The notes under the pieces were generated by a model. The model ran no database searches. It saw only the letters and a list, made by a program, of their open reading frames with translations, and was not told where the DNA came from. From an uncultured Saprospiraceae bacterium (GTDB lineage Bacteria > Bacteroidota > Bacteroidia > Chitinophagales > Saprospiraceae), in assembly GCA_938001865.1 (NCBI GenBank), contig CALLAW010000048.1:1-64000 (forward strand): DNA of 64,000 nucleotides, in the 5' to 3' direction. The stretch's first letter is position 1, and the number at the start of each line of letters is the position of its first letter. Shown here piece after piece: positions 1-64,000 of the stretch. Position numbers and translations under genes: made by a program.

Positions 1-504
1 ACTCTCGGAAGTACTCTAGGATTACTCCTACTCATCGCTGCGATTGGTACTAGTCTTTACCTATTGAGAAAGAATCTATCTCTTAATCAAGAAGTGCATG
101 AACAGAATATAGAACTAGAAAAATGTAAAACTCTCAATGAATCAAACTCTAGTCTAATTGCAATATTACAGCATATAGATGCTCCACAAACACAAACATA
201 TCCAATAGAAGCAACCCCCAATTATCCTCAAACAGATATCGTCATTTACACTAATACAGAGAGTAAGCAGAACATTTTGCAAGTAAACAATTTGCCAGAA
301 TTACAACCTAACGAATCATTTCAACTCTGGTCTCTTGGAGAGAGTGATCCAGTTCCTCTAGATGTGTTCGATAATCTAGGCTCTAAGTTCCTACCATCTG
401 CATATGTCGACCAATCGAATGCCTATGCAATCACTATCGAGAAAAAAGGCGGAAGTCAAACTCCAAATCTAGACAAGCTGATTGGTGTCTTCAAGACTTC
501 TTGA
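1..504 (+). CDS. Anti-sigma factor, RskA-like C-terminal region (5' end truncated by window edge)
   Basis: The frame stays open to base 1 and encodes a TM helix (TLGSTLGLLLLIAAIGTSLYLL). It is followed by an RskA-type C-terminal pattern (LPELQPNESFQLWSL ... AYAITIEKKGGSQTPNLDKLIGVF). Confidence 0.75.
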   Translation, partial: TLGSTLGLLLLIAAIGTSLYLLRKNLSLNQEVHEQNIELEKCKTLNESNSSLIAILQHIDAPQTQTYPIEATPNYPQTDIVIYTNTESKQNILQVNNLPELQPNESFQLWSLGESDPVPLDVFDNLGSKFLPSAYVDQSNAYAITIEKKGGSQTPNLDKLIGVFKTS

Positions 505-789
505 TCACCTGAATAAAAAAAATCTTTTCTTCTAATCATCGGATGATACTATTAGACACGTAAGTATTAGTATGGATGATATTATTGATCTATCGGCATT
601 ACAGACTTATTAAGCAATGTTATATTTCAAGCCACTGGATAACTATAGTCTAGTCTTACAGTCTGTGGTATTCAGTCTATAATTACAATAAAACGAGAAA
701 GACAAATGGAGTTTCTATGAGAGTCGAAAGAGAGAGAATATATTTCTCTAATGAAAAAGAAATGATAGAAGTTGGTTATATATGATGGG

Positions 790-821
790 CTACCTTCCAA
801 TGATGGAAGGTAGTTTTTTTT
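790..821 (+). terminator. Intrinsic terminator
   Basis: CTACCTTCC-AATGAT-GGAAGGTAG is a perfect 9-bp stem followed by T8. Confidence 0.8.
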
Positions 822-1026
822 GCGATTCAGAGATCCACTTATTTGCTCGGAGCAAATGTGAATATTGACAAGTAATCATGAGAATGATCCCTGCATGACT
901 AAAAAAACTGTCTTACAATTAAAATCTCTCTTTGAATATTAAGTAGTCACTTTTCAGTCCTGAGATTGAAGCCAAGAATATTTTGTACTCTTACCAGATC
1001 ACACCATTGAATGCCGAAGCGAAGCA

Positions 1027-1353
1027 TCAATCTAAGCTACATCCGTTAGAGGGTGTCACTTTATCCACCCCTACTTCAAATTTGATGGAATCAATCAGAG
1101 CACCAAGACTGATTTTTTCATAATCAAAGTGATAGATCACAATGTTTTTTGACTTATCGACAATACACTCATAGCTCAGCCCATAAGCAGGACCAAAGGC
1201 AATGACCATTCGCTGAGGATCGAGTCGGTCTACCAAGTCTACCTCTATATAACTTGATTCTTTGAGCTCATCTATAGCTCTGCGTTCCTTCTGGGCTTTG
1301 CATGCGAGTAAGGTGATGACCAAGATGACCAATCCAAAGTATTGATATCTCAT
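1027..1353 (-). CDS. Small putative lipoprotein
   Basis: MRYQYFGLVILVITLLACKAQ is a lipobox-like signal peptide. The start is placed at the internal Met, downstream of the preceding gene. Confidence 0.6.
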   Translation of the reverse strand: MRYQYFGLVILVITLLACKAQKERRAIDELKESSYIEVDLVDRLDPQRMVIAFGPAYGLSYECIVDKSKNIVIYHFDYEKISLGALIDSIKFEVGVDKVTPSNGCSLD

Positions 1354-1357
1354 GCCC

Positions 1358-3769
1358 TTATTGTTTGATGAACGTTGATTGATAAAGTGTTGCTTGCTCA
1401 TGGATTATTATAAGATCATAGATGCCTGATTCTAATCCTCCGAGCTGTATCTTTTGGCTTGGACTCAATAAGTCATCTCTGAGTACTATCCGTCCAAGGC
1501 GATCACTTATCTGATAGGTATAACCCGATTGATAGAGTCGCGAGGGCATAGTCAGTTGGATATAATCAGTAGCTGGATTGGGCCTGAGGTTAGCTAGCCC
1601 ATTGAGAGACAATTCTTGAGTGTGAGATGTCAAGTTGTCTCCATAGAGCTCGATTACGATATCATCGATATAGTAACCATCTGAGTCTACATACCCATCC
1701 GAAAAAAACTCCCACTTGAGATAGACTGTTGTCTCTCCTACATAGTCGTTGAGACAGATAGTCTCCTTGACCCAATCCTGTTGACTGCCATCATAGAGTG
1801 GATCACCTACTACGGTCGTATAACCTCCAAGATTTACAAATGATTGATCTGCTACCGCTGGCTGTGACTGTTGTCCACAGATCGGTTGATAGTTATTCCC
1901 ATCCGTAGAGATCATCAGCATCACGAAGTCATAGTTAGACTCGATATCATACTTGGTATAAAAAGTGAAGTAAGCTTCGTCAGCTAATGTCAGATCTATC
2001 GGGGCATTGAGCCTGATTTCACTCGATGTATTGTTTTGATAATTACCAGACGGTGAGTCGGTAATACTACTTGATGGAGAGAAGAAGTCTTGATTAGTCA
2101 GACCCCAATCACCAGAGAATGTGTAATTCTCTTCAGACTCCACGGCATCAATTAGGGTCAGATCCGGAGTCACCAAATCACCACTATTGATATATGACTT
2201 TACGAGTGGTATCCTATGACGATATTCACCATTATCTACGATCAAGTCAAATGCTATCTCTCCACTCTCTACGGTATCATCTATGCTATAGTCTACCATG
2301 ACTTCCATCCTTTGGCTATTGACCAATCCAAGATCTGCAAAGACATTATTAGTCAACTGTACCCCAGGTGTAGTCGATTGTACTTCATAGGTAATATCTC
2401 CTTCCTGCAATCCACTCTTGTGTAGCTCAAAGAAAAGAGAACCCTCTTGCGACGTTATCAAATCATCACCATACAGCTCAGTCATCCAACCAAAATTCAG
2501 TAATAGATGAGCAGTATTAAGATTCATCCGTACTGTAGACTTATTGAAAAAGTCAATATTATCCGAGCTAGGCCAAAACCCCTCTCCTACCTCTGGCGTA
2601 AGCGAATAGATATCTTCATCTCCGTACATATAATCATCAGAGTCTCCGTTGACCGTATATCCTACTGTCTCCGTACCGGTTCCAATCAAGTAGTCATTCT
2701 CAGTGTTCATCACTCTACCCAAAGACTTGAAGAGTTCATCTTCATCTGTAGGCATATCTGAGAACCCCCAAGGATGTATCAATAGATTGCCAAATGTATG
2801 ATAGTTGAGTGCTATACCAAAGTCATACTGCTCACAGAGTAACTTGATTGCTTGCGTCTCGGGCTCAGAGAAAGGCCCGGGGCCTCTATATGTCTGACTG
2901 TTCTCGTTAGCAGACGACCCTTGATTGTCAAATGCCCATTCATATCCAAAATTACGGTTAAGGTCCACACCTACAGTATCTCCTGCCGCATTTGGATATC
3001 TATTTTTTCGCCATAGTCCTCCACCATTTGGAGCTATCGCCTCGTTGAACAGATAACCGTCAGGGTTAATAATCGGTACAAAGAACATCGTGGTGTTGTC
3101 TACCAAATATGTCACTTCTTCGTCGACTCCATAATTCTCTAAGAGGTACCACATATAGAAGATATTCTGAGAGAGAGAGTTAGCCTCTCGAGCATGCAAG
3201 AGAGAGTTGTAGAACACCTGCGGCTTATCACCATCTATTACCTCAGAGTTGTTAGAGATGACTAAGTAGTAGATCTGCTTACCCCCATGCGTAACTATAT
3301 CACCAATTGGCGTCCTCTCAGTGATGAGTTGTGGATATAATTGACGCATCCGATCAAGCTCATCTAGAGCTTCAAAGTATGAGAGATACCCTCCTAGAGA
3401 TCCGTAAGTATAGTTTTGTGGAGTATCATAATCATATAAGTCTTGAGTAGAATTACAATTGCCTGATCGCTGCTGTACTGAGAGCTCAGATTCATCCATC
3501 GTGCCATAGGTATCATAGTAGGTCTTGACATCATCTATGATGACTTTATAGCGAAATCCTGCATCCTCTATGGCCTTGATCTCTTCCTGACTATAGATAT
3601 TACGCAGATGTTTGCCAGGAGCATGATGACCATGATCAGTCTCTATCCCTAGATGCGAAAGTGTATGAGCTGGTTTGCCATCCAAGTAGATCTGTATCTT
3701 GGAGTATGTCTGTCCACTCAGGGTAAATGTGCCAATTAGGAGGCAGAAAATGCTAAAATATTGTTTCAT
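1358..3769 (-). CDS. M14 family zinc carboxypeptidase with T9SS type A sorting domain
   Basis: SLLHAREANS (HxxE), DLNRNFGYEW and a C-terminal LRPNPATDYIQL...GIYDLIII sorting domain; signal peptide present. Confidence 0.88.
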   Translation of the reverse strand: MKQYFSIFCLLIGTFTLSGQTYSKIQIYLDGKPAHTLSHLGIETDHGHHAPGKHLRNIYSQEEIKAIEDAGFRYKVIIDDVKTYYDTYGTMDESELSVQQRSGNCNSTQDLYDYDTPQNYTYGSLGGYLSYFEALDELDRMRQLYPQLITERTPIGDIVTHGGKQIYYLVISNNSEVIDGDKPQVFYNSLLHAREANSLSQNIFYMWYLLENYGVDEEVTYLVDNTTMFFVPIINPDGYLFNEAIAPNGGGLWRKNRYPNAAGDTVGVDLNRNFGYEWAFDNQGSSANENSQTYRGPGPFSEPETQAIKLLCEQYDFGIALNYHTFGNLLIHPWGFSDMPTDEDELFKSLGRVMNTENDYLIGTGTETVGYTVNGDSDDYMYGDEDIYSLTPEVGEGFWPSSDNIDFFNKSTVRMNLNTAHLLLNFGWMTELYGDDLITSQEGSLFFELHKSGLQEGDITYEVQSTTPGVQLTNNVFADLGLVNSQRMEVMVDYSIDDTVESGEIAFDLIVDNGEYRHRIPLVKSYINSGDLVTPDLTLIDAVESEENYTFSGDWGLTNQDFFSPSSSITDSPSGNYQNNTSSEIRLNAPIDLTLADEAYFTFYTKYDIESNYDFVMLMISTDGNNYQPICGQQSQPAVADQSFVNLGGYTTVVGDPLYDGSQQDWVKETICLNDYVGETTVYLKWEFFSDGYVDSDGYYIDDIVIELYGDNLTSHTQELSLNGLANLRPNPATDYIQLTMPSRLYQSGYTYQISDRLGRIVLRDDLLSPSQKIQLGGLESGIYDLIIIHEQATLYQSTFIKQ

Positions 3770-3908
3770 TACAATGAATAAAATTTTCGATATTAGGTAA
3801 TTATAACGCTAACTCACAGCATTGTTGCATAAGGTAATGGATGTTGGAGTATGAAGCATCATACTAGAGTCATACTACATACCAAACGTCGGATTAACTA
3901 CAAAAAAA

Positions 3909-3940
3909 ATGGCATGAAATCATTGAAGACTTCATACCAT
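3909..3940. terminator. Hairpin terminator, probably bidirectional
   Basis: ATGGCATGAA...TTCATACCAT stem (one mismatch) with an A-run on the left and a T-run on the right. Confidence 0.6.
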
Positions 3941-3985
3941 TAGATTTATTTTTTTTAGGTCTTTGCTCCCTGATATACAGCTCTC

Positions 3986-4723
3986 TTAGAATTTGACAAA
4001 CTTAGCTCGACCTCCACAACTTGCCTTACCGACATAACCAATCCCCCAGTTAAGTTCAAATGAGATTCCTGCAAAGATTGGATGAGTCACTGTCGATCCA
4101 GTGTCTATATTCACATCTTGTACCGGACTGCCTTCCACATGTCCACTTGGATTGACAATGTCCGTGATACCATACTCAAATCTGAGTCCGAGTATCCCGC
4201 TAAATGCTCCATCACTTCCAATAAAGTAAGCTCCAAAACCAAGAACGGCGTTGATATTATTAGTCTCATAATTATCTAGTACGTCATCGACAGTTCCATC
4301 ACTGTTCGTATACTCTGCACCTCTCAGTACCGAAAACTTTGGTCCGAGTTCAAAGTATCCAAGTTGGCGGTTATTACGATAGAGGGTATAGATATCGATT
4401 GAGTTCCAATTGAGTTCGGTCATATTGAGTACTGAAGGATCTCTAGCGTCTTCAAATGTCTGATTGCCCTGAGCAGCCATCACATCTATCGTCAGACCAG
4501 ATGTCCCTTTATTAAGACCCAACTTAGCACCTACACTATATCCTGTAGAGATGTCATACCTCCAACTCTCACTATCAGCAATCGCTTGATTAAACATGCC
4601 AGTAGCACCGTACTGAGCTTTGACTCCGGTATCAAACCAAAAAAACTTGGCAGCTCTCTGTCCGAGCAGTGATGTTGAAAGAAATAACCCTAGGATAAAA
4701 ATTGTTAAAATTCGCATTATCAA
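3986..4723 (-). CDS. Outer membrane beta-barrel protein, hypothetical
   Basis: Signal peptide (ILTIFILGLFLSTSLLGQ), alternating amphipathic strands and an aromatic-rich C-terminus. Confidence 0.6.
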   Translation of the reverse strand: MIMRILTIFILGLFLSTSLLGQRAAKFFWFDTGVKAQYGATGMFNQAIADSESWRYDISTGYSVGAKLGLNKGTSGLTIDVMAAQGNQTFEDARDPSVLNMTELNWNSIDIYTLYRNNRQLGYFELGPKFSVLRGAEYTNSDGTVDDVLDNYETNNINAVLGFGAYFIGSDGAFSGILGLRFEYGITDIVNPSGHVEGSPVQDVNIDTGSTVTHPIFAGISFELNWGIGYVGKASCGGRAKFVKF

Positions 4724-4782
4724 TAGTATATTAAGATGTTAAGATTGAATGGTTGATCAAAGATAGAGATATTCTTCAATAT

Positions 4783-5214
4783 TTATTGTGAGTCAGTATA
4801 AGCGAGATATCCACCTTCGAGATTAGCGATATTCTCAAACCCCTTACTTTGCATCATTTGACATGCTTTAGTACTTCGACCACCGCTCCTGCAGTAGACA
4901 ACGTAATTCCCCGATCTATCCAATTGATTGATTCGCTGCTCAAAGTCTGTAGCTACGAAGTCGATGTGTTGAGCTCCATCTATCATCCCATTGGCTACCT
5001 CTTCGGGTGTCCTGACATCTAATAAGATATAGGATGCATTCCCATATGCTGTATTCAATTCGTCAATAGTAATATCTCGATATTGAGTGCTTTGGGTCTC
5101 TACAACAGCTGTAGATTTTGACTGGTTAGTGGATGATTTGGGTTGAGATGTTGGTTGATCACAGCTTATCATCATGATACTTATAGAGATGATGATACAA
5201 GAGATATACTTCAT
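4783..5214 (-). CDS. Rhodanese-like domain lipoprotein
   Basis: Signal/lipobox (MMISCDQ), ILLDVRTPEEVANGMIDGAQHID and active-site loop VVYCRSGGRS. Confidence 0.9.
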   Translation of the reverse strand: MKYISCIIISISIMMISCDQPTSQPKSSTNQSKSTAVVETQSTQYRDITIDELNTAYGNASYILLDVRTPEEVANGMIDGAQHIDFVATDFEQRINQLDRSGNYVVYCRSGGRSTKACQMMQSKGFENIANLEGGYLAYTDSQ

Positions 5215-5419
5215 AATATTATGTGGTTTCGTTATTATAAGTTCGAGTAAAAATAGGCTTTTCTGACAATTTTACTTGCTGATAACTGACTCTAAGTATT
5301 CTAACCTCAGATTTGTAAGAATCGATTCAGATTTTTTTAGAAAAAAGTGAGTGTAAAATTCATACTTAAAAAAAATATATATATTTTTGAGGATCGATTT
5401 TATCCAATATTAGGATTAT

Positions 5420-5496
5420 GGCCTCTTAGTTCAATGGTTAGAATGACAGTTTTATTTTTTGTGATTGTAGATGGTGGACGATCCCACCAGGGGCTA
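5420..5496 (+). other. tRNA-like cloverleaf / possible tRNA pseudogene
   Basis: Acceptor GGCCTCT/AGGGGCT, D-arm GTTC-AATGGTTA-GAAT, anticodon-like stem ACAGT/ATTGT with a 13-nt loop, T-stem GGTGG/CCACC with loop ACGATC, and discriminator A. Confidence 0.6.
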
Positions 5497-5531
5497 TGTT
5501 CTAAAAATATCAGATAAATCGATAAAAAACT

Positions 5532-6269
5532 TTAATCAATATCATCAGCAGTATTGATACTCCTGAGATATGCAAGCCGCTGTGCTTCCCTCCTTTCCTC
5601 TTCCCGCATCGCTATTCTTTGTGCCTTAGTATACTCGAATTGGTCTCTACTGAAATAGTAAGCGACATCATCACTCTCATTGATCCATGGGTCCACTCTC
5701 TCTGCAGTAGGCTCTACTAAGTCTTTGAGGATAAAGGCGACATTGACTCCTACTATAGCTCCGAATAAGTGACTCTCCCAGCTAATTCCATCTTGATTGG
5801 GTACTATCCCGTAGAAGTATCCACTGTACATCACTACGATCACTAGACTGAGTATGATAGATTTGTTATTACGCCTGAAGATGCCCGTCCAAAAGATAAA
5901 TGAGATCAATCCATAGACTATCCCACTAGCTCCAATATGGAATACTGGTCTGGCAAAGCACCACACCGCGGCTCCCGTCAGTATATAGATCATCAAGAAT
6001 GACGTTATCGCAACCCTCTTATAAAACCAAAAGATTACTGTCATCGTCATCAACAGAGGCAGACTATTAGAGATCAAGTGCTGAAAATCCCCATGCGAAA
6101 GCGGTGAAGTAAGTATCCCTTGTAGACCGAATAGCTCACGTGGATAGATACCCAAGCTAGGATATCCTTTAAGATATGTAATCTTATAAATATGAAACAC
6201 CCACAACAACACAACAAATCCAACAGGAAATCTGAAGATCTTGAAAAGATTGAGAGATTGTTGCGGCAT
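5532..6269 (-). CDS. Rhomboid family intramembrane serine protease
   Basis: HIGASGIVYGLISF (GxSG), SWESHLFGAIVG catalytic His region, HGDFQHLISNSLPLL. Confidence 0.92.
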   Translation of the reverse strand: MPQQSLNLFKIFRFPVGFVVLLWVFHIYKITYLKGYPSLGIYPRELFGLQGILTSPLSHGDFQHLISNSLPLLMTMTVIFWFYKRVAITSFLMIYILTGAAVWCFARPVFHIGASGIVYGLISFIFWTGIFRRNNKSIILSLVIVVMYSGYFYGIVPNQDGISWESHLFGAIVGVNVAFILKDLVEPTAERVDPWINESDDVAYYFSRDQFEYTKAQRIAMREEERREAQRLAYLRSINTADDID

Positions 6270-6299
6270 CTATTGGAGTCTTTATATACTTTACATTAT

Positions 6300-7052
6300 C
6301 TAAACAAACTTCCTCTGAACAAGTTTGACAAAAGTCTTTGCTTTCTTGGCTTTAGAGGCATCTGCCCACTTATTATCTCTAGCTACTGTACTACTGAGAT
6401 ACTGCGCTGCCTCGTCATATGATGAGCAAGCATCTAGTTTGGATACCACTGAGTTGAACAGTGACTGATCACCTCCGAAGAGCTCTTTTATGGTAAAGAT
6501 CTTCTCATTGATCCCCATGGAATTAGCGATATCTTTTACTTTGGTGATACTCAATCTATCTGACAGATCTGTCGCTTCTATTTTCTCAAAGATTGGCTTG
6601 AGATCATCCGACATTTCTAGTGTATTGGCTACTACTGCTGAGGCACCTGATGCAACGGCAGTAGCTGGCATTGTCTGTTCATGTGCAGCAACCATAGAGA
6701 CGTTATCTACAACTTGGCTCGATTGTGGTGCTGTGGCAACTGGTTGATTCGATTGAGGGCTTGCCTCTCTGACAGGGCTTGCCTGCACAGTAGGTTCGGG
6801 CTCTATTGATGGAGTTTCCTTAACTGGTTCATTCTGTACGACAGGTTCTGCGGCTTGGATCTTTGTTGCCTCAGCCTGTGACTTACCAGAGCCTTTAGAC
6901 TTATCGATGAGTGTTTCATAGAGCTGGATTACATACTTTTTGAGGAGTTCTTGCTCGAGAGTACTAATTGATTGATCTGACTGCATAGAGTCGAATATCG
7001 TAGTAATTTTATTGAGTTTGCTCTTAAACTTTTTTGAATCCATAGGTATCAC
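6300..7052 (-). CDS. Hypothetical protein with low-complexity P/Q/A/V linker between two folded ends
   Basis: Long ORF in the rhomboid gene direction. The N-terminal helical region, linker and C-terminal about 90 aa helical region are visible; no family recognised with confidence. Confidence 0.6.
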   Translation of the reverse strand: MIPMDSKKFKSKLNKITTIFDSMQSDQSISTLEQELLKKYVIQLYETLIDKSKGSGKSQAEATKIQAAEPVVQNEPVKETPSIEPEPTVQASPVREASPQSNQPVATAPQSSQVVDNVSMVAAHEQTMPATAVASGASAVVANTLEMSDDLKPIFEKIEATDLSDRLSITKVKDIANSMGINEKIFTIKELFGGDQSLFNSVVSKLDACSSYDEAAQYLSSTVARDNKWADASKAKKAKTFVKLVQRKFV

Positions 7053-7190
7053 AGTGTTTTCCGTTAATAATTACTGCTTGATTGGTCAGGCGATTTATCC
7101 CTTCATCAATCAAGTCCACGGATACAACTGATATTGATATGACTTTATTTAGTAATCTGTTGAAAAAAATGAGATTTTTTCAACCCCCTG

Positions 7191-8567
7191 CTATTGCAAT
7201 GTAGAGATATCGATCCCTTTCAGTCGTCGAAAATGCTCAGTAGCATAGATATCTGTCATACTAGAGATATGATCTAAGATATTCATCACCCTCAGGTAGT
7301 ACGACTCACTCTCTAAGTCACCGGTAAACTGACTAGGAATCAGTCTCAGTATCGTCTTGTGCTGAGGTTGTTTGATCTTACTCAAGGCAGCAGGGATGTA
7401 CAATTGCAACAGCTCTGACATCAAGTTATATCCAGCTATCTCTATCTCTAGGACATGCGGATGTCGGTAGATCTTCTCTACTGATAATGTGATCAACTCT
7501 TGCATGGCTGGTACTCTCTGATCGAGACTGCTCATGAGGGTCTCATTGTAAGTACCAGCTAAGATACTTTGGTGATTCTCGATGAATGTTGTGTAGCAAC
7601 ACTGTACTAGATCATTGATGAGCTTAGCTCTGAGATAGGCGATTGACTCATTATCATCTGAGATAGTTTCATACCTTTTCGCTGTAGCTAAATGCGTCTC
7701 TGGTTCTATCTGTAATATGAGCTTAAGGAAGAGTGATGAGACTACCTCTTTGCTCAGGATACCAAGACGATGAGCATCTTCCATATCCATGATGCTATAG
7801 CAGATATCATCAGCAGCCTCCACGAGATAGACGAATGGATGCCGCTTATAAGTATTACCACCAGATGGGTCTTTGATAAATCCTAGCTTCTGAGTGATGA
7901 TATCAAAGACTTCTTGATCAGCTATAAAGTATCCATACTTCTTTCGGTGCTTATACTTTGCATTTACCTCAGTGGATGGACAGGGGTACTTCAGGATCGA
8001 AGCAAGCGTCGTAATTGTCAATCCGAGACCTCCCTCGTGCTTTCCAAGGTACTGCTTAGTAAGCTGTCGGAGTGCATTGGCATTCCCCTCAAAGTTGATC
8101 AAGTCTGACCACTGATGATCATCGAAGTATGACTCTAAGGTCTGACCATCGATGATCGTCTTGGCGTGATTGACAAAATAATTGCTAATCGCTTTCTCCC
8201 CTGAATGGCCAAATGCAGGATTACCTACATCATGAGCTAGACATGCGGACGCTACCACATATGCGAGATGATTCTTGTAGAAGTCCTTAGTTGCGATATC
8301 ATCAACAGCTACGAGATGCTCAGCGATATAGTGGCCTACCATAGCTCCTAATGATCGTCCAACTGATGCAACCTCCAGACTATGCGTCAGCCTATTATGT
8401 ACAAATTTGCTCCCAGGCAAAGGGAATACTTGCGTCTTACTCTGTAATCGTCTGAATGGCGACGAAAATACGAGTCGATCAAAATCTCTCTGAAAGTGGG
8501 ATCGAATTCCATCTGACTTACGAGGATAGGCTATCGACTCCTCTGAAAAACATGTGCTCCATAACAT
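7191..8567 (-). CDS. dgt: Deoxyguanosinetriphosphate triphosphohydrolase (dGTPase, HD domain)
   Basis: SPFRRLQSKTQVFPLPGSKFVHNRLTHSLEV, ACLAHDVGNPAFGHSGE, EAADDICYSIMDMEDA. The start is probably the internal Met. Confidence 0.9.
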   Translation of the reverse strand: MLWSTCFSEESIAYPRKSDGIRSHFQRDFDRLVFSSPFRRLQSKTQVFPLPGSKFVHNRLTHSLEVASVGRSLGAMVGHYIAEHLVAVDDIATKDFYKNHLAYVVASACLAHDVGNPAFGHSGEKAISNYFVNHAKTIIDGQTLESYFDDHQWSDLINFEGNANALRQLTKQYLGKHEGGLGLTITTLASILKYPCPSTEVNAKYKHRKKYGYFIADQEVFDIITQKLGFIKDPSGGNTYKRHPFVYLVEAADDICYSIMDMEDAHRLGILSKEVVSSLFLKLILQIEPETHLATAKRYETISDDNESIAYLRAKLINDLVQCCYTTFIENHQSILAGTYNETLMSSLDQRVPAMQELITLSVEKIYRHPHVLEIEIAGYNLMSELLQLYIPAALSKIKQPQHKTILRLIPSQFTGDLESESYYLRVMNILDHISSMTDIYATEHFRRLKGIDISTLQ

Positions 8568-8735
8568 AAGTACAAATATACTACGTGAGTCGACTAATGA
8601 GAACAATGTTACCAGATTAGAACTATTGCTGATAATAAGGTCTCAGTATACATAGATATTCCAAAGTCTAAGGGACTAGAATCAATTATTATTCTTAAAT
8701 ACTTGTTAAAATCAGAATAATGTTCTAAATTAAGG

Positions 8736-9215
8736 GTGATAATAGTTTTTTCACCTACTAAATCTATTCCTGTTATGCTAAATCAAGAAGTAAGAAGGAT
8801 AATGACAATCAACCCAGCGACTGTCAGTCCCAACCAAAGCGTCAAAGATGTCTCCGAGTACATGCTGACTAACAACATGCAACAACTCCCTGTAACTCAA
8901 GATGGTAAGTTACTCGGAATGATTACTACCTACGATATGTGGAAAGCAATGAGGAAGTCCAAAGACATAGACAATCTCGAAGTAGGAGAAGTTATGAATG
9001 ATAAAGTCATCAAGATCACTCCAAAGGATAAGGTCGGCACAGCAGCAGAGCTCTTCCTCGATCAGAGATTCAAAACTCTGCCAGTTGTCAATCTCCGCAA
9101 CGAACTCAAAGGTGTCGTCACATCATTTGATGTCATGAGACATGCTATCAAAGAAGAATATCCTAGACCGATACTCTACCCAGAGGCATTCCAGACTCCT
9201 GGACCTGCAAGATAG
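8736..9215 (+). CDS. CBS domain-containing protein
   Basis: Two CBS motifs: MTINPATVSPNQSVKDVSEYMLTNNMQQLPVTQDGKLLGMIT and VGEVMNDKVIKITPKDKVGTAAELFLDQRFKTLPVV. Confidence 0.9.
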   Translation: MIIVFSPTKSIPVMLNQEVRRIMTINPATVSPNQSVKDVSEYMLTNNMQQLPVTQDGKLLGMITTYDMWKAMRKSKDIDNLEVGEVMNDKVIKITPKDKVGTAAELFLDQRFKTLPVVNLRNELKGVVTSFDVMRHAIKEEYPRPILYPEAFQTPGPAR

Positions 9216-9315
9216 GCACGGCCTCGATTCGTATCACTAACAGGAACACATACTTATAGATACACCGAATTAGATATATCGATACGAATAACCCACAATC
9301 TAACTCAACAATCTG

Positions 9316-9341
9316 CAATGGCTACCCTCGGGTGGCCATTG
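9316..9341 (+). terminator. Intrinsic terminator-like hairpin after CBS gene
   Basis: CAATGGCTACC-CTCG-GGTGGCCATTG, 11-bp stem with one G-T pair, followed by TAATTTT. Confidence 0.6.
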
Positions 9342-9379
9342 TAATTTTCGATAAGATCAAACATCTACATTTAAAATCA

Positions 9380-9417
9380 CAAAGAGGCACTACTGTTTGG
9401 GAAGTAGTACCTCTTTG
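9380..9417. terminator. Hairpin between convergent genes
   Basis: CAAAGAGGCACTACT...AAGTAGTACCTCTTTG, a long dyad with one mismatch. Confidence 0.55.
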
Positions 9418-9470
9418 ATGATCAATTAGTATTGATATACCTAAAATTCAAATAAAACCTTATTGATCGA

Positions 9471-10631
9471 TTAGAGCGATGTGTCATTATTCAAGCTCCA
9501 ATCATATGTCATGTAAACAATGTTTTCTATTGGAGGTTGTCTAGATGCTAAATATTTATTGATAAAAGTCGCTACATCACCAAAATCTTCTGCATACCAG
9601 TCAAATATTTTGGATACTTCCGCTGGTTTGTTGGAAAGTTTATTGTATTTGCTATTATTGATAAAAGCTGTAGTATACTGATCTAAGAGAGTCTCTAGGT
9701 TGTCCTTAGTGTATGCGGTATTAGCTAGAGGAGGACAAGACTTAGCAGCACAGTTGACTGCAAAGTGTATTCTTGGCTCTTTGAATCTAGGTCTGATGAT
9801 CTCATTTTCTATGGCATTGAGTGATAGCATCTGACCATCTAACTCTATCCACTTATGATCCCAAGGCTTACCTCCATAGAGGTCTGTAATCGAGCTTACA
9901 GGATAGTTATCAATGATGAGTTTGATCGTATACGCATTATATGCATTGATCCAATAGGCTAATTTCTCAGCTTTGGACCAGTCAGACTGAGGTGGAAAAC
10001 TCTGGAGATCAGCAAGATACTTATCCAATCTCTTCACATCCGCTTTGATCCCTTTGTAGTCAACTCCGCCTTCTGTATTGACAGAGTTCTTGAGGATATA
10101 GTCAAAGTACTTGTGCATCGGTCGCGACTGTGCCCGCCTACCTGACTTCTCAGATTGCGTTGGTTCTGTGTCGGTAGTAACACTCTTAGCCGTATTGACT
10201 TCCGTTGGCTTATCAGGATTGACAGCTGTCGTACTCTGCTCTTTAAGAGACGACTGAGTAGATCGAGAGTTACTTGAGGCGGAATTCCCTTTCTGTACGT
10301 TGATCTGATCGTCAGCTTGCACAGCTGTATTCGCTTTGGTTGCTGTAGAAGTGTGAGACGAAGTTACATTTGACTTCTGCGCTGTTTTGATCTTGATGTT
10401 ATCACTACTAGTGGAAGATTTGATAATTTGCTTTTTTTTAGACAAATTGCCTTCCTGAGACACATCAGTTTTCGCCACTGGCTCACTAGAGATAGCATTC
10501 TGATTGCTTTGCTTATCATTTACCTGAGAGTGAGTCTGTTGTGTAGACTTTTGGCTCTCTTTACCTTTATTTGCACAAGCAGTTAACATCAGTATTGACC
10601 AGATTATGGTCAGGATTGTAATTCCTCTCAT
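9471..10631 (-). CDS. DUF547 domain-containing lipoprotein
   Basis: Lipobox (LTACANKG), S/T/Q-rich linker, then KLAYWINAYNAYTIKLIIDNYPVSSI...RIHFAVNCAAKSCPPL typical of DUF547. Confidence 0.88.
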   Translation of the reverse strand: MRGITILTIIWSILMLTACANKGKESQKSTQQTHSQVNDKQSNQNAISSEPVAKTDVSQEGNLSKKKQIIKSSTSSDNIKIKTAQKSNVTSSHTSTATKANTAVQADDQINVQKGNSASSNSRSTQSSLKEQSTTAVNPDKPTEVNTAKSVTTDTEPTQSEKSGRRAQSRPMHKYFDYILKNSVNTEGGVDYKGIKADVKRLDKYLADLQSFPPQSDWSKAEKLAYWINAYNAYTIKLIIDNYPVSSITDLYGGKPWDHKWIELDGQMLSLNAIENEIIRPRFKEPRIHFAVNCAAKSCPPLANTAYTKDNLETLLDQYTTAFINNSKYNKLSNKPAEVSKIFDWYAEDFGDVATFINKYLASRQPPIENIVYMTYDWSLNNDTSL

Positions 10632-10636
10632 TGTAA

Positions 10637-13600
10637 TTAAAGTTTAATAATACTCGTCATTCCGAGGTGATTCTCTCCTTGGATTTTAATAAAATATTTG
10701 CCTGCTGGTCGGTCCATCAATGAGACCATCGATTGGTAGACTCCGCTAAATTGATTAGCATGTTGCTGTTGGATAAGCCTGCCTGAACTATCTAATACTT
10801 GCAGAGTAATCGACTTACCTAAGTCTTGACCATGTACTGCGATATTAAACAAGGCTGTACTTGGATTGGGAGACACTTTGATCGCAGTAGAGATGATTGA
10901 TTCATCATTGGATAAGATACTCTCAACAATTGCTACAGATTCATACATACATTCGCCACTAGCATCAACTACGACTACTGGATATTCGCCAGCTGTAAGA
11001 TTGGTGAAGAGAGGGTCATCTTGAAACGTCAATCCTCCATCTATACTGTAGGTATACGGAGCCTGGCCATTGGACGCTGAGATGAGTATCGATCCTGACT
11101 GATCATTTGTGTTTTCGACGACAAGATCAACATTCAAGATACACCCTCCACTATCAGGACAGAAGCTCAATTGGATGAAACTCCCAAAATCTGCTTGGTC
11201 CGAAAGAATCGTCTCCCCTCCATCATATGAGAGTGTGTATGTACCTAATCCAAATGAACAACAGAACCCATCGTTGTAACTATCTCTCAGGATAAGGAGA
11301 TAGCATTTCTCAGCAGAGAGACACATATTGAGTCGAAACTCTTCCTCGTTCATTCCAAAATCTCCTTCGTAGATCGTTGAGAAAGCTGAAATATCAAAGA
11401 TCTCATAACTTACCTCCTCAGAGTAATCATCAAATACGAGGTGCATCTCCACATTGACACTATTCTCATCAATCACGGTATTGACAGTTGTGGTATTATC
11501 AGCTGCATTGAAGTCAACTATAGCACCTGTATGCAGCACTTCTATTGTATACTCTAGATTACCAGAAGCATTGATATTGACAGGAATCACCATCTCTCTT
11601 GTCTCACCGCTCAATAGTGTGGTAGTGATATCCATCGTAGCTACGACTCCGCTCTGATCACTCACCTCTATGACAGCTCCATCAACATCCAAAAATCCAT
11701 TATTAGACACCACGGCAGTGATCTGATTGTCACCTAGACACACTTGATCATTGATCATCGCTATGACACTCAGGTCATATGATGGCAAGTGTCTTATCTC
11801 TTCTAGCCTTGTATTATTGATCGGATTAGTATCTGCTGGATGGCTCACGACTGCCTCAATGTTATAGGTATCAAATGCAGACAGATCAGCAGGCACTGAA
11901 AATGTATGGTTGACTACGCCTAATGGTTCAATGTTACCATCTAGTTGGTCAGTGACTATCTCTACTCCATTTACCATGAGTGATACTGATGGACTCTCCA
12001 TCGCTGATACACCTACATTAGCAATGGTTATCTCTACAGCCTCGGACATTGTCAACTGATCACTCGTCTGTGGATTGTCGATACTGGTCACTGCCAGATC
12101 AAATGTATCTCTGGAAAGCTCAAATGCTGCTATCCGTGTATTGGTCGTATTAGATCCAGCATACTCTCCGGTAAACCAAAATGTCGTACCATTCGTCGGA
12201 TCGATACTCATCTGTGTATAGTCACCAAATCTACCGGCAGCGTTAATAGTGCTAAATCCATCCGTAAGTGTTGTCTCAGGTATTGTCATTTGGCCTAGAG
12301 GGTCACCATTCCTACGTCCTGTATATCTCAGTCCAGCGAAATCATTGAATCCACTAACAGAGTATGCCATTCCTATATTTTGGAATTTGTCTATTGCAAT
12401 TCCTGCCATCCATCGGTGAAGATCATCGTCAGGGGCAAAGGTACCCTCTTGGTAGACGAACCAATCTTCTTCTTCCGTCCTCCGCAGTTCTGTCCATCTC
12501 ACTCCTGCGACATTGTCTCCATCAGTAACATCAGTAACGAATGTAAATACAATCGTCTCATGTGTCTCAAATCTCCTGTAATGTGGGACATTGAGGATTA
12601 ACTCTGGCAGACCATCTAGACCTCCACCTCCACGCTGTGGGATACACGAAAATCCAACACCTGTGGCAGCACATGGATAACTATCATATGGACTCAGAGG
12701 AATAAATGACTCATCTACAGTTGTATTTGCTTCATTCTCCATATCGACATTAAACTTCATCAGTCGCAGACCATCTTGAGTAGCATTGCCCCAGCTACTA
12801 TCATCTAAGAGAAGTACTATCGGGCTGTCTTCGAGTGGTTCGAGGAGTCCATTCCAATCTACGGGTGTGCTCACGAGGAAGCTCTGCTCAGGGTTAGCTC
12901 CGACAATCTCTACTCTCTGCATTGCTACATCATCTGCTCCTGACATCAACGCTGCTCTATCTATGAAGTATTGGTGTAATCTCCCTGCACCCGAGCCAGT
13001 CTCATTAGACGTCACGACGAGGTGATTATTCCAGATTCCATATTTAGGATAATCAGGAAATCTTGGAGCAGAAAATCTATAGACATGATAGGATCCAAAT
13101 GGGTCTGACTCCACTGAGACTGCGATGAGTAAGTCAGTAGGACCAGTGAACTCTGTGATAATCCACTGACTCGTCTGTTCGTCATAGAGGACAATAGGAT
13201 CACCAAGTGAGGTAACACCGCCTAGTGAAGACCAGAGTGTATTCGCTGCAAAAGTTGTCTCCATCTCTCCTTCCTTGTTGAAGATAGCAATCTCCGTAGA
13301 GTTGACTGCTTGTACATAATACTCTAGGCCTATATCACCTGATGGATCAGTTGGCGATCTACCATCTGTGATACCATCAACATTGACTAGAGGCACTGTT
13401 GGGTCCATCCGCTGGGCTACGATCTCAGTTTGTCTGATCTTATCGGGCCCTTGGTGCTCGAGTTCTGGCTTTACGACCTTAGTCTTACTCCTTCCTTTGA
13501 AATTGTCTGGGACATGTCTCTTAGACTTCCAGAGATTTCTTTTTTCCTTTGATGTTTTATTTTTTCGAGCCAACTCTGTGACCGGGGCAGTGGTCCCAAG

Positions 13601-13729
13601 GTAGATCGCATCAGTACTTGTGACATTCACTTCTTTGATTAGACTTGGCTGTGTACTCTGTCCCACTGCTGTAAATGCTAGAGTCAGCAGGATGCCGTAT
13701 GTCATTAAGGTGTTTGCTAATTTCATCAT
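10637..13729 (-). CDS. Large secreted protein with CARDB-like regions and T9SS type A sorting domain
   Basis: Signal peptide after an internal Met pair, repeated Ig/CARDB-like segments (VTSIDNPQTSDQLTMSEAVEITIANVG), C-terminal VSPNPSTALFNIAV...GKYFIKIQ sorting domain. Confidence 0.8.
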   Translation of the reverse strand: MMKLANTLMTYGILLTLAFTAVGQSTQPSLIKEVNVTSTDAIYLGTTAPVTELARKNKTSKEKRNLWKSKRHVPDNFKGRSKTKVVKPELEHQGPDKIRQTEIVAQRMDPTVPLVNVDGITDGRSPTDPSGDIGLEYYVQAVNSTEIAIFNKEGEMETTFAANTLWSSLGGVTSLGDPIVLYDEQTSQWIITEFTGPTDLLIAVSVESDPFGSYHVYRFSAPRFPDYPKYGIWNNHLVVTSNETGSGAGRLHQYFIDRAALMSGADDVAMQRVEIVGANPEQSFLVSTPVDWNGLLEPLEDSPIVLLLDDSSWGNATQDGLRLMKFNVDMENEANTTVDESFIPLSPYDSYPCAATGVGFSCIPQRGGGGLDGLPELILNVPHYRRFETHETIVFTFVTDVTDGDNVAGVRWTELRRTEEEDWFVYQEGTFAPDDDLHRWMAGIAIDKFQNIGMAYSVSGFNDFAGLRYTGRRNGDPLGQMTIPETTLTDGFSTINAAGRFGDYTQMSIDPTNGTTFWFTGEYAGSNTTNTRIAAFELSRDTFDLAVTSIDNPQTSDQLTMSEAVEITIANVGVSAMESPSVSLMVNGVEIVTDQLDGNIEPLGVVNHTFSVPADLSAFDTYNIEAVVSHPADTNPINNTRLEEIRHLPSYDLSVIAMINDQVCLGDNQITAVVSNNGFLDVDGAVIEVSDQSGVVATMDITTTLLSGETREMVIPVNINASGNLEYTIEVLHTGAIVDFNAADNTTTVNTVIDENSVNVEMHLVFDDYSEEVSYEIFDISAFSTIYEGDFGMNEEEFRLNMCLSAEKCYLLILRDSYNDGFCCSFGLGTYTLSYDGGETILSDQADFGSFIQLSFCPDSGGCILNVDLVVENTNDQSGSILISASNGQAPYTYSIDGGLTFQDDPLFTNLTAGEYPVVVVDASGECMYESVAIVESILSNDESIISTAIKVSPNPSTALFNIAVHGQDLGKSITLQVLDSSGRLIQQQHANQFSGVYQSMVSLMDRPAGKYFIKIQGENHLGMTSIIKL

Positions 13730-13742
13730 GATATTAGTAGTA

Positions 13743-14105
13743 TTAATTTTTTTTGATAGGGGACGAAGTGCCTTTTTGGGTTGATTTACTTTGAGATGGT
13801 GCATCGAGTTCCTTGCTAGGATTGACAGCCTCTATGATAGATGGATTGTCAAGTAACTCAGAGATGCTCATTGATTCTGTCAGTGTAAGTAGATAGACAT
13901 TTTGTGACTTTGAAGATGGACTCACTTTAGCCACCTTATTTCCAAGAGTGGCTCTTAAGTCTTTCATCGTGTGCCCATCATGCAATGTGACGATATACTG
14001 ATTCTCCATGAACTGAGGAGATTGCTGCTCAACAACCGCGTTGCGATTACAACTTACAAGAAGCAAAAGACTTAAACATAGGATGGTGGTGATTAGTGCT
14101 TTCAT
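13743..14105 (-). CDS. Small lipoprotein resembling subtilisin propeptide / I9 inhibitor fold
   Basis: Lipobox (LLLVSCNRN), then ENQYIVTLHDGHTMKDLRATLGNKVAKVSPSSKSQNVYLLTLTESMSISELLDNPSIIEAVNPSKEL. Confidence 0.55.
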   Translation of the reverse strand: MKALITTILCLSLLLLVSCNRNAVVEQQSPQFMENQYIVTLHDGHTMKDLRATLGNKVAKVSPSSKSQNVYLLTLTESMSISELLDNPSIIEAVNPSKELDAPSQSKSTQKGTSSPIKKN

Positions 14106-14235
14106 ATTTTATTTACTCTATGAAGTGAGAATCAATTGTTGAAGTCTCACTGATAATAACTCTACGCAATACAACTTGGCAAAGTTGCTTTCTTCAATGT
14201 GTATTCTGATAAAGATGACACAAACTCACTGGATA

Positions 14236-16497
14236 CTAGAAGGAATAGTCTAATCTTAATGAAGCATTGCGTGGCACCTCTAATCTCGCTGGTCTTCTCA
14301 TAATCTGCAAGTTAAACAGATTATTCCCATGTAACGTAATACTTAGGTGGTCAAACTTTACTCCAAGTCGGCAATCTAACAAATGATAGGCTGTAGAGTT
14401 GCGACTCAGATACCCCTTTAACTCTAAGAAGTCATTAAACTCAAAAAATAAGTTATCAATTGCTACCATCTCTGAGGCATATTGATAACTCACTCCTCCG
14501 ACGAGTTGCCTATAACTTGCTTGGATGTCAATCTTAGCATTGTGCCGTGTCCGATACTTAAGGATATTCTCTGTACTCGTGCTGGTTGCTGCTATCTCTG
14601 GTGTGAAGTCTTGATATCGAGGCTCTATAAATACATACCCACCTATAATCCTAATCGGGATACCAAAGAAGTCAGACTCTCCACCGAGCTCCAATTCTAG
14701 TCCCTTGATCTCAGTATCCCCAATATTCTGCGAACTGAAACCAAAGCCACCTTCTTGGAATGCTAATGTGAATTCAGTCATATCTTGATATCTAGAAATA
14801 AATGCTGCAAAATCTATAAATCCTCTCCATCCACCAATCTTTACTCCTTGCTTATATCCTACCTCAGCACTCCACCCTGTCTCAGATCTGAGATCTACAT
14901 TAGGGAAGATGGTAAATGCACCCACTGACGTGGAAATGAACTTCTCAGTAATCGTAGGATATCTATATCCTTGACCGAACGAAAGCCGCATTGCCGAATA
15001 CTCTCCTACTTGATAGTTAGCGCCAGCTCTGAATATTGTCTTAGTCTCTGACTCTCTCCCCTCATTGGGGACAGTGATACTGCCGAGCTGTGGCGGAGCT
15101 TGTAAGAGGTTATACTCAGATCTCAATCCTATACTCACTCGGAGCTTATCGCCAAAGTGCTTATCCATCTGAGCATATGCGGCAACATTACGAGCTGTGA
15201 TCAGCGTATCACCGAAGAGCTCACTATCACTATCGACTGCAGACCCAGTCAGTCCAGCAGTCAGTGTTGCATCTATGGCTTGTAACTCTGTGAGATATTG
15301 ATATTCTATTGAGTAGAAATCTGACGTATTAGACCTCATCTCTGTATTGGTATTGGCGACATTGAAGTATCTCGCAAATACCTTGTGTCGATTGCCTTTA
15401 CGATCAAAGTATGTCAATGATGGGTCTACAAAAAATCTTTGACTCTCATTATTGGACAGTGAGTTATTGACATATCCATACTGGCCTGCCGAACTATTGC
15501 GCCAGAGTAAGTGAGAGACATTATTCGTTTTATTGTAAGTTGCCCCGAGTTCTGCAGTCAATCGAGGTGTGAATCGATACTTCAACTTTGCGGAGAGCCT
15601 ACCCCTATTATTGAATGCATCTTCATAGACTTCCTCTGCCCTACTATAGAAGCCATTGACTACCATGTCAAGTGATCCGATTTTCTGCTTATGAAGACCA
15701 GAGATATTCCACTCATATGGGATGAGCTCATCCTTATACCAGTGTGCTGCGTCTACAGCTGGAGCTCCATATGCCCTGTATGACGTACTCAATCGAGTCA
15801 CAGGTACACTCCCTGCCTCGCCAGTCCGGATATTGATGATACCATTGAGGGCAGCAGATCCATACAGTACTGAGGCTGCACCTTTGAGGACTTCCACTTG
15901 TGAGATATTCTCTATAGGGATATCATTCCAGTTGAGACGACCAGCATCCGCCTGTAAGGCTGAGATATTGTCCACGAGTATCAGCACTCTACTCCCAGCA
16001 CCATATGAGTAACCCGACCCTCCTCTTATATTGGCTTGACCATCTTGGATCTGTAGACCAGGCACCTTATCAAGTGCTAGATCTAATGATGGAATATTAG
16101 CATCAGAGAGCAGATCAGGCTTGATGACGCTAATAGATGTCACTGATTGGATGAGTGGGGACTCGTACTTAGTACCAGTGATGACAGCTGCATCCAGGAG
16201 GTACTCACTTGAGGTCATGACGACTGAGATATCTTGATCACTAGAGACTGAGATCTGTACTGATTGATATCCTATATAGGTGATACTCAGATCCAGAAAC
16301 TCTTGATCACTCTGAAGGGTAAATACTCCATAGATGTCAGTAATCACACCATCATCTACAGTAGCTACAGTAGCGCCTATGAGAGGCTCACCAGTAAAGT
16401 CATCTGTAACCTTGCCGGTAAATGTATACTGCTCTTGTGCTGAGCAGAATATACTCAGTATGAGACTACAGAAGATTAAGTGAGGTTTGAGATTCAT
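14236..16497 (-). CDS. TonB-dependent receptor with carboxypeptidase-regulatory-like N-terminal domain
   Basis: GKVTDDFTGEPLIGATVATVDDGVITDIYGVFTL; plug domain IRGGSGYSYGAGSRVLILVDN, EVLKGAASVLYGSAALNGIINI; beta-barrel C-terminus. Confidence 0.92.
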   Translation of the reverse strand: MNLKPHLIFCSLILSIFCSAQEQYTFTGKVTDDFTGEPLIGATVATVDDGVITDIYGVFTLQSDQEFLDLSITYIGYQSVQISVSSDQDISVVMTSSEYLLDAAVITGTKYESPLIQSVTSISVIKPDLLSDANIPSLDLALDKVPGLQIQDGQANIRGGSGYSYGAGSRVLILVDNISALQADAGRLNWNDIPIENISQVEVLKGAASVLYGSAALNGIINIRTGEAGSVPVTRLSTSYRAYGAPAVDAAHWYKDELIPYEWNISGLHKQKIGSLDMVVNGFYSRAEEVYEDAFNNRGRLSAKLKYRFTPRLTAELGATYNKTNNVSHLLWRNSSAGQYGYVNNSLSNNESQRFFVDPSLTYFDRKGNRHKVFARYFNVANTNTEMRSNTSDFYSIEYQYLTELQAIDATLTAGLTGSAVDSDSELFGDTLITARNVAAYAQMDKHFGDKLRVSIGLRSEYNLLQAPPQLGSITVPNEGRESETKTIFRAGANYQVGEYSAMRLSFGQGYRYPTITEKFISTSVGAFTIFPNVDLRSETGWSAEVGYKQGVKIGGWRGFIDFAAFISRYQDMTEFTLAFQEGGFGFSSQNIGDTEIKGLELELGGESDFFGIPIRIIGGYVFIEPRYQDFTPEIAATSTSTENILKYRTRHNAKIDIQASYRQLVGGVSYQYASEMVAIDNLFFEFNDFLELKGYLSRNSTAYHLLDCRLGVKFDHLSITLHGNNLFNLQIMRRPARLEVPRNASLRLDYSF

Positions 16498-16989
16498 ATC
16501 CGAGGAATTACCAATGCGTAATCAGATTCAATTATCTATGAGGTCGTAAGATACCAATGTATCACTTAATCTTTAAGTATTACACAGTTTTGCTCAGCAA
16601 AATCTATCATTCCATATCTTATCATATGATTTGAATAATGCAATGGCCAAATAGAATAAGAGTGCTAGATGCTCTGCATAGTAGTGAGACTATCACTCTC
16701 TACTCAGATTGTCCAATAGATTACATCACTGTAGGCCTACTCTCTTTGTATCAGATCTGATCCAATACACGTCAATGGAATCAGGAGTACATGTCATGAG
16801 AGTAGCTATCCTTATGAGGGGGGGCAATCCAGCAAGACTACAACTCTAGATTACTTAGCACAATTAAAAAATATCGAAAACTCTAAACTCGGAATCGTGA
16901 GTAACAGACACTCCAACTGATCGTGTGACCTCACTCGGAGTGCAGCATCAGAGCTGATTATGGCAATGCTGATTTACTCAGATGTGTCT

Positions 16990-17448
16990 CTATATCTGCT
17001 TGATCATATCGAGGTCCAACCACTTCTCCTCTGCCGTACTGACAGACCAGAAGTCGAAGAATCCACCTGAAGCCTTAGCAACGTGCTTAGCAAAACTAAT
17101 ATAACTAAGATAGAGCTCCTGAGCAATATTAGTCTCTAACAGCGGGAGTATCGCATTGACTTCTGCGATTTTTTCGACAAGGACATTAGATCTGTCCTCT
17201 ACGAGCCCAGGCAGTGCCTCTAACTCAGACTCGAGTACTTCTGTAAAGTCTTTACCTACTTCTCTATAGAATCCATGGAGTGTATCGGAGTTAGCATAAG
17301 TCCTAATCTTTGCTAACTTTTTTGCCCAATCTTTCTCTTCCTTATTGAGATTGCCATCGGCCCCACCGATAAGGATAGTGATCCTTGCGATAGTACTCGT
17401 AAGTGTTTTGAATTGTTCTTCGCTGATAGTATGAAAATGCTCAATCAT
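16990..17448 (-). CDS. Hypothetical protein, possibly TerB-like
   Basis: ITILIGGADGNLNKEEKDWAKKLAKIR resembles the TerB-type N-terminal acidic helical motif. Confidence 0.5.
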   Translation of the reverse strand: MIEHFHTISEEQFKTLTSTIARITILIGGADGNLNKEEKDWAKKLAKIRTYANSDTLHGFYREVGKDFTEVLESELEALPGLVEDRSNVLVEKIAEVNAILPLLETNIAQELYLSYISFAKHVAKASGGFFDFWSVSTAEEKWLDLDMIKQI

Positions 17449-17515
17449 GAGGTGAGGATATTTTTAAGATTAGGGGTTATAATTTGGCGCAAATATAATC
17501 CAATCCCACTTATTA

Positions 17516-19798
17516 CTAAAAAATTAATTTTGCTCCGAGACTTGGAATGATTGGCAGCTGATCAACTCTCTCATATCGGAGTCTATCAAAGTAGAAGATA
17601 TTATTCCTATTGGCTATATTGGTGACACTAAAGTTAGTCTCCAAAGTTGCCCAACTTGTAATCTTCCACTTCTTAGTCACAGAAGCATCTATCCGATGAT
17701 AATTGGGCAATCTTCCTCCATTCCTTTGTTCGTCATAGATGATGTTGATGTTTTCATCATTGGAGGTAAGGATATCTGTATCTACTCCATCGTCAAACAC
17801 TACACTCTCGTAGAATCCTTGTGTGAGGGTAAATGGAAATCCAGAACCAAAATTATACCTCAAACTCGCGGAAAAATCTCCTTTCTCGTCAAAGTTATAT
17901 GATGCCAATACATTCATATTGTGTCGTCTATCAAAGAGAGTTGGATACTCTTGCTCGCCATCAAATCTATTGGCAAATCCATACGAGTACGTCCCCCAGA
18001 GATACCACTTGGGGTGATTATACTTCGCTGAGAAGTCTACACCATAAGCGTCACCTACCTCTGTTACGAAGTTCGCTTCTTCACGACTTATCTTATTCCT
18101 GTTGACAACGATGAGTTGTGTAAAGTCTTTGAAGTATCCCTCTACATTGAGTGTCAACTTATCTGTAAGGTCAAACTCTACACCACCCACTACATGATTA
18201 GAAAACTGCAATCTACTCCCTGCTCGCTGTCCATCAAATGTCGTAATCTCACTCTGCGGTCCTGAGAGAAATCCGTTGAATAGACTGATTACGTCTCTCT
18301 CATTATTCGTAGCGAGAAGATTCTGACTGTAGAGACCACCTGCTGCTTTGATTCTGACATTATCAGTGAGATTGAGCTTGAGTCCGAGCCTTGGCTCTAT
18401 TGATGGCTCACTCACTGCTGCATAATACTGGAATCTCACAGATGGCTCTATGACCAATCGATTCCATGATTTCCTGAACTTGAGATAGGCAGAGAGCTCA
18501 CTACTACTCTGAAATTGACTCAGATTGATCCCAAATTGATTGGTGAAATCGAAGTCAGTTCTCACTGATTTGAGCTCGACTCCATAGTCAAACTCGTATG
18601 TATTGGCAAAGAAATTGAAATCTAGCCCCAAAAAGTACTCGTCTATCCCACTCTCTCTTGGCTGACTGTCACCCTCTTTGATCCGAGTATCATAACTTGT
18701 ATAGCCAAACTTACCATTTACAATCAGACTACTACTCTGTGGCAATAAAGTGAAGTTAGCTCCAGCTCCAAGATTAGTCCAGTCAATATTGGCAATCGCA
18801 GGATTGAAGAATGCATCTTGATAGTTAAATCCAAAGAAGTTAAACTTCGATCCATTCGCAGTGTAGAATGACGTCTTAGCATACAGATCAGTGAAGTCAA
18901 ACGGCAATCCCGAATCATCATCTGTAGCATAGGCGTAGAGCAACTTAGAACTCTGATCGATGATTGATTTCTTCGCAGAGACGACAAATGATCCTCCGCT
19001 TCCCTCTTTCTTTCCTTTGAATAGTGGTCCTTCTGCTAATCCTTTGAGCATGAATGGACTCGCTGAGACATGTCCTCCAAAGTTATTCTTATTTCCCTCT
19101 CTGGTCTTGATATCTACTACAGCTGAGATCCTCCCGCCATACTCTGCGTTGAATCCTCCAGTAAGGACATCTGCACTCCTGATGAGATCTGTCTCGAAGA
19201 TCGAAAAGAATCCTATCGAGTGAAACGGGTTGTAGACAGTCATCCCATCGAGTAAGATAAGATTCTGTACAGGTGATCCTCCTCTAATAAAGATCTGACC
19301 TCCTTGATCCCCGGTAGTGACGACACCAGGTAAGACTTGCAAGTATTGGAGTATATCTGGTTCTCCACCGGTACTAGGTAGCGCTTTTATTTGCTTTGCT
19401 GTGACTTTGAGTTTAGAGATTTGGACTTCAGTCCTTGCTTGTTCTTTGGTAGCTGAGATATTGACTACCCCTAGCTCGACTCCTTCTGAGTCAAGGTTGA
19501 TACTTTGATAGACGATACCTTTACCCTTAGAGACCACCTGTACCATCTGGTCTCCATATCCGAGATAGCTCGCTACTAATGTATATGTTCCCGCATCTAG
19601 ATTACTGATAGAGTAGAATCCGTTCTCATCAGTGACAGTACCCTCTCCGAGTTCTTCTATGAGGATACTTCCGTAAAGGATAGGCTCACCTGTCTCCTTG
19701 TCATAGAGGTGTCCTCTGATGATACCGTCCTGAGCTAGTGCTGTGGTCGCTACGAGGACGCAAATCAATAATACAAGTGATCTTAAAACTGAGTGCAT
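17516..19798 (-). CDS. TonB-dependent receptor with carboxypeptidase-regulatory-like domain
   Basis: GHLYDKETGEPILYGSILIEELGEGTVTDENGFYSI; plug IFIRGGSPVQNLILLDGMTVYNPFH, DVLTGGFNAEYGGRISAVVDI. Confidence 0.92.
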   Translation of the reverse strand: MHSVLRSLVLLICVLVATTALAQDGIIRGHLYDKETGEPILYGSILIEELGEGTVTDENGFYSISNLDAGTYTLVASYLGYGDQMVQVVSKGKGIVYQSINLDSEGVELGVVNISATKEQARTEVQISKLKVTAKQIKALPSTGGEPDILQYLQVLPGVVTTGDQGGQIFIRGGSPVQNLILLDGMTVYNPFHSIGFFSIFETDLIRSADVLTGGFNAEYGGRISAVVDIKTREGNKNNFGGHVSASPFMLKGLAEGPLFKGKKEGSGGSFVVSAKKSIIDQSSKLLYAYATDDDSGLPFDFTDLYAKTSFYTANGSKFNFFGFNYQDAFFNPAIANIDWTNLGAGANFTLLPQSSSLIVNGKFGYTSYDTRIKEGDSQPRESGIDEYFLGLDFNFFANTYEFDYGVELKSVRTDFDFTNQFGINLSQFQSSSELSAYLKFRKSWNRLVIEPSVRFQYYAAVSEPSIEPRLGLKLNLTDNVRIKAAGGLYSQNLLATNNERDVISLFNGFLSGPQSEITTFDGQRAGSRLQFSNHVVGGVEFDLTDKLTLNVEGYFKDFTQLIVVNRNKISREEANFVTEVGDAYGVDFSAKYNHPKWYLWGTYSYGFANRFDGEQEYPTLFDRRHNMNVLASYNFDEKGDFSASLRYNFGSGFPFTLTQGFYESVVFDDGVDTDILTSNDENINIIYDEQRNGGRLPNYHRIDASVTKKWKITSWATLETNFSVTNIANRNNIFYFDRLRYERVDQLPIIPSLGAKLIF

Positions 19799-19891
19799 AG
19801 GTTATTAGTATTAATTCCGAATAAAGTAATCAATTGGCGATTAGCAAGCTAAGACGCCATATTGGTGGTGCAAAAGTACATACAATTCCTC

Positions 19892-21328
19892 TCAAAAATT
19901 ATTAAAATAATTCGCAGCATTACGCTGAAAATTATCCCCTGCTTGACCACTGTTAAATGCTCCATCTATCTCCCCTTGAGCTTGATTGTAGAGTGATCTT
20001 TGCCAATCAGGATTCCTGACATCAAAGTTACTATTAGAGTGCAGGATCTGATAATCATTCCCAGAGAGTGACGGATTGTAGAAGAGGAATCTGATATCTG
20101 TCTCTCCAGTATTCTCTAATCGATTGTAGATCCATATCTCATATGGCGGAGCACTAGGCTCATGCTCTTCGGTAATCACGATATCCGGCTTGCCATACTT
20201 CAAAAAATAGAAGCCTCTGTCATTCTCAAATCCGAATCCCACATTATTCCGATAGGTCTGATCTACTGCCTTAGCTACCTTCATATATGAGTTATAAGCG
20301 TCCTCTGTATACTGAGGGACTTGAGACGACCAGTATGAATAGATGAAGTACTTCATCTTGCGGAGATCTTGCTCGTAGAGGATTTGATTGAGTATCTCTG
20401 ATCTCTGTCCATCTATCTGAGGTGAGAGTGCTTTCAGTGCATAGATAGTCTCTTCTTTGGTAAAGTCTTTGACCCAAGAAGTCTCAAAGAATTGATCTTT
20501 CTCCATCATCAGGACCAGATCTCGCTTCGGTCGCATGACTTGAAAGTTCTGATGATTCACTGCCACTTGATTTTTCTCTTTATCGATGATCTCTGTGAGT
20601 AGATGATAGTCCCCTGACCTGAGTAGACTTACATCTATCGCCTTGGTATAGACACCTCGGATATCTGTTGACAGTTTTTGGTAGCCTGCCATTATCTCTT
20701 CGCCTGCCATTGATGGATTGCGGAGTTCTTTGATGATCGAGTACTTGATGAAGTATTGGTCATTGTCAGCGAGATCGGGTTGATGGTATTCTTGAAAAAA
20801 ATAGAGAGATTGTTGATCTTCACTGACTAGATTATAGGCCATTTTTTCATATCTGAACCCATACTTTTCAAATGGCAGCGTACTTTCTTTGCCTAGAGCA
20901 CTGCAGAGGAGTGGCTTACTGAGACTGAGACTCTGTGGCTGATCGACGACGAGCTTGAGGGCATACTCTATGGTGTCAGCTGCATGCTTGTCGATAAGAG
21001 TGACAAGGAGCTCATAGGTGCCATCATTGAGAGCATATCGCTGTACGTCCCAGAGATCGGTGGTGAGATTGTGATCAGTGACATCGATAGCATACTTCCC
21101 GACATGTATGGTTTGACTTGCTTGTATTTCATTGATCTGGACGATATACTCTAGCGTACCTTTGCCGTCTTTTAGCGTAAGCGTCTTAGATTGTATCCCG
21201 AGATAGTTCTCTAAGTAACCGCCCTCATCTCCATAGTAGAGGGTCGGATGTATGCTATATGCGAGTTGTCCATCTGCTTGTAAGCAAATGCCAAAAACAA
21301 AAACGAAGAGTATCAGAGGTCTGAGCAT
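19892..21328 (-). CDS. GWxTD domain-containing protein
   Basis: YMKVAKAVDQTYRNNVGFGFENDRGFYFLKYGKPDIVITEEHEPSAPPYEIWIYNRL matches the Bacteroidota GWxTD-type domain. Confidence 0.8.
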   Translation of the reverse strand: MLRPLILFVFVFGICLQADGQLAYSIHPTLYYGDEGGYLENYLGIQSKTLTLKDGKGTLEYIVQINEIQASQTIHVGKYAIDVTDHNLTTDLWDVQRYALNDGTYELLVTLIDKHAADTIEYALKLVVDQPQSLSLSKPLLCSALGKESTLPFEKYGFRYEKMAYNLVSEDQQSLYFFQEYHQPDLADNDQYFIKYSIIKELRNPSMAGEEIMAGYQKLSTDIRGVYTKAIDVSLLRSGDYHLLTEIIDKEKNQVAVNHQNFQVMRPKRDLVLMMEKDQFFETSWVKDFTKEETIYALKALSPQIDGQRSEILNQILYEQDLRKMKYFIYSYWSSQVPQYTEDAYNSYMKVAKAVDQTYRNNVGFGFENDRGFYFLKYGKPDIVITEEHEPSAPPYEIWIYNRLENTGETDIRFLFYNPSLSGNDYQILHSNSNFDVRNPDWQRSLYNQAQGEIDGAFNSGQAGDNFQRNAANYFNNF

Positions 21329-21458
21329 AGGGTCTGAGTTAGATACTTAGTATTATCAGGTTGTTAGAGCCATAAAGATATTTGATTCTGTTGAGAAATC
21401 AGATGAAAAAGTTACACTGAGCAGTATATCTGACATTTGTCTAGATAATTAGCTCAGC

Positions 21459-21830
21459 TTACTGAGTATCACTCTTAGCCATCTCTAGTCTGAAGAGATT
21501 ACGAGACTTGACGATCTCGAGGATTAAGGTCGTATCAGTGAGCCCTTTGATCTGGAATTGATCACCATTATCCACCTTGAATAGACTATCCTGGATCGCA
21601 TATGCTCGCAAGCGATACTCATCTTTGAAGAGATTGGACTTACAGCCATCTGCTGTCACTACTAGCCATGTACCGTCTAAGAAGGGAGAAGTGACATTAT
21701 TCTTAGTCCCTGTGATCAACTGCCAGGTGCCTAACAGTTGATCATCACTGATAGGAGACTGACAAGCTGAGAAGTAGATACTACAGCAGATCAATGCACT
21801 GAGATACCAGAGTGAAACCTTTGAATCCAT
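21459..21830 (-). CDS. Putative lipoprotein, lipocalin-like
   Basis: Signal/lipobox (ICCSIYFSACQSP), then DDQLLGTWQLITGTKN. Confidence 0.6.
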   Translation of the reverse strand: MDSKVSLWYLSALICCSIYFSACQSPISDDQLLGTWQLITGTKNNVTSPFLDGTWLVVTADGCKSNLFKDEYRLRAYAIQDSLFKVDNGDQFQIKGLTDTTLILEIVKSRNLFRLEMAKSDTQ

Positions 21831-21977
21831 GCCTGTAAAAGTAAGCAGCAATTCAATAGAATCAGAGTGTGGCTCAAAGATTTAACGTCAAGAAAGACAC
21901 CTACTCTCACATCAGCCTATTTGCATTCTTGGAAGACTCCTCTATCTTTGCAGCCCTAATCAACTCTATCGAGCTCT

Positions 21978-22382
21978 ATGTTGAAAAATATCATTGCAGT
22001 CATACTTGGGATTATCGGAGGAGGTCTGATGGTAGGCATCATCCAGCAGATGAGTCATCGCCGCTATGGATCAGCAGAAGGCATCTCTCTAGAAGATATC
22101 GAAGGACTTACTGCATTCATTGAGACATTACCCACAGAAGCATTTCTCTTTGTGATCCTTGCTCATTGCACAGGAGCATTTATCGCTGGATTTATTGCCA
22201 GCAAGTTGTCGATCAATAATCATTATGTCCTTGGTCTTATTGCGGCATTTGCTCTATTGCTTGCCACTCTAGTTACTGTATTCTCTATCCCTGGGCAGCC
22301 AGATTGGGTACTCTATCTTGATCCGATTGCTACCTTGATCTGTGGCTGGATAGGAGCTAAGATTGGGAGTCCATCAGCATAG
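21978..22382 (+). CDS. Small integral membrane protein
   Basis: Four hydrophobic helices with glycine-rich motifs (VILGIIGGGLMVGIIQQM ... LICGWIGAKIG). Confidence 0.65.
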   Translation: MLKNIIAVILGIIGGGLMVGIIQQMSHRRYGSAEGISLEDIEGLTAFIETLPTEAFLFVILAHCTGAFIAGFIASKLSINNHYVLGLIAAFALLLATLVTVFSIPGQPDWVLYLDPIATLICGWIGAKIGSPSA

Positions 22383-22495
22383 ATCGTGAGATTAAGTCAA
22401 GTGTCTATGAGGTAGTGTTGCTCTCTATAAAAGATTTTTGTCCTCCTATATAGACCAAGCTAGAGCATCCCCGTTGTAGCTTGTCTGGGCCTCAT

Positions 22496-22514
22496 GTAGT
22501 AGTAGTAGTAGTAG
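22496..22514 (+). repeat. (GTA)6 trinucleotide microsatellite
   Basis: GTAGTAGTAGTAGTAGTAG read directly, just outside the 3' end of holA. Confidence 0.9.
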
Positions 22515-22522
22515 GTCAATCA

Positions 22523-23542
22523 CTAGACTTCTATAGTAGCTGCTCTGCCATAGAAGAGTGAGAAGAACAAATCATTTAATACTGCATCTGCCTTTGCTCC
22601 TCTAGTGCCTACCCCTTTGAATGCCTTATCTGCCTCTAGCAATCCATCGAATACATCTCTGATCTGAGTCATGCTATAGTGCTTGGCAGCTGTCTTGTAA
22701 TTCGCTGCAAATGTTGGACTGTAGAGCTTGAGCTTAGTTGCCAATGCTCTATTATCTAGGTTGATATTGGCCTTAGTTGTGTATACCTTGGAGAAGTATC
22801 CGTAGAGATTTGCTAACACTAATGGTATGGGATTTTCCTTAGGATGAGCTGCAAAGTGTTCTGCAATCTGAAATACTTTGGCGACGTCTTTGGTGGAGAG
22901 AGCATTCTGCAGCTCGAAAACATTGAAGTCTTTACTCATCCCGACATTCTTGTGGATGAGATCGACTGTAATCTCTTGACCTTCAGGTGTAGAGACCATC
23001 AGCTTATCTATCTCATTGATGACCTTACCGAGCTGATTTCCCAGCAATCCAGCGAGTCGTTGTGCATTTTCGGGATGGATGAGTCTTTTCCTTTGTCTGA
23101 CATTATTGCTGATCCATTCTGTCATTTTGTAATCTTTGATCTTTTCGGATTTTAAGACTACGGCATGTTTTTTCAGGGCAGTGAAGATTTTTTTTCGACC
23201 ATCAATTTTTTTCTTATATCCGATGAATAGACTCGTCATCGGATTGGGACGTTCGATGTACTTGAGTAGCATCTCTATCTTGGAGAGATACTGAGCCTCC
23301 TTCAATATGATGACGCGTCGAGGTGCCATCATTGGATATTGGGAGCACTGATCCACGATCTGCTTCCATTCGGTATCCTTACCGTAGAGGATCACCTCAT
23401 TGAATGACTTCTCTCCCTCTGTAAGGATGGTCGTAGCGGCCTCCATGACTTGGTCGATGAAGTAAGGCTCCTCTCCGTGGAGGAAGTAGATTGGATCGTA
23501 CTTCTTGCCTTTGATATTTTGGATTATAGTCTGATGGCTCAT
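22523..23542 (-). CDS. holA: DNA polymerase III subunit delta
   Basis: YFLHGEEPYFIDQVMEAA, LLGNQLGKVINEIDKLMV, FNVFELQNALSTKDVAKVFQI. Confidence 0.88.
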   Translation of the reverse strand: MSHQTIIQNIKGKKYDPIYFLHGEEPYFIDQVMEAATTILTEGEKSFNEVILYGKDTEWKQIVDQCSQYPMMAPRRVIILKEAQYLSKIEMLLKYIERPNPMTSLFIGYKKKIDGRKKIFTALKKHAVVLKSEKIKDYKMTEWISNNVRQRKRLIHPENAQRLAGLLGNQLGKVINEIDKLMVSTPEGQEITVDLIHKNVGMSKDFNVFELQNALSTKDVAKVFQIAEHFAAHPKENPIPLVLANLYGYFSKVYTTKANINLDNRALATKLKLYSPTFAANYKTAAKHYSMTQIRDVFDGLLEADKAFKGVGTRGAKADAVLNDLFFSLFYGRAATIEV

Positions 23543-23743
23543 CTCCCTTTATTCATTTATTGACATTGGATCTCTGTGATTGGTATAGCTTGACATTTGA
23601 CTGCGATCAATCGAGCATGTCTACTCACAGACAACCTAAGTATGCATCATCGTTAGAGAGTCGTACTCTAGGTAAATGCCGCAGTAATCTAGACTTACTC
23701 AAGTCTGTAACACCCCTTACGTAGGTCTGTATAACTCAGAGTA

Positions 23744-23974
23744 TTACTCCATGCCTTGTTCTTCGTTATTATGTAACTCAGCTCTACGTTCGCTACGAGT
23801 CCTGAATACTTGGACACCATAGTAGGCAATGGTGAAGAATGGTATCGTGATGAACTTATACGGAGCTATCTGATAAGTATCTCCAGTCTCTCTTGCCAAT
23901 ATAAACCCTAGGACTAACTCTATGAGTATCAAGAGTGCAAGGAAGACAAGTGTACGTTTGATTATTGGACTCAT
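23744..23974 (-). CDS. Small membrane protein, hypothetical
   Basis: Two TM segments; short conserved-looking ORF in the holA direction. Confidence 0.5.
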   Translation of the reverse strand: MSPIIKRTLVFLALLILIELVLGFILARETGDTYQIAPYKFITIPFFTIAYYGVQVFRTRSERRAELHNNEEQGME

Positions 23975-24257
23975 AAGATTAATTGATTTGAAGGATACTC
24001 AATGTCTCAATCAGTCAAATATACTCAAACCACCATAGAAACAAAACAGAAGATCAAAGTTATGCTCTCATCATGTCTGAATTAAATCTGATGAAATTAC
24101 CACATCCTTTAGCATGATACTCTGTACTGGAGTTCTCATAGACTTTAATGTGATTACATTGGAAATCAGCCGAGTGTAGTATGTTAAATTTTTCCTCGAT
24201 CAAAAGTTATAATCATCATTGCGAATTTATGTCATTATTGCATTATATTTGTGCTAT

Positions 24258-24327
24258 TAACGACCAGTTAAAGATCAAACTTTAACCCCAAATTTGATGG
24301 GCTTTGCTTCGGCGAGGCCCTTTTTTT
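24258..24327 (+). ncRNA. Candidate structured small RNA or 5'-UTR attenuator upstream of ostA-like gene
   Basis: GTTAAAG-ATCAAA-CTTTAAC hairpin (24267-24286); downstream TTTGAT (24293-24298) complementary to the ATCAAA loop; then terminator GGGCTTTGC-TTCG-GCGAGGCCC-T7. TATATTTG at 24244-24251 matches TAnnTTTG. Confidence 0.5.
24299..24327 (+). terminator. Intrinsic terminator with UUCG tetraloop
   Basis: GGGCTTTGC TTCG GCGAGGCCC followed by TTTTTTT. Confidence 0.85.
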
Positions 24328-24445
24328 GTCCTTATAAGAGTAGCAATGACATAATTACTATTTCCATAACATTGAGTTAATGAGTAATAAGCTAATTTTA
24401 CACCAAGGATAAAGAGACACTATCAAAGAGAACAACCTATATATC

Positions 24446-26428
24446 TTGCCATGCTTACCTACTCTGAGAGCAGCCAAACTCCTCAGGGTCTTGCTGAGTA
24501 TCTCTCTACTCGTGATCATACTCAGTACACCTACCTTACTCTTAGGCCAATCACCAGCAGATACATCAGTCTACGACCCGATCAGAGTCATCTATACTGA
24601 TAAGCAAGTTACAGTAAACGATCCCGATGACCCGAAGCAATACTACATCGGCAATGTCAAAATCGTCCATGATAGTACATACTTTCTCTGTGATAGTGCG
24701 GTCACATCAGATCAGACTCTCAAGGCATTCAATCATGTGACTATCCTCAAGGCAGACACGATAGAGACTCATAGCAATAGCCTTATCTATAATGGACAAT
24801 CTAAGTCTGCCACTCTCAATGGAGATGTCTCACTTGTCAATGGGAATGAAAAACTCTTCACTAATACTCTATATCTCGATCTGATGACGGATGTTGCGAC
24901 GTATCAGGATACAGCATTGATGACCTCCCAGACAGCACAGTTGAGCAGTATCAAAGGTCGCTATGATCTCAATAAGAAAGTAGCCTACTTCTTCGAAGAT
25001 GTCATTGTCATAGATTCCTCGTTTACCTTGCTTACAGATACGCTTCATTATGACGTTGAGAGCAATGTAGCAGTCTTCTTTGGGCCGAGCTACATCAGTC
25101 AAGAAGAGACACAAATCTATGCCGAAGGAGGCTACTACAATACAGAGACTGGAGACGCATTTTTCGAGCAGAATGCGAAGTATAATAGTGCAACAGGAAG
25201 AGCCACAAGTGATCTCATGCGATACTCATCATCTGACAAGAATATCATCCTCGAAGGCAATGCCATCGTCAGAGATACGAGCTATACTGCGATGGCTGAT
25301 AGGATAGAATACTTACAAGCTGATAGCATCGTGATCCTCGTGGGAAATGCGTCAGTAATCAATGACGAATCGCAGGCAATCGGTGACTACATCAAGCTCA
25401 ATCAAGCGACTGGTCAAGTAGAGATCTTCGGGTCAGGGACATATAATAATGGCAATACAAGCCTAGCAAGTGACACCATCTACTACAATGAAAAGACTGA
25501 AATCGGAAATACCATCGGTAGCTCAGTCTATACTGATGAGACAGAGCAGCGGAGACTCTTCTCTGATCACCTTACATACAATGAAGATGGTAGCTATCTC
25601 GCATACAATACCAGCGGGAGACCATACCTAGAGCAAGTCTCAGAGTCTGGTGACACCACATATCTCTCAGCTGATACTCTCTACTCATATACTGACAGAC
25701 GAGATACACTCACTCTTGACAGCGTAGATTACTTCATCGGCTATCCTGATGTGATCGTATACTCTCAAAACTTCCAAGCAGTAGCTGACTCACTCTCTTA
25801 TTCGCTTCAAGACTCGACTCTCCAATTATTTGGCACTCCCATTGCATGGGCAGATACGACACAGTTCGCAGGTGATACGATAATCATGATCAACGATAGT
25901 GTAGGCATTAGCGATGTACATCTCTATGGCAAGGCCAATCTTATCAGCTATATCGATGACAAGTACCAAGACCAAATCAAAGGAAAGACAATCCATGCTA
26001 AGTTGGACAATCAATCCTTAGAGTCTCTCCATGTCGTCGGTAATGCTGAGACTATCTACCTACTCAGAGATGAAGAAGGCAGATACATCGCAGCGAACAA
26101 AACAATCTGTAGCTATATCGATTTCTGGTTTGAAGATGGAGAGCTCTCCGATATCAAGTTCCACGGAGAGCCAGTCTCTCATATGAACCCCATTGATCAA
26201 GCATCAGGCGAAGATCTGTATCTATCCAAAATCAAATGGGATGTGACTCGGCGACCTCTGAGCAAAAATGATCTCTTTCATCCAGTGGGCAAGGCTACTC
26301 TTGGTAAAGATGACAAAGACAACCCGACTCAATCAGAATCTTTATTGGAAATTGGCGTGGAAGATGATAAATTTGAGCAAGAAATCAAAGATGCTCTGAA
26401 GAAGCAAAACAATAAAAAGAATGATTAG
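24446..26428 (+). CDS. OstA-like protein (LptA/LptD N-terminal organic solvent tolerance domain)
   Basis: Repeated short beta motifs: YYIGNVKIVHDSTYFLCDSAVTS, LNGDVSLVNGNEKLFTNTLYLD, NIILEGNAIVRDTSYTAMADRIEY. TTG start. Confidence 0.85.
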   Translation: MPCLPTLRAAKLLRVLLSISLLVIILSTPTLLLGQSPADTSVYDPIRVIYTDKQVTVNDPDDPKQYYIGNVKIVHDSTYFLCDSAVTSDQTLKAFNHVTILKADTIETHSNSLIYNGQSKSATLNGDVSLVNGNEKLFTNTLYLDLMTDVATYQDTALMTSQTAQLSSIKGRYDLNKKVAYFFEDVIVIDSSFTLLTDTLHYDVESNVAVFFGPSYISQEETQIYAEGGYYNTETGDAFFEQNAKYNSATGRATSDLMRYSSSDKNIILEGNAIVRDTSYTAMADRIEYLQADSIVILVGNASVINDESQAIGDYIKLNQATGQVEIFGSGTYNNGNTSLASDTIYYNEKTEIGNTIGSSVYTDETEQRRLFSDHLTYNEDGSYLAYNTSGRPYLEQVSESGDTTYLSADTLYSYTDRRDTLTLDSVDYFIGYPDVIVYSQNFQAVADSLSYSLQDSTLQLFGTPIAWADTTQFAGDTIIMINDSVGISDVHLYGKANLISYIDDKYQDQIKGKTIHAKLDNQSLESLHVVGNAETIYLLRDEEGRYIAANKTICSYIDFWFEDGELSDIKFHGEPVSHMNPIDQASGEDLYLSKIKWDVTRRPLSKNDLFHPVGKATLGKDDKDNPTQSESLLEIGVEDDKFEQEIKDALKKQNNKKND

Positions 26429-27170
26429 ACTCTTCTTACCTCTCCTCATTATTGGACTCTTGAGTAGTCTCCAAGGACAAGGTCTCGAACTCTTCGAAGC
26501 AGCCAATGCCGCTTACGAAGCAAGAGACTATGGCAAGGCTATTACCCAATATCAAACCATCATCGAAGAGGGAAACATCAGTCCAGAAGTCTATCACAAC
26601 CTAGGCAATGCACTAGCTCAGACTCAACAATATGGTCCAGCTATGCTCGCATACGAACGAGGGCTCAAGCTACAGCCTAATCATCCAGCACTCATCTCAG
26701 ACAAAAACTACCTCAAAGATGTGATAGAGTCTGACATCTTCGAGGTGCCAGCATTCTTGCCAGTCAGAGTATGGAGAGGCTTCTGTAGATTATTGCCAGC
26801 TAATCTCTGGGTACTCTTACAGTTACTTAGTCTTGGAGGGATAGTCTATTACTTAGCTCAGATCTGGTTGAGGCCAAGCAAGATACAGCCCGATTGGCTG
26901 CGACTCCTCAAGCGAGTAAGCGTGGTCACGGCGATTCTCTGTACTCTAGTCCTTACCTCACTCTGGTATCAATATCGGTCAACTCAGTCCGCCATCGTCA
27001 TGAATCCATCTGTACTCTACTCTGGTCCAGATAGTAGAAGCGAGGCAATAGGAGAAATGAAAGCTGGTGAAAAAGTCAAAATCATTGAAGACTTTGGTGA
27101 TTGGATGAAAGTCGAACTCCTCAACTTGGATGAAGGTTATCTAATGACTTCCGAGTTGGAAGAGATTTGA
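26421..27170 (+). CDS. Tetratricopeptide repeat protein with C-terminal SH3 domain (BatE-like)
   Basis: TPRs (AANAAYEARDYGKAITQYQTIIEEGNISPEVYHNLGNALAQ), two TM helices, SH3-like NPSVLYSGPDSRSEAIGEMKAGEKVKIIEDFGDWMKVEL. Overlaps the upstream CDS by 8 bp. Confidence 0.82.
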   Translation: MIRLFLPLLIIGLLSSLQGQGLELFEAANAAYEARDYGKAITQYQTIIEEGNISPEVYHNLGNALAQTQQYGPAMLAYERGLKLQPNHPALISDKNYLKDVIESDIFEVPAFLPVRVWRGFCRLLPANLWVLLQLLSLGGIVYYLAQIWLRPSKIQPDWLRLLKRVSVVTAILCTLVLTSLWYQYRSTQSAIVMNPSVLYSGPDSRSEAIGEMKAGEKVKIIEDFGDWMKVELLNLDEGYLMTSELEEI

Positions 27171-27423
27171 TTTGCTAGCAGATCTATTGTAGATATAATT
27201 CTTTGTTAATACTCGCATAGACCTCTATGATGAGCTGTGACTGTATGGATCTGATCTAATCAGAAAAGCACTTATAACAGTAACAACACAACGTAGGAAT
27301 TGCAACCAAACTTACTACAACTCCCAACAGACATCTCTCCGTCAATCTAGATCAAAGAGAATAAAGAGAAGTAAACCTCCAACAGAAGAAACACAACCCT
27401 ACAGCAAAGAAAGAGTCACTACC

Positions 27424-29541
27424 CTAACTCAACAACTGATAAGCCAATAATGCTGCCACATAAGCAACTCCAGTCATAAATACAAATTGGATAATTGGCC
27501 ACTTCCATGACTTAGTCTCTCGCTTGGTCACTGCCAGAGTACTCATACACTGCATAGCGAATACATAGAATAAGAGTAATGAAAGTGCCGTAGCCGTATC
27601 ATACCTCTTGCCACCTGTACTTGGATTGATCTCAGCAGCCATTTTATCTCGAATGGAAGATTCCTCACCTGAGTCACCAAGACTGTACAATGTCGCCATC
27701 GTACCGATGAACACCTCTCTTGCGGCAAACGATGTCAATACAGCGATACTCATCTTCCAATCATAACCCAGAGGTCGCATCACTGGCTCTATCGCCTTCC
27801 CTATCACACCGATGTAACTTGCTTCCAATTTGCGTGAAGCGATCACATTATCTGCCTCGCCTTGTGGTATCTGACCTCTATCTACTTGCGTCATCACCTC
27901 TGACTCTACCCTAGCCATCGAGTCAGCTGGTCCATAAGATGCCAAGACCCAGAGTAATATCGAGATGAGTAATATAATCTTACCAGCCTCTATGATGAAT
28001 GTCCAGACCTTCTCCATCGTATCCATCAGTACATTACGCCACCTGGGTGGCTTATACGATGGTAGCTCTATCATCAAGAATGACTGCCCCTCAGGTTGGA
28101 TGATCTGCTTGAATACCCAACCTGCGAAGAGTGCAGCAAAGATACCTAACAGATAGAGACCCATGAAGGCAAGTCCCTTATGGTTAAATCCCAACCATGT
28201 ACCACTCGGTACGACAAAACCTACAAGCACAGTATAGACTGGAATACGAGCACTACAACTGATGAATGGAGTCACCATAATCGTGATTAATCTCTCCTTC
28301 CAATTACTTATCGTACGTGTACTCATGATCGCAGGTATGGCACATGCTGAGCTCGAGATCAATGCAACAATACTCCTGCCATTGAGACCAAATCGACGGA
28401 GAAGACCATCAAACATGAAGACGACTCGTGACATATATCCTAACTCCTCCAATACTCCGATCAGAAAAAACAATATGAGTATCTGCGGAATAAACACCAA
28501 AACTCCACCAAGACCGGCAAGTATCCCATCAGCAATGAGATCAGCAATCCAACCTTCAGGAAGATATGACCTTGAGAGCTCTCCTAGAGAGACAAATGTA
28601 TCTTCAATCAGAGTCATCGGCCACTCCGACCATGAATAGATCGCTTGGAATACAAATAGCATGACCACAAAGAAAATCATCGGACCCATCACACGATGAG
28701 TCAGTACAGCATCAAGTCTTTCGCTTCTGGAGAGGACTGTTGTATCTTGCTCTTGGACCTTGCCGACAAGAGGCTCTATCCAAGTATATCTCTGCAGGGT
28801 CTCATCGATCTGTCCTCTAGTATCAGCAAAGCCTATCTCCTCTAACCCAGAACAGAGACCAGCTCGACTCTCTGGGCTAAGCCTTGACAACCACTGTGCA
28901 TGATGTGCTATGACCTTACTTCGATAAGGATTGGTCTCATCAGTGTACTTACCGACTATTGCGAGAGCAGTGAGGTCAGCCTTACTCATCTGATAGAGAG
29001 GCTTCCCAGGGGATATTACAGTCCGATCTGTGACCCAATCCGAGATTATCTCTTTTAACTGGTCTATATTGTCCGACTTACGAGCTGAGATAGAGACTAC
29101 TGGCACTCCTAAGTGTGTAGATAAGAGATCACTATTGAGTATCTTATTCTTATCTATGGAGACATCTGACATATTCGCTGCGAAGATGAGAGGAAGACCT
29201 AGGTCTATCAACTGTGTCGCTAAGAGCAAATGCTTGTCAAGTTGATTACTATCAGCTACATAGATAACCAAATCTGGATAGTCTCTATGGTCTGGGTCAG
29301 TAAGGATGTCTACAACTAAGCGTTCGTCTGAGCTATTGGGATATAAGCTATAGAGTCCTGGAAAGTCAACCAGTGAGACTTGTCTCCCATCGCTGAGTGT
29401 CAGTGTACCTATCTTCTTATCTACTGTCACTCCAGGAAAGTTGCCAATCTGCTGAGAGAGACCCGTAAGGAGATTGAAGAGTGTAGATTTTCCACTATTG
29501 GGATTACCTATTAATGCGATTTTGGAATTCAATGAGCTCAT
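27424..29541 (-). CDS. feoB: Ferrous iron transport protein B
   Basis: GNPNSGKSTLFNLLTGLSQQIGNFPGVTVDKK G1 motif, DFPGLYSL, Gate/Nucleoside-recognition TM domains. Confidence 0.95.
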   Translation of the reverse strand: MSSLNSKIALIGNPNSGKSTLFNLLTGLSQQIGNFPGVTVDKKIGTLTLSDGRQVSLVDFPGLYSLYPNSSDERLVVDILTDPDHRDYPDLVIYVADSNQLDKHLLLATQLIDLGLPLIFAANMSDVSIDKNKILNSDLLSTHLGVPVVSISARKSDNIDQLKEIISDWVTDRTVISPGKPLYQMSKADLTALAIVGKYTDETNPYRSKVIAHHAQWLSRLSPESRAGLCSGLEEIGFADTRGQIDETLQRYTWIEPLVGKVQEQDTTVLSRSERLDAVLTHRVMGPMIFFVVMLFVFQAIYSWSEWPMTLIEDTFVSLGELSRSYLPEGWIADLIADGILAGLGGVLVFIPQILILFFLIGVLEELGYMSRVVFMFDGLLRRFGLNGRSIVALISSSACAIPAIMSTRTISNWKERLITIMVTPFISCSARIPVYTVLVGFVVPSGTWLGFNHKGLAFMGLYLLGIFAALFAGWVFKQIIQPEGQSFLMIELPSYKPPRWRNVLMDTMEKVWTFIIEAGKIILLISILLWVLASYGPADSMARVESEVMTQVDRGQIPQGEADNVIASRKLEASYIGVIGKAIEPVMRPLGYDWKMSIAVLTSFAAREVFIGTMATLYSLGDSGEESSIRDKMAAEINPSTGGKRYDTATALSLLLFYVFAMQCMSTLAVTKRETKSWKWPIIQFVFMTGVAYVAALLAYQLLS

Positions 29542-29550
29542 TTACAGTGA

Positions 29551-29790
29551 TTACTTGATTGGTAAGACGGTAATTGATTGGCTTTCTTTTCTTCGCATCG
29601 CGATGTAGTTATCCCCAACCTTTACATAGAGTGCTTGACCGAATGGCGAACTTCTCAGCACCGAGATTGTCACATTGGGTAAGATCCCCATCGTTAATAG
29701 AGTACAGGCATACGAGGTTTCGGATACTTCAATGATCTTAGCACTTACTCCGTATGGGAGGAGATCAAGAGTGATTGGATGATTGCTCAT
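29551..29790 (-). CDS. feoA: Ferrous iron transport protein A
   Basis: LTMGILPNVTISVLRSSPFGQALYVKVGDNYIAMRRKES; immediately upstream of feoB. Confidence 0.9.
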   Translation of the reverse strand: MSNHPITLDLLPYGVSAKIIEVSETSYACTLLTMGILPNVTISVLRSSPFGQALYVKVGDNYIAMRRKESQSITVLPIK

Positions 29791-29890
29791 AGAGAGTCGT
29801 GGTCTTAATTACAACTAGAATGTAAATGTAATCATTACTTAGTCTTAAGTTTACAATTCAATACGAGACTTTCTCATTACACAGAATCAC

Positions 29891-31012
29891 ATGATACGCA
29901 TGAGTCGTACTGGAGAATTAATAGCATACTTTTTTAGATTAGGTGTTGTGGCCTTTGGTGGACCAGCTGCCCACGTTGCTATGATGGAAGAAGACCTCGT
30001 CCAACGCAAAAAGTGGATGGACGACCAGACATTCCTAGATTACTTAGGAGCAACTAATCTGATCCCTGGACCCAACTCTACTGAGATGACGATGCACATT
30101 GGTTATCATCGTGGCGGTGTGATAGGGCTATTTGCCGCCGGGCTCTCATTTATCATACCCGCTGTCTGTCTTACGCTGATCGTGGCTATCATCTATGAGC
30201 AGTATAGTGCTATCGCATGGGTCGTACCTATCGTCAGTGGAATCAAAGCTGCAGTACTGTCATTTATCATCGCTGCCATACTCAAGCTAGGCACCAAGGC
30301 GGTCAAGTCCAAATTGCTGGCAATCCTCGGTGTAGGAGTGATGATCATCGCGGCCCTCGGGGTCAATGAGATCCTCTGTATCTTAGGTGCAGGTATGATC
30401 ATGTTACTTGTCCATCTTCCACTCAGAGGTAAAGGTGACCGACTGTTTACCATGAGTATCCTCCCCTTACTCTTCTTGTCTACAGTCAAGTACTCTCATC
30501 TCAAACTCTTCCTTACCTTCCTCAAGGTCGGAGCAGTCCTTTTTGGATCTGGTTATGTCCTCTTTGCATATCTAGATGGAGAGCTCATAGAGGGGATGCA
30601 GTGGTTGACTCATCCTGACTTAGTCGAAGCGATTGCCATCGGTCAAGTGACACCAGGGCCCGTACTCTCTACCGCAACATTCGTAGGGTACAAACTTGGC
30701 GGTATCCCAGGAGCATGCTACGCAACTCTAGGGATATTCCTTCCTTCATTTGGTTATGTCTGGTTACTCAATCCACTCGTTGCAAAATTTCGATCACACC
30801 CAAGTCTGACTGGATTTCTCAATGGTGTGAATGTAGCCGCTGTTGCAGTTATGGTCATCGTTAGTGTCAAGATGGGAGAGAGTATCCTAGTTGACTGGAA
30901 GACTGTGACGATAGCAATCTTAAGTATTCTAATCTACTTCTCGTCCAAGATCAATACACTCTGGTTGATCTTAGGTGGAGGGGTACTTGGCTACCTACTT
31001 GACTTCATGTAA
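29891..31012 (+). CDS. chrA: Chromate transporter (ChrA family)
   Basis: FFRLGVVAFGGPAAHVAMMEEDLVQRKKWMDDQTFLDYLGATNLIPGPNSTEMTMHIGYHRGG, second half IAIGQVTPGPVLSTATFVGYKLGG. Confidence 0.93.
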   Translation: MIRMSRTGELIAYFFRLGVVAFGGPAAHVAMMEEDLVQRKKWMDDQTFLDYLGATNLIPGPNSTEMTMHIGYHRGGVIGLFAAGLSFIIPAVCLTLIVAIIYEQYSAIAWVVPIVSGIKAAVLSFIIAAILKLGTKAVKSKLLAILGVGVMIIAALGVNEILCILGAGMIMLLVHLPLRGKGDRLFTMSILPLLFLSTVKYSHLKLFLTFLKVGAVLFGSGYVLFAYLDGELIEGMQWLTHPDLVEAIAIGQVTPGPVLSTATFVGYKLGGIPGACYATLGIFLPSFGYVWLLNPLVAKFRSHPSLTGFLNGVNVAAVAVMVIVSVKMGESILVDWKTVTIAILSILIYFSSKINTLWLILGGGVLGYLLDFM

Positions 31013-31039
31013 TTCCTCTCATACAATAACTCACATCGA

Positions 31040-31660
31040 ATGAATACGCATCTTTCCACAGTTATCGAATCACTCAAAACGACGCAGATCGCCGAACAGA
31101 GACAAGCAATATTAGACTCGATAATTGACAAGTTACTTCCACTCAAGGTAAATACTAAGCGGACTACACTTCTGTTCGTCTGTACACATAACTCTCGAAG
31201 AAGCCAGATGGCTCAAGTCTGGGCTGACTACTTTGCTAGAGACTTCAACCTTACCAATCTTGACATACAATCTTGCGGTACCGAGGTCACTGCTTGCAAC
31301 TTTAGAGTTATCTATACACTTCGCAATCTTGGCTTTGTAGTGAGTAATCCCGGTGGTACTAATCCTCTGCTCACGGTATCTCCTGAGCAAGGCACTCAGC
31401 CAATCACCCTCTACTCTAAGGACATAGAGTCTTGTATCAAAGCCTCCAGCACGAGTGAGCAAGTCATCGCCATGATGACATGCGATCATGCTGATCAGAA
31501 CTGCCCAATTATGCCTGAGGTCACAGAGAGGCTACAGCTCCTCTATGCAGATCCAAAGATCTCAGATGACACACCACAAGAGAGTCAGATCTACTCTCAA
31601 CGTTGCCTTCAGATAGGATCAGAGATGTACTATCTTATCAATAATCTCAGAGAGTGTTAA
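31040..31660 (+). CDS. Low-molecular-weight protein-tyrosine phosphatase / ArsC-like protein
   Basis: TTLLFVCTHNSRRSQMAQVWA keeps the C(X)5R loop; MTCDHADQNCPIMPE. Confidence 0.82.
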   Translation: MNTHLSTVIESLKTTQIAEQRQAILDSIIDKLLPLKVNTKRTTLLFVCTHNSRRSQMAQVWADYFARDFNLTNLDIQSCGTEVTACNFRVIYTLRNLGFVVSNPGGTNPLLTVSPEQGTQPITLYSKDIESCIKASSTSEQVIAMMTCDHADQNCPIMPEVTERLQLLYADPKISDDTPQESQIYSQRCLQIGSEMYYLINNLREC

Positions 31661-31674
31661 GTCTCATCCACATA

Positions 31675-31935
31675 TCAATGCCTTGTCATCCGTTCATGTC
31701 TTATTTTTCTACCTTCTGGCTTTTGAAATTCTTCATGGAGTAAGAAAATCTTTTCAAGTATCGTTCTGGTAGGCAAAACTGTAGGAATTTGTATTTCATC
31801 GTCCGAGAAAGGCTTATCAGGATATTCGCTACCAATAAATGAAATCATACCTCTCATTTCAAAAGGATTTCGTAATGACCTTGAATTTATTTCAATCCCA
31901 TACTTGAAGTAAAGAGGATGCGATGGCTCTGCAGC
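31675..31935 (-). pseudogene. Truncated AbiEii/AbiGii-like nucleotidyltransferase toxin remnant
   Basis: Open frame extended upstream of the ORF-track Met: AAEPSHPLYFKYGIEINSRSLRNPFEMRGMISFIGSEYPDKPFSDDEIQIPTVLPTRTILEKIFLLHEEFQKPEGRKIRHERMTRH*. This resembles the AbiEii segment S-R-S-L-x-x-P-F-E ... VLP-RT-LEKIFLLHEEFQKP ... R-RH. Confidence 0.6.
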
Positions 31936-33195
31936 TTACTCCACAACAATTGTCTTCAATAAGTAGCCATCCGAGGTGACGAAATAAATTCCAGTCTTTA
32001 GATAACTGACATCATTCGCAATCTCAGGTCTGACAGTACCGACTCTAGTACCGTGGATATCTCTCAATGCATAGTGGTCAGTCGTAGTATGATTAGTTGT
32101 GAGATATAGCATCCCGTTGAGAGGATTAGGATATACATTCAACTCTAATCCAGCACTATTCTCCTCCGTGCTACTTACTCCTCCGTAACAAGGTAGCTCA
32201 GCGACCTGTAATCTGATCTCTGACAATAGAGGATAGAAACTCTCACCAGGACATTCGGTACCCGAGCATGCATTAGGCGATTCACTACTATCACGATGCC
32301 CAGCGATATTGTCAAGTATGAAGTCTCCCGTTTCATGATAAGACTCACTGGTCACATCAATTGCATGAGTAGTTGCTTCGTGTGCTAAGACATTTACAAG
32401 AGTAAGGATCGCCTCTTCGCTAGGTGGTATTGCTGTATAGTCACCGATCACACAGATACCAACAGTATGCTCATTGATACAGCTGAAGTGAGCTCCCTGA
32501 TAACCATCTGGTCTTCCCTCATACAATCTTCCATTGGGATCAATGAGCCAGTTATAGCCAATATCATCCCATCCATTCGTATTGACATGAAGATCCCAGA
32601 TATACTGCACTACTATCGCATAGTCACTACTCTCATTGTTACCCGCTGAGTGATGTACGATAAGGTGGGTAGGCTCGGTATACTCCGGACTCGTATCTAT
32701 CGGACAAGACGGACACCAACACTCACGATAGCAAGCATCAGGCAGATCACAATCAACTGCTCTTGGCATCACCGGTGCTATCAAGTCTCCTGGTACTCCA
32801 CTGAAGAGTCTGACCACTATCTCAGAGTCAACCTTATCACTAGATCTCAATTGTATAGCTGTAAAGTCAGGTGAGATTGGCAATGTACGATAAGATCGTC
32901 TCTCTGGTACGACATACTCATATTGAGGATCAAGCCTAGCCCATTCTGTCCAAGCGCCAGACTGATATCTCCTATAGTGGAGATCAATCTCAGTACCTTC
33001 GACATCAGTATGATAGCAAGAGATCCCCACAAACTCTGCAGCATCACTGGGTTGGTGATATTCGTAAAACTCAGAAAAATACTCTGCTCCTTCTTGATGA
33101 AATGTGGGAATAATCTCAATGACTGTAGATTGACTAGTCAAATAGCCAATGCTAAGTAATACAATAGATAGTCTAGCCAAAGTTTGCTTCATCAT
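31936..33195 (-). CDS. N-acetylmuramoyl-L-alanine amidase / PGRP-like protein with T9SS sorting domain
   Basis: THLIVHHSAGNNESSDYAIVVQYIWDLHVNTNGWDDIGYNWLIDPNGRLYEGR, HRDSSESPNACSGTECPGESFY, C-terminal VYPNPLNGMLYLTT. Confidence 0.88.
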   Translation of the reverse strand: MMKQTLARLSIVLLSIGYLTSQSTVIEIIPTFHQEGAEYFSEFYEYHQPSDAAEFVGISCYHTDVEGTEIDLHYRRYQSGAWTEWARLDPQYEYVVPERRSYRTLPISPDFTAIQLRSSDKVDSEIVVRLFSGVPGDLIAPVMPRAVDCDLPDACYRECWCPSCPIDTSPEYTEPTHLIVHHSAGNNESSDYAIVVQYIWDLHVNTNGWDDIGYNWLIDPNGRLYEGRPDGYQGAHFSCINEHTVGICVIGDYTAIPPSEEAILTLVNVLAHEATTHAIDVTSESYHETGDFILDNIAGHRDSSESPNACSGTECPGESFYPLLSEIRLQVAELPCYGGVSSTEENSAGLELNVYPNPLNGMLYLTTNHTTTDHYALRDIHGTRVGTVRPEIANDVSYLKTGIYFVTSDGYLLKTIVVE

Positions 33196-33452
33196 CCTAA
33201 GATATAAAAAACACTTGTATACCGAGATTGGTAGACTGAGCAATCACATTAGCTTTATTGTAGCATCACTCCATAAACTACTAAATCATTGTAGCCCTCT
33301 AAGCATCAAAGTGACTGCAGTACCTTGTTACAGGTATCTAATCATTGTATTTAATCAACAATAACCTCTAGATTGCAATAATTAAGAGTTCTTTAAGGTT
33401 AGTTCCTCATGCCATTAGCGTTAGAGATGGTAAGAAACAAAAAGAAAGTATC

Positions 33453-33833
33453 ATGAAGAACTTATTAATAGTACTCTGTATCGCTTTATCAGGGAGTCTA
33501 TATGGGCAAGCAGAGAAGGCATTGATCAAGTCTGTGCAGGCAGGCAACTGGGAGGAAGCAGCGAGCTACCTCAAAGATCGTGTCGACTATTGTATCGATG
33601 ACGATCAGGACTATATGAAGAAGGCAGATTGTATCGACAATCTGAAGAATAAAATCAGTGAACATGGCGTAACAGCTTGGAAAGAAGTACACAAAGGTCA
33701 ATCTAAAGATGGCAGTTCATCTTATAGTATTCTAGAGTCAACGAGTTCTGATAAGCCCTTGAGGATACTTGTCTTCTCAGAAAATGCCGAGAGCTCTGTG
33801 GTCACGGAGATCAGACTAGAGACGAGAGGATAG
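33453..33833 (+). CDS. DUF4783-like secreted protein
   Basis: Signal peptide; KALIKSVQAGNWEEAASYLKDRVDYCIDDDQDYMKKADCIDNLKNKISEHG. Confidence 0.6.
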   Translation: MKNLLIVLCIALSGSLYGQAEKALIKSVQAGNWEEAASYLKDRVDYCIDDDQDYMKKADCIDNLKNKISEHGVTAWKEVHKGQSKDGSSSYSILESTSSDKPLRILVFSENAESSVVTEIRLETRG

Positions 33834-33870
33834 ATCAGATCAGCGCCACAGTGATGGCTAGAGATATCAG

Positions 33871-33910
33871 AAGAGGGAAGGAAGTCAGAGTTGACTTCCT
33901 TCCCTCTTTT
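33871..33910 (+). terminator. Strong intrinsic terminator
   Basis: AAGAGGGAAGGAAGTCA-GAGT-TGACTTCCTTCCCTCTT, perfect 17-bp stem followed by T residues. Confidence 0.85.
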
Positions 33911-34125
33911 CAGTTTTGTACGCATCATAAGTACCAGCAGAGTATAGAATGTCACACATATAGGCGATATCTGCAATCGTCTGCTAATCCTCAATGGGAT
34001 TCGTCTTCGATCGTCTGATAGTGTTAAGAGGATGTAGACAAGGCGACAATTACAACGAACTCTTCCATATGGTCGCTACCTATGACCTTTTTTATGACCT
34101 TTCATACAATTTGAAAATAAAAAAA

Positions 34126-34149
34126 GCCGTCTCGATTAAACGAGACGGC
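34126..34149 (-). terminator. Intrinsic terminator downstream of rplT
   Basis: GCCGTCTCG-ATTAAA-CGAGACGGC with an A-run on the left (U-run on the minus transcript). Confidence 0.85.
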
Positions 34150-34183
34150 TTCAATTGATTTTAAGGGTTTTAAAATCTTCTCT

Positions 34184-34528
34184 TTAGCTCACTTTACTTA
34201 CGATAGACTTGAATGCATCATTGTGATTCATTGCGAGATCTGCAAGTACTTTTCTATTGAGCTCTATATTGTTTTGCTTGAGACCGTGCATTAGCTTGGA
34301 GTATGTAGTTCCTTCTAATCTTGCTCCTGCATTGATCCTTGCGATCCAGAGTCTTCTGAATGCTCTTTTCTTATTTTTTCTGTCTCTATAAGCATAAGCC
34401 ATTGCTTTGTCTAGAGCATTTTTGGCTACTGTATGGACATTTGATCTAGCTCCAAAGTATCCTCTGGTAGCTTTTAAGACCTTTTTTCTTCTCTTTCTAG
34501 ATGCTACTGCATTTACTGAACGTGGCAT
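34184..34528 (-). CDS. rplT: 50S ribosomal protein L20
   Basis: [67 protein letters not shown]. Confidence 0.98.
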
Positions 34529-34608
34529 AGTCTGTTATTTATGATAGAGAGACCTTCTATTGCAAGATGCTTAACTCCTCTATCAGTTATAAAAAAATTG
34601 TTATTCGC

Positions 34609-34806
34609 TTAGTTGATTCCTAAGAGTGCTTTGATTCTTTTGCTATCAGCAGTTGAGACATTAGCACTACCGACAAGATTAGTCTTAGCTCTGCTAGATT
34701 TCTTTCTTCTTAAGTGTCTAGTACCAGCTTGGAATCTTTTGATTTTTCCTGAGCTTCTTACTCTGAATCTCTTCTTAGCACTCGAGTTTGTTTTTACTTT
34801 AGGCAT
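34609..34806 (-). CDS. rpmI: 50S ribosomal protein L35
   Basis: MPKVKTNSSAKKRFRVRSSGKIKRFQAGTRHLRRKKSSRAK. Confidence 0.97.
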   Translation of the reverse strand: MPKVKTNSSAKKRFRVRSSGKIKRFQAGTRHLRRKKSSRAKTNLVGSANVSTADSKRIKALLGIN

Positions 34807-34860
34807 AGGTATAATTTTGGAAGTGCAAAGTTACGCTAATAAATTAAATTAAGACCAATA

Positions 34861-35445
34861 TTATTTCTTTTTCTTCAATGGTGAGATCAATACGATCATT
34901 CTCCTTCCTTCTAGCTTGGGCAGTGTCTCTGCTCCGCCGATGTCGGAGAGTTCGTTGATGAGCTTGAGCAAGAGGAGTTCTCCCCTATCCTTGAATACAA
35001 TAGTTCTTCCTCTAAAGTGGACATAGGCTTTGACCTTTGCTCCGTCTTCTAAGAATTTTCGAGCATGACGGAGTTTGAAGTCAAAGTCATGATCGTCAGT
35101 ATTAGGACCAAATCTAATTTCCTTGATTACAGTCTTTACTGTTTTAGATTTAATCTCTTTTTCCTTTTTCCTTTTGAGGTAGAGGAATTTATTGTAATCT
35201 ATGATTTTGCAGACAGGTGGTTCAGCGTTAGGACTTATCTCTACGAGGTCCAATCCTGCCTTCTTTGCTAATGATAGAGCACGATGAGTATTGTACACTC
35301 CTACTTCTACAGTTTCTCCGATTTCTTCTGAGACTGCAACTAGGTCATCGCCGACTACCCTTACTTTTGCTGCTCGGATTTTTTCGTTGATGTTAAATTT
35401 GGGTTTTTCTACCCTTCTAATTGGTCGTTTTGATCTTCTTGCCAA
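34861..35445 (-). CDS. infC: Translation initiation factor IF-3
   Basis: [82 protein letters not shown]. Confidence 0.98.
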
Positions 35446-35491
35446 ATGTTATTATTTAAATGAAAATTGAATTCGTGGACAAATATACTGT

Positions 35492-38041
35492 TTAATCTTG
35501 GTCTACATCATCCACAACTGGAGACTTCAAGAGTTCTATGACGATATTTTCCTTTGACTTGTCCAACTTAGCACTCAGATGTGAGCCTTCTACGGGCTTT
35601 TCATTGAGCATAAATTCCGCAAGGGCATCTTCGAGATATTTCTGTATTGCTCGATTGAGTGGCCTTGCTCCAAACTGTGGATCAAAGCCTTTCTCTGCTA
35701 CGAACTTTTTGGCAGTAGGCAGTATTTTGAGCTTAAACTCACCCATCAGCTCTAACCTCTTATGTAAGTCACCCAATGTAATGTCTATGATCTCCATGAT
35801 ATCCTCCTGAGATAAGCTATTGAAGATGATGACATCATCTATCCTATTGAGGAATTCTGGTGAAAAGGTCTTCTTCAGTGCATTCTGAATGATTGACTTA
35901 GAGTCATCTCCTGCTGCTTGCTCTCTCGCTTGCGTAGAGAATCCGACGCCAGTACCGAAGTCTTTGAGCTGTCTGACACCGATATTAGATGTCATGATGA
36001 TCAATGAATTTTTGAAGTCAACTTTACGGCCTAGACCGTCTGTCAACTGACCATCATCTAGCACCTGGAGCAGTATATTGAAGATATCTGGGTGTGCCTT
36101 TTCGATTTCGTCTAACAAGATTACTGAGTATGGCTTTCTTCGTACTTTCTCAGTCAATTGACCGCCTTCTTCATAACCCACATACCCTGGAGGAGCACCG
36201 ATCAGCCTACTGACAGAAAACTTCTCCATATACTCTGACATATCTATCCTGATGAGTGCATCTTCTGAGTCAAAGACATGCTTAGCAAGTGCCTTAGCTA
36301 ACTCGGTCTTACCGACACCAGTCGGACCTAGGAAGATAAATGTGCCGATTGGCTTATTTGGATCCTTGAGACCGATTCTGTTTCTCTGTATTGACTTGGT
36401 GATTTTCTCTACCGCAGTATCTTGCCCGATGATGTGATCCTTTAGCGTATCCGCCATATTGACGAGCTTTTTGTTTTCACTCTTAGCTACCTTAGTCACA
36501 GGGATCCCAGTCATCATAGATACGACTTCTGCGATATCACTTTCGTTGACTGGATATCTGGTCTGCTTAGATTCCTCTTCCCAATCTTTCTTACCTTGCT
36601 CTAGTTTCTTTGTCAATTTGGATTCATGATCTCTGAGGTCAGCAGCTTTTTCATATTGTTGACCTTTTACAGCTTCATTTTTCAGCTTCTTGACTGACTC
36701 GATTTGCTTTTCGAGATCTTCGATATATTTTGGTACATGGATATTTTTGAGGTGAGTACGAGCACCGACTTCATCCATCACATCAATAGCCTTATCCGGC
36801 AAGAATCTATCAGTAATATATCTATCACTTAACTTGACACATGCTTTGATCGCATCTTCTGAGTAGGTAACATTGTGAAACTCCTCGTACTTAGGAGCTA
36901 TGTTACCAAGGATGTGAATCGCCTCTTCTGTCGATGGTGGCTCCACTACTACCTTCTGGAATCTTCGATCTAGTGCTCCATCCTTCTCGATATATTGTCT
37001 ATACTCATCTAGCGTAGATGCTCCGATACACTGTAACTCTCCCCTAGCCAATGCTGGCTTGAAGATATTACTTGCATCCAATGATCCAGTAGCGCCACCG
37101 GCACCAACTATCGTATGGATCTCATCTATGAATAGGATGACATCACGCGTCTTTTCCAATTCATTCATGATCGCTTTCATTCTTTCTTCGAACTGTCCAC
37201 GATACTTAGTCCCTGCGACAAGTGCAGCAAGATCAAGCATAACGATCCGTTTATTGAAGAGTGTACGTGACACTTTCTTCTCCATGATACGGAGAGCTAG
37301 TCCCTCTACGATCGCAGTCTTACCCACACCTGGTTCACCGATAAGTATCGGGTTGTTTTTCTTTCTTCTTGAGAGGATTTGAGAGACTCTTTCTATCTCC
37401 TTTTTCCGCCCGATGATAGGATCTAGCTTACCTTCTTCGGCGAGCTTAGTGACATCTCTACCAAAGTTATCGAGCACAGGTGTCCGAGACTTAGATGATG
37501 ATTTGCTTCCGCCAAATGACTGTTGACCACTCTCGTCAAATGGTGTATCTGAGTCTGAGCCAGACGAACTCATAATATCATTAATCTCCTCTGATTCTTC
37601 ATGCACGACATACTCGAGTTCCTTTTTGTATACTTCATAGTCTACATCCAATTTGTGTAGGATCTGTGATGCTTCATTCTCTTCATGCTTGAGGATAGAG
37701 AGTAAGAGATGCTCAGGGCAAATCTCATCATTCTTAAATAGCTTAGCCTCGAGGAAAGTGACTTTTAATACTTTCTCAGCATGCTTATTGAGAGGCAAAC
37801 TTCCGATACTTACATCAGTTTTGTGGTGACTATTTGGCTTAGATTTCTGTTCGATCTGAGCCTTGAGTTCACCGAGATCTACATCAAGAGAGTCCAGTAC
37901 TTTCATCGCCAGACTTTGATGCTGCTTCATCATGCCTAGTAGAAAGTGCTCCGTCCCGATATAATCATTCCCAAGTCTGATAGCTTCGTCTTTGCTATTA
38001 GATATTATCTTCTTTACCTCTTGCGAAAATCTTCGATTCAT
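35492..38041 (-). CDS. clpC: ATP-dependent Clp protease ATP-binding subunit ClpC
   Basis: Clp N domain, two Walker A motifs (GEPGVGKTAIVEGLA, GPTGVGKTELAKALA), UVR-like middle domain. Confidence 0.95.
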   Translation of the reverse strand: MNRRFSQEVKKIISNSKDEAIRLGNDYIGTEHFLLGMMKQHQSLAMKVLDSLDVDLGELKAQIEQKSKPNSHHKTDVSIGSLPLNKHAEKVLKVTFLEAKLFKNDEICPEHLLLSILKHEENEASQILHKLDVDYEVYKKELEYVVHEESEEINDIMSSSGSDSDTPFDESGQQSFGGSKSSSKSRTPVLDNFGRDVTKLAEEGKLDPIIGRKKEIERVSQILSRRKKNNPILIGEPGVGKTAIVEGLALRIMEKKVSRTLFNKRIVMLDLAALVAGTKYRGQFEERMKAIMNELEKTRDVILFIDEIHTIVGAGGATGSLDASNIFKPALARGELQCIGASTLDEYRQYIEKDGALDRRFQKVVVEPPSTEEAIHILGNIAPKYEEFHNVTYSEDAIKACVKLSDRYITDRFLPDKAIDVMDEVGARTHLKNIHVPKYIEDLEKQIESVKKLKNEAVKGQQYEKAADLRDHESKLTKKLEQGKKDWEEESKQTRYPVNESDIAEVVSMMTGIPVTKVAKSENKKLVNMADTLKDHIIGQDTAVEKITKSIQRNRIGLKDPNKPIGTFIFLGPTGVGKTELAKALAKHVFDSEDALIRIDMSEYMEKFSVSRLIGAPPGYVGYEEGGQLTEKVRRKPYSVILLDEIEKAHPDIFNILLQVLDDGQLTDGLGRKVDFKNSLIIMTSNIGVRQLKDFGTGVGFSTQAREQAAGDDSKSIIQNALKKTFSPEFLNRIDDVIIFNSLSQEDIMEIIDITLGDLHKRLELMGEFKLKILPTAKKFVAEKGFDPQFGARPLNRAIQKYLEDALAEFMLNEKPVEGSHLSAKLDKSKENIVIELLKSPVVDDVDQD

Positions 38042-38444
38042 AATTGTATCCTTTTGCTTGTTGTAAATATAGTAATTATTGTGCCATCTATCAATATCTG
38101 CTAACATGTCAGTAAATTGTTTTGCCAGATTGCTCTCTTCATTTCTATATATGCCAATCTGTCCACTGAAGTTGCTTCATATCTAACAACAAAAATCTAA
38201 ATCAAAAAGTGTTAAGAAGAGGCTAATTATTGGATATATTGCCCTATCCATAGGTTAACAGGTCCATTCTGTATATAAGATACGGAGAGATCAGTCTAGC
38301 TAAATGGCTTTGATTCTCGATAGATTTTAAGCGTTTTTATTGCTTTTTTACAATGTCAATCATGGATTGTGTACATAATAATCCAAAATTTTGAATAAAT
38401 TTGCCGTCCCAATTTAGAGTTTTGACCTACAATTAATCGCAAGG

Positions 38445-38831
38445 ATGAAGTATTCATTAGACAAGCAAGATAAATACACACTACTTCAGTTGAATGAAGA
38501 AAACCTCAATTCATTGATGGCGCCTGACCTCAAGTCAGAGTTTGTCTTCCTCAGAAATGAAGGTGTCAAAAATCTCATTCTCGACCTTGGCAATGTCAAG
38601 TATGTTGACTCATCAGGATTGAGTGCTATCCTTACGGCCAATAGATTGTGGAAAGATTACGGCTCATTCATCCTTACTGGGATAGCTCATCCTGCAGTGC
38701 AGAAGCTTATCACGATCTCTAGACTAGAGACAATCCTTACATTGATACCTACCATCGAAGAGTCAATAGACTACGTATTCATGGAAGAGATAGAGAAAGA
38801 ACTTACTTCAGACAAGGAAGAAGAAGAGTAG
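38445..38831 (+). CDS. STAS domain-containing protein (anti-sigma factor antagonist-like)
   Basis: NLILDLGNVKYVDSSGLSAILTANRLWKDYGSFILTGI. Confidence 0.9.
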   Translation: MKYSLDKQDKYTLLQLNEENLNSLMAPDLKSEFVFLRNEGVKNLILDLGNVKYVDSSGLSAILTANRLWKDYGSFILTGIAHPAVQKLITISRLETILTLIPTIEESIDYVFMEEIEKELTSDKEEEE

Positions 38832-38968
38832 ATCTTATCTAGATTTCCTATTGCTTTGCACCTTTTCGTCGGCCCTTTGTAATACTTTTTTTGCCTAGAG
38901 CTGCCTCTATTCATAGATCTCACAGCCATTTACAACAGTAGCATACATAACGTAGAGGTTTTATAAGC

Positions 38969-39883
38969 ATGAGTAAGACATTTCAACTCACCATACTAGG
39001 ATCCAATGCTGCTATGCCAGCCTTCGGTAGGATGACCTCATGTCAGTCGATTAATTACAATGATAATTACTTTCTTATCGATGCAGGCGAAGGTGCTCAG
39101 ATCAGAATGACTGAGTACAAAGTCAAACGTAACAGACTCAGATGTATCTATATCTCTCATCTACATGGCGATCATGTCTTCGGATTACCGGGGATCTTGA
39201 CATCATATAATCACTACAATAGATCTACACCTCTCCACCTCTTTGGACCCACAGGGATCAAGGCATATATAGAGGCGATGTTAGCTGCAGGTCAGACGAC
39301 ACTCAGATTTGAATTAATCATCACTGAGATGGACCATACCACTCCTCAAGTGATCTGGAAGTCACATGAGCTCACTGTAACTGCATTTCCACTGAAGCAT
39401 CGCATAGCGACATATGGCTACCGCTTCGATGAGCAGCTGTCACAGTATAATATCATACCCCAAAAAATCAAAGAACACCGACTCTCGATCTCAGAAATCA
39501 AAGAGATCAAATCTGGTAATAATGTCAGACAAGGAGACGCAGAACTACAATATCTAGACCTTGTCTACCCAAGAGATAAGCCTCGAAGCTATGCATACTG
39601 TAGTGATACTGTCTATGATGAGTCTATCGTACCGACGATAAAGGATGTGACTGCACTCTATCATGAAACTACCTATACCTCAGAGTTTGCCAAAGAAGCA
39701 GAAGAACGCTACCATACGACTGGAATGCAAGCGGCCAAGATTGCACAATTGGCCAATGCAGGGTTACTGATCACTGGTCACTACTCTTCAAGGTATCGGA
39801 GAGGTGATGAGCCATACTTAGAGGCCAAGTCATACTTCGCAGAGACTCTCAAGGGCTATGATGGGATGATTCATAATCTCTAA
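38969..39883 (+). CDS. rnz: Ribonuclease Z
   Basis: FLIDAGEGAQIRM, IYISHLHGDHVFGLPGIL, LYHETTYTSEFAKEAEERYHTTGMQAAKIA, LITGHYSSRY. Confidence 0.95.
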   Translation: MSKTFQLTILGSNAAMPAFGRMTSCQSINYNDNYFLIDAGEGAQIRMTEYKVKRNRLRCIYISHLHGDHVFGLPGILTSYNHYNRSTPLHLFGPTGIKAYIEAMLAAGQTTLRFELIITEMDHTTPQVIWKSHELTVTAFPLKHRIATYGYRFDEQLSQYNIIPQKIKEHRLSISEIKEIKSGNNVRQGDAELQYLDLVYPRDKPRSYAYCSDTVYDESIVPTIKDVTALYHETTYTSEFAKEAEERYHTTGMQAAKIAQLANAGLLITGHYSSRYRRGDEPYLEAKSYFAETLKGYDGMIHNL

Positions 39884-40025
39884 TATTGGTAATATCAATT
39901 GGATTTGCGATGATAATATTCCCTTACTCTATATTTGTGACAAACAAAGCTGCGTTTACTCTAGTGATCGGACATAGAGATGAGAATGCCTCTACTTATC
40001 AATACTACATATCAACAAATAACTC

Positions 40026-41105
40026 ATGATAAACTCCACATCTAAGGCGAGGATATTTTTTTGTTTTTTAGCGCTGAGCTCTTTGCTATCGATATCAATA
40101 GGATATGGTCAAGATGTACAATTCTCCCAATACCTAGCTGTACCACAATATCTCAATCCTGCACTGACTGGCAATATCGATGGCAAGTATAGAATCGTCG
40201 CTGGATATCGAGATCAGAATAGGAATCTACAGACACCCTTAACCACATTTGGCTTTGGTGGTGATGTGAAGTTTGACGTCCCAAGTGGCAATGGGATCAG
40301 ATCCGGTGATGCATTTGGCATTGGTGTATTTTTCTTTACCGATCAGGCTAATACATTTGAGTTAAACACTAACAGTATAGGGCTCAATCTTGCATACCAT
40401 AAGAGACTCTCTAAGAAGTCAAAGAGTTACCTGAGCGGTGGTCTCCTCATAGGTGTGCAACAGAGGAATATCAATTATGACAATCTAAATTTTGGTGATG
40501 AATTTAACCAAGTGGATGCATTTGACCAACAGTCTGCGGAAGCCTTACCACCTAATAATTTTGGATATGCAGACGTCGGGCTTGGACTGACCTTTAGTAG
40601 TCAACCGACTGAGACTACAAGGCTCTTCTTAGGTACTGCTTTGCATCATTTGACACAACCTACATTATCATTCTTCTCATATTCACAGTTTATTGACCCT
40701 AATACTGAAGTAGACTTTCAACTCTACTCTAAGTTCAGTGCTCTAGCTAGCGTAGACTTTGAGATAGCTAACTTCACGTCTCTCTCTCCTCGAGTTATCT
40801 ACATCAAGCAAGGCAATTCTGGACAAATCGCAGCTGGGACATATATCAAATTTACATTTGTCCAGTCTAATACGGCACTCTACACGGGAGCTTGGGTAAG
40901 ATTTGTCAATGACAGTGAAGGGTTCGTACCGAGATACTTAGTGCCAACAGTTGGATTTGAGTTAGGTAGTTTCAAGTTTGGACTCAACTATGATCTTAAC
41001 CTCCTTGCTATCTCAGGTGCTGCGAATAATCTCAATGCACTTGAGTTTACGATGCGATTTATCGGATCATTCGAAAATGATGATTACTTCTGTCCTTCCT
41101 TCTAA
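40026..41105 (+). CDS. PorP/SprF family type IX secretion system membrane protein
   Basis: GQDVQFSQYLAVPQYLNPALTGNIDGKYRIVAGYRDQ and FGLNYDLN near the C-terminus. Confidence 0.88.
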   Translation: MINSTSKARIFFCFLALSSLLSISIGYGQDVQFSQYLAVPQYLNPALTGNIDGKYRIVAGYRDQNRNLQTPLTTFGFGGDVKFDVPSGNGIRSGDAFGIGVFFFTDQANTFELNTNSIGLNLAYHKRLSKKSKSYLSGGLLIGVQQRNINYDNLNFGDEFNQVDAFDQQSAEALPPNNFGYADVGLGLTFSSQPTETTRLFLGTALHHLTQPTLSFFSYSQFIDPNTEVDFQLYSKFSALASVDFEIANFTSLSPRVIYIKQGNSGQIAAGTYIKFTFVQSNTALYTGAWVRFVNDSEGFVPRYLVPTVGFELGSFKFGLNYDLNLLAISGAANNLNALEFTMRFIGSFENDDYFCPSF

Positions 41106-41221
41106 AATTTAATGTTTGAGTATCACAGTGGATTATCAATATCTACTTATTACTACTCCAATTGACGGCAGTGAGTAGACCCCAAATGGAGTCAAACCAT
41201 CTCTTAGTGGGTCTAATACAA

Positions 41222-42241
41222 CTATACAGCGTCGCCGGCATCCCGGATGAGATCTAGTGCTACATCTACGATCATATCTTCTTGGCCACCTACCATATTG
41301 CGCCTACCGAGTTCTTCGAGGATCGTTCTCGTATCCAATCCATACTTCTTAGCTGCATTCTCTGCATGTATCAAGAAGCTCGAGTAGACTCCCGCATATC
41401 CGAGTGAAAGTGTCTCTCTATCTACTCTGACAGGTCTCTGCTGGAGTGGCCTGATCAAGTCATCTGCTGCATCCATAAGCTTATATACATCCGCATGATG
41501 CTCCACATTCATCTTATTGAGAACCGCGACGAGGACTTCGAGTGGTGCATTACCAGCTCCTGCACCCATCCCAGCGAGTGAAGCATCCAGCCGATTAGCC
41601 CCATGCTGCATGGCAACTACAGTATTGGCAACACCAAGACTAAGATTGTGATGGCAATGAATGCCTATCTCTGTCTCAGGATTGAGTATCTCTCTGAATG
41701 CTTTGATCCTATCAATCACTCCATCCATCAATAATGCACCTGCACTATCTGTCACATAGACACAGTCAGCTCCAGCATCTTCCATGATTTTAGCTTGACT
41801 GGCTAACTGAGATGGAGTACTCATATGTGCCATCATGAGGAATCCTCCTACATCCATACCAAGATTTTTGGCAGCTGCGATATGCTGTGGCGAGATATCT
41901 GCCTCCGTGCAATGTGTAGCGATTCGGACTGACTCTACCCCGAGGTCGCGAGCTCTACGGAGATCACTAATGGTAGCGATACCCGGAAGGACTAAGGTTG
42001 TCAACTTAGCGTGAGTAAGTACTTCGCTGATTCCCTCTAACCATTCCCAATCTGTATGAGCTCCAAACCCATAATTGAAACTACCCCCAGCGAGGCCATC
42101 TCCATGTGAGATCTCAATCGCGTCCACCTTGGCCGCATCTAAGGCGAGTGCTATGGTCTTGATCGTCTCTTTATCATACTGATGCTTGATGGCATGCATC
42201 CCATCTCTGAGAGTCACATCTTGGATATAGATTTGTTTCAT
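41222..42241 (-). CDS. 4-hydroxy-2-oxovalerate aldolase
   Basis: [78 protein letters not shown]. Confidence 0.94.
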
Positions 42242-42260
42242 TGGATGTATTATGATTGAT

Positions 42261-43196
42261 TTACCTGTGAGTGATTTGGAGTAGACGTTCAGCAGTGGCT
42301 CTGGCTGCACTAGTCATGATATCAAGATTACCTGCATAATCTGGTAGATAGTGTCCTGCACCAGTAACTTTGAGATACACTGAAGTCTTGAGACCTGATC
42401 GATGTCCTAGCCCTTCGATATAGACAGGATCTGATGCTGGGATATCATCAAATTGAACTTCTTGATGGAGTGCATAGCCTGGTACATACTTCTGCACTTC
42501 TGCGACCATGTCATGGATGCTCTGCCTAATCTCCTCTCTATCGGCATCCTCTGAGAGAGTAAATACGGTATCTCTCATCACGAGTGGCGGTTCGGCAGGG
42601 TTGAGTACGATGATTGCTTTACCTCTATCAGCACCTCCTACCGATTGGATGGCTGCTGCGGTAGTCTCAGTAAATTCGTCAATATTGGCTCTTGTGCCGG
42701 GACCAGCTGACTTACTTGCGATCGATGCAACAATCTCACCGTAATGCACCTTAGCAATCCGATTGACGGCTGCTACCATAGGGATGGTTGCTTGACCTCC
42801 ACAAGTGACCATATTGACATTGCGGCTATCTGTCAATGCTTGGAAGTTGACAGGAGGGACCAGGTAAGGCCCAATAGCCGCTGGAGTGAGATCTATGACT
42901 CGTTTGTCTGGATAAGATTTAATTACCTCCCAGTTAGCATGGTGGGCCTTGGCGGATGTGGCATCAAATATGATCTTGATCTCATCCCATACGGGCATGT
43001 CTACGAGACCATTTACTCCAGTATGGCAGATCTCTACACCCATTCTTTTGGCTCGAGCAAGACCATCTGAGTCAGGATCTATCCCTACTAATACTGCCAT
43101 CTCCAGCGAATCTGATAATCTTAGGATCTTAATCATCAAGTCAGTACCGATATTACCAGATCCGATGATTGCTACTTTTACTTTATTCATGTCCAA
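42261..43196 (-). CDS. Acetaldehyde dehydrogenase (acetylating)
   Basis: [55 protein letters not shown]. Confidence 0.94.
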
Positions 43197-43200
43197 TCAG

Positions 43201-43977
43201 TTAATCGACAAATCTTACGCTTACACTCCCAATACCTGAGAATGTTGCTTCTATATGCTGTGCTTTGTCGATAGCATGCATGGGACCAAGTGCCCCTGTG
43301 AGTAATATTTCGCCAGCAAGAAGAGGTGTACCCAGCTCTACCATCGTCCTAGCTAACCAGAGTGCTGCATTGATCGGAGATCCAAGGCAGGCACTCCCCT
43401 TACCTGATGAGACTATCTGCTCATCAGAGGTGAGCTCCATTTTAGTGTTGACGATATCTATATCTGTAATCAGCTTGGGTGTATGTCCGAGTACAAAGTG
43501 ACTTGCTGATGCATTATCAGCGATGGTATCGGTGATCTTGATATCCCAATTCTCTATCCGACTCCCTACTATCTCTATCGATGGGAGTACAAACGAGATT
43601 GCCTTCATCACATCCAACATAGTCAGATGCTCACTTACCAGATCCTCTCCCAACACGAAGGCTAACTCCGCCTCGACCTTGGGTTGCATGATCTCTGATA
43701 TTGCTATCTCACCACCATTCTCGACCTCTCTATCGTCAAAGAGCATCCCAAAGTCTGGCTGATCCACACCTAACTGACTTTGAACTGACTTGGATGTCAA
43801 TCCTATTTTCTTCCCCAAGACTCTAGCTCCTCCAAGTATCCTTGCAGCAGTATTGAGTTGTTGGATCTCATAGGCAAATTGGAGATCTTCAATACCAATC
43901 GTATCTCTTAGATTACCAATCGGTATCCTTGTTGCTTCAGCTTGTCTGAGTAAATCTGCAAAGTGTGAGGCTTCCAT
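43201..43977 (-). CDS. 2-keto-4-pentenoate hydratase / 2-oxo-3-hexenedioate decarboxylase family protein
   Basis: GKKIGLTSKSVQSQLGVDQPDFGMLFDD, VEAELAFVLGEDL, PALEIVGSRI-like motif (PSIEIVGSRIENW), FSGIGSVSVRF. Confidence 0.88.
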   Translation of the reverse strand: MEASHFADLLRQAEATRIPIGNLRDTIGIEDLQFAYEIQQLNTAARILGGARVLGKKIGLTSKSVQSQLGVDQPDFGMLFDDREVENGGEIAISEIMQPKVEAELAFVLGEDLVSEHLTMLDVMKAISFVLPSIEIVGSRIENWDIKITDTIADNASASHFVLGHTPKLITDIDIVNTKMELTSDEQIVSSGKGSACLGSPINAALWLARTMVELGTPLLAGEILLTGALGPMHAIDKAQHIEATFSGIGSVSVRFVD

Positions 43978-44119
43978 TATTTCTATTTATTAGTGTCCTT
44001 GACGTAATTTAAGGATGAAGATAGCCCAAACTCTCACAATAAATAAAAAAGTCTATACCTTGATTAAACCAAAGTCATTGGGCTACATCTAAGGAGTAGA
44101 CTGGAACAAAATTAGATAA

Positions 44120-44659
44120 TTGCAAGATAGCGAAATCATACGCCTCCTCAAGAGTACCTCTTCTAAGCAAGATGGGTACAGAGTATTGCTCGATAAGTAT
44201 CAGGTACGCTTATACTGGCACGTGAGACGGATAGTGATCATCCACGAAGACGCAGATGATGTCCTACAGAATGTCTGGATTAAGGTCTATAGAAATATTG
44301 ACACATTCGAGCAAGCATCTAGCCTATATACCTGGCTATATCGGATAGCAACTCATGCAGCAATAGATACTCTGCGTAAACGAAAAACCCATGTAACTGA
44401 GATGGAATCATCCTTGGAGAATACGCTTATAAATGATCCGTACTTTGATGGTGATGCTGCAGCGTATAAACTCAAAGCTGCGATCGCAAGGCTACCAGAA
44501 AAACAAATGCTTGTATTCAATATGAAATACTATCAAGAACTTAAATATCATGAAATGAGTAAAATACTTGACACCTCAGTGGGAGCATTAAAAGCGTCCT
44601 ACCATCATGCCGTAAAAAAGATAAAGGAATCATTAATGACTGACAACATCGAGATCTAA
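44120..44659 (+). CDS. ECF-type RNA polymerase sigma factor
   Basis: HEDADDVLQNVWIKVYRNIDTFEQASSLYTWLYRIATHAAIDTLRKRK; region 4 LPEKQMLVFNMKYYQELKYHEMSKILDTSVGALKASYHHAVKKIK. TTG start. Confidence 0.93.
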   Translation: MQDSEIIRLLKSTSSKQDGYRVLLDKYQVRLYWHVRRIVIIHEDADDVLQNVWIKVYRNIDTFEQASSLYTWLYRIATHAAIDTLRKRKTHVTEMESSLENTLINDPYFDGDAAAYKLKAAIARLPEKQMLVFNMKYYQELKYHEMSKILDTSVGALKASYHHAVKKIKESLMTDNIEI

Positions 44660-44661
44660 CT

Positions 44662-45036
44662 ATGAATGTCAACAATAAAGAAGGCTACAAAGTACCCGAC
44701 AATTACTTCCAATCTAGCAAAGCAAAGAGCCTCAAAATGCTAGCAGATATCCAAGGTCAGGAGAAGTCTCTTGAGATGGAAGTCCACAATAAATCTACGA
44801 GACATAGACTCTATCAGAGAGTGAGTATAGCTGCATCTCTGCTCCTCGTAGTGTACCTCATCTCTCATCAACCTGTTAGGACTGATAAGGCACTCTCCGA
44901 TATAGATGAGGCAGAATTACTCTCATACATAGAGACACATATCGATGATTACACACTAGATGAGCTGTCTGATCTCAGTGAATTAGGACTAGAACTCATC
45001 GATGAGAATGATCACATACACTCAGAGAATAACTAG
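44662..45036 (+). CDS. Putative anti-sigma / membrane-anchored regulator
   Basis: Immediately follows the sigma gene; single TM helix (VSIAASLLLVVYLISH) separating a basic N-terminal from an acidic C-terminal domain. Confidence 0.6.
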   Translation: MNVNNKEGYKVPDNYFQSSKAKSLKMLADIQGQEKSLEMEVHNKSTRHRLYQRVSIAASLLLVVYLISHQPVRTDKALSDIDEAELLSYIETHIDDYTLDELSDLSELGLELIDENDHIHSENN

Positions 45037-45109
45037 GTGACTAATATGCTCACCATGGACAAATAATCAGTACTAAACAATCCATCACATAATTCTCAAA
45101 AAATACTTA

Positions 45110-45619
45110 ATGATGACAAGAAACATGATAATACTATTAATAATCTGCGCAGGATGGCTCCACTCCACTCAGCTCCATGCACAGCGAGATCAAGGTAAGG
45201 ATGAAAAAATTCAACAAATCAAAATCGCTTTCATCACAGAAAAAATGAACTTGTCTCCTGAAGAAGCTCAGAGGTTCTGGCCAATTTACAATAAGTATGA
45301 TAATAAATTAGCCTTACTCAAAGAGCAGCGGCGAAACAATTATAAAGGCAATCAGGTGGGCGATCACAATGCCAGAAGACTGGATCCTGATACGATGACA
45401 GATGCAGAGGCTCAAGCCAAATATACCCTCTACCTCAACATCGAAAAGCAAAAACTTGATCTTACACAACAAATGATTACAGAATTAGAGGGCTCATTTT
45501 CTTCCAAACAAATTCTAAATTATCTTATTGCTGAAGAAAGATTTAAGCGTCAAGTTATCTCGAAGGTCAAAGAGAAAATGAAAGAAAATAGAGGAAATAA
45601 AGAGATGCGATCTCGATAA
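45110..45619 (+). CDS. Spy/CpxP-like secreted helical protein, hypothetical
   Basis: Signal peptide, then QIKIAFITEKMNLSPEEAQRFWPIYNKYDNKLALLKEQRR. Confidence 0.65.
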   Translation: MMTRNMIILLIICAGWLHSTQLHAQRDQGKDEKIQQIKIAFITEKMNLSPEEAQRFWPIYNKYDNKLALLKEQRRNNYKGNQVGDHNARRLDPDTMTDAEAQAKYTLYLNIEKQKLDLTQQMITELEGSFSSKQILNYLIAEERFKRQVISKVKEKMKENRGNKEMRSR

Positions 45620-45643
45620 AAAAGAAATAAATCAAACATCTCT

Positions 45644-45695
45644 AAATCCCTCTAAAGAGCTAGATATACTGGCACTTTAGAGGGATTTTTTTATT
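45644..45695 (+). terminator. Intrinsic terminator of sigma operon
   Basis: AAATCCCTCTAAAG ... CTTTAGAGGGATTT 14-bp stem followed by a T-run. Confidence 0.75.
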
Positions 45696-45892
45696 TGCGC
45701 TAAGCTCTAATTACTCAAGATAAATTGACATAGATTTATATCAAAAACAAAAAAAGGCACAGAATTTGATATTATAAATAAATATAATATGTAGTGGTAT
45801 ACCTTTAGACGTGATTCATGGCAAGCCCTGAGTGATTTGAGAGGATGGAAGAGTAAGTTTGTACTATTACACACACCAAACCAATCTGTATT

Positions 45893-48800
45893 ATGCAACA
45901 ACTCCCTATTACCCTTGGGTTACTAGCCCTCGTATTTACTTCCATTACTAATCTTTGTTCTCAATCATTTGAGGCTCTTTATGAGATCCCTGATAAGCGA
46001 GATTTTGAAACTTCCATTCATTTAGCTACAGCGGCATCAAAGTCCCAAAACTATCCTGGATTAGAGAAAGGTATGACTTTGACTCTCAATCCTCAAGTAC
46101 TCAAGTCAATTACACAATCAAAAAAACCTTTGCTCTCCTTAATCTTACCACAAGACGAAGGTGAGGAAGTCACTCTATTACTCAGAGCAGTGGATATTAC
46201 ACAACCTGGATATCAACTCCTTACCAAAACTAAGTCCAGTACAACTGTGGTTCGAGATGAGAATATGCATTATCGAGGTATCATCGAAGGCAAGCCTCAA
46301 TCTATGGTTACCGTCTCTCTCAATGCTGGAGAACTCATCGCAATGATTATCGATAAAAAGAGTCAAAAGACACTTGCCAAACTCAAGCATAGCGATGACT
46401 ACATCTATTATAACACCAATGATCTGTTGGTCTCGGCAGGATTTGAATGTAGTGCCGAGAGTCTCCAATCGTTCGGTACACAAGAGCAAGAGACAGATGA
46501 TACTCGAATAGATGCAGACAATTGTGTGGGCATGTATTTAGAGTCAGGGTATGATATCTATCTGGATCAAGGCTCATTGGAGGCGACGTCACTTTTTCTG
46601 ACAGGATTGTTCAATCAGGTCTCTTCTCTGTATGCCGCAGAGTCTATCAATCTCAACATACAAGAGTTAGTCATCTGGACTCAAGAAGAGCCCTATCCTG
46701 GACCAAGTGCATCAGACAAACTTGTTCAATTTCAAAATGCCTTAAATGGTCAATTCAATGGAGACTTAGCCCACTTAATAGACTATGGCAATAGTGGAGT
46801 CGCATATATCAATACACTTTGCTTTGATCAGTATGCGATAGGTTATAGTGGCATTAATAATTACTATGCTGAGTTGCCTGTATACTCATGGTCAACAGAA
46901 GTACTGGCTCACGAGATTGGGCATAACTTAGGGTCTCCACATACGCATGCCTGTGCATGGAATGGAAACAGTACCGCTATAGATGGATGCGGCGCAGCAG
47001 TAGGCGCAGGAGAAGGTTGCGATGGACCAGTACCAGATAAGGGTACAATCATGAGTTATTGTCACTTGGTCAGTGGCGTTGGCATTGATTTCAATTTGGG
47101 TTTCGGACCGCAACCTGGGGACTTAATTCGCAATAAAGTCTATAATAGCAGCTGCCTCAGTGCATGTAACACAGAAGTGGGCTGTCAGACTGTGGGTCTT
47201 CCATGTGATGACAATGATGAGTGTACAATAGATGATACCTATGACGAAGATTGTATCTGCGCTGGGGTATATCAAGATGAAGATGGTGACGGATATTGCA
47301 TTGGGAATGATCCAGATGACACTGACAGTTGTAATCCAGACAGCTCTAGTAGCGACTGCTCTCCAGGATGTACAGAGTATGACTCTACTACTGCTGAGTC
47401 GGGGTTTGGGATCTGGAATGATGGAGGGACTGACTGCAGGAGATCATCATCAGTCAATTATACTTATGAAGGCACCTACAGTATCTTGATCAGGGATAAC
47501 TCTAATGCCGCATCATCTACTTATACAGACAATCTGCCATTCCTTGGCGTAGATGAGATCCAGTTAGACTTTGTCTATTATCCATACAGTATGGAGACGG
47601 GAGAAGACTTCTTCCTAGAAATCTCGCTAAATGGTGGCAATCAATATCAACTAGTCAAATCTTGGGTATCGGGACAAGAATTTACCAATGGACAATTCTA
47701 TATGGAATCTGTCATGATCTCTGACTATCAACTCACTAATAATACGCGTCTTCGACTCCGCTGTGATGCCTCTACCAATACTGACCGTATCTACTTAGAT
47801 AATCTCATCATCTCCACATGTAATCCGAGTCAAGAAGAAGAAGATGACTGCTTACTTGCTGGCCAACCATGCGATGACGGTGACGAATGTACACTCGGTG
47901 AGACATATGATCTGGATTGCAACTGTGTCGATGGCATCTCATCGGATAGCGACCAAGATGGTGTCTGCTCTGTGCTTGACCTTGATGATAGCGATGCATG
48001 CATTCCTAACCCTAATCACCCTAATTGTGATGTCTGTGATACTGAGGGACAATTATGTGACGATGGTGATCCTTGTACGCTAGGCGAAGTCTATGATGCA
48101 AATTGTGATTGTACGGGTGGACTCTATACAGACTTTGACTCTGACGGCTACTGCGTCGGTAATGATCCTGATGATAATGATCCGTGTGTGCCTGATCCGA
48201 GCACATGCCCTGATGAGAGTTGTAGTCTCTTCGATAGTGAAGATTATGAACAATCAATAGGAATCTGGAATGATGGTGGTACAGACTGTCAAAGAATCTC
48301 TAACACTACCTACGCGACAAGTGGCAGTTACTCTATCAGGATTAGAGATAACTCTGGAGCACAATCCTCCGTATATAGTGACAATATCAATGCCTCCACA
48401 GCTCAATCTATCGAAGTGACATTTAGCTTCAAAGCAAATAGTATGGAGACTAATGAAGACTTCTTACTAGAGCTGTCATCAGATGGTGGGAGTACCTACT
48501 CACTGGTAAAGGACTGGAAATCTGGGAGTGACTTCAGCAATAATATCACATATACAGTGACAACAGTGATCAATAGTTTGGCTGGATTTACTCAGACTAC
48601 TCGATTGAGATTTAGATGTGATGCGAGTACTAATTCTGATCAGGTCTATATCGATGATGTCAATATCGAACTCTGTGGTACGGTCGCTACAGGAGATATC
48701 ATAGCTGCATCGACGACCCCTGATGCTACTGACAATGCAGTAATCTCTGACAGATTAGGTGATCTAGATCAGCAAGATCCGATAATCAGTATCTATCCCA

Positions 48801-49024
48801 ATCCCGTACAACAAAATGGAACATTACAGATCTCTGTCAAAGATGGAGCATCTATAAATACTCTTAGCCTGTATGATATCTATGGAAGGTTGCATCTCAC
48901 TCAAGAGATCAATAAGGTCTCAGAGATCTATACAATAGCTATCGGAGAGTTACAGTCTGGCACATATCTTGTATTAGTAGCCTCTGAGAGTAAGACGTGG
49001 CCACATAAGATAATTATCCAATAA
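45893..49024 (+). CDS. Reprolysin-like (M12B) metallopeptidase with Cys/Asp-rich repeats and T9SS sorting domain
   Basis: VLAHEIGHNLGSPHTHACAWNG zinc motif, repeated CDDGDECTLGETYD...DSDGDGYC modules, C-terminal IYPNPVQQNGTLQISV...GTYLVLV. Confidence 0.9.
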   Translation: MQQLPITLGLLALVFTSITNLCSQSFEALYEIPDKRDFETSIHLATAASKSQNYPGLEKGMTLTLNPQVLKSITQSKKPLLSLILPQDEGEEVTLLLRAVDITQPGYQLLTKTKSSTTVVRDENMHYRGIIEGKPQSMVTVSLNAGELIAMIIDKKSQKTLAKLKHSDDYIYYNTNDLLVSAGFECSAESLQSFGTQEQETDDTRIDADNCVGMYLESGYDIYLDQGSLEATSLFLTGLFNQVSSLYAAESINLNIQELVIWTQEEPYPGPSASDKLVQFQNALNGQFNGDLAHLIDYGNSGVAYINTLCFDQYAIGYSGINNYYAELPVYSWSTEVLAHEIGHNLGSPHTHACAWNGNSTAIDGCGAAVGAGEGCDGPVPDKGTIMSYCHLVSGVGIDFNLGFGPQPGDLIRNKVYNSSCLSACNTEVGCQTVGLPCDDNDECTIDDTYDEDCICAGVYQDEDGDGYCIGNDPDDTDSCNPDSSSSDCSPGCTEYDSTTAESGFGIWNDGGTDCRRSSSVNYTYEGTYSILIRDNSNAASSTYTDNLPFLGVDEIQLDFVYYPYSMETGEDFFLEISLNGGNQYQLVKSWVSGQEFTNGQFYMESVMISDYQLTNNTRLRLRCDASTNTDRIYLDNLIISTCNPSQEEEDDCLLAGQPCDDGDECTLGETYDLDCNCVDGISSDSDQDGVCSVLDLDDSDACIPNPNHPNCDVCDTEGQLCDDGDPCTLGEVYDANCDCTGGLYTDFDSDGYCVGNDPDDNDPCVPDPSTCPDESCSLFDSEDYEQSIGIWNDGGTDCQRISNTTYATSGSYSIRIRDNSGAQSSVYSDNINASTAQSIEVTFSFKANSMETNEDFLLELSSDGGSTYSLVKDWKSGSDFSNNITYTVTTVINSLAGFTQTTRLRFRCDASTNSDQVYIDDVNIELCGTVATGDIIAASTTPDATDNAVISDRLGDLDQQDPIISIYPNPVQQNGTLQISVKDGASINTLSLYDIYGRLHLTQEINKVSEIYTIAIGELQSGTYLVLVASESKTWPHKIIIQ

Positions 49025-49080
49025 GAATAGAATAATATATCTCTAGATAGGCGTATCTATATCGGGTGAAATCATCCGTA

Positions 49081-49118
49081 AAAACAGTCAGGCTTAATCA
49101 ACCTGGCTGTTTTTTTTC
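49081..49118 (+). terminator. Intrinsic terminator of M12B peptidase gene
   Basis: AAAACAGTCAGG-CTTAATCAA-CCTGGCTGTTTT plus T-run. Confidence 0.8.
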
Positions 49119-49238
49119 ATTACGCTGTAGAGTAAGAGACAGTCTCTATCCTTCGTAACGTAAGAAAGTAGATGGCCTGGCATTAAATCTGCAAATCAAA
49201 GTTACTAACTGAGTACTTTCTGTGATAATGACCTACCT

Positions 49239-50186
49239 TTGCCGCTGCTCATAAGAGCAATAAGATCGAGTATGGACAATAAGCAAGGGAGTGACATTTG
49301 GGCTAATCCACTGACACCATGGTTAGTGTTGATTTTGCTTTCATTGGTATGGGGGAGTTCCTTCATCTTGATCAAAAAATCCCTTCTCGCTTTCCCTCCT
49401 AACGAAGTTGGAGCATTAAGAATAGGGATCTCATTCTTAGCTGTGATTCCGCTCCTGCTGATTAGATTCAAAGAGCAGCAGTGGAGACTACTTCCTTTAT
49501 TTTTGGTAGTGGGATTGACGGGTAACTTTATCCCTGCCCTACTCTTTGCCTATGCAGAGGTGAAGATAGATAGTGGCATTGCAGGAGTACTCAATAGTCT
49601 GACCCCACTCTTTACACTTATTATCGCATGGCTATTTTTCAGTAGACAGTTCCAATGGAAGGAAGCGATAGGAGTAATTTTTGGCTTTGTTGGGGCAGCT
49701 TGTTTGATTCTATTTGCCACTGGACAGATCGATCTAGAGCATCTTACATATGGTCTGCTCATCGTCATAGCTACTCTATGCTATGGAGTAAGTGTCAACG
49801 TAGTCAATGCTAAACTTACTTTAGTCAAACCGATAGATATTACCATCTTATCATTCTTTACAGTAGGGATTCCTGCATGGATATATCTGCTTACCTCTAC
49901 AGACTTGATTGTGCATGCTACACAGCATCCAGAGAGTAGGACTTCACTCCTTTCTATCTGTTTTCTGGCTCTAGTAGGTACTGTGATCTCGACAATAATC
50001 TTCTACCGACTTGTCCAGAAAACTGATGCTATTTTTGGTTCGTTAGTAGCTTATCTGATTCCTGTTGTAGCCCTTGGTTGGGCAGTGATTGATGGTGAAG
50101 TCTTGCTGATTACCCATTTCATTGGGTTTGGTCTCATTTTATTTGGGATTTACCTCGTCAAGCGAAAAAAATCTTCTCAACCCTAA
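49239..50186 (+). CDS. EamA/DMT family transporter
   Basis: LVLILLSLVWGSSFILIKKSLLAFPPNEVGALRIGISFLAVIPLL and LVGTVISTIIFYRLVQKTDAIFGSLVAYLIPVVALGW. Confidence 0.9.
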   Translation: MPLLIRAIRSSMDNKQGSDIWANPLTPWLVLILLSLVWGSSFILIKKSLLAFPPNEVGALRIGISFLAVIPLLLIRFKEQQWRLLPLFLVVGLTGNFIPALLFAYAEVKIDSGIAGVLNSLTPLFTLIIAWLFFSRQFQWKEAIGVIFGFVGAACLILFATGQIDLEHLTYGLLIVIATLCYGVSVNVVNAKLTLVKPIDITILSFFTVGIPAWIYLLTSTDLIVHATQHPESRTSLLSICFLALVGTVISTIIFYRLVQKTDAIFGSLVAYLIPVVALGWAVIDGEVLLITHFIGFGLILFGIYLVKRKKSSQP

Positions 50187-50187
50187 C

Positions 50188-50949
50188 CTACATCTTGAAC
50201 AACCGTTTTGCATTTACAGAAGTGTAATCCATCACTAGCTCTACTGACTGCTGTCTCATATCGCCTATCTTCTGCGCAATCACTGGAAGGTACTTCGATT
50301 GATTGGTCTTCCCTCTATATGGATGTGGTGCTAGATAAGGTGCATCCGTCTCGAGTAAGATACGATCCTCAGGTAAGTATGCTACCATCTCGTCTAACTT
50401 TGCATTCTTGAAGGTCACTACTCCACCAAGACCTAGATAAAATCCAGTATCCAAGGCCTTGCGAGCCTGGGCTATACTTCCGTTAAAACAATGAAATACA
50501 CCTGTGAGCCTCCCTGATTGTGCTGAACTAATCATATCTATCGTATCATCTAAGCTCTCTCTAGAGTGGATAATCAATGGTAATTGATCAGAATCAGACC
50601 AAGCAATCTGCTCCTCGAAAGCAAGCTTTTGTTCGTTGACAAATGTCTTATCCCAATAGTAATCTAGACCTACCTCGCCTACCCCGTGGTACTCCCGAGT
50701 CTGATAATGGCTCCTGATGATGCTGAGTTGGTCTGCATAATCCTCTTTGACATAACATGGGTGTAGTCCCATCATAGGCTTGCATATCTCAGGATACTTA
50801 TCAGCCAACTGATGCATAGCATCTATGCTAGAGATGTCTATATTGGGCATAAATATTTGAGAAATACCTGTCTCTTTGGCCTCAGATAATAAGGTGTCAA
50901 TATCTTTGATAAGTTCGTCAGCGTAGAGATGAGCATGAGTGTCAATCAT
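50188..50949 (-). CDS. TatD family hydrolase
   Basis: MIDTHAHLYADE, GVGEVGLDYYWDKT, LPLIIHSRES, VFHCFNGS, LLETDAPYLAPHPYRGKTNQ. Confidence 0.96.
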   Translation of the reverse strand: MIDTHAHLYADELIKDIDTLLSEAKETGISQIFMPNIDISSIDAMHQLADKYPEICKPMMGLHPCYVKEDYADQLSIIRSHYQTREYHGVGEVGLDYYWDKTFVNEQKLAFEEQIAWSDSDQLPLIIHSRESLDDTIDMISSAQSGRLTGVFHCFNGSIAQARKALDTGFYLGLGGVVTFKNAKLDEMVAYLPEDRILLETDAPYLAPHPYRGKTNQSKYLPVIAQKIGDMRQQSVELVMDYTSVNAKRLFKM

Positions 50950-51009
50950 AGTATTGGAGCTTTGTTGGCCGCATTGAAGCGGGATTGATAATTGTATATA
51001 GAGTAAAGA

Positions 51010-51645
51010 ATGGGCAAAAAAAAGAAATATTATGTAGTCTGGGTAGGAATAAGCCCAGGAATCTATGATACCTGGGATGAATGCTTGAGACAGACCAAGG
51101 GATATCCAGGAGCTAAGTATAAGTCATATCCTACTAGAGCTGCTGCTATAGCTGGCTATGAAGGAGGTGTAGACTACAATACAAGCAACAGTAAGACACC
51201 CCAAACACAGATCAGTAAAGACGAATGGGCTGCTGCTGGTGTCAACTTGGATAGCTTCTGCGTGGATGCTGCATGCAGCGGCAATCCTGGTATCATGGAG
51301 TATCGAGGAGTCTGGACAGATAACAATATTGAACTTTTCAGAAAAGGTCCGTATCAAGGAGGCACCAACAACATAGGTGAATTCCTTGCACTCGTGCATG
51401 CCTTAGCTTTCTTCAATCAAACCAATAAGACGATGCACATCTACACGGACTCAAAGACTGCTATGGCATGGGTAAGAAACAAGAAAGTAAAGACGACACT
51501 AAAGCAAACTCAAGAGAATGCTGTATTATTTGCGATGCTTGATAGAGCTATCCAATGGCTCAATACCAATACATACAAGCATACTATAGAAAAATGGAAT
51601 ACAAAAGAATGGGGGGAGATTCCTGCAGACTTTGGTCGTAAATAG
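51010..51645 (+). CDS. Ribonuclease H family protein with N-terminal viroplasmin-like domain
   Basis: KKKYYVVWVGISPGIYDTWDECLRQTKGYPGAKYKSYPTRAAAIAGY (viroplasmin), then DAACSGNPG...GGTNNIGEFLALVHAL...IYTDSKTAMAWV (RNase HI). Confidence 0.92.
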   Translation: MGKKKKYYVVWVGISPGIYDTWDECLRQTKGYPGAKYKSYPTRAAAIAGYEGGVDYNTSNSKTPQTQISKDEWAAAGVNLDSFCVDAACSGNPGIMEYRGVWTDNNIELFRKGPYQGGTNNIGEFLALVHALAFFNQTNKTMHIYTDSKTAMAWVRNKKVKTTLKQTQENAVLFAMLDRAIQWLNTNTYKHTIEKWNTKEWGEIPADFGRK

Positions 51646-51701
51646 ATCATTATAATAGGCAGTAATTACTAGTGAGTTTAGCTATCTTTGATCTCAGATA
51701 A

Positions 51702-54700
51702 TTGGACCAAACCATGAGAAACTACACTCTTCTAGGCCTCTGCCTCATGCTATTACTCAATAGCTGCAGTAATGCTGACAATCAATCAAAAACTACACAA
51801 TCTAACAAGGATACTCAAGGGCTCTATGTCTCACACTTAAGTGGTGCCCACGGCATAGACTTTACTAACCGAGTTGACATCAACCTAGAGTACAACCCAA
51901 TCCTTAATGATGGTGTGCTTCAGGGAGCAGGAGTAGGAGTACTCAATATAGATGGCGATGATCTGCCAGATGTGATCATCTTAGGCAATCAGACTGGGAT
52001 AAAGCTGTACAAAAACAAAGGAAATCTAAAGTTTGAAGATGTAACTATTGATGCTAAACTGACACAGACTAGTGGGTGGAATATGGGTGTCTCTATCGCA
52101 GATATCGATGGAGATAATGATGATGACATCTACATTTCTAGATTTCTACTCAACAATCCTAAAGAACGAGAAAACCTCCTCTATATCAATAACGGCAACA
52201 ATACATTTACTGAGAAGTCAAAAGAATATGGTCTTGCTGATGCTGGATATTCGGTCATGGCTAACTTTTTTGATTACGATCTAGATGGGGATCTTGACCT
52301 CTATGTACTCAATCAACCACCGTCTGCATTAGTGGAAAAACAAAAACTCAAGGGTTTGATGGATTATAAGTACACTAACCGACTCTACCGCAATGACAAT
52401 AACAAATATAGCGATGTGACCCAAGAGAGTGGTTTGATGAATTACAATTATTCATTGAGTGCTTTGACATACGATTATAACGATGATGGATACTTAGACA
52501 TTTTCGTTGCGAATGACTTTGACGAACCTGATCAATTTTACATCAATCAACAGAATGGTACTTTTCATAATGTGTCTGACATTGTATTTAAGCATCTGAG
52601 TACCTTCAGTATGGGATCCGACTTAGCTGATATTAACAATGATGGTCATCTGGACATCTTTGTGGCAGATATGGTAGCCGAAGACAACTACCGACAAAAG
52701 ACCAATATGAGTGGTATGAATCCTGAAAAGTTTTGGAATCTAGCCAATAACGGCTATCATTATCAATACATGTTCAATGCGTTACACCTCAACAATACTG
52801 GCAACTCGTTTAGTGAGATAGCACAACTCGCTGGCATAGCAAATACTGACTGGAGCTGGTCTACACTCTTCATGGACATGGACCTTGATGGATATAAGGA
52901 CTTGATGATAACTAACGGATTGATCAATGAAGTCAGGAACAAAGACTTCTCTAATTGGAGAGATGCCAAAATAGACTCATTGAAGAAAGCTCAAAATTCC
53001 AAAAAAGTATCTCCAGAATTTCTTTTCGAACTAGCCCAACAAGTCCCTAGTGTCCCAGTAAAAAACTACTTATACCAGAACAATGGTGACTTGACTTTCA
53101 CCAATAAGAGCAGTGATTGGGGATTCTCTAAACCTGGAGCTACACAAGGTGCTGCATATGCGGACTTTGATAATGATGGCGATCTAGACTTTATCCTCAA
53201 TCACAGCAATGCACCTGTAGAGCTCTTCGAATCAACAGCTGCTGACAGAAAGATTGGCAATTATCTCAATATCAAACTCCAAGGTGAGGGAAAAAACACA
53301 GGTGCTCTTAACTCGAAAATCAAAATAGAGTATGGCAAAGGTCTGCAACAAGTAAGTCAAACAACTCCGTATAGAGGATATGCATCTTGTAATCAAAACA
53401 TTACTCAATTTGGTCTTGGACCACATGATATCATCGATAAGCTTACAGTAAAGTTTCTCAGTGGTAAGCAAGTCATACTCACTGATGTAAAAGCGAATCA
53501 GACTCTAGTGATTAAAGAATCAAAGGGGACAACATCGATGGCAAACCCCTCCGATCAAATAGCTTCAATATTAAAAAAAGGAAGTACAAAGACTCAAATC
53601 AAACATGAAGAAAACTCTTATGATGATTATAAAAAAGAAATTCTCATTCCTTACAAAATGTCATCATTAGGGCCCGTAATTGCAGAAGGAGATATCAATG
53701 GAGACGGTATCTCTGATCTCTATATCGGGGGTGCAGCAGGCAATGGAGCCATTACTATTGCTGGCAATGCTCAAGGCGAATTTACACTTATCGACAATCC
53801 TATCTTCAAGTCTGCAAGCAAGAGTGAAGATGGAGCAGCTCACTTCTTTGACGCAGATGGAGATGGTGACTTAGATCTCTATGTCGCAAGTGGAAGCAAC
53901 GAATTCGATATAAATGACAAAAGGTTTAAAGATAGACTATACATCAATGATGGACGGGGCAAGTTCGCTAAAGGTCCAGCTCTACCTCCTCACTACACAA
54001 GCACTCATACTGTGATCTCAGCAGATGTAGATGGTGATGATGATTTGGATCTATTCGTTGGTGGTCGCCAGGTCCCTGGCAGATATGGAGCATCGACTGA
54101 TAGTTACCTCTATCTCAATGATGGGAAGGGAAGCTTTACTCAGAGTGAGAGCAGTCTATTTCAGAACCTAGGCATGGTGACTGACGCAGTCTTTACCAAT
54201 ATAGACAATGACGACAACTTAGAGTTAATCATTGCTGGAGAGTGGATGCCAATAGAGATATTTGAATTTGACTCCAATGGTAAGCCTTCGAGACAACCAA
54301 ATAATCTTGGTGATTCTAATGGATTATGGAATACCATAGAAGTGAGTGATCTAGATGGTGATGGTGACTTAGATATCATCGGTGGCAATCTTGGTCTCAA
54401 CAATAAGTATAAGGCAAGTAAGGAAAAACCATTCAAAGTCTTCGTAGATGACTTTGACAAGAATGGATCCAATGACGTCTATCTTGGATACTATGCTAAT
54501 GATGGTGTCTGCTATCCAGTGAGAGGCCGACAGTGCTCATCAGAGCAAATGCCATTTGTCAAGAAAAAATTTGAGTCCTATGAAGCATTTGCATCAGCAT
54601 CTATTGTAGAGGTCTTGGACGACAAGCTAGAGGATGACAGCGTATCCAAAGAAGTCTATACATTTGCCCATACACTCTTCTTTAACAATGGAGAGGGACG

Positions 54701-55034
54701 ATTCGAAGCCCAAAGGTTGCCAATGGAGACACAACGGTCGGTAGTCAACGATATCTTGATTACCAACTTGGATAGTGATCCGCTACCAGAGGTCTATATG
54801 GTAGGTAACTATTACGATAGAGAGGTCGAGACTACACGGAGTGACTCGGGGATAGGGAGCATCTTAGATATCAGTGACGACGGTATAGTCTCTTCGGTAC
54901 CTTCTAGTCAGTTGGGCCAGTTTGCTAACAAAGATGCAAGGACAGTACATGAGCTAAGCCTTGGCAATAAGTCCGTGATTGCAGTTGGAAATAACGATGA
55001 CATCATCCAATTCTTTGAGAAAAACAAGAAATAA
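51702..55034 (+). CDS. VCBS/FG-GAP repeat lipoprotein with ASPIC/UnbV-like domain
   Basis: Lipobox (LLNSCSNA), many DxDGDxDxD(I/L)(Y/F) repeats, RGYASCNQNITQFGLGPHDIIDKLTVKFLSGK (ASPIC/UnbV). Confidence 0.9.
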   Translation: MDQTMRNYTLLGLCLMLLLNSCSNADNQSKTTQSNKDTQGLYVSHLSGAHGIDFTNRVDINLEYNPILNDGVLQGAGVGVLNIDGDDLPDVIILGNQTGIKLYKNKGNLKFEDVTIDAKLTQTSGWNMGVSIADIDGDNDDDIYISRFLLNNPKERENLLYINNGNNTFTEKSKEYGLADAGYSVMANFFDYDLDGDLDLYVLNQPPSALVEKQKLKGLMDYKYTNRLYRNDNNKYSDVTQESGLMNYNYSLSALTYDYNDDGYLDIFVANDFDEPDQFYINQQNGTFHNVSDIVFKHLSTFSMGSDLADINNDGHLDIFVADMVAEDNYRQKTNMSGMNPEKFWNLANNGYHYQYMFNALHLNNTGNSFSEIAQLAGIANTDWSWSTLFMDMDLDGYKDLMITNGLINEVRNKDFSNWRDAKIDSLKKAQNSKKVSPEFLFELAQQVPSVPVKNYLYQNNGDLTFTNKSSDWGFSKPGATQGAAYADFDNDGDLDFILNHSNAPVELFESTAADRKIGNYLNIKLQGEGKNTGALNSKIKIEYGKGLQQVSQTTPYRGYASCNQNITQFGLGPHDIIDKLTVKFLSGKQVILTDVKANQTLVIKESKGTTSMANPSDQIASILKKGSTKTQIKHEENSYDDYKKEILIPYKMSSLGPVIAEGDINGDGISDLYIGGAAGNGAITIAGNAQGEFTLIDNPIFKSASKSEDGAAHFFDADGDGDLDLYVASGSNEFDINDKRFKDRLYINDGRGKFAKGPALPPHYTSTHTVISADVDGDDDLDLFVGGRQVPGRYGASTDSYLYLNDGKGSFTQSESSLFQNLGMVTDAVFTNIDNDDNLELIIAGEWMPIEIFEFDSNGKPSRQPNNLGDSNGLWNTIEVSDLDGDGDLDIIGGNLGLNNKYKASKEKPFKVFVDDFDKNGSNDVYLGYYANDGVCYPVRGRQCSSEQMPFVKKKFESYEAFASASIVEVLDDKLEDDSVSKEVYTFAHTLFFNNGEGRFEAQRLPMETQRSVVNDILITNLDSDPLPEVYMVGNYYDREVETTRSDSGIGSILDISDDGIVSSVPSSQLGQFANKDARTVHELSLGNKSVIAVGNNDDIIQFFEKNKK

Positions 55035-55048
55035 ATCTTATTGATCTC

Positions 55049-56245
55049 TTAATTCCCTGTAGCGACTCTGAGCCGTCTGATGAGGAAGATTGTTACCAGT
55101 CCAGTACATACCGCTATGTAGCCAACAATTGGGTAGTTCTCATATTGACCAGCTTGATTGATATAGATAATCTGACCGCTAATGATTGCAGAGAGTCCAA
55201 TAGCGAACTGTTGGAGAGCAGACTTGATTGCCATGAAGCTTCCCCTATTCTCCACTCCAGCAGAGGCAGTAATCATCGTATTAGCGGGAATCATCCTACC
55301 ACTTGCTAATACAAAGAATAGTGTCGTAAACATCAATACATACCAGAGTGGAGAGACTCCAAGATACACGATTATCATCGTCGGGATAAAGCACAATAAC
55401 ATCGTGATTGTGAATACTTTATTAACCCCAAATCGATCAGTGAATCTCCCTATCAACGGTGATGTAATGACTGTAGCTATCCCTCCAAGAAAAAATTGAA
55501 GGGCAATATCTTCTTGGCTGAGCCCAACATTCTTAATCAAATATGGACTGATAAACGGGATAATCATGAAATGAGCAAGCACTAATACAAATCCAGCCCC
55601 CAATGCATTGACTTGATTCGTATCACGAGTAATCTGATTGATCGTACTCCGCATACTGGGGACACTCCCACCCTGTGATTCCAGATGTTTGGTGAAACTC
55701 GGAAACTTAAATGCCACAAAAATCCAAATACACATTGCCAATATGCCTAATACTAAGAATGGAGATTGCCATGAGCCCTGAGCTGCAAGGTATAATCCAA
55801 ATGGTACACCGAGAGCAGATGCCCCAGAAAATGCTGCCATCAGTATCCCCATCGCTTTGCCTCGTTCTTTGAATAGATAGAGATCACTGACAATGGACAG
55901 GGCAAGAGCACCGATCACACCTCCAAAGAGTCCAGTCAATATCCTGAAAGCAATCAACACAGTGTATGACGGAGCGAAGGCACAGAGTATCGTACCTATC
56001 GAAAATCCACCATAACAGAGTAGCAATGCACTCTTGCGATCAAAACTATCTAGTACGAAAAAAGCTAACAATGCAGAGAGAGTCGCAGCAAACGCATAGA
56101 CTGAGACTAGTAGACTGAACTGTGCCGCCGATATCTCAAACGTCTCAATGAAAAGATCACCTAAGGGCATGATCAACATCGAATCCACAATATGAGTAAA
56201 GTTAATCCCAGCTAATACATACAATACACTTCGTCTGTCCATCAA
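55049..56245 (-). CDS. MFS transporter
   Basis: 12 TM pattern, LLVSVYAFAATLSALLAFFVLDSFDRKSALL, FRILTGLFGGVIGALALSIVSDLYLFKERGKAMG. Confidence 0.92.
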   Translation of the reverse strand: MMDRRSVLYVLAGINFTHIVDSMLIMPLGDLFIETFEISAAQFSLLVSVYAFAATLSALLAFFVLDSFDRKSALLLCYGGFSIGTILCAFAPSYTVLIAFRILTGLFGGVIGALALSIVSDLYLFKERGKAMGILMAAFSGASALGVPFGLYLAAQGSWQSPFLVLGILAMCIWIFVAFKFPSFTKHLESQGGSVPSMRSTINQITRDTNQVNALGAGFVLVLAHFMIIPFISPYLIKNVGLSQEDIALQFFLGGIATVITSPLIGRFTDRFGVNKVFTITMLLCFIPTMIIVYLGVSPLWYVLMFTTLFFVLASGRMIPANTMITASAGVENRGSFMAIKSALQQFAIGLSAIISGQIIYINQAGQYENYPIVGYIAVCTGLVTIFLIRRLRVATGN

Positions 56246-56316
56246 CTACTAACTCTCAATGATGACAAAAAGTTATTTCTTTAACCTCAATTACCTCTCA
56301 AGTCCATTGATCACAA

Positions 56317-58017
56317 CTAATAATCAAGGATCTTTACTTCAGTACGTCTATTGAATTGGTGCTCCTCATCAGTGCAGGTGACACCATCGTCACATTTGTT
56401 ACGTAGACGGCTTTCGCCAAATCCTATAGCAACGATTCGAGTGGCATTTACTCCGAGTGATACTAAGTAGTCCTTAGCGGACTTGGCTCGTCTATCTGAT
56501 AAGAGTTGGTTGTATAGTGACTCACCTCTACTATCTGTATGAGCTGAGAGCTGTACTTTGATAGAGGGATTATTATTCATCGCATTTGCTAATTCTTGCA
56601 ATTCGGAGAGAGAGCCATCTTGGAGCTCATGTTGATTATATGCGTAATAGATATTATCAAAGACCAAGATACTTCCCTTCTTGACTTCTTGTTGTTTGAT
56701 GATCACCTTCTTGGGCGGCGGAGGCGGTGGCTTGACTACGACTGCTACTCTCTCAGGTTGAAGTGAGAGAGTATGATGGAGTTGATTAGCATCTAAGTAA
56801 CCAGTCCAGATGTAATCTTCATAGCCAGCGTTCCTTCCATTTACTTTGACATATACGGGAGGAGTTACCTCTAGGGAAATGCGACCCTCGCTATCTGATG
56901 TCATATCCAATTTTGATTCAAAGTTGCTCTCTAGCAATCTCTCTGCACTCGACTGATTGAGAAGTAACTCTATGATCAGATCCTTATCTGTAATCTGCAA
57001 TATTTCGAACTCTGCACCTTGGACCTTAGATAGGGTCTTACCATCCTTCACATCAAGTGTAAGATAGTTCGCCACCCGATCAGACTTCCTTATCATCGGT
57101 ATCTCTGTAGTGAGCTGATAGAGATCATCCTTGCCCATCCCTCCTGGTCTATTAGACGAAAACACCAATGACTTGTCATCTAGCATATAGAGTCCAAAAT
57201 CATCGTAACTCGTATTGATCGGTGCCGGTAGTCTCAGACGCTGTTGAGTCTCAAAGTCATAGAGGAATAAATCTAAGTCTCCTGCACGAGAGCCCGAGTC
57301 ACTTGCATAGATGAGGTAACCGTTGTAGAATTGACCGAACCACTCATTGCCTTCTGTATTGACCTTGTCTCCGATATTGATTGGTGTGGTCCAACTCCCA
57401 GCCTCCTTGAAGGACAGATAGAGATCCATCTTACCCATCCCTCCTACTCTCGTCGAACTGAATGCAAGAGTATCTCCTGTGATACTGAATGTCGGATGTG
57501 CATCGAGTGCTTCTAAATCACTCTGTTGCCAGAGTGTAGGCTCTGACCATCCATCGGCATTGAGTACAGTCTCATAGATTTTGAGAGGGATGAGATTATC
57601 TTGAGTCTTCGCAGGACGACCTCTTACTAAGTGGTCTCTTGTAAACATCATGACACCTCCATCTGCACTGAATGTACAAGGACCTTCATGGTATCTAGAG
57701 TTAATTACTTTGGGGAAAAATGCAGACCGCTCAAAGTCATCAACTCCGTTCCAATCCGCAAACTTTAGATCAAAATACTTCTCTCCTATCCGCCTATCGA
57801 CATCTAAGTCTGATCGACCGTTGGTCACATATACGAGTAAGTCACTCCAGATCACCGGCGCAAAATCCATCTCCGGACTATTTATCTGTCGAAGATTACT
57901 CAGATTGGCATCCACCATGCTCAATGAATCAAAGTACACCATCTCTTGACTCTTCAATAGACTGGCTCGTAGACCGACACCCAATATCACTACTATCAGT
58001 ATAGCTCTCCTCAACAT
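56317..58017 (-). CDS. OmpA family protein with WD40/PD40-like propeller
   Basis: PD40-like FSSTRVGGMGKMDLYLS and FSSNRPGGMGKDDLYQL; OmpA C-terminus VQLSAHTDSRGESLYNQLLSDRRAKSAKDYLVSLGV. Confidence 0.9.
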   Translation of the reverse strand: MLRRAILIVVILGVGLRASLLKSQEMVYFDSLSMVDANLSNLRQINSPEMDFAPVIWSDLLVYVTNGRSDLDVDRRIGEKYFDLKFADWNGVDDFERSAFFPKVINSRYHEGPCTFSADGGVMMFTRDHLVRGRPAKTQDNLIPLKIYETVLNADGWSEPTLWQQSDLEALDAHPTFSITGDTLAFSSTRVGGMGKMDLYLSFKEAGSWTTPINIGDKVNTEGNEWFGQFYNGYLIYASDSGSRAGDLDLFLYDFETQQRLRLPAPINTSYDDFGLYMLDDKSLVFSSNRPGGMGKDDLYQLTTEIPMIRKSDRVANYLTLDVKDGKTLSKVQGAEFEILQITDKDLIIELLLNQSSAERLLESNFESKLDMTSDSEGRISLEVTPPVYVKVNGRNAGYEDYIWTGYLDANQLHHTLSLQPERVAVVVKPPPPPPKKVIIKQQEVKKGSILVFDNIYYAYNQHELQDGSLSELQELANAMNNNPSIKVQLSAHTDSRGESLYNQLLSDRRAKSAKDYLVSLGVNATRIVAIGFGESRLRNKCDDGVTCTDEEHQFNRRTEVKILDY

Positions 58018-58968
58018 CTAAAAATATCTAGGGTTGGTGAATATCTCCTTAGGATTATTATTACCAAAGGTATATCTAATCATCGCCTCGAGACTTCCGG
58101 TCTCATATCTCCTAAGTTGACTGAATGTCACATCATAGCTCAGCCCAAGAAAAAATCTCTCTAATGGTTGCAGACCAAGTAAGAGGGACATTGACTCACC
58201 TAGCGAATTCCGATTACCCCCAGTCCTATAGTTGAGTGCTAGGTGATACTCTTTATTATAGAGGATTCCAGCCTGGATATCGATGTCATAAGGTGAGTTA
58301 GGTGCTAGCTTGAAGAGCATCTGCGGTATGAAGTCAAACGAACTATTAATCTGAATCTCTGTACCTGCCATCACATAGAGGTGTCTCTCCTCTCTACTAT
58401 CACTCAGCGAAGAGTCAAGATAGACATTAGAGAGTAATCTTGGTACGCTTATCCCAGCATAGAATCTTTGATTCTTGAAGTAGAAGCCCAGCCCAGTATT
58501 GAACAGATAAGTGGTCGTCCTCTCATCACTCAGGACTGGATCTGCACCGATTGTCTCAAATGCTACTAAGCGATCATCAGTAAAGTCAAGACTATGACTC
58601 CTGATAGAGACCTCTATACCACCACTGAGATTACCAAAGTCTGTCGGTACTCTATAGCTGTACATCGTACGGAGATTGAGAGACTCTTGGATACCTATAC
58701 TCTCCTTGCTGATCAGACCACCAATCCCCATTCTCTGCTTATCGAATGGTACTACTCCACTCACTTGAGTCGAGATTGGTGCTCCCTCTAGACCATTCCA
58801 TTGATCACGGAATAAGATGCCAACCTCAGCATAACTGATCTGACTTGCATAGGCTGGATTGTACGAGAGCTTATTATAAGCGAACTGCGTAAATAGACCA
58901 TCTTGTTGTCCAAGGCAGACTTGGCACATCAAGAGCAATAGAGTGATATGGTAGTATCTCACTCTCAT
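58018..58968 (-). CDS. PorP/SprF family type IX secretion system membrane protein
   Basis: GQQDGLFTQFAYNKLSYNPAYASQISYAEVGILFRDQWNGLEGAPISTQVSG. Confidence 0.92.
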   Translation of the reverse strand: MRVRYYHITLLLLMCQVCLGQQDGLFTQFAYNKLSYNPAYASQISYAEVGILFRDQWNGLEGAPISTQVSGVVPFDKQRMGIGGLISKESIGIQESLNLRTMYSYRVPTDFGNLSGGIEVSIRSHSLDFTDDRLVAFETIGADPVLSDERTTTYLFNTGLGFYFKNQRFYAGISVPRLLSNVYLDSSLSDSREERHLYVMAGTEIQINSSFDFIPQMLFKLAPNSPYDIDIQAGILYNKEYHLALNYRTGGNRNSLGESMSLLLGLQPLERFFLGLSYDVTFSQLRRYETGSLEAMIRYTFGNNNPKEIFTNPRYF

Positions 58969-61900
58969 CTCTCAACTACGATAAAGCCTTGCAATGGATC
59001 TCGATCTGAGTTCAATGTCAAGATGTAAAAATATGTGCCCGAAGGTAAGTTACTCCCATTGTATGTCGCATCCCAGTCATTGGTATATGGCTGAGCTGAG
59101 TACACTTCATCACCCCACCGATTGAAGATTAGGAGCTTATTATTAGCATAGCGGTCACTCGTCAAGCATGGTACTCTGAAGTGATCATTATATCCATCAT
59201 TGTTAGGTGTGACGACATTGGAGATGATGCACTCTGTCTCATCACCTATTATCAGCAAGAGTGTCGCTGTATCGCAGATATCTGGACATCTCTCACTACA
59301 TACTTCGATGACTACACTCCTATTACCTATGTAATCTATCCCTGTCGTGACAGATAATTGGTCATCATCTAACCTGAGAGACAATTCCTCTGGTGACTCT
59401 ATGATATTGATCTCATAATCTTGAGTTAGCGTTGCATTCCGCAATACATCTATGAAATGTTCTCCGATATCTGGAAGAGTTATGATTTGATCTTGAAGGT
59501 TGATTTCTTGCTCTTTGGTGATTATAATCGTATCTGAGGCTATCAATCCACAGTTGTCTGACCAGGTATTCACAGAGAGACCAAAGTCATTGGTCATCAC
59601 ATCTGTAACTCTGACTATACTCATGTCAATCAAGTTGGCATTTACCTGAGTGGTACTTGATGAGATACTCAGCGAGTCAATATTGTCTGGAACATTGAGA
59701 GCTATATCTACCTCACTCTCTGTACATATCGTCAGAGCATCTAAGACAAATGTGGCTCCTCCGTCTCTATCATCTTCTATGTTGATGGTTACGACCTCGG
59801 AGAGATCGGAGAGACATGATTGGCTGTATCCTATCACAGCTAAGTAAGCGATAGTATCTTGGAGATAAGAGAAGTCCATCAGAGTACATGGACTTTCCGT
59901 AGAGAGCACCAATGAGTCAAGCTCAAGATCCATGATCACTAAGCTATCATATTGAAATAGTGTATTGGGATCAAAACAAAAGAGAAAATCCTCTAACTGG
60001 CTCGTACACAATGTCGTATCTACAAACTCAAGGCTCGGCACCTGTAGCTCGGTCCTTACAAAGAGAGATGACTCCAAAGACTGCTCAGATTGACACCCAT
60101 TCGATGATGCGATTGCTGTATAATTGCCTAGATCTTGACTTGATAGATCGGTAAGTAGCCATTGGGTACCTACAGATTGATTGCCATTAGGACCCGTCCA
60201 GAGATATTCTACCCCAGCTATCGGTTGCAATATCTCGAGGATCAGATCACTCCCCTCACAAGCTACTGGAGGCACTAAGAGCTGTGGAGTGAGTGGGACA
60301 AGATTGATGACTACTTCTCTCTCTGGAGAGACTATGGATGAGCAATTTACCCCTTGGATGGAGACAGAGTATGATCCACTGTTCTCTTGACCAATGTTAG
60401 CGAGTTGCAGTTGATTATTATTTGTAACCATTGTACCATTAGGTGTCTCCCAGATGTATTGGGCATCAGGTTGGTTAGTCTCTGTTGCAATGAGAGTCAG
60501 GATCTCTCCTTGACAAGTGTTGTCAACCGATATGATGACTGGTTGATTAGGCACATCCGTGATGTCCACCTCTGTACTGACTGGGTCAGATGCACAACCA
60601 TTAGCAATAGCAATGAGTACATACTCACCATTATCTGCCGCGGATGCATTTGTTATTACTGGATTGAGTAAGTCTGACGTCCACCCATTTGGCCCCGACC
60701 AGCTGTACTCATAATCTCCTGGCGGAAATATCGTCGGAGAGAATACTACAGACACGTTATCTTCCCCACAATCGGGCGAAGTATTGCTCAGCGCAGTGAT
60801 GATCGGCGCTGGATTGATTACGACCGTAGTAGTCTCAGTCGCCACACAACCTACATTATTGATGACCGTCAGTGTATACTCACCAGCCTCAGCAAGTACA
60901 GTCGGTCGCTGACCGCTAAATAGTACACCACTTGGACTCTCCCAACTATAATTAGCCTGTACGATCAATGTCGAGATCAACTCTATACTATCCCCTACAC
61001 AGACTGGGCCATTATTACTCACACCTACTTGGAGTGATGTCTCAACACTCACGGTAAATGCTGCTGACTCTTCTGATACACAAAAGTCGTTACTGATGAT
61101 ACAAGACCAATCACCTGAGAGATCTACCGTACTATTATTTATCGACAGAGAGTTAGTAGAGGTATTACTGAAGAGGAGACCATCCTTGTACCAAGCATAG
61201 CTAGTCGCATTGGGTTCGTTGAGGATTGTCAATGTCAGAGGTACTCCCTCGCAGAGCAGGTTATCACCTGATAGGATGGGTTTTTCTGGTCTATCAAAGA
61301 TGATGACTTGGACTGTAGCAGCAGCAGAGAGACATCCTTCATTCTCTACCACTAATGTATAAGTTCCTTCATTTTGCTCTGTTGCGGTAGGTATAGATAT
61401 CGGCGAAGCGCCATCACCTTGATAACCATCAGGACCAGACCAGATGTACTCTACACCAGGGATACTACTCTCTATTGCCTCTAAGAGGATAGGATCACCA
61501 CTACATACGGTGATGAATGGATTGACTACGTCCGCAATGGGTCGTAGCGAGACATCAACTCCCACACTCATCGATGGATTACTCGTACAGAGATCATTGC
61601 TCACCTCGACATAGTAGAGGTGCAGTCCTTGTGTCACTTGAATCTCTAGGAGAGGGACACTCGTCTGGGCTATCAATATTCCATTGGGAGCTGCCCCTTC
61701 GTACCAGAGATAGTTTACATCACCACTATAGCTACTCGCGGTCAGGATGATCTCGTCTTCCACACAGAATTCTGTACCCTGCAACATGATCTCAGGATCA
61801 TCAAACTGGTCAAACTGTACATCAATCGTTGATGAAGTAGAGCAGCCATTCAACCCTTCGATAGTGAGATTATAGATCCCAGCGTTAATCTCCTGAGGGT

Positions 61901-64000
61901 TAACAATGATCGGATTCTCTTGATTAGAGAGATAACCATCAGGACCAGACCAGAAAAACTTCAAGGCATTGATATTGTTACCGTCTGGGACATTAGCTAG
62001 TAATTGGAGTTCGTCACCTTGGCAGATTCCAATCGTAAAACTGGGCACTACAGGTTGCTGTAATATCTGTACAAAACTCGTACACACGTCCGTATTACCA
62101 GAGTCATCAGTAACAGTACTGGTGATCTCTATCGTCGATCCGACTGCACTACAATCTACTTCTCTGATATCAGTATCAAAGGTGGTTAACCCGCAATTTT
62201 CAAATGAACTGCTCAGTAGATCGCTGTCGCTAAATACATATGGGAGTGATCCATCGATTGGGAGGACTATGACTGTATCTCGACATGTAATCAGTGGAGA
62301 GACGAGATCGTTTACTGTCAGACTGTAGCTACACTCTCCTCTATTACCAGTGGCATCTTGGACAGAATAAGTAATCGTATAATCACCAACACAGAGAGTA
62401 TGGATTGGTGGATTTTCGAGGTCGGTGATCCTTCCAGAGTAGAGTGTATCTATCCCGACTATGGTATAGTCAGGTTGGATATCGCTATAGAGTAATGTCA
62501 ACTTGAGTCTAGAGATTCCATCAATCCCAGCGACAGGGATATTACAAGCTGGCAAATCATTCCCTATGAAGGTGAAACTGAGTTGGTCGTCTGACACCCA
62601 AGACGCAAAGTCTTCTGGGTCAATATCTATGAGTATAGAGGATTGTTCACCACAGCTCGGGACTACACTATTTTCTAATTGAGCAAATATCTGTCCCTCT
62701 TCATCGAGTAGCGTGACGAATTCTTCATTCGTATTGGCAGCGACGTCTATCCTTAATTGTGGGTTCTCTAATATTTTATTTTCTGCATTAGGGATAGTAA
62801 ATTGAAATTGCCGATCTCTTGCCGAGTAAGTATCCGTCGACTCATCATAGTCAAATATGATATTGCCAGTACCTACTGGAAGAGTCTCTGAGATCCGACC
62901 TGATGAGATACAATTATCACTATATGTAAAGTCTGTGGAGAGTTGATATTCCACACAGCATGAAGTGACTTCAGTGATTAGTAGTGTATCGCTAGGACAG
63001 ACGATCAGTGGTGGTTCATTATCCACTACGACGACCGTGGTAAGACATGAACTCACATTACCACCACAATCTTTGAAAAAAAACTCTACAGTGTGTATCC
63101 CCTCTTCGAGTGTCAAATCAAGGCTATCAATCTGCTGAGTAGAAGTCATATCCCCACTATCTAGACTGTATGCAATCTCGATCAAGTCAGCAGACTGGAC
63201 AGAAGCTTGGATAGTAACATCTACGAATGAGAGTTCGCAGATTTCATTGATACCAAGTGATCCATTGCCTGGTGGTACATTAGGGATCAGATCGATACTG
63301 ATGATGCCATCACCTAACCACACGATGAGACTGTCAGATGGGATAGGCTCTAGTCTGAGTGTCGTGTCTTGACACTCCTGATGGAGCTGTGGACTCCTCC
63401 CATAATAGTTGCCCTCTATATAGATGTCAAAATACTCCTGTGGGCCATCGCCGTCAAATGCCTCAAAAAAAATGTCAAACTGTGCTGGAGCATTTCCAAT
63501 CTGATTAATATTGAAATCTGTGAACTCAAAGAATACTGGATTGACTAACTCTGTATTGCTGCCAGATTGACTAGAGATGATGTTTTCTCTCTGACTGAAG
63601 GTCTGTTCACCGCTTACAGAGAGACAGTTATCTACTACGATGGGTACAGGTATAGATGCATTAGCGATACAATCAGTCCCCATCAAGGGCACTTCGATAC
63701 TCTCATTACACTCTACTACTTCTGGGCTTTCATCATCTAGGATGATTAATGATGCTACGGTTTGACTTGCATTGCCACAAGCATCTAAGTAGACTACAGC
63801 ATACTGCTCAGTATAGGTGATTCCATCCTCTGCGACTTGACAGTAATCTTGTGGAATGGTGGGTGCAACTCCAGGATATGTAGACTCATCAGTCAAGTCA
63901 AAACTTCCACTCACTGCAACGAAACTCGTCAGATCACCACAGCTATCTATCGCTTGACTCCCTCCGAGATCATCTATCCACTGTGTCAGTAAGATGGAGT
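58965..64000 (-). CDS. Giant secreted protein with Ig/PKD-like repeats and gliding-motility-associated (T9SS type B) C-terminal domain; 5' end beyond window
   Basis: C-terminus [20 protein letters not shown]...[39 protein letters not shown]. Repeated (W)SGP(D/N)G modules. The frame stays open to base 64000 ([33 protein letters not shown]). Confidence 0.92.
   Translation of the reverse strand, partial: [1677 protein letters not shown]

Follow-up and report, generated by a model that had tools for sequence, protein, structure and literature searches.

A tRNA-Arg(CCU) gene without its anticodon, probably recruited as a longer structured RNA in two genera of Saprospiraceae

Introduction

A gene for tRNA-Arg(CCU) has probably been recruited in the Saprospiraceae to serve as a longer structured RNA for which the anticodon is no longer needed, in the manner of tRNA-Other of Bacillus cereus, a reading that draws on seven species in all and on two independent losses of the anticodon. 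One copy lies at 5420-5496 of the window, by which we mean the whole stretch of 64,000 nucleotides that was analysed. The window comes from genome G000, which belongs to genus g1 together with its sister G001 and with G002 and G003; the other carriers, G127, G205 and G254, belong to a related genus, g125. Recruitment of tRNA genes to non-decoding roles has been examined in few bacteria. Here a single orthologous gene is found within one clade in three versions (intact, one-base-deleted and enlarged-loop) with conserved ends in all, which makes the order of events readable and testable: the new ends would have come first, and loss of the anticodon would have followed, twice.

The cloverleaf in the window

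The tRNA family model RF00005 matches 5420-5496 over its full length (1-71) with 41.8 bits (E 8.5e-8 in 301 bases, Infernal), well above the gathering score of 29. Infernal thus bears out the tRNA-like cloverleaf proposed in the preliminary description of this DNA. ARAGORN, also suggested there, leaves 5420-5496 uncalled when run on the window, an example of how annotation pipelines can drop such genes. An Rfam gathering scan over the whole 64 kb has no entry at 5420-5496 either, presumably owing to speed filters, and among Rfam matches other than tRNA none is convincing at the element. The self-folding energy of the window copy by itself is weak evidence (z -1.2).

Re-reading the sequence confirms every stem, loop, base and coordinate previously described, all on the forward strand. 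The acceptor stem pairs GGCCTCT (5420-5426) with 5489-5495, followed by discriminator A73 at 5496, and includes G1.U72 and U5.G68. In the D arm (5429-5444, GTTC-AATGGTTA-GAAT), the stem 5429-5432/5441-5444 is intact in all seven species, and the alignment places a T where A20 is expected. The anticodon arm (5446-5468) keeps its stem, 5446-5450/5464-5468, around a loop of 13 nt, TTTATTTTTTGTG, instead of the 7-nt loop with CCU seen in orthologues (ACAGT-TTCCTAA-ATTGT in G002 and G003). The T arm (5473-5488, GGTGG-ACGATC-CCACC) has a sound stem, 5473-5477/5484-5488, and a loop of 6 nt, one base short of the 7-nt TTCRANY.

Orthologues and loss of the anticodon

The cloverleaf is no chance resemblance, since orthologues are present at the same locus in G001, G002 and G003. 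In G002 and G003 the gene is an intact tRNA-Arg(CCU) of 63.2 bits with the loop TTCCTAA, and CCU is kept in three of the seven species (these two and G254). The remaining four have lost it by different routes. G000 and G001 have enlarged loops whose sequences are mutually unrelated; that of G001 is 18 nt long, CTTAAGTTATTTAAGTTT, and can form a small hairpin of its own. A TTGTGA/TTGTAGA duplication, put forward earlier as the origin of the window's loop, is possible, but the sister species gives it no support. G127 and G205 have in common a one-base deletion leaving a 6-nt anticodon loop; the base is one C of a CC pair, so that the deletion could in principle have occurred twice. Judged by these orthologues, the element is a descendant of tRNA-Arg(CCU) that cannot decode, and the alignment indicates at least two independent losses of the anticodon, one by loop enlargement and one by the one-base deletion. 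The loss in G000 and G001 likely dates to their common ancestor.

These two sisters show further damage. The T-loop is affected in G000 and the D-loop is shortened in G001, and they are the only ones with T at position 20, where the other five have A, an arginine identity base. An independent case of a CCU gene undergoing genuine decay within the family is the tRNA-Arg(CCU) at L169 (G010:C15:8501-8955), in which the 3' half of the T arm is missing.

Exact-pattern scans of GTDB r220 contigs find the element in only six other MAGs, all Saprospiraceae, which we take to be G001-G003, G127, G205 and G254, and an exact-pattern scan of IMG/VR gives no match to it. A search for the leader described below in 398 genomes of the family and 399 of the order adds no carrier; four order-level matches to the tRNA body lack the leader on inspection.

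Decoding capacity

There is no C in the window's loop, and hence neither a CCU nor a UCU anticodon can be made from it, even by splicing. The window's genome nevertheless still uses AGG, at 6.0 per 1000 codons, so AGG decoding does not depend on the element. With the C-less loop, T20 and the short T-loop, this means that the element is not an ordinary tRNA. Avoidance of AGG as the cause of anticodon loss was considered and is not seen at this usage in G000.

tRNA-Arg(UCU) can also read AGG by wobble, and a gene for it is found in six of the seven genomes, namely the six relatives. In G000 it was sought and not found; contig C40 breaks off about where tRNA-Arg(UCU) would lie, shortly after sequence similar to that upstream of the gene in G001, so an assembly gap is the likely reason. 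The tRNA-Arg(UCU) genes themselves fall into two sequence types, GGTCTYG.. and GGCTCC.. (L072, L213 and L214 versus L024, L025 and L197), with the 15-48 pair swapped between A-U and G-C. A link between the type of this tRNA and loss of the anticodon, suggested within the seven species by three genomes with type B and loss and three with type A and an intact CCU, does not extend to the wider family: G106 and G195 have type B and an intact CCU.

It is improbable that the element continues to serve translation as a tRNA with an odd loop, by splicing, by frameshift or two-base decoding, or through an altered anticodon. The acceptor, D and T stems are intact, as this would require, and in G127 and G205 the 6-nt loop might open its last pair to give an 8-nt loop presenting UCU. 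The change at position 20 in G000 and G001 and the tRNA-Arg(UCU) genes of the relatives speak against it. So does the content of the loops: the single C in the G001 insert, like the absence of C in G000, means that splicing cannot restore CCU. No decoding role is known to us for loops as large as these, of 13 nt and about 18 nt.

Conserved leader and trailer

The preliminary description was right about the cloverleaf and overlooked the conserved sequences on either side of it. The seven-species comparison reveals a leader of about 27 nt, ATCGATTTTATCCAATATTAGGATTAT, at 5393-5419 and a trailer, ATGTTCT, at 5496-5502, with no encoded CCA (both forward strand). All seven species have ATCGATTTTA-C and TAGGATTAT upstream and ATGTTCT downstream, and the flanks further out soon become unalignable. 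Between the genera, leader identity over 26 nt is 0.85-0.88; the leaders of other orthologous tRNAs in the same genomes average 0.57-0.63, the highest control value being 0.85 in a single case. The trailer, too, is better conserved than in other tRNAs.

The leader and trailer are also complementary to each other and would extend the acceptor stem. The 5' strand of the extension is AGGATTAT (5412-5419, forward strand), invariant in the seven species, and its partner is the equally invariant trailer at 5496-5502 and beyond. Seven of eight pairs can form in five species and six of eight in G000 and G001, where folding suggests a shifted register. In 162 control tRNAs the mean is 2.8 pairs, and only one control reaches seven. 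The extension helix is so nearly invariant that it gives no covariation as a test of pairing. Where tRNA-Arg(CCU) is intact in other genera and families, inspection shows neither leader nor trailer nor extended stem, so these ends are most likely older than loss of the anticodon in the clade. Across 5412-5429 all seven species also have a Shine-Dalgarno-like AGGA and a three-codon frame over the tRNA 5' end (AGGATT-ATG-GCC-TCT-TAG, encoding MAS or MAP before the stop), which could have arisen as a side effect of the stem's conservation.

Upstream of the leader, a pattern scan identifies TATTTTTG (5382-5389, forward strand), 30 nt before the tRNA-like part, as a match to TAnnTTTG, the consensus of the Bacteroidota -7 box. 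The match is exact in G000, G001 and G002 and reads TAnnTTTA in the three g125 species, so that six of the seven species have TAnnTTTG/A upstream at a distance of 29-30 nt; G003 has TAGTTTCG there. Among 186 other tRNAs, 107 have TAnnTTTG within 80 nt upstream, at a median distance of 18 nt, which makes the element's leader longer than usual. The element is presumably transcribed and presumably not aminoacylated.

Selection and compensation

Conservation of the element stands out against the divergence of its surroundings. At four-fold degenerate sites of neighbouring genes, every pair of species measured differs at 0.62-0.76 of positions, which amounts to saturation. Despite four-fold divergence of 0.66, G127 and G205 are identical at all 71 tRNA bases and over the 26-nt leader, for which the chance is near 1e-10 if a change probability of 0.3 per site is taken. 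On this evidence, and provided that the two share a single deletion, selection has persisted in them after decoding was lost. G002 and G003, which keep CCU, show no difference in the 107 nt that span leader, body and trailer (four-fold divergence 0.68). In G000 and G001, about four positions outside the loop differ at the same four-fold divergence, which is suggestive of continued selection in the window's own lineage.

The stems behave in the same way. In the seven-species alignment, 98.9% of stem cells hold standard pairs, compared with 43-54% when the partners are slid. Two pairs are altered on both sides. Acceptor pair 5-68 is C-G in five species, U-G in G000 and U-A in G001, and the third T-stem pair is U-A, A-U, C-G or U-G without ever being unpaired. 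The earlier argument that survival of the stems counts against random drift is thereby strengthened by the relatives, which neither lack a comparable element nor carry stem-breaking changes, the two outcomes that had been named as fatal to the finding. The comparison thus firmly supports selection on the stems, leader and trailer, alongside the ancestry and the loss of the anticodon.

The main rival is that a dispensable tRNA-Arg(CCU) is decaying in G000 and G001 as a recent pseudogene, its stems intact for lack of time. We consider this unlikely, although the T-loop damage in G000 and the D-loop damage in G001 are what decay would produce and weigh against recruitment. Decay would also account for the loss of A20 and for two enlarged loops that differ from each other, and L169 documents that CCU genes do decay in this family. 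A pseudogene should lack purifying selection and carry uncompensated stem damage; apart from the two damaged loops, this is not the pattern found. The few differences between G000 and G001 outside the loop contrast with 0.68 at four-fold sites, G001 has completed the compensation from C-G to U-A in the acceptor stem, an anticodon-less form has stayed unchanged between two well-separated species of the other lineage, and leader and trailer are conserved as well. Of the three identities that had been left open, an atypical tRNA can therefore largely be set aside (no C in the loop, T20), a recent pseudogene keeps some weight for G000 with its damaged T-loop, and for the clade the best-supported identity is a tRNA-like structural RNA, given the conserved ends, the compensated stems and the 71/71 identity after loss of the anticodon.

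Genome neighbourhood

In the window the element is flanked by a divergently transcribed gene for a lipoprotein-like rhodanese (PF00581, 4783-5214, reverse strand) and by a convergent rhomboid protease gene (PF01694, 5532-6269, reverse strand), both assigned by Pfam. The rhodanese gene and an outer-membrane barrel gene adjoin the element in G000, G001 and the three g125 species, and neither is beside it in G002 and G003. The rhomboid gene is adjacent only within genus g1, and the downstream gene varies. Because the neighbours vary, the element most likely forms a transcription unit by itself and is not part of one mRNA as its leader.

Two features of the locus would also suit a conserved DNA element, either an attachment site or the promoter of a neighbour, in place of an RNA: tRNA genes are common integration sites, and the divergent rhodanese gene adjoins in five species. 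This is the least probable of the readings. The flanks vary among species, the leader is fully conserved between G002 and G003 where the rhodanese gene is not adjacent, and no integrase is found among the five neighbouring proteins searched. Compensatory changes that keep pairing would be needless for a DNA site.

Two further loci were noted in passing. Beside the rhomboid gene, at 6300-7052 (reverse strand), is a gene for a 250-aa protein that is conserved across the genus and has no Pfam match. In G127, about 20 tRNA-like genes, some of them low-scoring, are densely packed at L242 (G127:C12:7000-11100), which resembles a phage or mobile-element tRNA cluster.

A model for recruitment

In the recruitment that we favour, tRNA-Arg(CCU) would have been redundant, AGG being readable by tRNA-Arg(UCU) as well. 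In an ancestor of the two genera, the gene would have been recruited to make a structured RNA about 110 nt long, laid out as a promoter, the conserved leader, the tRNA-like body and the conserved trailer, with leader and trailer paired to lengthen the acceptor stem. Once the new role was in place, the anticodon would have been free to go, and it was lost at least twice: the window's lineage enlarged the loop, and another lineage deleted one base.

For each of the four species that lack CCU, an unconstrained minimum-energy fold beats the cloverleaf by 1.6-2.9 kcal/mol, which counts against recruitment; what refolds is the D/anticodon part. Because the extended acceptor stem, T arm and leader stay constant while that part refolds, the acceptor/T-arm helix and the leader are taken to be the working part, the tRNA shape being perhaps recognised by a protein or used in regulation. 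The RNA would most likely act through this shape (the extended acceptor and T-arm helix with its elbow), as a stable binding platform or a regulatory RNA and not as a decoder. More tentatively, the element could represent a new family of regulatory or scaffold RNAs, derived from a tRNA and caught in transition: three species may still have a bifunctional tRNA and structured RNA, and four have given up the anticodon and would keep the extended acceptor, T arm and leader as the working part.

Comparison with known systems

The tRNA-Arg(CCU) of Saprospiraceae and their relatives is the direct ancestor, with the same stems and, within the genus, an orthologous locus; in the other genera examined it differs in being without the element's leader, trailer and extended stem. 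Bacterial Y RNAs of the YrlA type combine a tRNA-like module with a long end-to-end stem, both of which the element has. Nevertheless, a Y RNA acting with Ro60 can be rejected: the TROVE domain (PF05731) is absent from all seven genomes in a search with a positive control, and tRNA gives the only convincing Rfam match. tmRNA has a tRNA-like acceptor and T arm and no working anticodon. The element differs from it in being about 110 nt long with full D and anticodon stems, and neither ARAGORN nor Rfam calls a tmRNA at the element.

Among known systems tRNA-Other of B. cereus offers the closest precedent; this pseudo-tRNA is not used in translation, and its transcripts extend 5' and 3' of the tRNA part (PMC3399842). 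Its deletion alters the cell wall and antibiotic resistance, and it has been proposed as the source of a tRNA-like structural element in a larger regulatory RNA (PMC3399842). Recruitment of a tRNA gene outside translation thus has a precedent, which by analogy the element probably resembles. Both are tRNA-derived, and in the element the counterpart of the extended transcript would be the conserved leader and trailer with the promoter-like box. tRNA-Other has a Trp anticodon and adjoins a genomic island (PMC3399842). In the element described here, by contrast, it is the anticodon that has gone, the gene descends from tRNA-Arg(CCU), and the acceptor stem is lengthened by pairing of the leader with the trailer.
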